This document shows positions 1 to 64,000 of a stretch of DNA of 64,000 nucleotides, piece by piece (position 1 is the first letter of the stretch; each line of letters opens with the position of its first letter). The stretch covers positions 34,385,524 through 34,449,523 of the forward strand of contig CAIIXF020000006.1 in assembly GCA_903813345.2 (NCBI GenBank), written 5' to 3'. The DNA comes from Owenia fusiformis. Its lineage: Eukaryota > Annelida > Polychaeta > Sabellida > Oweniidae. The notes under the pieces were generated by a model. That model was given only the letters and a program-made list of their open reading frames with translations, was not told the origin of the DNA and searched no databases. The position numbers and the translations under genes are program-made.

Positions 1-1734
1 AAAGTGCCATAAAGATATTCAAAATTAGCTCAAAAATCGCATCATTGGAATGGTAGGAACTCAGTGTACCTCTTTCTTATGACCTACTTTCCCATGACTT
101 ATTCTAATGTCAATGGAATCCCTCATAGGGAGTCAGGGAATTTCTTGAAACATAATTGATGCAAAATTGAGAATGTGGAATAAAAGATTCATCATGTGTT
201 CTCTGAAAATAAAGTTTGCTGAGGTAAATATATATACATCATATAACACTATCAGGAAGATAGTGAAGATTCACAATGCACAATAATTTTGTAAGAGAGT
301 CACCTTGAAAATATTAAGTATTGAAAACAGTTTCGGAAACAATTATTAAAGAACTTCACAAACTTCCATGTAGATGATTCATTTTTGATTGGACTCGAGT
401 CTGGACTAGAGTTTGAAATAAAGGCAATTTGAGACTTGATTGTTTGATCATTTAAAACAGAGACACTTCGGGGTTTCAGATAAGGCAGCCTTAAAAACAG
501 TATAAGTCAAACAAGAGTGTATCAATTTAAACAAATTTCCATAAAAGTCAAACCACTTGTTTCACGAATGATTTCAAGGCAAAGATGTGTTTATGAGAAT
601 GAAAACTACTCTATGCAACTCGAAATAACTTTCTTTTAAAGGACCACGTACGGTATTGCAACAGATTTCCGTCATATGTTGGATTTTTGCTATTTTCTTC
701 AACAGATCCATGAGTTAGGCCATCATTAACTCCAGAACAAGCAGCCAAAGATATGATAAAATAATTTGGACTTTGATAAAGACACACACCCAATCAACAT
801 GTTTTTTTCTGTAATATTGTCCTGATTTCCAGTCCTTTAAACATCTGTGAGACACGGTCAACATCTCTACAGGAAAATATGATTCATGCTGGGGTTTTAA
901 AGATATCAATTTTGGTCGACTAAAATTAAGCTGAAAACATGAGTTTTCCCTATGTTAAAATAACATAAGGAATATTGTTTTCCACTTTATCCAAATGAAT
1001 CATATTTCCTTTAAATATGTTGACTATGTCTACGAAATGCAACATATTGATGCACCAGACATTGAAAAAACATGTGTGAAAAGGGCAACATTTCAGAAAA
1101 ACGTATCTGGGGTGTTTGCACCTTCCCTGTCTCAAAGTCCAAATCATTTTATCACCTCTATGAGTGCTTGATTTGGAGTTATTGCATTGGCCTAACATAT
1201 GCACCTGTTCAAATCCCCAATCGATAGCCAAAATCCAACATGACAGTTTGAAATCAGTTGTGATACCGTCCGTGGTCCTTTCTTTGATTAGTTTTAAGAC
1301 CAAATAAACACCTTTTGCAATATAAGAATATATCTAATGATGCTTGAATTAAAACATACGCTGTATGAACACTTTATACTCAAATATTTTAATGATTTAT
1401 CCCACATACCCTGAAACACAAGTAGCTATAGTGACCATATTTTTCACCAACGTTTTGAAGAGTCAGTGACATTTGGCATTCTTATCCGACACTGTCTCCT
1501 GTGAAAATTTGAATGAGAATGGCAAAAACCTTTGAGAGTTATTTTCTCAAAACTTATTGATCGACCTGGAATGTAGAACCAATTTGAGAGATTACTCGTC
1601 CATGTTTTCTAACACGATTACAGTAAAAGAGTCAGCACAATGGAGATTTTCAGGGCACCATTTCTTCATAATTTGCCTTCCGAGGGCCCCAATTCTTTTT
1701 AAACATATAATTAACCGTCTGGTGCCTTGAGATA

Positions 1735-1870
1735 CCATATACCATTTATTTTCTCTTATACCATTTACCATATTTTTACACCTCTTATACGATAAACGAT
1801 ATAAGATAAAATTTGCCCCTCTTATACAATATACAATTTTTCACCCTCTTATACGATAAACAATATCCAT
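1735..1870. repeat. short imperfect tandem repeat, CTCTTATACGATAAAC type
   Basis: The phrase CTCTTATAC(G/A)ATA recurs three to four times at about 45-bp intervals, each followed by an ATAAAC- or ATACAA-type tract. It is AT-rich and has no coding potential. Confidence 0.55.
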
Positions 1871-1889
1871 ACGAATAAAATCGGGAGAT

Positions 1890-2055
1890 GCCAGGGCATT
1901 AGTGTTCGAGTATCATGATAATATCCAAACCACCGTGGCAGCAAAAAATATGAGTAATATTATCACCAAATTGGTCCATGCCCTGATGCCAGTCAACGAA
2001 GGATCTGGTTTGAATTATGGCTGCCAATCCTCTTATGTACCAGCTGCATAAGGAT
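1890..2055. repeat. dispersed repeat, copy 1 (related to 62530-62775)
   Basis: Read on the minus strand, this block contains the phrases GAGGATTGGCAGCC, ACCAATTTGGT and AATATTACTCATATTTT in the same order and spacing as the plus strand around 62540-62625. This indicates two copies of one interspersed element in opposite orientation about 60 kb apart. Confidence 0.55.
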
Positions 2056-2350
2056 GCGTATCTAAAGAAAGCAGATGTTAACAAACTATACTACCCTTCT
2101 CGCCTTCATTATTACCTGCTTTGAAACCCGACTGTGATGTCAATATGAAATTACAGTGTATAGTGGTAACGTATCTATATTTACAACTATCTTACTGTAC
2201 ACTGCTATCACCATGACCTCCCATATTCAGAATAAAATAACTTCTTACCTATATTAAACCTCTCCTCTAATTATCAGATGCTCTCAGATTGTATTCAAAC
2301 GATTGTAGTCGTTAAGGCTCAGCTGAAAAGTAACATTTTGGTAAAAATTG

Positions 2351-2675
2351 CTATACCTGCACATGCTATTTTCTGGTACAAAATTCAGTAAGAAGGCATG
2401 TGTGTATTTCCTTGCTTTTATCAGGAAAGTATCATTACACTGTCTACTTTTAGTAAACCTGGAAACAATGGTATCTCCTGTGTTGTCTGGAAACTTTGAA
2501 AGAAAATTTGGAAAAATAGAAAGTGTGAAATATCAGAATTTCCTCTAGTTCCCATTGAACTCCTACCAGATATTCTAAAAGAAGACAATGTAATGATACT
2601 TTCCTGAAAAAAGCAAGGAAATTGGCACATGCCTTCATACTTTATTTTGTACCATAAAATAACATGTTCAGGTAG
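2351..2675. repeat. inverted-repeat (foldback) element
   Basis: Arms at about 2351-2455 and 2573-2675 are reverse complements over about 100 bp with few mismatches; shared core words include AGGAAAGTATCATTACA and AAGGCATGTG. A spacer of about 115 bp separates them. Short open frames on both strands are mirror images created by the palindrome, not genes. I could not fix a target-site duplication. Confidence 0.75.
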
Positions 2676-3101
2676 TGAAAATCGGAGCAAATGTGACCAA
2701 GGCATAAAGCTAATGATATTGCAGATGACGTACTGGGTGATATGAAATATGGGATGGATGATATAGTAACTGGTCTCAATAATGGCAATTTGCAACGCTT
2801 CGGGTTTTGATCAGAGCCCCAATGAAACAGGCTAAAGAATTTTTCATTTGACCTCATTAATTAGAACATGAAATATTTGTATTCTTAAATCCCTTCATAA
2901 GTATAATGACCATGGGTCCTAAATCGAGGCACAGCAAAATCATCAATCAAAAATATAAACTCTTTGAGGAAATTTTCGAAGCGCTGTTCAGAAGGGAAAT
3001 CATTTAGAAAGCAACATAACTAAAAATACAAAAACAGACTCATGAAAAAGTAAAAAAACAAAAACAAAGGCGAACTAAATACAATGTCATGGAAACGTAT
3101 A

Positions 3102-3161
3102 TGACGTAATGTAAGTTTGTTGTGTGACGTAATGAATATATTTACATAACAAACCGGAAAT
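3102..3161 (+). promoter_or_regulatory. candidate proximal promoter: two TGACGTAATG sites plus an ETS-like site
   Basis: TGACGTAATG occurs twice, at 3102-3111 and 3125-3134, in direct orientation 23 bp apart. It resembles the CRE/ATF family of bZIP binding sites. ACCGGAAAT at 3153-3161 matches the ETS core. The cluster lies 40-100 bp upstream of the PACSIN-like start codon. Binding is inferred from motif matches only. Confidence 0.4.
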
Positions 3162-3166
3162 CAATA

Positions 3167-3202
3167 ATGCTGAGAAATATTTTGTGTTTGGTTCTAAAAT
3201 AA
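3167..3202 (+). other. possible upstream ORF, 11 codons
   Basis: An ATG at 3167 opens an 11-codon frame that stops at 3200-3202, one base before the main ATG of the PACSIN-like gene. It matters only if transcription starts upstream of it, which the sequence does not show. Confidence 0.3.
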
Positions 3203-3203
3203 T

Positions 3204-6200
3204 ATGGCTCACAAATCATTTTGGGACATAGGATGCTACGAAGACAATATTCAACGTGTAGATAATGGCTCGATGTAAGCTGGTCTCTTTTTTTATTTGA
3301 CTAGAGGCAAATGACACAGAACTCATTTTCAAATAAAATTTACAGGCCCTTCCGATGGACTTCTCAAAGGGAGGGGTGTCTTTTGCGTAAGGACAGGTTT
3401 TGCCTTACTATAAGCTATTTGCACATAGCCAGATTCTCAGGAGATAGCTTTGTGCAAACTAAGTAAGGTTTTGCCGCTGACGTTGGCGCCCAGTGTGGCC
3501 CACACTAAGCTTTGAGGGTGGGTGCGGAGGGCCGCAAGCTATGCGGGTCTAGGGGCTGACAGGAAATATTGAAATTCATACCCTTAGTCTCAGGTACATT
3601 ATTTTGTAATAGGCTATATAGCCTATGTAGGCTAGCTCAATAAATATTCCTATATTTATTGAGGTTCTGATCCCCACTCCAAAAGAATTTTGCCGGCATC
3701 TATGTATCCGAGAGCTATATTTGCATCACTAAATACAAATCTCTTAAAAGATACATACATGTGCTATAGTCTGGGGCCACCTTTACACTGACCGGGTATT
3801 CACTTTGCATACAATTAAAGGAGCACGTAGGTTATCGCAAACAATTTCAGACAATTCTAGGCTAACTTGAATATTGAATATTTTCTGATCATGAACATTG
3901 GTGTATCTTTTAGACCCATCTGTCATCTTCAAGAAAAGTATACATAATGATAATTTAGTTAATCAGGCTAAGGGATATTAAAGGGCCAATGGACCAATCA
4001 ACATACTATACATTAAACATTGTAAAAAATGATTGCATTTTTGGTGAAAATGAGGTCAACATCTTTGAAAAAGTGTGTTGATGGGTTGATTGCTAGTTAA
4101 ATATTTCCAACTCCGCTTGACTTTATTATTATTGTATATAATTTTCTTTGAGACAGTGAATGGATCTAAAAGATATACCCGTCTTCATGGTCAGAAATTA
4201 GTCTTAGTCCAAGATATAACTGTCTGAAATTGTTTGCGATAACCTACGTGAACCTTTGTAGTTTGATGGTTATAAATTTCGAAAGTATGGATAGAAGTAT
4301 TCCTACGTTGAACTGATTTATCTTTTAGATATTGCCACAAATTTATTGACATGATACAAGAGAGATCTGATATAGAACGAGATTATTCCGAACGCTTGAG
4401 AGAATGGGGGACAAAATGGAAGAAAGATGCATACAAATGTAAGTTTTTAGAATAAATGTGCACACTTATCGATACATTCGCAAAGAAATGTTCCCTCTTT
4501 TAAAAAGACCATGGGCATTGTTTTTGAGTGTTTATTAACGACGTATTTTATAATGTACGGCCACTTATAAGATACTCTGTGTTGTATGTATTTTAAGATA
4601 AAAGAAATCCCATAGCACCCGCTGTTGCGGAGATGGCTAAAGCTAGCGAACGTGTGGCTGATATACACAAAACGATGGCAGATGAAATGACAACACGTCC
4701 AGACTCCGTAGGACAAGATATGAAACGGTCTCATCATTGAATCATTTTTAATTAAACAATCGAACCGTTAACCTTTTGATTTAGCTGATCTTGGCAAAAT
4801 TATGATTTTCTCTTTTATTTAAGATAAGAGGGAAGGTTAGATTTCGTTATTCAAACCCATTACACAAAATGATGGCCAGTTATTCACAACCATTAAGTTG
4901 ACAATATGCGATATAATAAGTCGTGAGTCCCAAAATAAGTGTGAAATAATGACTAAAAACATAACATGGTGTAAGTCACATGTATTGATGTCATGAAGTG
5001 TGCCAACTGCAAAGTAAAATTATATGATTCTCAACGTTAACGGGTGTCATTATTCAGAAAGGAAAGCCATTTGCATTTACTATTTCAGATTTACCATGTC
5101 CACTTACCACAGAGGTCACACAACAGGGAAATGTCAGGTTTCAAAGGACATTGAAGTTGAATTCGAAAATGCTCAACGTGAATATGCAATTCAACTCCAT
5201 ACTATGCTGAGTGCGAAGAAGGTACAGTATTTCGTAGAAGTGATTCTATATAATTTTATATAATTTTGTACTATTCTGTGGGTCGACTTTTGCACCGTTT
5301 CTTGGACGAATATTAGTTAATTGATACTGGATTTCTATGATCATGCGATATTTGTCTGTCTCTGGCTCTGTTTTCATCTCGCTGATCTTCCAGCACTATT
5401 ACAAGGCTAACAAAGCACACCAGAAAGCGACGGATAAATACCACGATGCCTCGTCGAATGGGCGCGAAAGGATGTCCAGAGAATCTGATGAAAATTTCAA
5501 GATGAGGATTCTACAAACAGAGGTGAATCTGGAAAACACATTAAGGGAATACCTGAGGTCCATCGAATCATTAAATAATGGACCTAAACAAATTTATATC
5601 GAGGTAAGTTAAGAAGGTTAGGGTCGTGCATCAAGATACATATTTTAGATTTTAATTTTTTTTTCTCAAACCATGTCTTAGAATGTGGTTTGGGGAAGGA
5701 TCTGAGAATACCGCAGAGGTAATAAGGTCAGAAATGGAGGAGTATAGTGTCCTGTAATCCAAGAACGGAGTGGCCATTCTTTACATTTACAATACATCTT
5801 TTGACACGCCAAACCTTCAATGTAGAACAAATTGTACAGTCAAATTAACACAAATTCATTATTCGTGATAATCAATATAATATACCTTTTTGTTCTAGAA
5901 AATGACTAAAGCGTTTGAAAGATGTCAGGATATCGAGTACAACAGGCTACAAACGACAACTCGGATCCTACTAGATTTCATAAGGGCTTTAGATCAACCA
6001 TGCATGTGCAGGTATCATTGATGCAAATTGTTCAGGGACACCTATTATGGTATTAATTTAAATAAAACACACCATGCAAATCTACAAGATGGGCCAAAAA
6101 TGTTCATAATTTTACTTTGCTACAATATTTATAAAGTATAGATTTCAGTAATATTTACGCAGTGAATTAATTTCCCTGAGATTGTTTAAGTATTTGATTT

Positions 6201-8105
6201 CATGATCAATAAGGAAGATTGGAAGGTCTGATGCAACATCTAGAAAAACGGAACTGGTACTGGTGCATATTGTGGGTAAAAAATGAATGAGTCACTATAT
6301 TAGTTTTTTTTGCTCAGGAAGAATACATTTTACCTTTTACATTCGTTCAACTTTGCTTCCCAAAAGAGAGCTTTGTAGTTTATAACTAGGCCTAGACTCG
6401 CACACGGTACCGAATATTATGTCAATTTATAAAAAGTAAAATGGGAGTATTGACAGTTGGCAACATTAATTATTCAACCCTTTTACCATGCATTTTATTT
6501 TCAGTGACACGTATGAAAATGTCGTAGCAATCGCGGAAAATATCAGCATTGAAGATTGCTTGGCCATTTGGTCTAGAGAGCACGGGGTGGAGTGCAGACA
6601 TCAGTGGCCTCGTTTTCAGGTTGGACCACAATTCTTTAAAACTTTTACGACCCCTTTACAACGCAATTTTATTTCCTAATGCTATATAGTATCAATAAAG
6701 ATTGACATTTAAATTCTAAATCACTGAATAAGTAAAAATGCATTTTTATTAGGAATATGACGATTTTTTGAAAACTGAACCAAAAAGGAGAAAATCCTGG
6801 GCCTTGAGGCAAGGAAGGTCATTGACCGATACAATACAAAGAAGTGTTCTCAGCTTGCTTGGCGTCCAAAGAGATGATTCCACTAAACCAAATGTTGCTG
6901 CTAACAGAAAAGGTAATCTCGATGACCAGTGCTTGTTCCAAAACAGAGGTTCCTGTAGCAATATCAGCGTAAATGCCATAATGGTTGTCGCATTAAAAAA
7001 TATTTATCATTATATTGATGAAAGACAAATAACAATTATAGCGAATCATAAATAACATTTGACAAAAAGTACAGGGTGATCTTTTATCTGAAACATTGTT
7101 GATACTTTAGGGTTTGCTATATTAGAGGCACCAGGAATACCAAGATGATATAATGCGCTCGTTGCAATTCAGTGTTGAAAACCTTTTCAGGAAATGAAGG
7201 CTATTATGCAGAGCTTGAACCTGTAGGAGCAGTGTCACCCCTACACGTTGACAAATACCAAGCTGATCCAAATGAGGACTTCTGGACGGACAGTGGTAAG
7301 TCCATACGTTGATTAAACGTATTCAATCAATTATTCATTTGCTTTATTTATTTGCGTGTGCCAATTTTCTGAAGAAGCTCTCTGCTAGAATTACGAAGTA
7401 CAACTCGTTGACGCGTTGTCTCCCGTTCTCTCGTCAAGCGTTCGGTAGAAAATTGTTAATAAAAAACACATTTAGTGTAAGCGAAGTGACGACAGTCGTA
7501 TAGAATTTCAGTGTAAGAATGTTTTCCCATTTATGCTTTACAGACGAAGATCAATGGGATTCAATTTATGAAGAACTTAAACCAAAGTTGGCTAACATTG
7601 AAGGAACAGAGAATGAGGAGGCCCCTGCTATAAATGTTAATGTTCGTGCATTGCAAGATCACGTCACATCTGAGCCTTCCTACTTGGAGTTCAGAAAGGG
7701 TGAGCTTTGATATTCAGGATGTGCAAGGTCTTGTCAGCTTGTTAAGTGAAGCATCGTTAAGAATTGTAACACGTCTTTTTAATTTGTTGGTCACATTCTA
7801 GTTTGTGATCTCACACCGCTATAATTTCGCTCGTTATAGGTTTATGTTATAATTTCACCACCACAAGTGGTCACATGTTGTTATAGTTTCCAATTTTTGT
7901 GGATGGTGCTCGGCAATTGGCGTTCGGCGGTTGGTATTTGTAACAAATGTCAGGTGTGAAATTTAACATGCTGGACATCAATTTATTTTCAGATGACGTC
8001 ATATATCAGATGAGTGTGGAAGAAAATGGACTTTGCTTTGGATCGCATGAAAACGCAGAGGGATATTACCCTTCAAGTATCGTCACTGTCATTAGATACT
8101 ACTAA
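3204..8105 (+). CDS. PACSIN/syndapin-like F-BAR and SH3 protein
   Basis: Predicted 471 aa from 11 exons: 3204-3274, 4329-4438, 4598-4727, 5089-5221, 5394-5603, 5899-6011, 6505-6619, 6753-6912, 7191-7295, 7544-7699 and 7993-8105. The start has A at -3 and G at +4. The N-terminal SFW..G motif, the Q-E-R-S-D-I-E-R-D-Y block (about residues 34-43) and the WPRF end of the F-BAR (about residues 290-293) follow PACSIN family landmarks. The F-BAR spans about residues 5-293, then an acidic linker, then a C-terminal SH3 (about 414-471). Family proteins (about 440-490 aa) tubulate plasma membrane and couple dynamin and N-WASP to endocytosis. Oddities: the linker has no NPF motif, and the SH3 lacks most canonical aromatic ligand-contact residues. 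Intron 3 needs a weak donor (CG|GTCTCA at 4728); other junctions are standard. Family assignment is strong; paralog identity is not resolved. Confidence 0.87.
3275..4328 (+). other. PACSIN-like intron 1
   Basis: An intron of about 1.05 kb bounded by GTAAGC and TTTTAG. Apart from the inverted-repeat element at about 3817-4257, nothing recognisable was seen. Confidence 0.7.
3817..4257. mobile_element. MITE-like inverted-repeat element in PACSIN-like intron 1
   Basis: Arms of about 110 bp (about 3817-3930 and 4142-4257) are reverse complements, sharing CACGTAGGTTATCGCAAACA and the word ATATCTTTTAGA in matching positions. No transposase is encoded. The end sequence AAAGGT(C/T)CA resembles that of the element at 54894-55559, suggesting related families. 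Confidence 0.75.
4728..7992 (+). other. PACSIN-like introns 3 to 10
   Basis: Introns lie at 4728-5088, 5222-5393, 5604-5898, 6012-6504, 6620-6752, 6913-7190, 7296-7543 and 7700-7992. The two longer than 300 bp (4728-5088 and 6012-6504) hold nothing recognisable. The last contains a fragment of a dispersed repeat at about 7855-7977. Confidence 0.6.
7855..7977 (+). repeat. dispersed repeat fragment (CACCACCA...GTGGTGACAT family)
   Basis: Begins with a near-palindromic CACCACAAGTGGTCACAT, then a TTGTTATAGTTTCC and TTTTTGTGGA tract and a GGCGGTTGG.ATTTGTAACAAAT tract. The same order of words appears at 25837-25975 and, partly, at 8871-8990 and 41050-41099. Confidence 0.65.
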
Positions 8106-8539
8106 AATCACAAGAGTTTGAAGACAAGTACAAACTACTAGAATCGAACACAAACTGAAAAATGTATGGAGCACGTGTTCAATGCGCCAAATTCTTACGT
8201 GTACTTTTAGGCTATATATATAGTCGCCAAACTATTTGAAATTTTGGAAATCGGTGACGAATTTGATGAACTCTACCTAGGCATATGTATTAATTTTAAT
8301 TTCCGAGTCAATGGGAATGGGTTCATTTTGCAGATTATATGATACAGCATTTATGCCTACAAAAAACCTACTATTGTTATAACAGAAATGCATGTCTAAT
8401 GTTATCAATAACTGTATTTTTTTATAATGAAATCGTCCTCTCGTTGAATTAGTGATAATTAACCTCAGAGATGATAAGCTACCATTATCACCTATTATCA
8501 CCTTAAAAGCACAATGCAATAAGTTTCCATTGTGTATTG

Positions 8540-8545
8540 AATAAA
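8540..8545 (+). terminator. candidate poly(A) signal of PACSIN-like gene
   Basis: An AATAAA 435 bp after the stop codon, the first clear one downstream. Cleavage there would give a 3'UTR of about 450 bases. Not confirmed. Confidence 0.35.
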
Positions 8546-8870
8546 TCTGATGAACTATTAATGAGAATGTTTGATCTTGCTGTCAACAATCAACTTCACA
8601 ATTCCTTTGAGATATATCATATTGTGATATCATTTTATTTTTATCATTGTATTGATGATTTGAGCCGTAATGGGGACATCAAATGCTTTTTGAATACTCT
8701 CATTTTTTCTTTTCCTAAACTATTTTGGAAAATTCGCACATCTTTATAATTATAGTACTGATATTTCATGGAAAGAATGAACAAAAATGTGCTCTAAAAT
8801 ACAGTAGTTATTTACCAGTATGTATTCTAGTATTCTGAAACACAAATTGGTCTAGAAATTCAGTTTTTAT

Positions 8871-8990
8871 GTTTCCACCAAGAAGTGGAGACATATTGTT
8901 TTTTCCATACTTAAATCATTCTGATCCATTTGATCACACTTGGCGTTTGGGTATCTGTGTCAGTAACGAATTATTACACCTATAACCATT
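8871..8990 (+). repeat. diverged dispersed repeat (CACCA...GTGGAGACATATTG)
   Basis: Diverged member of the family seen at 7855-7977 and 25837-25975: a CCACCAAGAAGTGGAGACAT start, then TTGTT, a pyrimidine tract, a TTGGCGTTTGGGTATCTGTG tract and AACGAA. Confidence 0.45.
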
Positions 8991-11376
8991 TGCAATCTTA
9001 GGAGGTGGTGATATTTTGTTCACAACCTCAGTAAACAAATTTAAACATACATATAAAAAATACAATCATATAGAAAATACATTTCTCCAAGACCGGGCAT
9101 TGAAACAAGGCTACCGCTTCATTAACAGTCGGTCTGAATTCGTTTGGAGATAATTAGAAAGAAAACATAAAAATAATCATGTAGGAATCATCGCGACTTT
9201 CCTGTCTCCTTTTTCACTTACGAGCTCGGTTCTTACGTTGTACGATGCTACTAATTGATCTGGTGTGCCGCTGAACAACAATACTCGGAAAAGGTATTAT
9301 ATCAAAGAACGACTGTGAGATACCTACTGTGGTATACGTAATATTTCACAGTCTTAATCGGTGTAGTATTTCTAATTAACAGATTCACCGTGTATAATTA
9401 ACCAGGTGAAAAATGTTAGAATTGGAACTTTGATCTCACGTTGTCTCCACAGTAGGCAAAGGTGAGTTATCATCATCTCCCTTTGAGCCTGTATGTGATT
9501 TATCGTTCTGTGGATTTGATCTCTGTGCGTCGCAAGTACATTTTGATCTATATGTCGTTAGAGGTACATCGTCTGGTTTGTCACGCATAATTTTTTTATT
9601 TGATTATTGACTGTTTTAAAACCTCGTAAGCTTATACAGTACGATAGAAGACGATCGTCATTTGAAATCGGTCATCTCGAAAACTTTTGGAATAGGCCTA
9701 AACTATTTTTATGTCACTTGTAAATTTTTAGTGTCCCTTGACCCTATGTTCGGCTTTCTAATACACTTCGCTCACTCGTGTTATGTTTGATATCAACGTC
9801 GATAAAAACGATATCATTCAAAATGATCTGATATTCCATGTAGCTATAGTTAGTAAAATATTTATTATAGTCTCACACTGTTTACAATTACTAAACCTTC
9901 TTCAATGAATAACGGCCCCGCCAGTTTCGACGTATGAGAGACTCGCTTATTTCTCTACATTTCTGTACATTTCTGAATATATGCATAAAGAATCACTCGA
10001 GAGAAATATAGTCAGATTGACTTAAAACACGAAGCGAAAAAGACAATTATACTTCTGTTAGACAATATTAGTTACCGTCGCAACAAATTCTGGGTTCCAA
10101 AATTCGCAACATACTGTATGTTACCATGTGTAACATTTTGTTACTTCTTAGTCGTGGTGTCTGAGCGACATGTAAAGAATGCAGTTAACAATGGTCTTAT
10201 AAATATACTCATCACGACCTCTCTGCCACGATATTGAGAGATGTAATCGCAAATGAAGACTCGGGTTTAATATTTCCTAGGTTTTGTAATTTCATATTAG
10301 AAATCACATATAATCATGCAATCTTCCTTCCACAGTTATGTACATACAAATAGCATCGTCATTACAGATGCGTCAGCATTGATGAGCTTATTTTTGCAAT
10401 AACCCATGACATAATCTTTACGTGAATTATGAAAAGAATATGCGAATATGACAAAACAATTTGAATGTTTGTCTTAGGTGAGTCTTGCCTAGAGAGAGCC
10501 TTAACATCTCATATTAAACCAAGATTCGTGTTTTTGATGGGTTCGAGGTGTTTTGAGGTCAGCATTTTAAATGAGTTTACCTGTTGCATTTTATTACATA
10601 AAAGAAAAAATACAGATAACGATGCTCAGAGCATCAGTTAGTCTTCATTACTGTATAAATTGACTTGGTAAATATGGATCATTGTATCAACTGACTTGAC
10701 AGATTTTTATACAGATTATTGAATCAATCGAACGTATTCTGGACAGTTTGGTGTATCAATTGACTGATTTCATTTTCTATAAAATCATCCTCATTTGTCC
10801 TGATAAAACCATATTGCCAATCAGCAATGTACATATATATCATAGCACTGTTAAAGTATTATATTAATATCGGTCATGGAGATAAAAACGAATAAAAATG
10901 AAGCATCACTCTCCGCGTTGCAATTAGGACGATGATTAGCTTGGTGATTAGTAAGTTCATTATAGTCAGCGTCTACTGCCAGAATTGTACAGGTGCATCA
11001 CATATACGGAGAGTGTCTTGTTAATGCATCGGTTCCCATAGCAACCACCTGTTAATTTACTACTCATCAATTTGGATGTGATTGCTGTTTGACTATGAAC
11101 ATGTATCTAGTTATACGTAATTGCAATATGGAGGGATAGTACAGCGAGAGTTATTCTTCACAATTCAAATGGATTACTAGTAACAATTTGAATTGAATGG
11201 AATAAAACGATAAATATTTTAAATAATTTTATATCAATAAATAAAAAAGTGGGACATATTTCTGAATTTGTTATGTAAAAAGTGTCTAACGTAATAATGC
11301 TGTAAGATATTTATGTAAAGAATTTTTGCGAAATTATTTGAAAACACGAAAGACACGATGGAGTTATAACTGACCG

Positions 11377-11436
11377 ATGAGGATGCGGACTACGAAACAA
11401 AATTATGGATATATTAGATGCAGTTTTTGTGTTTAA
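11377..11436 (+). other. possible upstream ORF overlapping the first cadherin ATG
   Basis: A 19-codon frame starting at 11377 overlaps the first in-frame ATG (11405) in another frame and stops one base before the second in-frame ATG (11438). If present in the mRNA it would favour initiation at 11438, which gives the more typical signal peptide. The 5' end of the transcript is unknown. Confidence 0.25.
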
Positions 11437-14400
11437 AATGCACATTCTTTTCCTTCTGACTCTAGCGTTCCGACTTACAGGTAAGATCTATATACTTTTT
11501 AAATTACTACTTATCTTACGTTTATGTTTATTATAATATTACAATATCATTAATTTGTTTATTTCTGTCCAATGAGCAATACTGAATTGTAATTTACTGA
11601 ATTAAGAAGATGAAAATTGCCGAGACAATTTTTTTTTTGAAGAACTAATTATATTTAGAGAATTCTGGAGTGAGTCTTTACATTTTTAAAAATCTACACC
11701 GAAGAATAAGAACAAGTTATCGGACCAAAATCGGGAAATACAAGCAATTTAAAGAATATTAAACGCAATACATCTTAGGATCAAGAAAATGGTTCATCCT
11801 AGCTAAAACACAATTATATGGCACTCTAAACCTATCAGAAGGTGGGTTACTGTCACGTGACTTTGAAAAGCTGTCCTTATTCAGATTCAGAATGGTTCAA
11901 TAAGACTTAACCCCCCTTAGTTGGTGGACCCTAGCAAAGTGTAATACCATGCTACTTAAACCATGTAAGTAGAACCATGGTTAAACTATTAACGGGTGAA
12001 GGAAACCCAATGGTTAATTGTAAACACTGGTCAGGTGACAAGCATCATGGTCAGGTGACAAGCACCCAATGCAGAGTATTAATCTAACATTTCTAAGGCA
12101 CCCTTCTTATATATTTAAACGCTGCAGAATTCAAAAGTAACTTATTGAATGAAACAGGTATGACGGCGCCTGAAAATTTAAGATGTTTCTGTATCTTATT
12201 TTATACTACCGTCAGATCATATTTGATGGCATCATCTATCACAAATTCATTTCATTTGTTGACGATGATAACATCTGATGGTATTTCAAACTATTGTAAT
12301 ATATTCATCTGTTTATTTGTACAGCTATATTGATTCAAATGTTCATATTTTTCACTCCCGATCTTCATTATAGTTCATATGCCACTTGATGAATTAACAG
12401 GTTAATAATGTTTTACATACAAGTCGACATATCAGACTATTGGCACGATTAAATATAGAATCCATCAGATCGAATGCTACATCAAGTTATTAATTCCACT
12501 TTGATATAGTTCGCCATGCTTGACTTATTTGCAATAAATGTTGTTATAAATCATCCAACTGAAACAAATCATATTTGATATTACACCTCACATGTAGAAT
12601 GTTATAAACAGGCATTTAAATAAAGTTATCACAACCTCGACCTAACTTTTACTGACTTAGTGTGAATCAGCAAGTCCAAATGTACTGTAGTGATATACCA
12701 GGGGCGAATCCAGGAACCAACCAACCAACCAACAAAATTTGGGCCCCTTAAATCAAAAAGAAGGCCATCATTTTGAAAACCTAAGGTCCATTTTCCTGAT
12801 AATTTGGCTTAAAATTAAAAAATAAGGCCCATTTTTACCCCAAAAGGCCCATTAAACGGCCCTTGAAAAGGTTTTGGCCCAAAATTTTTAGGACCAAATT
12901 TTTCTGGGCCTCTGCCCCCCAGATCCACCAGTGTATACCTCCCTTGGTATGATTTAATCCTTAAAATCGATGTACCCTGTGTCAGGGAATTCAATGAATC
13001 GTATACTGAATTGAACCAATACTTTAAAAGTGTTACATTATAAATCGAAAAACTATATAGAGTTAAGTTCTCAGATTTAAGTCAATTCGTATCATTTTTC
13101 TATAATACTTGATACAATACATAAATATTATAGTTGGTCCCAAAATAGAGCTCTGGAACACATCACGATATTCTTAAACATTTTTTCTACATCTGCGTTT
13201 AAAAGTGAAGTTCATGTGCAGTATGGCAAGTAATTTTTAGAAGGACCCCACCTTGGCACTTTAAAAAAAATATAAGGCTTATTTTCTAAAAAGAGAATCG
13301 TGATTTTCTCAATTTAACCATAACGAAAGTTTTTTCTACACTATATTAACAACTTTTGAAAAGGGGACTGTTATTGAAGGTCAGACCTCAGGTATGGATG
13401 ACAGACTGAGTAAAATCGAGATTTTGATTCACAAACTTGCCACCCTAGTGTTATACATGTACATGATTTTGAGCAATATCGAATTTATCAACTTGTTGAT
13501 CTCAATATGAGCACGACCTTTTGAAGTGATAAAGGATAAATGATTTGATTGATCGGCGTCTGTAACAATTCTTACAACTTCCAATAAATTTTTTTTTTTC
13601 AAATCATCTACAAGTTCCCAGAAGTGCAAATCTGACTTTATATTTAAGAGTTGACCTCCAATGACTTTTTCAAGGTAAAAAAGGTCATAAAGGTATTTTT
13701 AACTTGCTTCAATTTGATCATTTTTTTCAAAATCATTTACAAGCTATCAGAAGTTCAAATCTGATTTTAGATTTTAGACTTGACCTTCAATGACGGTCCC
13801 AAGGTCAAAAAGGCCAAATAGTCTTTTTTCATTTTGCTTCAAATTGACCATTTTTTCAAAATTATCTACAAGTTCTCCACAGTTCAATTCTGACTATACA
13901 TTTGACATTCAATGACATTCTAAAGGTCAACAAAAAGATTTGACCTTCAATGATATTCTCACGGTCTAAAAGGTCTTTTTTCATCTTGCTTCAAATTGAC
14001 CAATTTTTTTCCAAATCATCTACAAGTTCTCAGGAGTTCAAATCTGACTTAAGATTTGAGATTACACCTTCAATGACCTTCACAGGGCCAAAAAAGCTCT
14101 TCTTCCAACTTGCTTCAAATTGACCAATTTATTCTTTCCAAATTATCTACAAGTTCTCAGAAATTCAAATATGACTTCAGTTTGAACTCAAAATATTGTG
14201 AGCAACTAGGTGATGACATTTTGTCATGTTAATGCCTTGTCATCATTGCAGTGACAAAAGGAAGGAAACAAGGAACTACTTTAATGTGCGCTATAAACTA
14301 GAATTAATATTTGTATACTAGAATATGTTACCCCTTTCATTCGTTCGACTCCGCTTCCTAAAAGAGAGCTTCTTCACTGGTGATCCACTCGGTTAGGCTG

Positions 14401-17400
14401 GTTACCGAATCGATTCGTTTCGGTAACAACATGTCGGCAGAATTCCCACGACATTTTTAAAACAAACGTGTACTGGCAGTATCATATTTTTAAGAAAATG
14501 TACATATTTGCGAACAAATAGTTCAGAAGACAACAGAATCGTCGATTTAATTCTTCATTTTAGTTACAGAAACGGTGTAACGAAAAACAGTTAAGATCTG
14601 CACTTTTAACCCAAACCGTCCATTATGATACTGATATACGTTTGTGAGAAAGACGCCGTGGAGAGTCTGCCTACAACACATGAAATAAGGAAAAAAGAAG
14701 AATCATAAGCTACCTTCGACGTTCCGACATTTTGTTACCGAAGCAAACCGTTCCGGTAACCAGCGTGATCGAGCGGATCACCAGTGTTCTTACTATGCGC
14801 GCAGGGTAAGAATATGCCGTTGCCTCCTATCAACCCTTGTGAAACCTCAACCGACCCACCCCTACAAAGATAAATGGTGAAGTATATACATGATATAGGG
14901 AGAGAGGTTCAGAATGACTTGAAGCGAGACTATGTTACACGCATTGCCAAACATCAATTCCAGGGCCTCGGTTTAGACCACAACTGAGTAATCCATGCAT
15001 GATCATTCGTTATAGGCTATCAATTTTTTTAAGAATAATCCGATTATGCTCTTCACCAGTGGGGATTTATATTATTAGTTAGGCCCGATAATATTTCATT
15101 CACTAAACTAGCTCTTAGTCTTACAGAAATATTTGTAGTATTTTGGAATTAGACAGAAGTCATTTGGCTCTGTAGTCTACTATGCCGGGTTGAACTGTTC
15201 TCTTGATTTGGTATACTGTATGACTATGTATAATGTTTAGTTATAAATAGTACTAAAATACGTTTATGTCATAATCTAGGATTAAGATCATATATAATAT
15301 TCTTTGTTCATTTACCACTACATTCCACCATTATGTTTTCAAAATAAAATTTCAGGCCAAACACAGAACGAAGCTTTCTAACCATAGGGAGAAATAAGCA
15401 AAAATGGAGATTACACATATTCTCATTTGTATTCTGTCATCCTTTCAGTTGACAAATAACTAAAGTAATCCTCGTGCTGTCGAAAATCTACGATGTATTT
15501 TGTAATTAACGCCTGTATACTCTAATGATAGGGCTTCGTTAATCAGTTTCCACATGTCACTTAAAATTAGGACTTGTTAGCCTTTCTACTTAGGATACTT
15601 ACACTGGTGATCCACTCGATTACGCTGGTTACCAAAACGGTTCGTTTTGGTAACAAAATGTCGGAACATCCGGAAGGTACGATTTTTCTCGTTTCCTTAT
15701 TTTACACGTTGTTGGCAGAATTCCCACGACATTTTTTAACACAGTATCATAAGTTTAAGAAAGTGTACATATTTGCGAACAAATAGTTCAGAAGACAACA
15801 GAATCGTCGATTTACTTCCTCATTTAAGTTACATAAACGGTTTGGGTTAAAAGTGCAGATCTTAACTGTTTTTCGAAAAACCGTTTCTGTAACTTAAGTG
15901 AGGAAGTAAATCGACGATTCTGTTGTCCTCTGAGCTATTTTTTAGCAAACATGTACATTTTCTAAAACATATGATACTGATGCACGTTGTGAGAAAAAAC
16001 GTCGTGGGGATTCTGCCTACAACGCGTGAAATAAGGAAAAAAGAAAAATCGTGCCTTCGACGTTCCGACATTTTGTTACCAAAACGGTTCGTTTTGGTAA
16101 CCAGCGTAATCGAGTGGATCACCAGTGACTTAGCGAGGATTGAATTAGTTTTCATCTTGGCTGAACGTGTATCAACGTAATGAGAAACGTGAGGTTAAGA
16201 CCCTAGGTGCATGACAAGTAATTTACATGGTTAAATATTGTATGTGAATTAGTATCTAAACCTATTTTCGATGCCAAAGAGTATTAGGAATATTTTTGAT
16301 TTGTTCTTAATGCTATATAATGAACCAGTTTTTCATGATCAGTATGATGAATTCAGTTTTTCAACGTTGCAATGACTTTAACAGATAAGTAAGACCTTCA
16401 GTATGAATGAAACATCCCATGGTCTTATGGCCCCAAATGCTGGGGATGTGGCGTTAAGTCCGTTTTTATGTGATAAGACCACAGTGTTGGATGTTGGGGA
16501 TATGCTTTCCTAACTGGTTTTGTTCTCAGATAATTATTTTTCTTCAAAACAAATTGAATATCAAAGATTCTTTTAAATCATGGTAAAATGTCCATGTCTG
16601 TGGGTGTACGAGTTATATCACTTATGGCTGCACCGTGAGAGATCACGGCCTTCACTCAGTTTCCGTTATCGCTATTCGAAAACAGAAAGATATATGTATC
16701 ATAATGAGTAGTTACAGGTTAATATCCATTCTGATGTTTCAGGTCCTTTATCATTATAACTTGCAAGGAAGAAAATGAGAAGAGGTGTGGTTCACCGCGT
16801 TGGTTAATATCTGCTATCGTCAGATAATTGTGTATGTCACAAATGCTTATGAATCATATGTCAAATTAATATACACGAAGAGAGTCTTGTTATAGAATTT
16901 TTATAAACAATGAAACCTGAATATCTGAACACCCTTCTAATTTGAACACCTCACAATGTCATGTGAACACTTTTTCTTGGTCCCATTTTTTTCATTGACT
17001 TACATGTTTATAAAACCTTAAAATTTGAACATCCACTAATCTGAACTCTTTTGGCCGGTCCCAGGGGTGTTCGGATTAGACAGGATTTACTGTATTTGCA
17101 CACACGAATGAAAAACGAACGGAATACTTTTGTAATGGCGTATGCCTGTCTCTTTTACGAAACTTAATTTCTTCGTCGAATTATAGCATCAATACAAGGT
17201 TATAATTGTAGAATTCATTTGGAACGTTAATGGTCCATGTCCACCTGATTGACTTTGATGGGTTGCCATGGAAACTGAATGTTTTTTTCTGTTATGACTA
17301 TCTCTGAGATACCTTTGTAATTGGATGAGTCATTTCGTCTAATGAAACGGAGAAATTGCCTCTGGAGCGTGTACACCTTAAGCTTTCTTTAATTTGAATC

Positions 17401-20400
17401 TTGTACAGATAATCAAATTGAATGCATTTAGGTTTCGATTTTTGCGTCAAGTCGTTGTGAGAAAAAGGTGTCCAGAGACTCGACAAAAGACTCCATATTT
17501 TGCATCGCATTTAATACTCTCTATCAGCTTTATTTCAGGTTGGTCTTACCTAGCCCACGCCATGCTTCTTTGAAGTTCAAGATAATTATTGTAAATGTTA
17601 TATTTATTTATCATATCATATGTAGTGCAAATTAGATAACCTGTGTTAGTGTGTTTTATTTATCTGATGCTGCATTAGTATTGTATTCCTGTGTGTATTT
17701 CCTAATAAGGATACGAAACCAGAAGGCAGTTAGGACTTTATAGAAAGTGGGCAAAATCCAACAAAGAAATTCCTGCCAAAATACTGGTACAACAATTAAA
17801 AACAGAATTAAATCTAAAGAGCAACCCTTTTAAAAACATTTTAAGAATATCTGCTCCTCATATTATTCATTGTAGATAAATTTCTAAAATCCCTGAATTT
17901 CATACTTTATTCCAGGAAAACAAGAGCTTTGAATTAATATTTTTATTTTCAATAGATGTGGATTTATACGTTTATTATTTGACAGAATTTACACATTTGT
18001 GCTTAAAAGTAAATTGTATGCTTTGCTTGCAATTATGTGAGCCCTATTTCCTGATTGTGCCTCAGAAAAAATAAATCTGATATTCAGTATTAAAATATAT
18101 AAAATGAAAGAAACAACGTGATAGCGAAGTCAAGTAGTATACCGTGAGATGTCACACCCCTCTTTATACATCTTCAAACAACAACTAATTATAAAAATCA
18201 ACATTTCTGCTTTACTAACACCATTGCCATAGCTACAACTAATTGATAATGACTATTAGCGGAATTGAAGATGAAACAAATACTACATTGTTTTCTCATT
18301 AGCAGAGGTCTACTTTAACCATTCTCTGCTCTTCAGTGCTCAATGAGCGTAATTACTAATAACACGACATTTATGCATTTTTCTATTCCACTTAACGAGG
18401 CATGAAATTGCTACTGGTTTCAGAATAATGATATAAAAAGTCAACATTTGGATGATTCGGATCAATGGAAAGCTCATAAATCTATAATTCGTGATCTGTA
18501 TCTGTATATGCATTTTATATGTCGATTGTGAATATTTTTCATTTGCTATATTGAATATATATATTGTTCATATGCAGCTATTTATATCGTCTTTGACATG
18601 TCATGAAAAAATACAAGCTACTGGTTGTAGAATACAATGTAATTACATACAATGTAGATCTGTCCAGATCCGTCACTCTGGTTTAAATGACACTCAACGG
18701 TACAAGCTGAAAGCCAAGAAAGCTAGTTATGGAATAGAAGTTTACAAAACGCACCTTTTGATGCCATTATTTCTGCTAAATTATTGAAGAAAATTGCATG
18801 AATTCACTTCCAAAACAGATGCTTTAATTAACACAAAGATCTAGGTTAGATCATATTGTTGCAATATATTCTCTAGTTAAACAGCTCCATTTCTAAATAT
18901 TTCTAAATTAACATTAAGTAATACTGTTAAAGCCCAATTTTTCGCTGACGGAAATTCACTATTTTGTCAATCTGGAATGTGTCATGGGCATTAAACTTCA
19001 CTGTTTAAAGAAATATCCAAATGAATCCCATGTTCAATCAAATATTCACTGTGCCTTAAATTTCACGGTCTAGCCTCTTCAGCGAATATTTTTGTATTTG
19101 TAAAATTTGTATTTGTAAAATTTATTAAAGTGTCCTGGGCATATATTAATACAAACATGTAGCTAAAATACAAATGGTAATAAAATTCAAACGTATTAAA
19201 AGCATTCAATATTCTTACCCCAGGCCGTGTTCGGCCTATAAGACACTATGTATAAAACGATATTCATCAAAATTAACTGTACAGTTTATGTTCTCTTTTT
19301 TTAAACATTTGGCCACAGGCCTTTGCAACATAAACAGCAATCTCATGATTTGACATCAAGATATAGAACTTCTCATCGTCAGTAAGTCTTTGAAAGTTTG
19401 TAATTTTATTCTGAACCTTGGAAAATAAATCATTTCTGATACTAGAATAAAACGGACATTTTAACAAGAAATGGTGTTCATTTTCAATGGCATTAACATC
19501 ACAAAAATAACACAGTCTCTCTGGAACTGACAGTCGTTCGTAACGCAATAACACACATGTATAAAGATTCCTAAATTATGTCCATGCTATTGCCCCGAAC
19601 CGGTCCGTCTTCTCGCTGCAAGCAGGATGAAATTCTTTGTCACAAAGTTTGGCATTTTTATAAAATCAAACGCGCGTCATTGAAACTCACAAGATGTAAA
19701 TAGCATGTCATTTGCATCATAACTTGATGGGGAAAAATAGATCTTATATGTTAGAAGTACTAAATAAAAGTTATCGTGAAAATGAGACAGTCGTTCTCGA
19801 GAGAAAAGAGCATAAATGCGCATTTAGAGAGTTTTTGGTCCGTTTAAAAATCTGTAAAAAATTGGGGTACTTAAAAGCATCGAGAGGCATCGTATATTTC
19901 AAATTAGACACGATAAAGTCAATATTGAGCAAGTAATGGCTGTTTTAAATTCAAATAAAACTGTTAACCCGTACCGGTCCAGCTTTTGACCCGTACCGGT
20001 CAATTTTCGTTAGCTGCGTATACCAAGGGTGTAGTATTTGAGGATAGGCCTGGATACCAACAAGTGAAGTAGCAACTTACCTCAACAACGAGTGCAAAAA
20101 AACCAAAGAAAATACACTCAAATTTTAAATGCCATAATCTTATTAAAGTGTCACAGGCCTATTATTTTACACACGATTATAATTATTCAAAAGCCACAAG
20201 CCAAAACTGGCTTATGAGACACTGTCCATCTCAGAAAGATTGCTAATTAAATTATCGTTTTTGAAAAAATATTAGAAACATACAATCAGTCAGTGAATAG
20301 TGCGTCGAATAATCCACTCGTGCAAAGAAGGCTTATTCATGATACATATAGGCAATTAATGAGAGCTCGACGTATCCATGACAAACATGTACAAACCCGT

Positions 20401-23400
20401 TAAAAATCGTCGTAAATAAATGTAAGCAAACGTCAATTGTGAAAAAATGTCATTTTGTCTACTTCTCTCTTTTTGAATGAACAACCGTTTCTAGAAGGAA
20501 TACAACATAGAAGGGCATATGGATGCAAATGGTGGTTAGATAGCAGTGTTCGAAAAGAGGAGTTATAATAGAATACTCTCATATCATGTATCAATATTAC
20601 AAAAAAATAATTATGGTGATAAATAGCTCATGTTAGAATGTATAGTATCAATTTAGATATTGGATGAGAATACCAAACTTATACGTTTCATATTTGATGC
20701 CTCGCTGGAAGGCACATCTGGTAAATTCCCTGTCGTTGTCATAGTTACCACAGCTACAAAATTAGTTTTCCATTAGATGGACGCAAAGGTGTACGATATC
20801 AAAATTAGTTTCTTAGTTATATTAAATCCCTGACCCTGAGTGATATATAGCGTATTACGATTCTGAGAAAACAATCAACTGTCTCTGATAAACAGTGGTT
20901 TGCGACCAAATCCTAAGTACAAAGTTAAAAAAAGACATAGGGTTCTAACTTATTGAACACTTAGTACGTCAAACAGTCAATAGATGGCGGTAGTGTTTTG
21001 ATAGAGCTAAACAGCATTATTGTTAGTGGTTGTGTTTCCAGTCCTAATTTAAAAAATATCATGTTCCCATTTATAAATATATTCGGTTACTCTTAACATT
21101 CTGAACTCCATAGCACAGCAATATACAAGACGAAGCTCTGTAAAAAATGCGAAGGCATATTATTAGAAAGTATTTGGGCTCATATTTGTCATGTCTATTT
21201 TCTAAAGACCTCCAAAGTGTATTCTTTAGGAAAACTAAAGATTTCATCAATAGATAATGCATCTCAAAATCGTATTGTGAGGATTTCACATATAATATTT
21301 AATAGTGTATTGTTTTCTATTTCAGTGTCATTTGCAAACAGACATCCGCAGTTTAGATCATTCGACAGCACAATACTCGTTTACGAAAATGCCAAAGTCG
21401 GTAAGATATATTTTGTTTTTCATTTTTTAAGGCAGAGCTAACAATGACTTACAATTACTCATTCATCTACCAATAGATATTTGATCTGTTTAACAGATTG
21501 GGGCCATTAAAGGCCCACTATACTTATTTAGAAGAAAAAAAGAAAAAAGAATCATTGAAACATGTTACTCACACACTCGCTCAAATATGAAACAAAGTTT
21601 GATTTGCTATAATATTGAACCAAGAAAAAATAACTCACAGAGAAAAAAGCATTTGAATTTCAGAGATCATTACAGTGGCGTAGCCAGGATTTGGTGACCG
21701 GGGGTTCTGTTTTTATGTTATTCACAAATTCCCCACCCCCCCTCCATTAGGGTTCTTTAAATAATGCAATTTGTACAATTACACTCCCTCCAAAAGTTTG
21801 GCAATCCTAACTACCCCATTGGATCATGTATTAAAGCATCTTTAGGTTTGAATTCTTATATGCATAATTTGTAAAGAAAAAACTATTTTGAGAGGGGAAA
21901 TATAATTCACTTTAGTACCTTCATTAAGTTAAGTAGACAATTGAATTTGAATTTTATTTAACAAAAATGATGTCTTTATTTACTGAAAGTAATAGGCTTT
22001 ATCAAGAAACCTCTCCCATTGAAATAACACAGGACGTAAAAATGATTTGTAACTTTAATGTTCACAAAGTAAAATAAACAGGCAACGTGCAAAAAGCCAG
22101 ACAACTTATAATTAATTTTCTGCATCAAAATATATTTCGGTGAATCTTTTACTGAATAAATATCCTGAAATCTGATTTGCCCCGAATCCACCATTATTTC
22201 GTCCGATTTCTGGAAGACCCTGGAGCATGATTTGTTTCAAAGGAATATCAACTATTTCGCACAATTTATTCTTTAACTTAAGCTACTTCATCTAGGACAA
22301 AATAAATCACCTCATGCAATGGCTTATCATTGCTTTTCAAGAATTTTGTTGGAAGCCAGTTCGGATCAAATGCAAGGTTATTGAAATTGACGCAAACACC
22401 CATATACTCCGAAAGATCGTTCTTCTATGATAACTTTTCACAACGTTTACACGAAGGCTTTTTAAACTATCCGGGATAGTGGTATTACTGATAAAAATAT
22501 CTATTATTCAAATAAATGGGTCTCGGTTATGCTATATGTTTTAAGAAGTTAAAAATATTTCTTTGGACGTCCCCGGAGCTCAGTGGTAAGTCCCCCGGAG
22601 CAGATCAACCGCAATTGATAATAAAACGTTTTAGTTGATATAATTAATCATATATAAATACAAGCGTCTGTTATTTTGTTAAGTTCAGACGGCTTGATAA
22701 CAAATTAGGCCTTCGTTATTTGAAGATTAATACCATATGATTTTCAATGTTTCTTTTATTATATAATTTATTTGCTAAACATATCATGACATTGACATGA
22801 AAATGGAGAGCAAGTAAACTGGAACGATAACAATTTGAATTCCATACAATCTCTTAGATGAGTGGAGTGTATCTGAAAAAAAATAAAATCATTTTTTGCA
22901 ATGATTGATTTTCTTTGGAAAAGTGATGGGTAAATAAATACTGAACACATGTAAGAATGAATAAATTTGAACAATGCTTGTGTTTATAAATGATTTACGC
23001 TTTTAAATAATTCATTTCACAACGTTTTTTATTATTTAACACAATTGATTTCGGGACTTGCCAGCCCCAGGGACGTCCCAAGAAATATTTTAAATTTTAA
23101 TTGAAATAAAACAAAACGGAGATGTACACATTTGAAAGAACATGTGTTTTATCAATATTGCGACTATTCCATATATTTATTCGTCAATGTTGTAAAAATC
23201 ATTCGGAGTATGGGACGTCTGCATAGTTTTCAATAACTGTCAATAACTTCATATTGGACCAGAACTGGCTTAAAACAAAATTTCTTCAAAGGACTGATTT
23301 AGCCATTGCCAAAGATGGGTTATTTTGTCCAAGAAGAAGCAGCTTTTAAGTTAATTTTGCGAAATTATTGTTATTTCTAAATGTAAAATCTCATGATGCT

Positions 23401-26400
23401 CTGGGGTCTTTCTTTAAATCTCACCCAGTGCCTAAGGTTGCCAAACGTTTTGAGGGAAATGTAACTTCACTATGACATGTTTTTAACAAAATAAGGCTCT
23501 CATGTTCACCATAACAAATATTAAATCATTTACTGCTCATATATGTAGTTTTCAAATAGCACAGTAATTTAATATTTCTGGTTATATGCATTTTTCTGCA
23601 AAATGATATTTTGGGAGATCCTGACCGGGGGTTCGTTCGAACCCATCGAACCCCCGCTGCCTACGGCTATGCCATTAGTAGTGCACGCACATGCTAAACA
23701 AAGTACATGTTTTACATTACTTTCGATGGCGACACTACTATGAAAATGAATGTATCATGTAATACAAACAACTTCGCAATCTTTCAATGACATTGATAAA
23801 AACGTGATATATAAAGCTTGACAGATCGGAAATATTTTTGATAATTAATGTAAGCTTTGATGCGGTTCGTTTGAGCTGTTGTTGGTGTCAAATGAAATAT
23901 AAGGTTCTTATCAATACATAGGAGTGGACATTCTCTATAATTCTAAAGTAAGTCTTTATTTTGCCCTAAAACATTGAAAAAATGCAAAGTGGGCCTTTAA
24001 GGGTTTATGGATTGGGGATATAGATATAGACCGGGATATAGACCCTTTGTGGTATCGATTGCTTCAATGGACAAGCTCAACACACTATACAAAACTATAT
24101 TTGCATTGTTAGTACAATTGTAAGAATACAGGTGTAAAAGGGTAGGTGGTCCTATCAAATATTGGTCTTACTCTCTATTGATTTATATGGTGACCTAATT
24201 ACAATTATTTTCCTTATTATTTATACGCAGTCAGGGCCAGTAAGGGCCGTAAGGAAAGGGGACCATAATCCCCAGGGGACCATAATTTCTTTTACACCGG
24301 CATACATTATTCAGTACGAAGACATCTTACCCACTCCATAAGTAGGACGAAAAGTATTTGATGATTACTCGCATGATATGCTAATAGCTATTTTAACAAT
24401 AGAAAGATGGCAGTGTGGTTTGATCTTCATTGATCTCCGCAAACCATGCTGCCATCTTTCTGTTTACCCACAAACCTTATTCCATCATAGGATCTTCGTT
24501 GGTACAGTTCACGGTGTGGGACCCGGAAGCTGACAAGGTCACGGTGACCCTTCAAGGTCAAACCGCCAATGCCGTCTTCCATATTATGATGCATCCGCCC
24601 GAGACAGGCGTCTCCGCAAACCTGCAGAAGGGTGAACTACTTTTAAAGTCACCCTTAGATAGAGAGGTACAATACATTTTGTTTTACTATTGCTAAGGCC
24701 GTTAGTGGTGTCTATAAGTTGGTTTGAGGATGAAGAAACAGCATCAGCAAGTTCATAGAGATTCAATCTACTACTATCTCTCAAGTGAAACATTTCTGGG
24801 TAAATACATCATAATAATCAAATTTCGATCAAATGATTCGTATATACTCAGAATGGCAATATCATTTGAAATTGTGCGAATTGATATTATGTATGTTCTA
24901 CAGGGTGGTCCAAAAAGTGAACCGCTGCAACGGGCCATATTTCCCTTATTACTTGCAGGAATTGTTTTTTATTTTCACATGTTGTAGAGGAAGGTCAACA
25001 CCCTTCCACTGACATTTTAATAAGCTGCAGTTTTAATTAATATTTTCTCGCTTTGTTCAATCTTGAATCCCGCACATTATTGCTTAAAACTAGCATTCTA
25101 CCTTTGTTAGTTGCAAATGTCTTGTGATCCAAAGAAATGTTGTAAGCTTCCATAGACGATAACATTTTCCAGTGAAATCGCAAACATACCCCTATATGAT
25201 CTTGAAATGTCAATATCTTCATAAATCATGGTCCGATTCTAATGAAATATGGCTCAAACATTGACTATTAGATTTTCTTTTGATTTTTTAAAGATATTTG
25301 ATGAAGCGGCCCTCCTCTAACTGTTGGTGTAGGTAACATACCCCTGAACTGTTGAACGGTTAAAACTGCTTCAAAATGATAAACGAAAGTGTGAAATGTG
25401 TTTTCTGTTAAAAAAGTGTCCCTTTTGTCATATGGTAGGGTTTTAAACTTGTATCTCTAACCGAAAGCTGTTTAAGATCATCCGATGTGTTTCAACAATT
25501 TCTGTGAATCACATTGGTAAAACTTTGCAAAATATCTAATTTACACAGGTATGTTTGCTAAACTCTTGTGATTTCTTCAAAATTTAAGACTGAGATTAAA
25601 TTATGGCATCAGCCAAAAGTTTAGACCTTTCTCTACAACATGTGATAATATGAGTCTATTCATGCAAGTATTAAGGAAAATATAACCTGTTGCAGGGTTC
25701 ACTTTTTGGACCACCCTGTATTATTATATTTTTCAGATTATATCCCAGTATTCCTTAATTGTCACTGCTACAGATGGCATCAACACAGTGAGTTTACAAC
25801 TATTTTTAGTCTTCAATTAAGTTCACTTGTTTTTATGTCACCACCAGATGTGGTGACATATTGTTATAGTCTATATAGTCCCTAACTTTTTGTGGACAGT
25901 GTTCGGCGGTCGGCGATCTGCGGTCGGGTTTCCTCTCGGTCGGTGTCTGTAACAAATGGTAGGCGGGGACATGTTGCATATTATTATTGCCTTAGCTTGC
26001 TACTTTATACGTTGTATTGTCTTTACCTAATATGTAGAAGGTTAGATTTATGTTAAGATGGGGTAAACAAGGCCTTGATACAAGATTATTTTGGTATATC
26101 AAGAAACAATCATTGAAATGAACAGAAAAAGAGACATTATTATTGAATTTTTCCTCTTTCAGATCAACAAGTACCCAAACGTATATGTCGGAGATGTGAA
26201 TGACAACTATCCATTATTTCAAGGCTTACCTTACCAAGTTACTATATCAGAGGTGAGTAATCAAATGATTTTCTTACCAAGTTACTTTATCAGAGGTGAG
26301 TATTTCAAGGATTACCTTACCAAGTTACTTTATCAGAGGTGAATATTTTAAGGCTTACCTTATCAAGTTACTATATCAGAGGTGGGTATTTCAAGGATTA

Positions 26401-29400
26401 CCATACCGAGTTACTTTATCAGAGGTAAATATTTCAAGGCTTACCTTACTGAGTTACTATATCAGAGGTGAGTATTTCAAGGATTACCTTACCAAGTTAC
26501 TTTATCAGAGGTAAGTATTTCCTGGCTTACCTTATCGAGTTACTATATCAGAGGTGAGTATTTCAAGGATTACCTCCCCAAATTACTTTATCAGAGGTGA
26601 GTATTTCAAGGCTTACCTTACTGAGTTACTATATCAGAGGTGAGTATTTCAAGGATTACCCCCCCAAATTGCTTTATCAGAGGTGAGTATTTCAAGGCTT
26701 ACCTTACCAAGATACTATGTCAGAGGTGAGTATTTCAAGGATTACTTTACCAAGCTACTATATCAGAGGTGAGTATTTCAAGGATTACCTTATCGAGTTA
26801 CTATATCAGAGGTGAGTATTTCAAGGATTACCTTACCAAATTACTTTTTCAAAGGTGAGTGTTTCAAGGCTTACCTTATCAAGTTACTTCATCAGAGTTA
26901 AGTATTACAAGGATTACTTTACCAAGCTACTATATCAGAGGTGAATATTTCAAGTTTTACCTTCAAGTTACTATGTCAGAGGTGAGTATTTCAAGGCTTA
27001 CCTTATCAAGTTACTTCATCAGAGTTAAGTATTACAAGGATTACTTTACCAAGCTACTATATCAGAGGTGAATATTTCAAGGCTCAGCTTACCACATTAC
27101 TTTATACATTAGAGATCCACTCAAGAATATTAAATGTTATTAAAAACTTCTTTGCATCCGATGTTTTGCGGCACAGGGAGTCATGTAGATGCTTCTTGAC
27201 TTTAAGCTTTCGGGAATCTCTATGGTTGACATAATCGCTGTATAATGATGAAGTTTAAAATCAAGAAAAAATTCCACGTTAATGCAGTTTGGAAATAACT
27301 TCACCATTGTATAAGATGTGTATCATGAATATCAACAGTTCCTTTAGATATCAGGATGCCTGTACTTTTAGGACGCCCCACCTGGTACAACTGTACGGAC
27401 TGTTGCAGCGATTGATAAGGACGAGGGTATATATGGAACAATCACATATAGGTTCGCCAAAGGAGATGAGGTAAGTTGTAAATTCCGTGTCACGAATTAA
27501 TGAAGTGTATTGGTCCTCGATTGGAGGGGTTGGGGGATGTTAAACATTATTTCTTTTCATGTTGGATCATGGTTTTGGAATATATGGTCTACTTTTCTTG
27601 TGACAAGTTTACACCTACAGTGCTTTTCTTGGTAAGTTTCTTCACAGTTTTTGATATTTTCCCTTTGTGATTTGTGCTTAGATATTTACCAAGTTGCAAG
27701 GATTGATTATTTTGATTGACAGGGCAGTTATTTTAGATCACGTTGTACTATAATATAGGGAACATGCAAAACATGCACAGTTACAATATACACTTCCCTC
27801 CAATAGTTTGGCAATTAGTATTTCTTTTTTTGGATCACGAACTATTCTAAGTAAAGGAAAAATTCAAACATTAACAGTCTTTGATATGCAACCTAAACAT
27901 AACTTTCAGTTGCCAGACTTATGGAGGGGAGTGTATATTTTGAAGGGGACAAATGACCATGGCCACACCAAATTAAATCAATATAACACATTGAGAAACA
28001 CTAATTATTCATTTATAAAATTCCATTTTATTCAACAATTTCTTATAAAATAAATAATAAATACCTATATACATTACATTTTGAGAAAATAAATACATTC
28101 TTAAAGTATGTAGTGTTGCATCTCATAAATTGATCGTCAAAAATACTTCACCGCGTTTAGCTTCCTGCGCTTATTTATACTTTAGGTGTTTTAAATTACG
28201 AGTATGTGTCGATGAATGTGAGTTAAGGACACAAATCAATTTTCAAAAAATACATTTAAATAAATTCTATAGAGGTTAATTGTTGTACATACGTCTTGAA
28301 CTTGTAATTTCAGCATTTTACATTGAATATAAACATGAAAATTATAAACTTATTGAGAAATAATTTGCGTCTAGGTGGGTTATTCAAAGAAGAGCGACCC
28401 TAATTGAACCTTAAGCAAATAATTGATTTTAAAGATCAAATATGTCAAAATCAATCAAGAAACGGTGAAACTACTGAATCTTTGTTTAAACTACATATAC
28501 ACCTGAAGAGAACATGTGAATAAAATATATTTGATGTCACTAACTATACACTATACTAAGAAGTTAACCTTACCAAGTTATGGTTTTTATATGCTTTGAA
28601 AAATCTAGCCAAAATACTGCATATTTGAATCGAGTATTACTCTATAAGAGTTGCATAAGCTGTAGGTATCTTTAATATTGCACCAATATTTATATCATAC
28701 ATAACAACATTCTCAAAGATATCCATAAAACAACAAATGAGGATATCAATTTAATTGACTTGACTAATTTGTCTCAATGTACAATTTTTACTAGATCCAA
28801 AGATTTGTTATCAGATTGTATAAAACACCAGTGACTAACAGACTGCACCAAAGTATCACTGGAGTAAGATGAACTGGATTTCCCTTTTTCACTGTTAGTC
28901 TACTTGATGTGCCCCAACCGGTGTCCCACAACATCAGTACTGCGTGCATTTTAGTTGGAATCATGAATAGTACATATAGGAAACTGTATATGATGTAGAC
29001 TAAAAGACGTGGTTGTCTTGATAAAATGGTGGCCAATGTGGCCCTGAATGCACTCACTGCCACCATGACTACTAGCAATGTCCCCATGCTGTTAGGTGAT
29101 TTTGAGAACAGAAGTGTGATGATACTAGCCGAAACGAAAAACGGGTAAACGCCTTGATATAACAAGACCCACGTGAGGTAGAAATTCACCTTGAATGCCC
29201 ACCATAAGTTAAAGCCAAGTTCACGAAAAAATGACTTCGTCCATCGTGTCTGTTGAACAATCCATCTGATTAACTGAGTTGGTGTTTCCGTGGTACACGT
29301 TGCCAAATGTGTATATTTTACAGTCCTACCCAACGACAGGATTCTATTCGTCAGATGCCTGTCGTCACCGTACGTGCAAGGTACTCCAAGAAATGTTTGG

Positions 29401-32400
29401 AAATACCAGTCATGTAGTACAACTTTGACATCTCTAGTTCTATAAAGTCCTAAAGGTCCTGATACGCACGACACTACCCCGAATAAACTCTGTGCGGCTC
29501 GTTCAATGTTAAATGCGTACCAGTACTTGACTGCACTAAGGAAGGAGATGGGACTCTCATTTGCGTTAAAGATCCCAACGTTTCCCGTGACAGCTCCGAG
29601 TTCATCGTCAGACTCCAGCAGATTCGTCAAATGGGCAAGACAGTTTGGCTCCAACAGAGTATCAGAATCTGTCATCATAATATAATCAATTCCGACGTCT
29701 ATCAGTAGTCTCATGGCACAGTGCATTACCGAACGCTTCCCTTCGTGAAATTGTCTAATTGTGAGGACCTTGAAATTATGTTCGCAACCCTCTTCCCGTA
29801 TTGCGCCTGTGTATTCGCTGCCGTCCCCGAGAAACTCAGCAACTGGGTTGACAACCAACTCCTTCCAGGCCTCTTCTTCAATATTAGCAGCAAGATCGTC
29901 AAGAACAATTTGCATGGTGTTTTCATGCCCGAAAACTTCTGTAATTGTCTCGGCCATGTAAGCATCTTGTTCTTCGTGTCCATCCACCACCACGCATAAG
30001 ACGTAAATAGGACCGTAGCAGTCCCGAGCTGAGATGATACAATTGCGAAAATAATCGGGATCTTCTCTGTAGCCAACAATCTGTAAGGATAAACAGTGAA
30101 CGTTTTACAGGAAATGACATACTAGTATATTTACAAGACATACAGGTGCAAATTTAACAAAGTCTGATCGAGTATTTATAGTCTTCTATGATTTTTGAGG
30201 CTCATACTGGTATACAGCACAATGATAAATGCAGTTTCCCCAAAGGAGATAAGATGCAAATTCCGTGGTGATACGAGGGGACGAAACAACTGCATAAAAT
30301 GGATATCTGATTCATTCATTTCTTGAATTTGATTCTATAGAAAAGGTCACCATTCATTAAACTATTTTGAGGGTGTGATACTGTGATACATTAATATTAA
30401 GCTTACCTGTAACGCCACTTTCCCCTTGCATCTGTAGGAAGCCCTTTGTTCACCTTGTACTTTCAATCCCAGCCTGGTCATTTTAATCTTATTTGCAACT
30501 GCGAAAAACGACTCCGAAATGTAGTGACCCATGGTCACTACCCCGTATACTGTTAGTGCCCAGGGGAGGGTCCCCATACCGAAACGCACGAGTCTGAGAT
30601 TCAGGGCGTAGAATGCTGCCATGGCTCCAATAACCAATCCAACGCTACCCAAGATGTAAATCATCCTGTAGGCCATAGTTATTTTTGCAGCGTGTTTCTT
30701 CTTAACCTGTGGTCTGAAATGATGAAATAATACATTAGAAACAATCCGAAAAGAGTAGGACGTTAACTGGGATATTCATATCAGAAGATTGGGACTAGAA
30801 ATCGATTAATTGAACTTGTTATTTTCGGACAAGTGCCTTTAGTATATAGGCGCACTACTGTTACACACTTACAGATATTTTGTAATCTGGACCTTTTCGT
30901 CTGGATTATCTACTGTCTCCTCTTCCGTTTCATTTGGTTGCTTTGTCTCATCAATCTCCGCACCTTCTGTGATGCCTGGTAATAGCTCATTGGTCACAAT
31001 ACGTGCTGTCTCACCAGTACGTCTTGGTGGAAGGATCCTCTCTACGTCAATGACGACTTCACTGGATGGTGCCATGTCTGCTGGGCCTTCTCCAGGTGCT
31101 ATACTCTCTGCTGATAAAACCAATGGACTAAGTTTGAATGGTTTGCTTACTTCCTTCTTTCTTTTTGGCTTCTTTCGTTTTTCTTTTTTAGGTTGAGCCT
31201 CCTTGTTGTCATCTCCAGGAGTGGCTTCGTCTTCTGATGTGGTATAATATGAGGTATTTTCCCCGTCGGATCCTTCCTCCTCGTTTTCTTTCTTCGCCTT
31301 AACCTCATCCATAAACTCCTTTATGCGTTCCTTTGTTACATGGAGGTGGACATATAAATCACTAGTGGTATCTTCCTTTTCTGGAAGAGGATCGTCACTT
31401 ACTCCAAAGTCTACTCCATCTTCGATATCGTCATCAACGACTTGAGGTAATTGCTCTTTAGGTGTATGGACGTCTACAGAATCAAAACTGAGACTCTCTT
31501 CTTCTAGGAATTGAAATTGATCTGAAATTGTCAAAATTGAGGAAGTTTCTCCCTCAGATCTTGCAACAGGGTAAATGTTTCGTTCAATGTCATTCAAGAT
31601 CTCACTATTATTATCTCTAGACGATTCCGACGCTAATGAAAGACTATCTGTTGCATATTTTTTCTCTGTAAAATAACTATCCTTCGGGTAATCTATTTGA
31701 ACGTGAGATTCATCATTTCCGAATGTACCACTCGAACCACCGGCGATTTCGACATCATAAGATGCCTCGTTGAAGTCATCAAGTCTATTATCCAACGCAT
31801 TGTTATTAACCTTTTTAACATTGACTATTTGTTTATGTTGGCCACTAGATCTATCATAAGATGTCGATGGAACATTTTCCGTGCTTTCAATACTTGTAGA
31901 CAAGCCGCTATCACCAGACACCTTCTTAGACGAAGATCCAATACTGCCAAGCGAATCATTCTCATCGACGATATCAATTTTTACAGTGTTAATTCCACTA
32001 TCCGCACTACTAACGAATGAGTTTCGATTTCCAGCAATATTCTCCGGAACTCTGAGACCACTAATAAAAGAGAGATCTGGGTTTGATAAAGTTGTCCTTT
32101 CATGATATTCATCAGATTTATCAGTTTCTTTCCCTGGTAAAGTTTGTGATTTCGATAAGCGTTCTAAAGTATTATTTTTAGAAATGTATTGTGATTTTGG
32201 TCCATCGTCATGGATATCGTCATACGTATCGATACTCAATCCACTGTCTGAAAATTTATCCAGATACGTAATTGCGCTTTCAGAGGGTGGTAAATACATT
32301 GGATATTTTTTATACACTTTTTGGTTTTCCAAACTTGTTTTATTTTCTTTTTGAGCGTCAGGGAGGAAAGAGATTGGTGCAAAATTGGCAGCAGACACAA

Positions 32401-35400
32401 ATCCCTTAGAGTTATTTGTGGAGTTTGACTCGTGGACACCGGGTTGGGGGAACATGGCATTGGTGGATGTTGTAGAATCATTTGGCACAAATAGCGGATT
32501 AGTACGTTCTCCTTGGCTTGATAATGATAAGCCTGAATCGTAAGTGAAACTACCGGTGTCTTCGATGCTTCCATTCTTGCTATACACGCTGTCATTGGAT
32601 TCATCACCATTTCGTTGGTACTCACTGTTTATAACACCATTTCTCCTTTTTCGATTACTATTGGGTATTTGTAAATATCCATCTTGAGTGTGTCCCTTTA
32701 GCACCAGTCTCCTTAGAGATTCTTTGGGGTCAATCATTACTGGAGGTACAACATGTACTTCGGGTATGTCTGTTGTATAGCTATGTACACTGGGTATGTC
32801 TGATGAGTAGTTATACTCATCCTCATAATGATTGTCATTGGGGGTTGTGCCGTGTACTGGTAGCTTATCAACCCACACCTTAGTGGCCATTCGAGCAGAT
32901 GTCATTTACTTTTATCTGGAATAAAATTAAACTATGTAGATTTCAGAAAAATGAAGTTTTTTAATCTTAAAAAATCGACCAGAAACGTATGGACGTGAAA
33001 GTATGTGCAAGTTACGTATTTATTTACATTATTATACATGTGGAGGAATTTATTGAGGGGTGGACTGGTATATATTGACATTTCTGGTGATATATGGTCC
33101 CGGGTATATGGTTTGCATTAATGTCATCATGTATATCTACCGGTCAAGTTAATGAAATCATAGGTCAAGGTCAAAGTACAACTATATAACTATTTTAGTT
33201 TCCTTTTTCATACCATGTCCATGATATTTTGCATATATGTACAAAGAGTTTATAACAAATCGCAGTATTGATGGATTTTGAATGTAAAGTGTCCATCGTT
33301 ATCAACAATGTATTAAACTCGATCTGAATGGTTTGCGGACCTTGGTGACATTTGACTGGGTCATCATACTTACCGTATACTTTTATTAATGTACCGTTGA
33401 TGTGGCCGGATTGAAGATAATGATCATGTTTGTTAAATCTATTGGTCATATCTAACATAATATCATGGTCAGCAGTCTGAGCTTCTACAGCTGTATCATT
33501 GTCAAGGTTTATATAGCCATATATCATTTGATTTGAAACTTTTAAGTGGCATTATATATTTCAAACGAGCCTTATCAGTATCTGCAGACAGTCATATGCT
33601 TCATGTCAAGTCCGAGATGTACTATTGAAGATATTAACGCAAAAGTTAACATTGAGATTAATGATTTCTTTAAGTCAAATACTGCAAATCAATAAACTGA
33701 TAATATGGAGGATATTGAGAAACGAGGCCAATGACTTTTAAGTTTTTTTTGAACGAGGCTTGTATTTGGTTAAGTGAAGATTTAAGATATGCATTGCCAC
33801 TTTATGCCTTTGGTCAACTCCCATTGATAGTTTATTCTCGCGGTCACTTGTTCGAATTCTCTTGTTGTGGGGGCACTACGCAAACACTTAAACTTAATTA
33901 AAAAGTAATTTAATATTATTTACTTTGAATTTAGATATCTTGTCTTGAATTGAGTCAAAGAGCGGAATACTCATTTGTTTACAAGTTCACCACACCCCAT
34001 TGTTGAACTACTTAAATGAAAGCTAAGTAATAAAATAAACATATAAGTAGATGTTCATTGCTTCCTTAACAGAAAAAGTAATCATAACTTAAATAATGTA
34101 AAATATGATCGACAAACAGGATAGGTTACCAAGGCCAAAAATTCAACAAATCACTTCCACCGTGTGAAATCCGAAATTCTTGTAAAGCAAACGTGACGTG
34201 GATTCTAGTCATAAGTACAGTACATTAATTGAATAAACATTTCTATTCATGTTATTTCATCGTTTATTTAACATGATTTTTATTGAGTCACCAACCAATC
34301 CAAACGACTGCCACATTGTCCCATGCGGAATAATTAAAACCTCTTTAAAAGCAACTATCCCTTTTAAAGGTGTGTGCAGAATGATATAAGATTTCACATC
34401 ACGGTACTTTAGTAGCCAAAAATGATTTGAATCTTTAAAACTGGATGCCCGAACACCCCATTTTGAAAATGCGGTTTGAATGTGAGACACACTGACACAT
34501 TCTCTTAGTGTCAATTTTATACAAGGACACCACGAAAACTTCATTTGAATCTATTTATGATAAGATTAATAAACTTTTAATGGATCAAGATTCATTTTTT
34601 GGTTAATATATGATGTATCATGATGATATAATATGTATAAGTCACAGGTGGCACTAAAGTAAAACACTGTTTATTAAACAAGCATTTGTATTAATATTAT
34701 TCAATGGTTTATCAAAGCTTTTTAATCTAGATTTAATTTTGTGTTTTAAAGTAAAGACCAATAACCGATTATACTATGTATACACAACTTTCTTAAAAGC
34801 ACGCTGCATGAGATTATACGGTTAAATATGTAATTTTCTTATCGGGGGTCGTGAAGTGAATATATTCTTGCCTCAATAAAATGTCACATTCGGTATTTAC
34901 TAATTGCTCAACTGTGTATAAAAAAGAGTATAAAGTTCAACAGGCAAATTATACATACATGAAAAACAAACTATAACCATTATGTATAATGAGAAAAGAA
35001 CAAATGGCAACAATTGAAAAACAGATCAAATCCATAAGAGAACCACATATTTCTTCAAAAATTAAAATTCCCGCAAAGAAATGTAAATGTACATACCCTG
35101 AACACAGATTACTTAAGTTCTCGCTTAAAAAAACTAAGTCAAAATAATACAAAAGGTATAAATTTTCAAAGTCGTATACAATAATACTATTCCGTTTTGG
35201 AAGAAAGTTACGAGAGTTCAAATAAATTTGTTTCCTATCTTTGATATTAAGAAGATGAAACTGTTTGGTTTAATAGTGTTGTGCAATACAAAACCAATTA
35301 GAAAGTAATATAGAAGTTTATAAATGAATATAAAAATTTTAAGTATGGTAGGCTATGTAGTATATATAAACGTTTTCTATTTGTGCGACATGCAAATTAG

Positions 35401-38400
35401 ATACGCAACACTAAATCAGCTCAAATTGAGGAACGCGGTCATAATCATTGAAATGTCAAATAACTAAATATAGATAAAACGTGGCATACTACAAAGTACA
35501 TGTACACCTGGGTACACCTGAGAAATTAATAGTTTAGATTAATTTCTTTTAGATATAGCTATTGATACTGTTGATCCAGAAATGATTGAGCCTATGATGC
35601 GCTGATTTCAAATGGTAATATTATTCCAATCGCTTAACACTTTTTAATAATGATATTATTTGTACTACAACACGTGTTTTACTGCGCGTTATACTGCACA
35701 CTTTCGTTTCCATGTAATGATAGAACTACAACACTTAAAGGTGAAGTAATATTTCACTATAGACAAACAAGTTGGCAGAGGTGATAAGTGGAAAATCATG
35801 GAAGCAAAATTAAACGAATGACACTGATTTTAAATAAAAAAAAAATGCCAAAGGTAAAAGATTCATAAATTCTTAAACACTAACGTGAAGTCAATACTAT
35901 ATTGTAAAATGTACATTTTCAATGTAACGGTATTGTAATTTGTATTTTGTAATTGCTTTATCATGTTTTTTTCTTCTCTGAAATAAAAAAATTAAATAAA
36001 AAAATGATTGTACAAAATGATGAAGAACACTTACTTGTGAACCCCTCAGCTATTGCCATAATTGCATTCTCATTATTTCTAACTTGAGTTCTTAATATTT
36101 TTTATGTTGGAATCCATTCTCAGTTTCTCTTTTTATACCGTTTTGTTTTTTAATTGGACCACGGCACCCAATCACATTTCAAGACACATACGTCAATATC
36201 TCAAACCACACCCCGATCGATCAATAATGTATTGAAAAATAATCATATTTCATGGTTTTCACTTTTCTTAATACAATATTTGCTAAAAGAAAGGATCAAT
36301 TCTTATTCATGTGATTAAAGCTTTTGTGTTTTTTTAATGATTAACCCAAACCATCATTTGACGTTATGATTTACATGGGTGTAGAGACATTTGATAAAAC
36401 TTATGCAGAGGTCATCATCCTCGTTTCGTATATTTTTAGATTTTAGTTGATTAATTCTTAAAATACTCACCACATTAAGATTGACATTTGACGGGCCACA
36501 TTCTTCAATTTGCTCTTCATGAATTCTCAAGAAATATTTATCGTATCCGTGCCGGAAGTGTTCATTTGTTAAGAAGAGTATGTTTTATATAATGATATTC
36601 AACATCATAGGCATGCGCTATTTGTAACTGTAAATTCGTCTCGATGTTTTACAATACTTATCTGTTTTCGGATTGATTTGACATTTAAAAAATACGAATA
36701 TGTACTCTTATTGATGGTAGCGTCTACACGTGTACACAGTGTCGAATATTTCTGAAATAAAAGTAGAGTATACACTTTTGCAATAAAATAGATGTGTTAA
36801 TGTGAAAATTTGATTCGTTTCTGAGAGCGCTCAATGCATACATGTATAATACAATTGCACTTTCAAATATCCGGGCAATTTCTGAACGCCTGATTGAAAG
36901 AAAGGCGCAATGGTTTGCGTTCATTGACAGCAAATAGTGCATGGACGTTAAAAGATTATTTTCAATACTTTATAGCAAAAGATCGGTCCAGATTTTCAAT
37001 TTTACAAATTTTGAACACGCCACAGGTTTCATTCGAAAAGTAAAATGGTATTAAGCAAAAAAATCCTACGGTATAATGATTGTGGTACTTAAGAAATATC
37101 ATTAAATATTTAGCTGATCTGCATAGGCTATGTGAGCTTTTATTTATTTTAATAAAGATTTAGAACATTTACATGTCTTTGATTGATCGCGTACCTTTTC
37201 CGCATTAATTTGAGGTTTTTAATGGCCGGGATCAATCAATTTCGATAAATGTCAATTTATATTTCTTTGTTAAGTCTTAACGATTTCATTCAGCGCTTTT
37301 TCATGCTATTAGGGAATCATGTCATAAGTGTACGTTTAAATCTCCAGTATCGTTACCTGCGTTTCGTACTTAATGTGACTTGTATTTATTTGTATTTATG
37401 TTCATAATACGTATACCATGCTGTTACAGAGGCTACTTTTTGCAATAAATGAAAGTGGCAAGCTCACTTCCTTATATAATTTGATATCGTTGTTCTGTTG
37501 CATCGGGCAAAGCAAAGAAAAAAATATTTCAGGAATAATTGTGTTCCAATGAGCTCTTTTTCATAAAATAACATTTGACACTTCATTCAGTGAATTCAAA
37601 ATGGAAACTTAAAATATGACCTTGTGCAACATTCATCCACCCTCTCACTCAATATGACGTATACAGTAAAGCCTGTGTAAGTGGAATACTGGAATATATT
37701 TGGTACCTGTAAAATGTTACACTTTGGAATATAACCATATTTCAATATACCATTTGTGAATGGATATACAGTATAACGTTGCAATCACTACATTTTTGTA
37801 ATTCTTTACTTTACCTATTCCATATATTTGATTGACTGTTGTGTTTGGGAAATATTTATTCCAAAATTCAGCAATTACTTGACATTTAACAAAATGATGC
37901 TAAATTATCTATTTCATCACAGTTTATGTATTTACTTGAATTTAAAATACCATATATGTGCAGTTTAAGATTACAATTTCTATTTCCAGAGGTGTTCCAC
38001 TTAGTGTACCACTTATTCCTCTTACAGAGGTGTCGAATTCAACTTGACAGGTTTTACTGTGTATGTGTTTGTTCTGAGGAAATAGTCTCCCCATGGAACA
38101 TGGAAGTTCATGTCATTCAAAATTAGGATATCTTTTCATTTTTAATTGAACTAATGAGCAAGAACTTAAAAATACTTTTTGACGCACATGAATAAAAAAT
38201 TAAAAAGCACTTAAATAAGTACGTCGAGTACATTAATTGAGTACATCGTTTTTGACAATTCAGTGAACAATTTGTATTATGCAACAAAAACTTTAATTAA
38301 TTAATTAGTGACTTTAGAAAACGTCTTGGTATCGTATATCCTTCGACGTAGAGATCTATATTAGGACTATGCATACGTGTATTATGCAATGCGAAAAAAG

Positions 38401-41400
38401 GCTTGATAAGCTCACTTATTCTGACAAAATATCAACATTATTGAAGGTTGACTCATATTCATTAACACGCGGTCCAATGGAGATTTTCAGATGGGGGAGG
38501 GGGAGGTGTTCTTTGAATCACTAGAGAACTAGCTGACATAGAATGTTGCGAAATTGTGAACTTATAATCCACCACCACGACAGGTACATAAAGAAAGGTG
38601 ATATCATGGACGAAGGATTTTCACAAAAGGGAGGGTCAGTTCCGATTATGACTTTAATAATGATTCACCTATGCCTTCTTTATCAATTATCTTGAACAAA
38701 CACATCTAGCAGGATAAGTAAAAGGCAATATTTATTCAAATTTTTATAGTCGGGACAGGCGGAGTTGCCCTACGTGCTTTTGTGAGGTCATTCATTCATA
38801 TACAGGCCTTTAGAAGGCCAATGGCACTAACCAGAAGGGTGGAGTTACCTGAATACTTTGTTTTATTGTTTCTTGTGAATTCTTTACATGATGCACAGGG
38901 TGAAATTAACACGGGGTTATCGATAAGGTAGTATGCCCAAATAGAGGCGGTGAAATAAAATATTATGTTTACAAACCACAACATTTTACTATCGTGTTTA
39001 CAATTGTTCACTTTATGTAAACAATGTCAATTTCAATGACATTATAAGAACAGGAAAAATAGAATGGATTTGGGTCTATTCATATTTTAGCTTACATTGA
39101 AATTGATATCTTATGGCTCAATCACATTTGATCTACGACAACTGTGCGGCGATCATAGCTTACCAAAATCGAGAGAAATTTGCAGCATAAAATTTTGGAA
39201 TAAGCAGTGCGATATTTATTTTCTATATCGATCTTGTGAAGCTACGACGACCGCCGTACGCGCGCAGTACGCCCGCCGTAGAGCAAATGTGACTTAGACT
39301 TTATAGACAAGGAAATCTTCAGATTCCCAGTACGTTGAGGAACACACAATTCTTATAAAATGACAGTCATCCATCTAGACTTTTTGTAACGCGGGGTTAA
39401 GCATTGAAATGCTTTGATTTTTTCCCATACACGAATCGAGCCAGATTTATTTTTATTTACCATTTCATTGACAAGATTAACAATTTTCTTGTGTATGGAA
39501 TAAGAATACAGCTTCCAGTCGGCAAAATTTAGCTTTGCAATGATCGAAAATAGAAAAATGACGAAATTTAAAGAAATACCGGACGAAATGAAAATGTACT
39601 GGACGCAAGCCATCCGGCATTAACAGGCTTGCGTCCAGTACATTTTTTATTTCGTCCAGTAGTTCTACAATTTCGCCATTTTTCTTTTACCGCGATCATT
39701 TTTAAGCTAATATTTGTAGATTGGAGGCTGCATGTTAGTTCATACTCAAGAAATTTGCATATCTTGTCAATGAAATGGTAAATAAAAAGAAATGTAACTC
39801 AATTCGTGTATTTCCTGAAAAAAATCAAAATATTTCTGTGCTTAACCCCACATTACAGGAAAACTAGATGGTAAGCTGTCATTTTATGAGAATTGGATGT
39901 CCCCTAATGTACTGGGAATCTGATGAGCCTGTTTTTAGGCAAGGACACACTGTAAAACGATCGCAATCTACGAGTAAAATTGCACCTACCTCTCTCTGGA
40001 TCAAAAATGGAGGTCCAGACGAAAATACTGGACACGTTTCTATCCCCTGATTGTGGTCTAGAGTTAAAAGGAATTGGTTGTACCCCATTGCCAAGAGTAA
40101 ACGAATAAATATTGTTCATGTGGGATAATTACGAACTCAGCCTGAAGTTCGACAGTAATAAATATGTTTATACCCCTCACCTGAAGGCAAGTAATCGAAA
40201 AGCAACAACGACATGCAACAGACTGATCACTGTTTATTGATTGATTGACATCTAATCCTTTTTGTGCTTTCAATCACATTTGAACTTACATTTAGTCTTA
40301 CATTTAACTCTCTACTAATTACTGTGTAGAACCAGTAGGTGACCTTTTATCGTACTAATGTCTTGTAATGAATATATTTTCTGAATCACGCGGTACAAAC
40401 TTCGACCGTTAATTTGAATTTTTGACCTACCGGATGTTTGAAAATCAAGGATTACGAATCTCGTACTGCACCCCTTTTCTTCAAACTTGTTTCATTCAAA
40501 GCATAACAAAAATCCCTTTCTGTTGGTACATTATTCTCTTAAACAGAGTTCCTACTTCAAGCGGCATTTTGGTCCCCAGCTGTAAGAAGGCCTTCTAACA
40601 GCTGGGGACCAAAACGCTGCTAGAACGAGGGACTCTTTACAATAAAGTAACACACCGACAGAAAGGCAATTTTGTTTTGCTTTTAATGGTATAAGTTTGA
40701 AGAAAAACGGTGCAGTATGAGACTCGCAATCCTTGATTTTCGAGCATCTGGTAGGTCAAAAATTCAAATTAACGGTCGAAGTTAGGACCGCGTGTGAATG
40801 AATGAATAAAAGCCCGTATAAATCTAGGTAAGAATATTAGAGTCGTATAGATTGAAAAGCAAAATTTTTTGAAACAAGTTAGCAGTCAATAAAGTACAAC
40901 AATTTTCCTTTAACCTTATTTTAAACTTGTTGCATAACATTATTTCTTTTAAAGATTATTTGTGCTGAAAAGAAAATACGCTCTGTAATTCTGAACACGT
41001 GAACATGAATGATTTTAAATCCCGTGTTTCAAACCCATGAGAGCTCATACTGTTATGGTCTCCTTTTTTGTGACGGCGGTTGGTGGGTTAACAAATACTG
41101 TTTCTAAGTCTGACTTCAGTTCTCAGAAATTCTCATCTGACTTTAAACTTAAGATTTGACCTTCAATGACCTTCTCAAGGTCAAAAGAGGTCAACAATGT
41201 ATTTTTTCAACTTGTTCAACTTGCTTCAAATTGATTAAATTTTTTCAAAATCATCCACGCGATCTCAGAAAGTCAAATCTGGTTTTTAGATTTAAGACTT
41301 GGCCTTCACTGACCTTCTCAAGGTACTTAGGTGGTTCAAAAAGTTTTGCAGTTGATGCCATAACTTCAAGGAAAATAGGACTTTTACAATGAAACTTGGT

Positions 41401-44400
41401 ACACATATGTGTTATACATTTATACATTATAAGTTAAAATATGGTTGCTATGGTAATCAGAGTGGTGGGTACCATGTTCAACCCGAAATTACGTTTTTCC
41501 AAATAGTTTTCTTGCTTGAATAAACTCTTTGTAAAGTGGCAATTAGCAGGTGTAAGTGTCTTTGGGTGGCTATTTTTCTTCAAATGCTCCCTGAACCAGT
41601 TCATAAGTCTCTTGCAAAGTCTTGCCATTTTGAACCATGCACTGTATCAGATTTCTATGCTTCCATTTCATCAATTTGGTTGGTGTGGGAACATCTGGCA
41701 TTTTGAAAATTTTGGAAAAAAAATTCAAAATTTCCTCACTTTTCCATCTCAATTTTTCATCTGGGGTTTGGATAGTTTACATCACAAAGGAACTTATTGT
41801 GTCACTTGTCTATTGTGATGTCATAGAGACAATTAGAAAAATTGAAGAATTTGAAGAAAAATAGCCACCCAAAGAAACTTACACCTGATAATTGCCACTT
41901 TACAAAGAGTTTATTCAAGCAAGAAAACTATTTGGAAAAACGTAATTTCAGGTTGAACATGGTACCCACCACTCTGATTACCATAGCAACCATATTTCAA
42001 GAACCAATCAAAATTGAGGTCCCAAATTTTACCATATAATGTATAAATATATAACACATATGTGTACCAAGTTTCATTGCAAAAGTCCTGTTTTCCTTGA
42101 AGTTATGGCATCAACTGCAAAACTTTTTGAACCACCTAAGTAAAAAGGTTGAAAAGGTCTTTTTGAACTAGCTTCAATTTGACCATTTAAAAAAAAATCA
42201 TCTAAAAGTTACCAAAAGTTCAAATCTGTGCAACTGGTGACATTTCGTCATGTTAATGCCTTGTTATATATTGTCTATCCCTGATTTTTTGGCACTGAAC
42301 TGCAAAATCATTTGGGCTTTCGAATATGCAAATTGGAACGAAGGCTAGGTCGCTAACGGTAAAAGTGTCAGTACAGTAACTCGAGTCAAGTTGTCCATAT
42401 ATTTTTGAGACAAATCAAAATAGCGACGAGTCATTTTTTCAGAAAAGCGATGAGGCAAAACTCAAGGGTATCTTTCTTTGTCAATACATCGATCATCAAT
42501 TGGTGATATGGCTAGATAGAGATTCGTTCAAACAAGATTTTTATAACATAAAAACTAGAATATGTGCTTAATCATTCAAAATAAGCATAGATGTGTCATC
42601 AGAACATTCAATTCCAGCTAGTTGAACATAGAGAACCTTTAATCAATAAGTCCCCTTATAATGTTCAATATAGTTTACATAATTTTATTCAGTCTTTGAA
42701 CGCATGGCTGGATGTATTCAAATAGAAAGCTAAAGATAAGGGGTAAAAGTACATTCATTCATAATCAAAACGTCATTCAATTTGTCCTTCAACTTTCAAT
42801 TAACAAAGTTTATTTTTTGTCAAATCAACTTTACATTTCAAACGAAATAAATAAAAAATAGCAGCCAATATTGAATCACCTGACACCAGTGCTTGAGGAT
42901 TGAGACCAACAGGTTATTCTCTATGGCTTGTTTGTTACGTTGGTCACACCTAAGTATGACAATGTATAGTATACACACGTTGTGCTTTTAAGTTAGACGC
43001 GTGTGGTGTCCACGCTGCCAAGTTATATTTTATTTCATTAGTATTTATCATTTTGATGTTAAGTAAAACAATATAATATATTGTTAAAATACACAAAAAA
43101 TAAAAATAAACAAAAATACTCAAAATACCCACGCTACGCCACTGTCGAGATCTTTTGACTCTTTTTGGCATAGAAGAATTTGGTAATATTATTAATATAA
43201 TGTCCATCTCAGGACAAGAGGGGGGGGGGATACTAGATGGTATTTTCAATTGATTTTCATCGACGTGTGGTATTCGTAAACTAGCTATAGACAGTTAAAA
43301 GACAAATAGTGGTAGTAAGCAAGAGAAGTAATTATAATGTCATCTCCAATCTCCGAGGGATTTCCCTCCTCTTAATAATTATTACCATGCCCGTCAAAAG
43401 ACATTGGTCCGTGCTAGTCAATAGGGGGGAAATGTCCCAGAATTCATAGATGAAACTATTTTGTTAAGATGAACATCTTTACATGGAGATAGCTAGGGGC
43501 ACTCTCTTCTGCCAGTCAAAAGAAAATCGCGATAGAATGCCATAGATTTTCCAACCGGACAAATGTACTGGAGAAACGTATTTTGATAAACTATAATTCA
43601 AACAACTTTTTCATTTCTTACATTGTCTTTTGAAAGAGAAGGCTTGATATTCGAAGGTCACAATTCTACGAGCTGGGCATGGCAATGGTCTCATACAAAT
43701 CTTAAAAAGCGGCAAATTCACTCACCATGGGAGCAATGCAATTTTTCAATGATTGGTGCTTACAGAAAAGATTTGGAATGTATCGATCAAAGTGCATATG
43801 TGACGCAGGTTCTTATATGTGTTTCATGACCAGACTGAAAGGTTAAAAGGTTCTGTCACTTCAACTTAAAATGTTCTTTTTTTCAGAGATTCTATGACGT
43901 CTTTGCGATCAGCAAACTTTCTGGAGCTGTCGTTCTTTACGAATCGCTTGACTATGAAACGCAGCATTCTCACCTGATCGAGATTCTGGCAGTGGTAAAA
44001 GAACATTTCGTGATAACATTTGAAAAATAAACAATATGCAACTTTGTATTCTTTGATATACAATATAGAAAATAAAATAATTATACTAATAATTATACTA
44101 ATCGAGAAATTGTGTTAACCATTTGTTCAAAACCGGGTAATGTCCTTTAAAAACTACCGGTACGTATATTACCCTACATGCACTGGGTTTATGTAATGTT
44201 TTTGAAATAAATTAAATTAGTAATATTTGATACGACATTTAACAACCTAAACCAACCGGCATAATGAAGCAATTAAACAACAATTCCATGCATACGGTTC
44301 ATTTTTAGGATGGGGGTGGTTTGCGGACATCTACATATCTGCATGTCAACGTCAAAGACGTCGATGAATTACCTCCTGTGTTTTCATCTAATACTTACAG

Positions 44401-47400
44401 AATTCTTTTAAAAGAAGAGGTAAGCTTGAATTCTAAAGGATTTAATCTCAGGACTACAATAGATTATGGACGACTTTAAGCACGGGTATCTTGTATGATA
44501 GAGAGATTTAGCAACTCACTTAAAGCATGTTGTATAATTTATGAAGCGTTTCATTACGTCATCATTAATTGCGCAGCTCTAGACATCCATTAGTGGGAGA
44601 TTCTTCCGTATTCTTACGTATAGACGACGATTTATATAAATGATGACACAATCAAATGCTTCATAAGTTACACCAGAGACATATAATAATATGTCTCTGG
44701 TTACACGTTATACGACCTGGAAATAATGCATGCTATAAGTGAGCTGCGAAATCTCTCCACAATCTATAGATTTTCACTTAACGGTCAACTTGAAAATTAT
44801 GAAATTGAGGAGGGTGTATAGTAATCTATTTCACTGAATCAAAAATAACCATTCATCTGTTGTAAAATATAAAATGCAAATTATGTTGTATACTGTGTTT
44901 TGACTGGCTGGTATATGATATAGCATGCCTAGCTTAAATTGATTATTTCAACAAAGTTACAGTCGACTATACGCGCATTTGTGTTTAAAATATAAGTCGC
45001 AGGAACACCAACTTCCCAAATTGTTTGATACTTCTAGATGATCGAAAAACTGAATGAATGTATTATGTACACATGCATGTGTACAGTTTCACTTGTTGGA
45101 TATAGAGCTGCTAGCCAAACTGAAACTTTTTATCGTTGATTGATCATGTACTCTTGCGCATGCGTAGCATGTGTGAAATAACGAAACCTACAACAGTTTC
45201 AAAACAATAACGATAATTATTCTCGGGTTGAAGGTGACATGAATGATATTAGTATCATGCAAACATTATTAAGTCCCCATTGTTCACTGAATGTGATCTT
45301 GAAATTAGTTTCCAGATGTTCTATTTAGATTTTGGTTTTCGTTTTATTTGAAGCCTGAGTCGTAATACTGGGCAATGGGCATAATCATAACATCATAAGG
45401 ATATGCAATGTCAATTCAAAAAGGATAACAAGCATTCCTTAACAAGTTAATTATTATTCTTAAATAACCACACCTTTGGGGGCTACACGACCGGTTATTT
45501 ACACTTTTATTTTTTATCAAACATGATCGCATGATTGATATATATTACTTTTTAGTGTTTTAACAAATCTAATAAAGGCGTAAAACGATACTTTATTACA
45601 CTCTTGATGAATGGCTTAAACATACATTTGATTTAGGTTTTTGAATTGAGGTTTGTGACCACTGTTTAGGTGTTTGACAATTTTTCAAGATTTTTCAAAA
45701 GACCATTATATTAAATATAAGTATAATGCTAGGACATTGACATTGGGGTGTTTAATGCCAGGGCATTGACTTCGGGGTGACACAAACTTAAAATCTAATA
45801 AAGAATAGTTTTTTCACACTTAATCAAGTCGCTATTAGCGAAATAACCCAACCTCGTCAGCTTTAAAGTATATCATCCGTGCGACACTTTCGTTTTGCGC
45901 AAATTGTTCTCCATCAATCATCTTGATATACCATATTCCTTATATCTCATCTTCTATTTATCTTTCATACCAAGCCCAAATATTTCTTAAATAGGCCTGA
46001 AACTAGTAACAGTTTAATTATATAGGAAAGCTGAAACTTTTTACAAAATTTTAAGTGTCCGTTTTGTCTCTGGGCGACGCGATCTTGGAAATATCAAACA
46101 CTGATGATTTGGATTAATGTTAGCAAAGAGGATCAACAAATATAACAAATCAATAACATATTACAAACAATTAACAACGACAAATCAATATATATTGAGC
46201 TGAAATATGCGCTATGAAAGAGGTAGTACTCATAGTTTTGAAAACACAGAAAAATGAGGGGGGGGGAAATAACTGAGGTGAACGATTTATTTCAAAGAAA
46301 TGCAAGGGTGTGGCAGAACCACAAGATAATAAAGAACCATGAAATAAAAGTCGCCGGCAAGAATATTTACTCGATGTTATATTGAACAGTTATTTCCATT
46401 CATTCATTCGAATGAAGTGAGGGCATTACACTTTTAAAATGTTATAGTGACTTTTCTATGGTAACATGACGTCATGCAACATTTCAAGAGCTCAGTATAA
46501 TGAATTAAAATATTTATCCAAATGTCCAGTCCAAAAACCTTTTGAAAGGACATTGTACCCGTATTTAATAGTAGTAACCAATCAAACAATGTATAATTAG
46601 AGCAATTACTATAAAACATATTTCAAGTACAATTTAAAGAAGAATGCAATTTATTTATATTTTGGAAGTTTTAGAAGCTAATTTCCTGTTAGAAATATGG
46701 ATACTTTATATTCAAACGTATATCATGAAAGAACAAACCATTTTTGTTTTTTGCAGCCTTTTGAAATGAGCAGAGATAGATAACGAAAAACTCAGAAAAA
46801 ACAGAATGAGTACATACTATATTTTCAGGATAACTCCATCGTGAATGCAAGTTTCAAAGGGGAACCACCGATATTAGCGACGGATGGAGATTCAGGGATC
46901 AACGCTCAACTCACATATGAAATCGTTAACGGTAATTATACAATTTGAAGTATTTAGACAGTATTGAAGGATAATTCTAAGCAAATAAGGAGGATTAAAG
47001 TTGGGTCTTTCGCAATATTTCTTGTCTGGCATGAACCAATTTTGTACTTATATGACTATAACATTTTGTTTTATGGATTATGGTAACAGCCTTGTGAATG
47101 GATGACCCTTTGAATTGCCTATAAACAACGAGACTGGATTTTGTCCATCCCACATCATTTGAGACTGAGGCGGGTGTTTAACATTTTCTTTTCACATTAG
47201 ATCATGGTTTTGGGTTATATTAGAGTCTACTTTTATGACAGGTTTACACTTAGAATTTTCTTTTCTTTCAAGGTTTCTTCAAGGTTTTTGGTCATTCCCC
47301 TTATATTTTCGTCTTCAGATGAAATGCGAGGCCTGAATATGAAAATCATTTAGCAGTTTGATAACCAAATTTAGTAATTTTATTACTAAATTGATTCATT

Positions 47401-50400
47401 TCAATCCAGGGAATATCACAAAGGAATCCTGGGAGACAATCCTTGCAAATGTTAGAATAATGTATCTTGCGACAGTTCAAATTTTAGTTTAGTTCAAGCT
47501 AAATCGGGCCACATAGGACAAATAATGTCAAATGGAATTGATAGCTCTGCAAATAAAGGGGGATTTCAAAAGTTCGAGTAAATTAAGGGCGTCTTTTTTT
47601 ATTTCATACATTTTTACTTTTTGAAGGGTGTCTTATTGAAGGGTGTCTTATTCGTCATATAACTGCTATTGGACCCGTCAGTTCTGATGGCTCCAAAATA
47701 GAATAAAGTGACGTCATTTAATATGTAATTGTAATTGCAATGGACATACAGGGTGTTCAAAAAAACGCAACCCAAAGAAATCGCTATATCTTGGAAAATT
47801 CTTATCCAATTGTGTTCATATTTTCAGGAAAGAAAGAAGAGACCGTGCATGTATAGCTCCTGTTGCTAGTTAGTTGTAAAACATGATGTCTTATACACCT
47901 GCTCAAAAGGCAATCGTACAAGGAAAATACGAAAAACGCGAATGGAAAATCATTATATCTTGGAAAATGCTAATTCAATTATGTTTATTTTTTCGGGAAA
48001 AGAAAGAAGGTATTGTGTATGTATAGCTCCTGTTGTTAGTAAGTTGTAAAACATGATGCATTGGACACCTGCCCAAAAGACAGTTGTTCTAGGAAAATAC
48101 AAAAAACGCAGTAACTCGACTGCCACAGCAATAAAACCTAACAACTTTCTAACCAAAGTGTTTTGGCACTTCATATTTAGCACAAATTATCTTCATTCAA
48201 TGTGTAGTGAATTTGTGGAGTTTCATCAAAATCACTTCGGGACTTTATAGTCATGCATTCTGAAGATTACTGGAACCAGGGCACTTGACTGCGATTTGAA
48301 AGCATTTCAACCATAACTGTAAAGTCCCTGAAGTGATTTTAATTTCACTTTACAAATTTACCATACAGTGAATGAAGATGATTTGTGCCAAATTTGAAGA
48401 GCCAAAACACTATTGTTAGGAAGTTATTTAGTTTTTTTGCGGTTGCAGTCAGCCCTGACTGGGTATTTCGTATTTTCCTAGTACAACTGTCTTTTGAGCA
48501 GGTCTCCAATGCATCATGTTTTATAACTAACCAACTACATGAGCTATACATACACAGTCTCTTTAGAAAGTTCCCTTGATCAGCTGTTTGTTGTGAATTA
48601 AACAAAACAATTCGTTTTTTTCTATTTAACCCTCAACTGAGGTGTCAATCTACATTGCTAAAATACAGATGCATTAATGATAAGTTATACCCACAAAAAC
48701 CATTCGGCAAAAGGGAAAATATATTAACGTTTCAAATATTAAAAAGTACAAGCAAAGGGTATTTTAATAGGGTATTGATTCTTTTGTTTTGAGAATTTGC
48801 TCTTGAGTTCATAAAAAGTTGTTTTCAGATCTTTTAAATGCTTATGAAACACACTTTTTTATAGGTATTGTTTCAAAAAGCACATTTTAAAACACGTTTT
48901 TGATTTCAACAGTTATGAAACGACGTGTCGCAAAAAGGTGGCGCATTTGTTTTTTAAGGGTATCGCGTGAATGTAACTTTGATTCCCCGGATTATAAGAT
49001 AATATTCTAATTAAGTTATATATCATTTTAAAGCTGTTTCGATGAAGTTTTTAGATCAACTACACTCCGTTCACAATTCTTGCGCGTTTTAAACGCTCAT
49101 AACTGAAACAATATATGACTATTATACTTATTTTTCCGGCGTCTTGATAAAGGTAGATAGAAGTTTTATTTCAAAGGATGAATTTTAGTAAGCGTTATAT
49201 ATTGTGACGTCATAGAGTTTGAAAAATAGAATCTGTTGACAGCGACCTTTTTTGCTCATTCTTTGTTACCTTCAACTTTTCAGGTGTACATTAAATACAG
49301 AATATCACATCATTTTGAGTGATATCATTTTTATCGCCGAGTTGATAGCAAATATCAACACGAGTGAGCGAAGCGAATGAGTGTTGATATTTGATATCTA
49401 CGAGGTGATAAAATGATATCACGAGAAATTATGTGATATTGGGTTTATCCCATGATTACAATCACCTTGTGATGTTCTGATCCAATTTCCAGGACATTGG
49501 CAGACAATATAAACTAGAAATTAGAATATCAATTGAATATTTGAAACACTTTATTTTAACAATTATAAATTAAAAGTAAATAACATGATATATAATTCAA
49601 TACACCAATGAAACTTAAAGAGAATAAATTAACGGACCAATTTTCTCAAAAGAGAATAAATTATCTGACCTAATTTCCAACAATATTGTGGCGCGAAATG
49701 CAGATGTGATATCACACGGATATGCGTGAGATAAACGATATCACACGGATATGAGTTTGATAAACGATTTTCTGGAAAATATCACACGGATTTCAATAAT
49801 ATCAGAAATATCAATAGCTGTTATTGTACAGATAACACATTAATCGTGGGATAAACAAAAAATACGAGATCAATTTTTAATAAATCAAACATGATTATTT
49901 TGCTCCTAAACTCTAGATTATTAATAAATAGTTGATTTTGTGCGCAAAAGTATGTGTTTTCTGTTGTATGTGGAAAAGTGGAGGACGAAAGGTTTTCAAA
50001 ATTCATTAAAATAGGGCTAATTTACGCCATTCGCCTATTTTCAAGCACAGCAACACGTATATTTATTTTACCTAAAATATCAATTGATTCGTGTTTTATG
50101 ATGCTCCTAGCCCATTAACAATATATATGATATCAGAGTTATTCGTCTAAAAGGTTTTGAGATATAGAGGTAAATGTGGAGGACGAAAGGATTTTCATGT
50201 GTGTACATTTTTCTCAAAAACGTCACATTCTATCATGTTAAAAGCGAGGATCCTCTGGATTACGCCACAAAATGTGTAACAATGCGTGCGCGACCTTTTT
50301 GCGACAGGTTAACACTTTCAAACAATTACATAAACTTTTTTTAATTTTTTCAACAGTTATAGAATACAATTTATTTTTTCAACATTTATAAACAAATTCA

Positions 50401-53400
50401 TCATTGTCTTCTTATTCAGGTAGTACCATTGACAATGTAACATATTTCCACATAAACTCTACAACTGGCCATATCATCCCAACGAGGACGCTAGACAGAG
50501 AAAATATTGACTTCTACAACTTGACAATAAAGGTTTGTGCTGGATATTAAAGCGTTGTATTTACTTTTTGCTTTTTTCAAATATAATGTTTGGTAAGTGA
50601 TTCATATTTCTGAGGTCCAAATAGCCGATCCCAAAAAGATATGGGGTGATACAAGAACATCATATTTCCCTGATATTAAACAACCCGCGGAAGTGCCGAT
50701 AGTTAGCAATCAGGAGTCGATCTCCATTTGGATGGGAGGGGGGGTAGTTACTGGCTTAATAATCAGATAATAGACTTAGCGATGCTGATAGAAAAACTAT
50801 CAGTCGCCCATTTAATCACGACAGCATTATTGATGGTGATGACTGGATTCTACAGATTAAAAATGATACTTTGCCACCTGGATCATTGCAAAAAGTTGAA
50901 AATATGTTCTTTTAGTGATTTTATACCTTCTAGATAATTTTGAAGAAACTATTTTACTTTGTGTGAAAAGAATTTATGCCCAAGACTCAATGCGTCGTGT
51001 AATGACCATTCCTTCCATGCGTTGTTTCCTTAAATTAACCCTCCATGCTCCGCATCTCGTACACATTTTGGAAAGCAACACCCCCAAGGAATGGCCATTA
51101 CACATTGCACTGGGTTCAGGGCTAAAATCTTTACATATTATATTATGTCATATTTGTATTATATTATATTATATTATATTATATTGTATTATATTATATC
51201 ATATTATATAATATTATGAACCCCCCATGAAAAGCGCATCGTTTAAGTACCTATAATTAACTAATACTCTTGAAAAGTTGTGAAATCATTTTAGGCACTT
51301 GTACAGGGTAAAGTAACTAATAAATATTAGTCAATGTGGGGTAATTTATTATGAAGTTGAGATATTTCTTGGGATAATACAAAATAGTGTACCTAATGTG
51401 AGTAAATTCCCGATATTTGATTGGATCTGCAGTTATACATAATGGGACAATTCGAGATGTCCAAAAATAGAATGACGTATAAGTAAGCGGCATGCAAACA
51501 TTATATTCATGTTTTAGAGATAAATGGACATGAAATAACACAAGCTATTTTTTCATTGTCGTGACACACTCTCGAACTATTTTATTGGATATGGGTGTGG
51601 TAGATATATGTTTATCTTGACGTGCCCTCAACAATAGAACTTGATTTTTCTAAATGATCATGCTTTCACCTTAAAGATTGTGAAATTCAAGTATCAAAAC
51701 TATTTTTGCTCCATGACAAATCAAAAATAAATCCAGCATTTTTTTTATTATCACGTTTTCTGTCACAGAAAATCATTCGACCAATCAAATTCCGAGAGGC
51801 AAATGACGTACGCATTTACCCAGCCCCTCCTAAATGTTATGATATTTGCAAATAAACTTTGAATAGAATCAGGTCTTCCTAAAATCTCAAATGTTCCACG
51901 TCATTCAATCGGGCGTCAAATACAATTTCATGAGTTTTGATTATCTATTTAACGTATATTATTTAAAAAATAACATACATGTTCTACCCTATGCGTCACA
52001 TTGTAAATATTGCTACTAAGAAATTATGAGTGGAACAATAAAATAAATATTAACTTCTCTTCTTGTCGACGTGAACATTAATGCAGGTTTATGCTTTATT
52101 GAGTAGTATGAACAATCGATTAAAGCCATCCTTACATCAATCAAATACATGCATTTCAAATTTTGTATTTTGCCTTGTTTTCATAATTGGGCAACCCCTG
52201 TAACCGTTTATGTTTGAGAAAGATATGTGGCATTAGATACTATTAAAGGTGGCAAAAACTAATGTAAATTTGTTATTCTATAGATTCTGATCAAATCCAA
52301 GTAAAGAGAAGTATCTATTAAAGTAACGCTACAAGTAAATAAAACTGAATGAAGTTTTCAGAATCATTAAAGTTGTCAATATTTACAGTGGATGAACCTT
52401 CAAATCAATTATTAATACAATAAATCGATTCACTATAACAAAATCATTAAATCGAATCCTCTGAAACTAATCCTTATAAGAACGCATTTAATTCAAAATA
52501 CCCGAACGTTTTCTTCGAAATCGTTTCAACATTATTTCAAAAAGACAGGAATTAATAAAAAGAAGCAGCGTGGGCAGACCAAATTGACCCTAACCGAGCC
52601 TATATCATAATATTTGGTCTAAAACTCAAGTTGTAAAACTATTTGCTGAGTCAGAACTAACATTTTTTCTATATAATATTTGGGAAGATCAAATTCCACT
52701 CTGAATGCAATGAAATCACACCCTTGGTGAAGTAAATGTCACGCTACATCTCGATGCTTTTGATCTCATCCATTTCATTTCATTTTATTCCATTTCCATT
52801 TTATTTCTAATCCTTCAATTTTCAGTGTTAATTGGCAAATAATTTTAAAGCGGACGTTCTCTTTTCGTTTATTTTTATTTTGGACATTTCTGCATTAGAA
52901 TTTCAACTATTTCCCTATTTTTAAAAATGCGATTGTAAGGGAAACTTTACATTATTTTGACTGAATTGTTGTCAACCTTTCACACTTTCCATCCCTTCTC
53001 ATTCCTATAAAAATCTAGTAGATTAATTATTTTCTTATAGGCGTTCCAGACAAACCGTCCCAATGACCGAGTGACCTACTCAACTGTGTTAATAGTAGTT
53101 GATGACGTGAACGATCATTACCCTGTCTTAGAGCAAATGTTGTACAATATCAGTATCAAAGAAAACACACCTGAAAGTATTGAAGTACTTGTTATCAAGG
53201 CGTTTGATGGGGACTTGGTGAGTTTAAACAAAGATCTTTATGATGAATATGTATTTATACGCCCTAATAGAGCGGAGGTTCAAGGCCATTTAGGTATATT
53301 AATCTGCACTCAACATACAGCTTTGGTTTGGGTACCTTTTACAGACGGCTACTTCCACTCGTTGTATAGCGTCTAGCGTGTCAATAGTCTGCGTTTTTAA

Positions 53401-56400
53401 GATTGATTTCATCGATATACTATTTCATTCACAAAGTAAACTAATAAAAAGTATTATGTATCATTGTTTTTACTTCACTAAAAGTAAGTTTCTTACTTCA
53501 ATGGAGTTATTAAATTCAGAACAAATTCCATGCCCCAATTTCTTTAGATACAGTAGAATAACGCCGGTGACGTCAGTGTACTCATAAATGGGGTTTGTGA
53601 AATAAAACAATTGCAAAACCCCGTGCTAATATTTCACACGGTATTTTGTATAGTTTTTATAAAGCCATATGCTGTTGAAGTTAGTTTCTCTATGTATCGA
53701 CATTTCTGAAACCCAGATTAGATTAACATTGAAAAAATTAAAAAAGCCTCAAAGCTTCACGGAAGAAAATGTAGCCGAATTTAGACAGTCTTTTATCGAA
53801 TGGTGGCTATCTAAAGTAAACAGACGTGTCCTTTAGTTTACATATCCATGAAAGGTATATATCAAGTAGATCTGACTCTGATATCCTACATATCAACCAA
53901 CACCCATCAACACAAAATTGTTGATCAAATGTTCGCCCTTTGTTTGATTCTGATTGCATGAGCTCATAGTACCGATTGAACGTAATTATACTTTAAACCA
54001 CCTTCTAATGGAGATTTGAAGCATGAATTAACAGAGGCTTAAAAGAAATATCAATCATGATATGAACCAGGTCCTCTTTAATATATTACACCAGACTTAA
54101 GATGTCTACTGTCGGTTTTAGGGAAGCAATGCCAAACTTCAATTCAGCCTAAATGATTCCAGTGGTGCATTTAAAATAGACGAAGAGACAGGGCGGATAG
54201 TGGTGAAAAACAGCAACGTTTTGGACTACGAAACAGTAAAAAATCTGACACTTATCGTAAGTTTATTTATTGTGTGTCTTACCTAGACACTTGATGTTCT
54301 ATACAATTTGTAGGTCTTACCTGTGATTTGCTTAGTACTGTATTCTGTGTCTAAGGTCAGCTACAGTGTTAAAACGCAATTGCAAATCACTTATTTGATA
54401 CGGGGATACGCTATATGATGTATCCAGTTATAAAAATGGGATAATGGTCCCCTTCTGGATGGCCATTACATGCCACGAATAAAGTAATACTTCTTGTTAA
54501 GAGTTTAATTAGGGCCATTCAGGGCAGGATATAAAATCAACTCCTGGGTTATCAAGATCTTTAAACGTCAAAAATGTATATTTATATGTACTCTTAAGAG
54601 GGTAGTATTGTACTCCTTGCCAAAGGGTTTTAGTGTTATAAATTTATGGAACTGGAGACCAAATTCAGGACGAAGTTCCACCAACAGTCTGGATAAGTAG
54701 GTACGGAAATGAAAATCTCCATGCACAACTGAGGCCCATCTCTAATATATGGAGTCCCAAAATCAGAATGATACTATGAAGTTATATTGAAACTGTTGCG
54801 CGATCTTAAAAAACACAATAAACTACTATAAATGACATCTTTATTTTTATCAAGTTATTCATTGGATTTATAAATTTAACTCGGTACCACTCTAACGGTC
54901 CATTTGCAGTATGGCAAGTGATTTTAGACAGACATATCTTTCACCATGAGCACTTTCTGGGCATAAATACAGTTTTTTTTTTATTAAAACAATATGTTTT
55001 TTTTCAAGTGAAGTACCCATGATGATAAAAATTTCAATCGAACATTTCGAAAAATTATGAATAGGGACCCCATGTCAACAATTTTTTCAAAATGTTGAAC
55101 CTATTTACTAAAAAGAGGATCTAATTTTTCTGATTTTTATTGCATGAAAAGATTATTCAAAAAGGGGTCTAAAACTTCTTTTCTTCAATTTTCGATGATC
55201 AAAATTATGCTGAAAACAATGGATAGCACGAGTTTTCTCTATGGGAAAGTAACATGGGATATGTGGTTTTTAACTTTAACGCATTCCAATACCAATTCCC
55301 CTTTCAGGAGGTGTAAATATAGTGTAGAAGAAACTTTCGATATGGTTAAATCGAGAAAAAGAACATTTTCTAAAAGGTGCCCAGATGGGGTCCTAAACCA
55401 TAATGATTTGGATTTGGATTGATATTTTACTATCACAGGAACTTCACTTGAAAGAAAACATATTGTTTTATAAAAACCAATGTATTCATGGCCAGAAATT
55501 ACTCATGGTGAAAGATATGACCGTCTAAAACCTCTTGCCATACTGCACATGGACCTTTGTAGCTGCATCCTATATTGATTATGTTCATGAAGACTTCGAC
55601 ATGATTTCACAATAGGCGGGGGCATATTGTACACTTCATGTGAATTGTCTACGATTGTGTCAATGGATTTCGATCCAGGATCACCTAGCATTGGGCCTAG
55701 CATACGCGTTTAGCTGGTGACTATCGCTAAATTAAACAGATGACCACAATTTGTACATCAGATCAATAAATTCAATGTCAGTAATCTATGGCTCCTGAGA
55801 ACAAATATGTTAAAGAATAATTAAACCTCAGAAACCATATTTTAAGCACGACAGCAAATATCTTAAACCCGCGCTATATTCTATGAGAAAGAACATGGAT
55901 AACGCCACACCCGAAATAAAGTGTCTTGAAATGATGAGTAACAAAATTTCAATATTTACTTAATGAGGTTCATTGAAAAAGTTTATAGATAAGAACCTTT
56001 AGCAAAGAAAGTATAAGATTCCCTTTAATTTAAACCCCGATTTTGTTATTTGAATTGGTCAATCAAGATGACTAAAGATATTTTGCTTTCACATCCCGAA
56101 TTTTGCTTTCACATTCCGACTGTTGCTTTTCACATCCCAAATTTTGCTTTCACTTCCCGACTGTTGCCTTCAAATCCTGACAGTTGCTTTCACATTCAGA
56201 CTGTTGCTTTCACATCCCGAATTTTGCTTTCACATCCCGACTGTTGCTTTCACATCCTGACAGTTGCTTTCACATTCCGACTGTTGCTTTCACATCCCGA
56301 ATTTTGCTTTCACATCCCGACTGTTGCTTTCACATCCCGAATTTTTCTTTCACTTCCCCACTATTGCTTTCAAATCCTGACAGTTGCTTTCACATTCCGA

Positions 56401-59400
56401 CTGTTGCTTTCACATCCCGAATTTTGCTTTCACATCCCGACTGTTGCTTTCACATCCCGAATTTTTCTTTCACTTCCCCACTATTGCTTTCACATCCTGA
56501 CAGTTGCTTTCACATCCCGACTGTTTTTTCACATCCCTAATGTTGTTTTCACATCCTTTATTTTCATATTTTGATCCTTGATCACAATTTTAGGACAATG
56601 AAGATTCTTTTAAATCGGCAAACATAAACAGACTTTGGTGAATGATTCGAAAGAGAACTTCTAGATTACGGAGATACGTACAGAGCGAAGTGTACCATTA
56701 CATTTTGTTAAACCATTTCCGAAATCTAACAAGCTACAAATCCAACTCTTCATAGAAATAACCGATTTTAAATGGAGCGAGTGTTGCATAACTCCAAAAT
56801 AACTGAATGAAATCAAATCTGGTAAATAAAAACATAAAATAAAAAACATGTTGTTAAATCAAGCCCCGTGTTCTTTTAGGTCCAAGCTAAAGAGAATCAG
56901 AGTGCAGAGTTGTTTGAGAGTGAGGAGGCGGTTATTCTGGTGAATATTATTGACCAAGATGAAACTGAGGACAACTGGTATTACGTTGGTAAGAAACTAT
57001 ATATATTTTATTACACAATTCCATTTCAATTTTAGCACATACAATACATCCATATTATATTAATAAAGACTTATATACTTGTATTACATACCTAGCGAAG
57101 CATTTGTATGGAAGTCAATGGAGCTGAAGGAGCTCGGGCTATATTAACGTCAGACCTCAGGCATATATTCAATGATAGGGACATAATGGCTAAATATTAA
57201 TTAATTAATTATATTATATTTTATCCGATAGATACTAAATATATATGGGGATAACGACACAATTTAATTTTGGTATTCGCCACTAAAATCGTATCTGCAA
57301 AATTGATCTGCAACAATATAATTCCAAGATTATTTGCTCAGTAAAATTGACTTAAATTTTTTCATGCAATCATATATGTAAACATAAGTTCACAGAAAAT
57401 AAAATGGAAAATTAGAAAGAATTAGATAACAACAACTTTTGGGTCAAATTATTATTACAAGTCTATACAAAATAGCGACCAACGGATAATTGTGATATCC
57501 TATGATTTTCTCGGGCAATCATTTTTATCCTCTCTTGGATATCGCCGATCTCCACTCATTCGCTGTGCTCACTCGTCGAGATGGGCCCTATCCACTCAAA
57601 GATAAAAATGGTATCCCTCAAAAAACATCATATCCTCTATATATTATTGTATATTATGTTATTTTATATTACATTATATCATATCATATTATCTTATATT
57701 ATAGTATATTATATAATATAATAGTATATTACATTGAATATTGCATAATATCATATTGTATTTTATTACATTTAGTATTATTTGAAATATATGTTATATT
57801 TGATGAATTATATTACATAGACATATGTCATCTAGCTTTGCAATGTTAAATTACGTTTATTTGATAAATATTGCAAAACTAAATTAATATTGCAGCATCG
57901 ATACTATTGATATCATCTAATATAAATCAACACTATAAAAGTATCAAATCTAGAGACTATTTTATGTATGGGCCTATGGTTAATTTGTAGTAATCTCTAT
58001 TTCAGTTATTGTTGTCACGGCATCTCTACTTGGAACTGCGTTGTTTGTGGTCGCCTTGACAATCGTTTGTGCCGTCATAACAACCAAGAACAAAGAAAGT
58101 AAGGCCAATGTTTTAAAACATCCATAATAACAGTCTCACTACACATGAAATACAAACTTGGCATTCCAATCCCAAGTCAGTGAACCTTTGGTCAACTTAA
58201 CAATAATTTGTTGAAAATATGGTTACTTAATTATGAATATGTTTTACAGGTAAGATCTAACAGAAACTTAGGAAGCTATTATTGTAAAGAACAGCATGCT
58301 TAAATCTGATGTATTTGGAAATGTTTTTATAACTTTTTTCGAATTCTCTCATTGCAAATTATATTTATGTAACTTTTATTAATTAAAAATTATTTTAATT
58401 GCGATATATATAAACTATCCATCAATTAGTCAACTAGAATGTGTCAATGTTTTAATTCTAAATGCCAGTAAATTCTTTAATATTACATAATTCTAAACTG
58501 CATCTGTGCTTGGGGGTTGACATACCTTGATTGATTTGACTCAAGTCACGTGAAAATGCGCAATTTTATTACAGGCAAAATGATATAAATATCATGCCCT
58601 CTGACTACAATTATTGTATTGTACCTTTATTTCCCCAAATACTGAATAGCCCAATATTTTAGAAATAATAAACAGTTTTATACAATATATAAAATTTGAA
58701 CATTTTCACAAGTGGATCCAGAACATCAGAATTTGAGAATTGGAGCCTACACTTAAATAAAAAACTTAATATGTAAACTAATAATATAGACTGCACTTGT
58801 TAAGTCCCGAGAGGACCTCGGTTCAACTTTGCACCCCAATGGGTTCCACCCAGTATCAATTTGACTTGCTCCATCACAGACGGTAGCACAGGTTAGATTA
58901 TGTCCAACATATCAATGTCAATTAACAATTAATCAATAATTCTCTTTAAAATTTTTGAATCATTCGTCTGGTATTGGTTCAGTTACCAAAGTACTATGTT
59001 ATCCTACAAGTGAAATATATGTAAAGTAAATGGCATGACGTTTGACAGATCAACCTCAGCGAAATATATTTTAAAATGATAATGTCAAAAAATCAAATTA
59101 ATTGAACAACAAAGTAATTAATTAGATATATTGATGACCTCTTGCGTTAAACTGATTCAGAAATAAATTATGTTTGACTTATGTATGGAATGACAATTTT
59201 TACTTTTTGAAACGTAAGACGCCCTACTATATGTTTAACTATGGTTGACGACGTGTTTGTATGTACTATTAGATATTGTATGTACTATTAAATATTGCAT
59301 TAGTACTATTAACTCATTATATAATTATATACTGGATATTGGCCACGTTACCAAAAATAGTACATTCGTTATCATATCATAACACCAAGATTATAACCTG

Positions 59401-59789
59401 TCAAGAAAGTATATTTTTAGCACTTTAAAGCATGACCTAGCGTACGTACAAATAAACAGTGTCCAACACAAAATACCCTCTCCCAACATTTAGAAACCGT
59501 TTATTTATAAACCAGCTTCGTCTGTATAATTGTCTTCTCTACTGATAATAAATACTTTTTAATCTCAATCAATTGTTGACTATTTTTTCATATTAGTGTC
59601 TGTAATATTAATATGTTGTGATACTAATTGCATCGGAAATACAATATGTCTTTTTAAATAACAAAAAACTTCACATTTATTCCAGAAAATAAAATACATC
59701 CTATCAACGAGGTACAAACAGCTCCAGCAACGGACCCCGAAGCACCTACCGTTACAGATCCAAGTTCACAAACACCAGTTCAGACATGA
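11405..59789 (+). CDS. short cadherin-family transmembrane protein, four EC repeats
   Basis: Predicted 539 aa from 15 exons: 11405-11480, 21326-21400, 24491-24666, 25737-25787, 26163-26252, 27372-27470, 43887-43994, 44309-44419, 46829-46931, 50420-50532, 53041-53217, 54122-54256, 56880-56988, 58006-58098 and 59686-59789. Layout: signal peptide (hydrophobic core after the second Met, residue 12), EC1 about 32-145 (LDRE, DVNDN), EC2 146-250 (AIDKDEG, LDYE, DVDELPP), EC3 251-364 (ATDGDSGIN, LDRE, DVNDH), EC4 365-470 (AFDGDLGSN, LDYE), membrane helix about 475-500, 38-residue tail rich in Thr and Pro. Calcium-ligand motifs of the cadherin fold are mostly kept. The tail is too short for a classical catenin-binding region, so a classical cadherin is excluded; the layout resembles short cadherin-related (CDHR-type) proteins, but orthology is not claimed. 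An alternative start at 11438 would shorten it by 11 residues. Confidence 0.88.
12699..12933. mobile_element. small non-autonomous DNA transposon with 5-bp target duplication
   Basis: Starts CAGGGGCGAATCCAGGA and ends CCCCCAGATCCACCAGTG, so the two ends are imperfect inverted repeats. TATAC flanks both sides (12694-12698 and 12934-12938), a likely 5-bp target-site duplication. The 235-bp interior is full of GGCCC/AAGGCCC words and has no open frame. The ends recall hAT-like elements; superfamily is inferred. Confidence 0.7.
13208..13245 (+). repeat. solo fragment of the GCAGTATGGCAAG inverted-repeat family
   Basis: Shares TTCATGTGCAGTATGGCAAG with the arms of the element at 54894-55559; no partner arm was found nearby. 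Confidence 0.45.
13600..14245 (+). repeat. tandem array of about 128-bp units ending in TTGTCATGTTAATGCCTTG
   Basis: Five diverged units, with the phrase CAAGTTCTCAGAAGTTCAAA recurring at about 13612, 13740, 13868, 14022 and 14149; each also carries GACCTTCAATGAC, AAGGTCAAAAAGGTC-like and CTTGCTTCAAATTGACCA segments. The array ends with GACATTTTGTCATGTTAATG. The same units and end occur at 41100-42265, so this is one interspersed element carrying an internal minisatellite. Confidence 0.75.
14375..14786. mobile_element. foldback MITE, CACTGGTGATCC family, copy 1
   Basis: Ends are inverted repeats beginning CACTGGTGATCCACTCG and closing with GGATCACCAGTG. TTCTT flanks both sides (14370-14374 and 14787-14791), a 5-bp target-site duplication. 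Interior words (CAACAGAATCGTCGATTTA, AAACGG, AGTTAAGATCTGCACTTTT) are shared with copy 2, with the central spacer in the opposite orientation. Part of the right arm is missing relative to copy 2. No transposase. Confidence 0.85.
15602..16127. mobile_element. foldback MITE, CACTGGTGATCC family, copy 2
   Basis: A nearly full-length palindrome: arms of about 240 bp around a spacer of about 30 bp (near 15845-15875). Ends are CACTGGTGATCCACTCG / reverse complement. ACTTA flanks both sides (15597-15601 and 16128-16132), again a 5-bp duplication. Overlapping open frames on both strands are mirror images of the arms and are not genes. Confidence 0.88.
16911..17093. mobile_element. pogo/Tigger-like MITE remnant
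   Basis: Left end has AAACCTGAATATCTGAACACC and right end GGTGTTCGGATTAGACAGG plus ATTTACTGTA; these are diverged inverted repeats. The interior repeats 'gaaca.(c)tt' words. The end pattern resembles pogo-group elements; the assignment is tentative. Confidence 0.5.
19130..19570 (-). mobile_element. 5'-truncated LINE: end of reverse transcriptase ORF plus 3' tail
   Basis: The minus strand at 19554-19273 encodes about 94 residues with R-Y-E-R, C-x-x-C, E-N-E-H-H-F-L and K-C-P-F-Y spacing, typical of the cysteine/histidine region after the reverse transcriptase in many non-LTR retrotransposons. Downstream on the same strand (19260-19130) is a tail with GTGTCTTATAGGCC, GGCCTGGGGTAAG and a final ACACTTTAATAAA. 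Copy is truncated at its 5' side; not a host gene. Confidence 0.75.
20130..20225 (-). mobile_element. second LINE 3' tail fragment
   Basis: On the minus strand it reads GTGTCTCATAAGCC..., GGCTTGTGGCTTTT and TGACACTTTAATAAG, the same order as the tail at 19130-19260 but diverged. No coding part is present. Confidence 0.5.
21673..23677. mobile_element. inner inverted-repeat element, CAGTGGCGTAGCC ends
   Basis: Left end CAGTGGCGTAGCCAGG with a following GGGGGTTC, and right end GAACCCCCGCTGCC then ACGGCTATGCCATTA; these are imperfect inverted repeats of about 35 bp. Ends of this type are common in hAT-like elements. The flanks do not show a clear duplication. Confidence 0.5.
22549..23095. mobile_element. 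innermost inverted-repeat element, GGGACGTCCC ends
   Basis: Arms of about 45 bp at 22549-22595 and 23050-23095: AAATATTTCTTTGGACGTCC against its diverged reverse complement, plus CAGTGGTAAGTCCC against GGGACTTGCCAGCC. It lies inside the two larger inverted repeats, so it is probably the youngest or an independent insertion. Confidence 0.55.
24402..24464. repeat. hairpin next to cadherin exon 3
   Basis: AGAAAGATGGCAGTGTGGTT and the reverse complement of AACCATGCTGCCATCTTTCT form a stem of about 23 bp with two mismatches around a short loop. It ends 26 bases before exon 3, inside the branch-point/acceptor zone. Confidence 0.7.
24901..25718. mobile_element. Tc1/mariner-like MITE, CAGGGTGGTCC ends
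   Basis: Starts CAGGGTGGTCCAAAAAGTGA and ends with the reverse complement of the same; similarity of the ends extends about 60 bp. TA flanks both sides (24899-24900 and 25719-25720). The 818-bp interior has no transposase frame. It occupies most of cadherin intron 3 and ends 18 bp before exon 4. Confidence 0.82.
25837..25975 (+). repeat. dispersed repeat (CACCACCAGATGTGGTGACAT family), clearest 5' end
   Basis: Starts with CACCACCAGATGTGGTGACA, a near-palindrome, then TTGTTATAGTC, a TTTTTGTGGACAGTGTTCGG tract, a GGCGGTCGGC region, and TGTAACAAATGG. Members at 7855-7977, 8871-8990 and 41050-41099 share the word order. Confidence 0.7.
26215..27085 (+). repeat. 43-bp satellite built from the cadherin exon 5/intron 5 junction
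   Basis: About 20 units with a 43-bp period (splice-donor positions 26253, 26296, 26339, 26382, 26425 and so on to 27068; one interval of 41). Each unit repeats the last 38 bases of exon 5 followed by GTGAG, so most units contain a full-looking GAG|GTGAGT donor. Unit 1 is the real exon end. Two units (donor positions 26898 and 27025) have TTAAG in place of the GT. The segment around 26867-26953 recurs at 26994-27080, a higher-order duplication. In the coding frame, read-through meets TGA at 26340. Confidence 0.92.
27530..27680 (+). repeat. intronic block shared with 47165-47310
   Basis: Words such as GATCATGGTTTTGG, GTCTACTTTT, GTTTACAC and GGTTTCTTC-like tracts occur in the same order and spacing in introns 6 and 9 of the cadherin gene. 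By eye the two blocks are roughly three quarters identical. Confidence 0.6.
27786..27943. mobile_element. small MITE, TATACACT.CCCTCCA ends
   Basis: Left end ATATACACTTCCCTCCAATA and the reverse complement of the right end differ at few positions over about 35 bp. Length about 158 bp. Related solo ends are visible at about 21776-21815 and 63089-63130. Confidence 0.65.
28791..32905 (-). CDS. class I hyaluronan synthase-like protein with long N-terminal extension
   Basis: Predicted 1209 aa from coding exons 32905-30873, 30713-30407 and 30080-28791 (minus strand). Residues 1-677 are low-complexity, acidic and Ser/Thr-rich, with a Lys-rich patch near residue 580. Residues about 690-780 hold two membrane segments, then the family block KVAL..VGYREDPDYFRNC. 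Catalytic landmarks: VVVDG (810-814), DSD (918-920), GDD (1018-1020), QQTRW (1056-1060); the WGTSSR motif and further C-terminal membrane helices follow. These match class I HAS enzymes, which polymerise UDP-GlcNAc and UDP-GlcA at the plasma membrane and extrude hyaluronan; WGTSSR argues against chitin synthase. HAS proteins usually have about 550-590 residues. An in-frame TAA directly precedes the first ATG, and a splice acceptor at 32915 implies a 5'UTR exon upstream. A shorter form could start at Met691. The gene is nested antisense in cadherin intron 6. Confidence 0.9.
32906..32915 (-). other. 5'UTR piece of first coding exon of the synthase gene
   Basis: On the minus strand TTTTATTCCAG is followed by ten bases and then ATG. 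This acceptor implies a non-coding first exon farther upstream, at higher coordinates; I could not locate it. Confidence 0.5.
37664..38056. mobile_element. pogo/Tigger-like MITE
   Basis: Left end CAGTAAAGCCTGTGTAAGTG and right end ACAGGTTTTACTG are inverted repeats; TA precedes the left end. Several GTGGAA/TTCCAC words inside are typical of these elements. No transposase frame. Confidence 0.5.
39310..39925. repeat. large palindrome, about 300-bp arms
   Basis: Left arm about 39310-39611 and right arm 39626-39925 are reverse complements with scattered mismatches. Matching pairs include CTGGACGCAAGCC / GGCTTGCGTCCAG at the centre, GGGGTTAAGCA / TGCTTAACCCC in the middle and CAGATTCCCAGTAC / GTACTGGGAATCTG at the outer end. 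The spacer is 14 bp. No open frame explains it. Confidence 0.85.
40384..40797. repeat. spacerless palindrome, about 206-bp arms
   Basis: The symmetry centre is at 40590/40591 within AAGAAGGCCTTCT; GGTCCCCAGCTGT pairs with ACAGCTGGGGACC, and outer words AACTTCGACCGTTAATTTGA and the reverse complement of TCAAATTAACGGTCGAAGTT match. There is no spacer at all. Confidence 0.88.
41050..42265 (+). repeat. minisatellite-bearing interspersed element, nearly complete copy
   Basis: Begins with GTTATGGTCTCC and GGCGGTTGGTGGGTTAACAA (the 5' family end), continues with units of the GACCTTCAATGACCTTCTCA / TTGCTTCAAATTGA type, and ends GACATTTCGTCATGTTAATG. It joins the 5' end type seen at 25837 with the array and 3' end seen at 13600-14245. 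It is interrupted by the MITE at 41326-42140. Confidence 0.7.
41326..42140. mobile_element. foldback MITE with TA duplication, CTTAGGTGGTTC ends
   Basis: Terminal inverted repeats of about 250-300 bp: CTTAGGTGGTTCAAAAAGTT at the left and its reverse complement at the right, continuing through GTTGATGCCATAACTTCAAG, GGTACCATGTTCAACC and GGGTGGCTATTTTTCTTCAA. TA lies at both borders (41324-41325 and 42141-42142). Removing the element restores a continuous minisatellite (AAGG-TA-AAAAGG). No transposase; the small open frames are by-products of the repeat. Confidence 0.88.
44420..46828 (+). other. cadherin intron 8
   Basis: 2.4-kb intron. It contains a small inverted-repeat element (44498-44757) and a short direct repeat near 45730-45780 (TGACATTGGGGTG / TGACTTCGGGGTG). 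Nothing else recognised. Confidence 0.55.
44498..44757. mobile_element. MITE-like element with central hairpin
   Basis: GAGAGATTTAGCAACTCACT at the left pairs with AGTGAGCTGCGAAATCTCTC at the right, three mismatches. Near its right side ACCAGAGACATAT pairs perfectly with ATATGTCTCTGGT around a four-base loop (about 44671-44701). Confidence 0.6.
47165..47310 (+). repeat. intronic block shared with 27530-27680
   Basis: Same ordered words as the block in intron 6. Both introns follow exons that occupy the same position in the cadherin repeat (EC2 and EC3). Confidence 0.6.
47749..48600. mobile_element. Tc1/mariner-like remnant with repeated transposase N-terminus
   Basis: TA then CAGGGTGTTCAAAAAAACGC at the left border. 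Two direct copies of about 165 bp (47781-47945, 47948-48115) and one inverted partial copy (about 48345-48565) each encode a TPAQK-type start followed by V-x-G-K-Y-(E/K)-(K/I): MSYTPAQKAIVQGKYEKR and MHWTPAQKTVVLGKYKKR. This looks like the helix-turn-helix start of a transposase; the catalytic part is absent and no right terminal repeat was found. Confidence 0.6.
49319..49422. repeat. palindromic repeat with GAGCGAAGCGAATGAG centre
   Basis: GTGATATCATTTTTATCGCC...AATATCAACAC pairs with GTGTTGATATT...GGTGATAAAATGATATCAC around the centre GAGTGAGCGAAGCGAATGAG. Related fragments: about 9765-9830 and about 57494-57580. Confidence 0.65.
49690..49800 (+). repeat. short tandem repeat, GATATCACACGGATATG
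   Basis: ATATCACACGGAT recurs three times within about 90 bp, twice followed by ATG(C/A)GT and GATAAACGAT. Confidence 0.6.
50533..53040 (+). other. cadherin intron 10
   Basis: 2.5-kb intron; contains a TATTA-type microsatellite (51131-51217). Nothing else recognised. Confidence 0.55.
51131..51217 (+). repeat. microsatellite, (TATTA)n
   Basis: Pentanucleotide TATTA/ATATT array with a few interruptions (TGTCA, TTGTA). Confidence 0.8.
53218..54121 (+). other. cadherin intron 11
   Basis: 0.9-kb intron, AT-rich; no repeat or exon recognised. Confidence 0.5.
54894..55559. mobile_element. MITE-like element, GCAGTATGGCAAG family
   Basis: Arms of about 65-70 bp: CAGTATGGCAAGTGATTTTA.. with CATATCTTTCACCATGAG on the left pairs with CTCATGGTGAAAGATATGAC and CTTGCCATACTGCACATGGA on the right. 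About 666 bp. An open frame inside (55144-55422) has no recognisable domain. A lone end lies at 13208-13245. Confidence 0.72.
56085..56565 (+). repeat. 20-bp minisatellite, TTGCTTTCACATCCCGA
   Basis: About 24 units of (A/C)(T/C)(T/G)TTGCTTTCACATCCCGA type. A 120-bp higher-order period is visible: the variant block with TTTTTCTTTCACTTCCCCAC at about 56340 recurs at about 56460. Long open frames across it are artefacts of a 20-bp period that keeps all three frames open. Confidence 0.9.
56989..58005 (+). other. cadherin intron 13
   Basis: 1.0-kb intron, very AT-rich, with a TATTA/ATATT-like microsatellite tract (about 57636-57760) and a fragment resembling the GAGCGAAG palindromic repeat (about 57494-57580). 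Confidence 0.55.
57636..57760 (+). repeat. degenerate (ATATT)n microsatellite
   Basis: Interrupted TATATTA/ATTATAT array similar in composition to the one at 51131-51217. Confidence 0.65.
58099..59685 (+). other. cadherin intron 14
   Basis: 1.6-kb AT-rich intron between the membrane-helix exon and the tail exon. Nothing recognisable was seen in it. Confidence 0.5.
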
Positions 59790-59995
59790 TGTTGAGCGAT
59801 TAGTCTGTTGATCGAAATATCGTTGTTAATATGAAGATAAGAGAAAATATCACCAGTTCATATACAAGCGATGATGTTGAGAGACAAGTGGATCGTTTGG
59901 AAAAGCTTGTCAATATGAACATTAGAGAAACTTTAGGAAAAGTACAAGTCCAGGCATGATGTTATAAGAGATGAACCTTGTTAATATGAACATAA
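59770..59995 (+). repeat. diverged tandem repeat spanning the cadherin stop codon
   Basis: About three diverged units of 75-90 bp: CACCAGTTCA..., GATGATGTTGAG..., then GTTAATATGAA.AT(A/T)AGAGAAA. Unit 1 includes the last codons and the stop; units 2 and 3 lie in the 3'UTR. Confidence 0.55.
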
Positions 59996-62900
59996 TACAT
60001 TGACTCTCATCATGACAAACCAGACTATCCCTTTCACGTTAGTCGTGACAAGTTGCCAGTTGAGGAACATAAAGATATGATGACTTTCAGAAAGACTGGC
60101 TTTCATTTTAACAAGAGTAGGATGGTATTGAATGGAAAAAATTCGTCCAAATCTTACGATTACCGATGAACCCCTCAATACCGATTCATATCTGAAAAAT
60201 AGTTGATGAATGATTACTAAGCTATTTGTAGCCAGAAATATTAACTGACATCTTAAGAAATAGTGATTATTGATGGTCAGAAATGTCGGTTCACACGTAA
60301 AATAATAATACGCCTGTAGAGAAGAAATACGAAAGGATTTGACGTCGATGGAAAGTCTGTGATTTCGAACCATATTCAACTATCTCAAATTTGGATGATA
60401 TGGTCATTGATCGGAAAATTGGATTCAGTGCAGACGTGGATAGAAGAAAAATGAATCATATTTGAACGATACACGAAAAATACTCTACGCGAACAATTCT
60501 TTTCGGAAATCAACCCTCATAAGTCAGACGATTTAATATGAAGTTTTCTTCGAATATCAATCGTATTTAGCTTCGAGGATACTTGAAGTGATATCAATAA
60601 GTTAATGTGTACAATACAGAGCAATCAATTAATTTCATGCATCATGCCATCTATTGTCAGCCTTATATAGAAATTATGATATTTGAAGTTTTTGAAAAGA
60701 ATTTTACAACGGAATAGTATGTATTCAATCTGTACACGCATGGTGAAATATGTCTCGATAGGGATACCTTAAAGAGAGAACGATGTTCTCTTTTTCAATA
60801 TCACTGTTTCAACTGAAGTAGTAGTTCGGAAACCTAGACAAATAGTTGGGTCATTTAACTAAAACCAAAGAGTTACACTTCTTACGAAGCCATCGTTAAA
60901 TCCATACATACAACGATTTATTAAAAAGTTTCCGTTAGTGACCCCTACTAGTTTTGTTGCTTTGTATAAAGGTTCATTAACCGAAAAAGGAGACTAACCC
61001 GATAATGTATAATACTTGTGGCACTTATAAATGAATGATGTATAAGTCGATGGTTTAAACGATTATATGTATACCTAATTAACCTGTTAAATGGATTTAT
61101 AAGAGTCTGAAAGTAAGTTAAAGGTCATTACTTGGGGTGTCAAGTCAACATTTCATAAAACAATGTCAAGTTGTACTTAACAAAGAATGTATTTGTGATT
61201 TATAAGCTCATAGTGCATGTTTTTTTGATTTACAGTTAATCTATTATATGTTCGATTCTGTGTTTCATGATACTTTTATACCCTAGTCACACCTCTGTAC
61301 TTAATCACTGTATTTTGATCTGATTACGAAATTATTGCATAAATGGAGAAGAAATATGATTGAGGTTAGTGAACTTTAAGTTCAGGTAAATGAACTATTA
61401 GTCAAGGTAACACTAACTATTTTATTAGGTGACCTATAAGATTAAGAATTCCCAAATCAATTGTTTTCACCATGGTGATGGTGACGTCACACAAAGGAAA
61501 CGATTGACTTTAGGTATTCTTAACTTTAGGAAATTTCCTGAACAACTAGTTGAGTAAAAAGAGAGGGGTATTCATACACTCATGTCATGTGGCTCTCCTC
61601 CATGCTTGAAGCGAGTAATGTAATTATCAGCATGCAGGGTATTTTTGTAATTCTATCTCAGTAGGGAGTGAAAAGGTTCGCGTGTACGTGAACATGTAAT
61701 ATAAAGACCCCAATGTCCCCTCTTCAATTGATTTTTCCACAGACCAAATTTCAGCTATTCTTCTTATATCCTTATATGCAATCAGGCAAATAAATACTTC
61801 AGTGGATAGAACTATTCCCAAAACGACCATAATTCTACACATTCACGTACACGTTATCTTGTTCACGTGAAGTCTAACCTCCCTAATATCAATGCAATAA
61901 ACAACGATGCATTTTTCACGTAAGCATTTTTAACTTTGAGGTTTTTAAGTCCATGGTTGTAGCGATAGATATATCGACGTTTTGTGCGTTTTGTGTGTTT
62001 TATGATATCCACATTCCATTTTAAGACTATCACAGGAACTGTATATATTAAGTGTAAATACGAGCTTAATTGTAAAATATTATGATATTGTGTAGCTGAA
62101 TGTCTGAATATTTATGTTTTTCTATATCGTCGATTTTAGTATCTGCTTTTTAAATCACCAGTATATGGAAGAACACCAATTCACTTTGTATATATACTGA
62201 AGGAGTAGACACGAGACGACTGTAGAAATAGTTCATTTCCAAAAATCTATTTTCTAAATGTCTTAAAAATTCAAAATAGGAAAACCCACACTTTTCACGT
62301 ATGCGTTCATTTTACCATAAACGTGGCTAACAAATCTATCTTGTGGGAGAATTTTTCACTTTGCATCTTGAATGAAACCACCCAAGACAAAATAAAATTG
62401 AAAGCCTATTTTTTATCTCGCATCGTTTCTCCTCTTTCCTCATATAAGTGTGTCACTAAATTATTTGTACATAGGGGAAAATACGGGACATTGTGAATAA
62501 TTGCGCTTGCGCAAGACCATGGATATCCTTCAAGGAGGATTGGAAGACGTTATTCAAGCTAGGTACTCTGTTGCATGGCGTCGACCAATTTGGTAACAAT
62601 ATTACTCATATTTTGAAGACTAGAACTGCTTAGGAAGCTTAATCACTACCAAAATATTCGAAATGACCATCTATCAACGGAAAACTTGGTCCAAAGAGAA
62701 CCTTATAGAAATATTGCTCCACTGCATGCAACAGAGTATCGAGTTTGAATAATGGCTGACAATCCTTCTTGAATATGCTTTATATGATTATGTCAGATAG
62801 ATACAGTTAGACAGCAAATACCAACTACAGCTCACTTATATTTGTTATTCGCTAATAACACTATTAAGAGTTACTGTCTCATACCCGCAATTTGCAACTT

Positions 62901-64000
62901 TGGCCCGTGTTTGTCCCGTGAATCGCCCTGCCAGAAAACCAGGGTTGCTATTTGTATATAACCCCATTGCCAGAAACATTTGCTCAAATGTGCCTCGTAA
63001 ATATGCTCTAGTCATTTTGATTGGTTGCTTATTTTTGTTTTTATGTTTAGCTCATTGTAGTGTTGTAATAAGAAAAATGAAATGTTCATACATCCCCTGC
63101 AAAAGTTTTATTTGGCAGTCCTAATTACCGATAGGGAAGTGAGGACTGTCAGATCCTGTCATTCATTTAAAGGTAGTTGAATTGTATTCCACTTTTGGAG
63201 AAGCTTTAACTGTAGTATATCAAAATATAACACGGTTAATATTTTTACTATATGCATGGTTGAGTCTTTGATAATTTTTCAATTAAGAATTTTAAAACAT
63301 TTTATCTGTACAAGTACTGGAACTTCGATATTGGTATTCATAATATAAAAAGCATTATCCTCTGCCAAGTAGAGTTTTAGGGAGACAAGTTAGTAAGATA
63401 TATCCCGTATCCTGATTTTGAGGTTTCCATATCCAGAACATCCATTCTCCCGTCATATCTCCAGCTCCCGTGTATATCTCCCCGCTTCGAAAAAAGTTGA
63501 AAAATGCTGATCAAAAAATAAAAAAAAAATGTTGAAAAAGTAGAAAACTCCTCTTGGTATAGGATAAAACAGTTAAGTCGGTTTGGAAATGGGATTTATC
63601 TCTCGTGAGACATGCACATCGGTCCCCACGGTCCCTCGCTCTGGATAAAACCCATATCCAAAACTCCATATAACCCTTATTTTGATGAACATTTTCGGAG
63701 GGATGTGCAAGGATACATTTTCTTGAAATATCTAAAAAGTAACATTTTTTATTTCACGAATCGCAAAAAATGTTGATTTTTGAAATTGATTGACCAGTGA
63801 TTGTTGAAATATAGGTCTTTTCCCTCAAGACGTATTTAAACATATGTTGAAATTTGCGTCTACCATTCGATAATAACAAATGATTATATTATCAAAAATA
63901 TCCTACGGGAACTCAGGAGTAATTGTTCTTTGCAAATTTTATTGTATGATTGATTCGATTCTTAATTCTAGCATACAAAGTTCGACTTACTTTTTGCCCG
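59790..64000. other. cadherin 3'UTR and downstream intergenic DNA
   Basis: No further exon was recognised on either strand. AATAAA words at 61789-61794 and 61896-61901 are candidate poly(A) signals for the cadherin mRNA, giving a 3'UTR of about 2 kb; uncertain. A dispersed inverted-repeat element lies at 62530-62775. Confidence 0.45.
62530..62775. repeat. dispersed inverted-repeat element, copy 2 (related to 1890-2055)
   Basis: AGGAGGATTGGAAGACGTTA and TTCAAGCTAGGTACTCTGTT at the left pair with ATGCAACAGAGTATCGAGTT and GAATAATGGCTGACAATCCT at the right, so the copy is a foldback element of about 245 bp. Its left half matches the repeat at 1890-2055. Confidence 0.65.

Follow-up and report, generated by a model that had tools for sequence, protein, structure and literature searches.

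When the end of a coding exon is copied many times into the following intron together with its 5' splice site, which of the donors is taken, and does the array have a function? This question is raised by a cadherin gene of the annelid Owenia fusiformis, located in a 64,000-nucleotide stretch of genomic DNA (the window). Choice among several good 5' splice sites is a long-standing question and has usually been put to two or three engineered sites. In a row of near-identical donors with 38 bases of exon context in common, position is the main difference between the competitors, and only one choice gives the protein.

The array and the cadherin exons

As shown in Table 1, the 43-bp array spans an exon-intron boundary, starting 38 bases inside coding exon C and continuing into the intron. 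Its first copy corresponds exactly to the final 38 bases of exon C followed by GTGAG, which bears out the proposal of the first-pass annotation that the array was built from an exon-intron junction. The proposed size of about 20 copies of 43 bp likewise agrees with TRF (20.8 copies, period 43). Of the proposed span, 26215-27085, the start was right but the end fell about 20 bases short of the TRF end at 27105. One unit, at 26946, is 41 bp long. The units have a mean pairwise identity of 0.85 and alternate as 86-bp dimers. In the one haplotype analysed, the second unit shares 36 of its 43 positions with the consensus, with six of the seven mismatches within its first 16 bases, and the partial last unit is also diverged. 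A search of the array sequence against the genome (one assembly) gave one match, which was the window itself.

Exon C is delimited by CTTTCAG|ATC at 26163 and by ATATCAGAG|GTGAGT after 26252, and it joins exon D (27372-27470) in frame. When joined, exons C and D matched the Pfam Cadherin profile over 39 residues (5-43 to profile positions 1-39, E 5.7e-7), with equal lengths and no gap at the donor 1 junction. Part of exon A joined to exons B-D also matched Pfam Cadherin (E 1.2e-14). Taken singly, the exons had no Pfam match, and for exon A alone the PDB gave only odd, weak matches. A genome-wide Pfam Cadherin search placed none in the window among the 150 candidates scored out of 349; the cadherin exons of the window are short, and we took no evidence from this search.

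Table 1. Features of the cadherin gene and of the array, in positions of the window.
Feature	Position	Strand	Description
Cadherin exon A	24424..24666	+	Open frame ending ...LLLKSPLDRE; donor GAG|GTACAA; 24424 is the start of the open frame only, the true 5' boundary may differ
Cadherin exon B	25737..25787	+	51 nt, phase 0-0, IISQYSLIVTATDGINT; acceptor TTTTTCAG, donor ACA|GTGAGT; frame continues
Cadherin exon C (end repeated in array)	26163..26252	+	90 nt, phase 0-0, carries DVNDN
43-bp tandem array	26215..27105	+	20.8 copies, 82% matches (TRF); unit of 38 exonic bases + GTGAG
Intron C-D	26253..27371	+	1119 nt, of which the array takes 853 nt (76%)
Donor 1, GAG|GTGAGT	26253..26258	+	Sole donor preserving the reading frame without a stop
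19 downstream donor copies	26296..27073	+	17 with GT; 12 of 19 equal or exceed donor 1 in pairing with the U1 5' end
TGA in exon frame	26340..26342	+	Inside every extension to donors 4-20
Cadherin exon D	27372..27470	+	99 nt, DAPPGTTVRTVAAIDKDEGIYGTITYRFAKGDE; donor GAG|GTAAGT

Donors and reading frame

The first-pass count of about 18 near-identical GAG|GTGAGT donors holds for the GT, which is retained at 18 of the 20 donor positions, but not for the whole motif, which is exact at 11. The other nine positions comprise three GTGAAT, two TTAAGT, which lack GT, and single cases of GTGGGT, GTAAAT, GTAAGT and AAG|GTGAGT. Individual copies read GTAAGTAT at 26511 and GTGAGTAT elsewhere in the array.

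Donor 1 alone preserves the frame and, as translated, yields a normal cadherin repeat. Use of donors 2 and 3 gives a frameshift, and the extensions to donors 4-20 contain the in-frame TGA at 26340-26342, both as first claimed; judged by sequence, no later donor would yield a usable transcript. The claim that correct expression hinges on choosing the first among many comparable donors also stands, since 12 of the 19 downstream copies match or exceed donor 1 in pairing with U1. The other seven are weaker, two of them without GT. We rejected a reading of the cadherin array as a coding tandem repeat, since its period is not divisible by three and the exon frame runs into a stop at 26340.

Arrays of the same kind at other exons

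In this 498-Mb genome, assembled in 12 chromosome-scale contigs, three pattern searches yielded 30 further donor-word arrays, 31 including the cadherin array, of which 22 were tested for homology. In 10 of the 31, the first donor lies at the end of a coding exon confirmed by homology, where confirmed means a Pfam match above its cut-off or a PDB match. Two more arrays (L013 and L026) showed weak homology, and ten tested arrays had no match or one below the cut-off. At eight of the ten confirmed loci (cadherin, L003, L008, L009, L010, L012, L015 and L027) the protein match runs into the next exon. Five of these matches are gap-free with equal lengths on both sides, over 39 to 115 residues (cadherin, Rieske, AAA_2, PX and SRP72), and three have unequal lengths across the junction (RhoGAP 70 vs 59, DENND11 74 vs 81, I-set 80 vs 83). 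At the confirmed loci L020 and L028 the next exon was not recognised within the fetched DNA. Like the cadherin array, these arrays stand at the ends of conserved exons, and the predicted conserved protein continues from donor 1 there too.

Unit sequences are unrelated between arrays at different loci. At least one downstream copy equals donor 1 in U1 pairing in all 13 arrays examined. Periods are divisible by three in 6 of the 30 arrays, and therefore frame is not favoured. From protein conservation we infer that donor 1 is used in the cadherin gene and at the other loci, which is compatible with minor use of other donors.

The cadherin array as a probable mirage

We consider the cadherin array to be very probably a mirage, that is, a minisatellite grown by tandem duplication of a stretch that takes in the end of an exon together with its 5' splice site. 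Its extension into the intron would reflect that the protein stays unchanged only if the first donor is used. In keeping with exon definition and with donor 1 being transcribed first, the spliceosome may pair the nearest donor with the upstream acceptor and skip copies that pair equally well with U1. With its copies passed over, the array would therefore be close to neutral, its copy number drifting by slippage or unequal exchange. The copies are most likely harmless and passed over by the splicing machinery.

Mirages are described in two amphioxus papers at Adh3, the globins BflGb6 and BflGb9 and TnC, with similar repeats in PGBD5; they are said to leave splicing undisturbed, and units of 10-160 bp are reported (PMC3087553, PMC3902484). 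The 43-bp cadherin unit falls inside this range. Like the amphioxus mirages as described there, the cadherin array is a tandem repeat across an exon-intron boundary whose units carry a splice signal. It differs in coming from another animal, an annelid, with many loci of one genome found by pattern search, and in copy number (about 20, and more at other loci here, compared with 3 and 6 in the reported BflGb6 haplotypes). A view of the array as a one-off peculiarity is untenable, as the same class is published as mirages in amphioxus and further arrays exist in this genome. In the literature found, mirages were reported from amphioxus; their presence now at many annelid loci suggests that they may arise generally as a by-product where minisatellites grow at exon ends.

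Human genes in segmental duplications are also described as having internal tandem repeats at their exon-intron boundaries, with an average unit of 30 bp (PMC2812944). These repeats resemble the cadherin array in being minisatellite expansions at such a boundary, whereas they average 4 copies, lie in recent paralogs and come with reported splicing changes and new introns; the cadherin array lies at a conserved exon with an apparently unchanged junction. Related topics in the literature are C. elegans intronic minisatellites and earthworm metallothionein introns.

A minisatellite reportedly supplies multiple splice donors in a human interferon-induced transcript (6-16/IFI6), to go by the title of Turri et al. 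1995. There the repeats are said to supply donors to the transcript. In the cadherin gene, each donor after the first brings a frameshift or a stop, so that productive use is not expected.

Tests of a function for the array

Donor columns of the cadherin array had mismatches in 12 of 152 cells, compared with 64 of 665 elsewhere (Fisher p 0.64); donors vary no less than the remainder. Differences from the exon copy had no codon-position bias (p 0.49). No unusual RNA fold was found, with z-scores of -0.14, -1.66 and -0.37 (100 shuffles each) and -0.18 (20 shuffles). In predicted folds donor 1 ranked 4 of 20 in openness, somewhat above most copies. U1-mimic hairpins hiding the donors were considered because CTTACCT, found in the unit, can pair with AGGTGAG as its complement, and were rejected on the ordinary fold energies and this openness rank.

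These results bear on a regulated switch, in which transcripts from later donors, frameshifted or stopped, would be degraded and the array would tune the cadherin level. Every donor except the first is indeed unproductive and 12 of 19 later ones equal or exceed it in U1 strength, but the donor copies are conserved no more than the rest of the array, the fold is ordinary, and unrelated genes (AAA_2, SRP72, Rieske, PX, RhoGAP and DENND11 matches) have the same arrangement, a pattern more suggestive of tolerance than of a dedicated switch. We regard the switch to unproductive transcripts, put forward in the first-pass annotation, as improbable and unsupported by any of these tests. Slightly less probable again is a role for the copies as U1 sponges or intronic enhancers which raise recognition of donor 1, the array being kept as a splicing aid: many U1-complementary sites do stand in a row directly 3' of the exon, but the donor columns show no excess conservation and seven of the 19 copies are weaker than donor 1. 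Least probable of all is an assembly artefact, or a genuine short tandem repeat with an inflated copy number. Although tandem arrays are prone to misassembly and the copy number comes from the assembly, the units differ from each other, alternate in dimers, and have counterparts of unrelated sequence at other loci.

Donor position and real exon ends

The valuable part of the original proposal is the test of donor choice. The array as a natural test is supported by four other array-bearing exons at which the match is gap-free through the donor 1 junction. Tentatively, mirages at many genes here might serve as natural experiments for an exon-proximal rule, under which the donor nearest the coding exon would be used regardless of the number of later copies (L003 has about 40 AGGT sites downstream) and of their U1 strength. 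The same may hold at least once at the acceptor side: L010 (CLPB-like) has three TTACAG|GG acceptor sites, only the last of which fits the conserved protein, and the better pyrimidine tract, judged by eye, is at the first. Transcript sequences from such loci would directly tell the effect of position from that of strength.

In a stronger form of the exon-proximal reading, real exon boundaries would attract or retain arrays above other donor-like words. A coding score of at least 2 was reached by 19 of 30 arrays, vs 18 of 40 isolated donor words sampled genome-wide (p 0.15) and 12 of 40 taken from the start of C1 (p 0.008); with both control sets pooled, p was 0.019. The difference was significant against the second set and against the pool, but not against the first. 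Arrays may prefer real donors; such a preference would not follow from plain neutrality. The score misses homology-confirmed exons (cadherin exon 1.1, L003 0.0, L009 -2.6, L015 -2.8). Only one of 40 isolated sites exceeded 5 with an earlier coding classifier, which required an acceptor and was too strict to be kept. The number of places was similar with a reversed control word (617 vs 523), and we drew nothing from this because places cannot be equated with independent arrays and the reversed word sits in other repeats. Single-word counts (33,163 vs 47,644) gave no fraction of true donors.

One array, L002, has a period of 33 bp and 160 codons open past donor 1, and for it a coding tandem repeat is a candidate reading that still stands.

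The donor array and its cadherin gene

The window (G000:C6:34385524-34449523 of this genome) carries a 43-bp array whose first copy is made of the 38 bases that end a coding exon, followed by GTGAG, so it was copied from an exon-intron junction as the first-pass annotation proposed. The 20 aligned units have a mean pairwise identity of 85%, and the exon copy has a mean identity of 90% to the other 19. Units two apart are more alike than neighbours (0.869 vs 0.828), which suggests growth partly as 86-bp dimers. About 18 near-identical GAG|GTGAGT donors had been claimed; GT is indeed present at 18 of 20 donor positions, but the exact word occurs at only 11, and two read TTAAGT. The array makes up 853 of the 1119 bases of intron C-D. 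No second match to it was reported in a search of the genome (498,259,871 bases, 525 contigs).

Features of the window and of three other donor-array loci
Feature	Position	Remark
Cadherin exon A	ends 24666	
Cadherin exon B	25737-25787	phase 0 both ends
Cadherin exon C	26163-26252	phase 0 both ends
Donor array	26215-27105	43 bp, 20.8 copies (TRF)
In-frame TGA	26340-26342	
Cadherin exon D	27372-27470	phase 0 both ends
Minus-strand frame	28791-30104	glycosyltransferase family 2 (E 1.1e-13), chitin synthase (E 3.8e-13) model matches
Longer minus-strand frame	30869-32905	no Pfam match
DVNDH-type frame	53041-53376	no Pfam match
Other long minisatellite	56083-56556	20 bp, 23.7 copies, two frames open
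Array at probable exon end	L002:2571-3073	33 bp, about 15 copies
Acceptor-like repeats	L009:1399-1476	reverse-complement orientation
Acceptor copies	L010:2233-2469	three, 77 bp, tandem

Searched singly, exons A-D had no Pfam match; in PDB, exon A by itself produced nothing beyond odd, weak matches. Joined, they matched Pfam Cadherin (E 1.2e-14). In the end of exon C plus D, residues 5-43 aligned to Cadherin profile positions 1-39 (E 5.7e-7), with the junction between residues 11 and 12. The match is equal in length across this junction; thus donor 1, the end of exon C, is predicted to join a normal cadherin repeat. The two minus-strand frames lie antisense between exons A-D and the DVNDH-type frame, so a glycosyltransferase family 2/chitin synthase-like gene may be nested inside the cadherin gene.

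Other donor arrays in the genome

Three AGGTRAGT words were found at 617 places, with at least six arrays, on contig C1, among the places listed. The stricter pattern GAGGTGAGT gave 68 places, all listed, and 11 arrays including that of the window; AAGGTRAGT gave 180 places, with at least 15 further arrays among those listed. The set comprised 31 arrays, the window array included; L021 has three donor words and no TRF array. DNA upstream of the first donor was inspected in the fetched arrays, and 22 of the 31 were tested against Pfam or PDB. L001, L004, L007, L014, L016, L021, L024, L025 and L030, mostly without a clear exon by eye, were left out. At ten of the 22, the first donor marks the end of a coding exon confirmed by homology. 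L002, L005, L006, L011, L017, L018, L019, L022, L023 and L029 had no Pfam or PDB match or one under the cut-off, although the best frame of each is open for 30 codons at the first donor.

The next exon was sought at all ten confirmed loci and recognised at eight. When the exons were joined at donor 1, the protein match carried into the next exon in all eight, with equal lengths on both sides in five.

Protein matches at the first donor and across the junction
Array	Match	Status	Both-side lengths (residues)
Window	Cadherin	confirmed	equal, 39
L003	Rieske_4	confirmed	equal, 61
L008	RhoGAP	confirmed	unequal, 70 vs 59
L009	DENND11	confirmed	unequal, 74 vs 81
L010	AAA_2	confirmed	equal, 101
L012	SRP72	confirmed via PDB	equal, 115 (E 1.2e-35)
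L015	PX	confirmed	equal, 52
L020	UDP-glucose dehydrogenase	confirmed, barely above cut-off	no next exon recognised in fetched DNA
L027	I-set	confirmed	unequal, 80 vs 83
L028	NCS-1-like	confirmed via PDB	no next exon recognised in fetched DNA
L013	WD-repeat	under cut-off	
L026	MIR	under cut-off	

At L002 the frame stays open for 160 codons beyond donor 1 (VSPNAHSFDTE repeats), spanning 11 donors. Some of these alternative donors may be usable, or the array may be a coding repeat.

Downstream donors

As had been predicted, splicing at donor 2 or 3 would change the reading frame, and every extension to donors 4-20 contains the TGA. Pairing energies were computed against the 11-base U1 5' end. On this scale donor 1 scored -12.4 kcal/mol; 12 of the 19 downstream copies were better, ten of them at -12.7 kcal/mol with U replacing A at +8, and the remaining seven were weaker. 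The array is therefore more than one strong site with weak relics behind it. In all 13 arrays examined, three of them outside the confirmed ten, one or more of the downstream copies paired with U1 as well as donor 1 did.

The copies show no sign of doing something. Across the 19 downstream units, mismatches were as frequent in the eight donor columns (12/152 cells) as elsewhere (64/665; p 0.64). Units 3-20 showed no codon-position bias relative to the exon copy (18/216, 18/233 and 25/233 at positions 1, 2 and 3; p 0.49), and the array RNA folded no better than dinucleotide shuffles.

Do exon ends attract arrays?

Among the window's AGGT sites outside coding sequence, 9 of 186 reached a coding score of at least 2 and none a score of at least 4; the arrays reached these scores in 19/30 and 12/30. 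The significance of a preference for coding exon ends varied with the control set. Isolated donor words at the start of C1 (12/40 and 6/40) differed from the arrays (p 0.008 and 0.027). Genome-wide isolated words, from which repeat families were removed by eye, did not (18/40 and 12/40; p 0.15 and 0.45), and pooling both controls gave p 0.019 and 0.092. Plain tolerance is enough to explain arrays at exon ends. By eye, three repeat families carrying AGGTRAGT in a fixed context, e.g. AGGTAAGTAGGAATTGTTGAAAGTATATTTGAT, accounted for 48 of 97 sampled places genome-wide.

Class and mechanism

Turri et al. (1995) reportedly described a human minisatellite providing multiple splice donors. The window array has the anatomy of a mirage, a minisatellite spanning an exon-intron boundary, as set out for amphioxus in PMC3902484. 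In human segmental-duplication genes, expansions at exon-intron boundaries are shorter and alter splicing (PMC2812944). We consider the window array very probably a mirage that is close to neutral. The acceptor of the exon would first be paired with the nearest donor, leaving the downstream copies, many as good for U1, inside the intron. Protein matches across the junctions support production of the protein via donor 1, and the later donors are presumably little used.

Acceptor-like sequences are also repeated at two of the donor-array loci. In the CLPB-like gene at L010, the exon after the donor array opens with three copies, each carrying TTACAG|GGCAGACTG. The conserved protein continues only from the last copy, although by eye the pyrimidine tract is best in the first. 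The three copies would make up a 3'-side mirage at the other end of the intron that holds the donor array. At L009, acceptor-like GTATTTCAGATTRCACATCC occurs three times at 29-bp spacing upstream of the DENND11-like exon.
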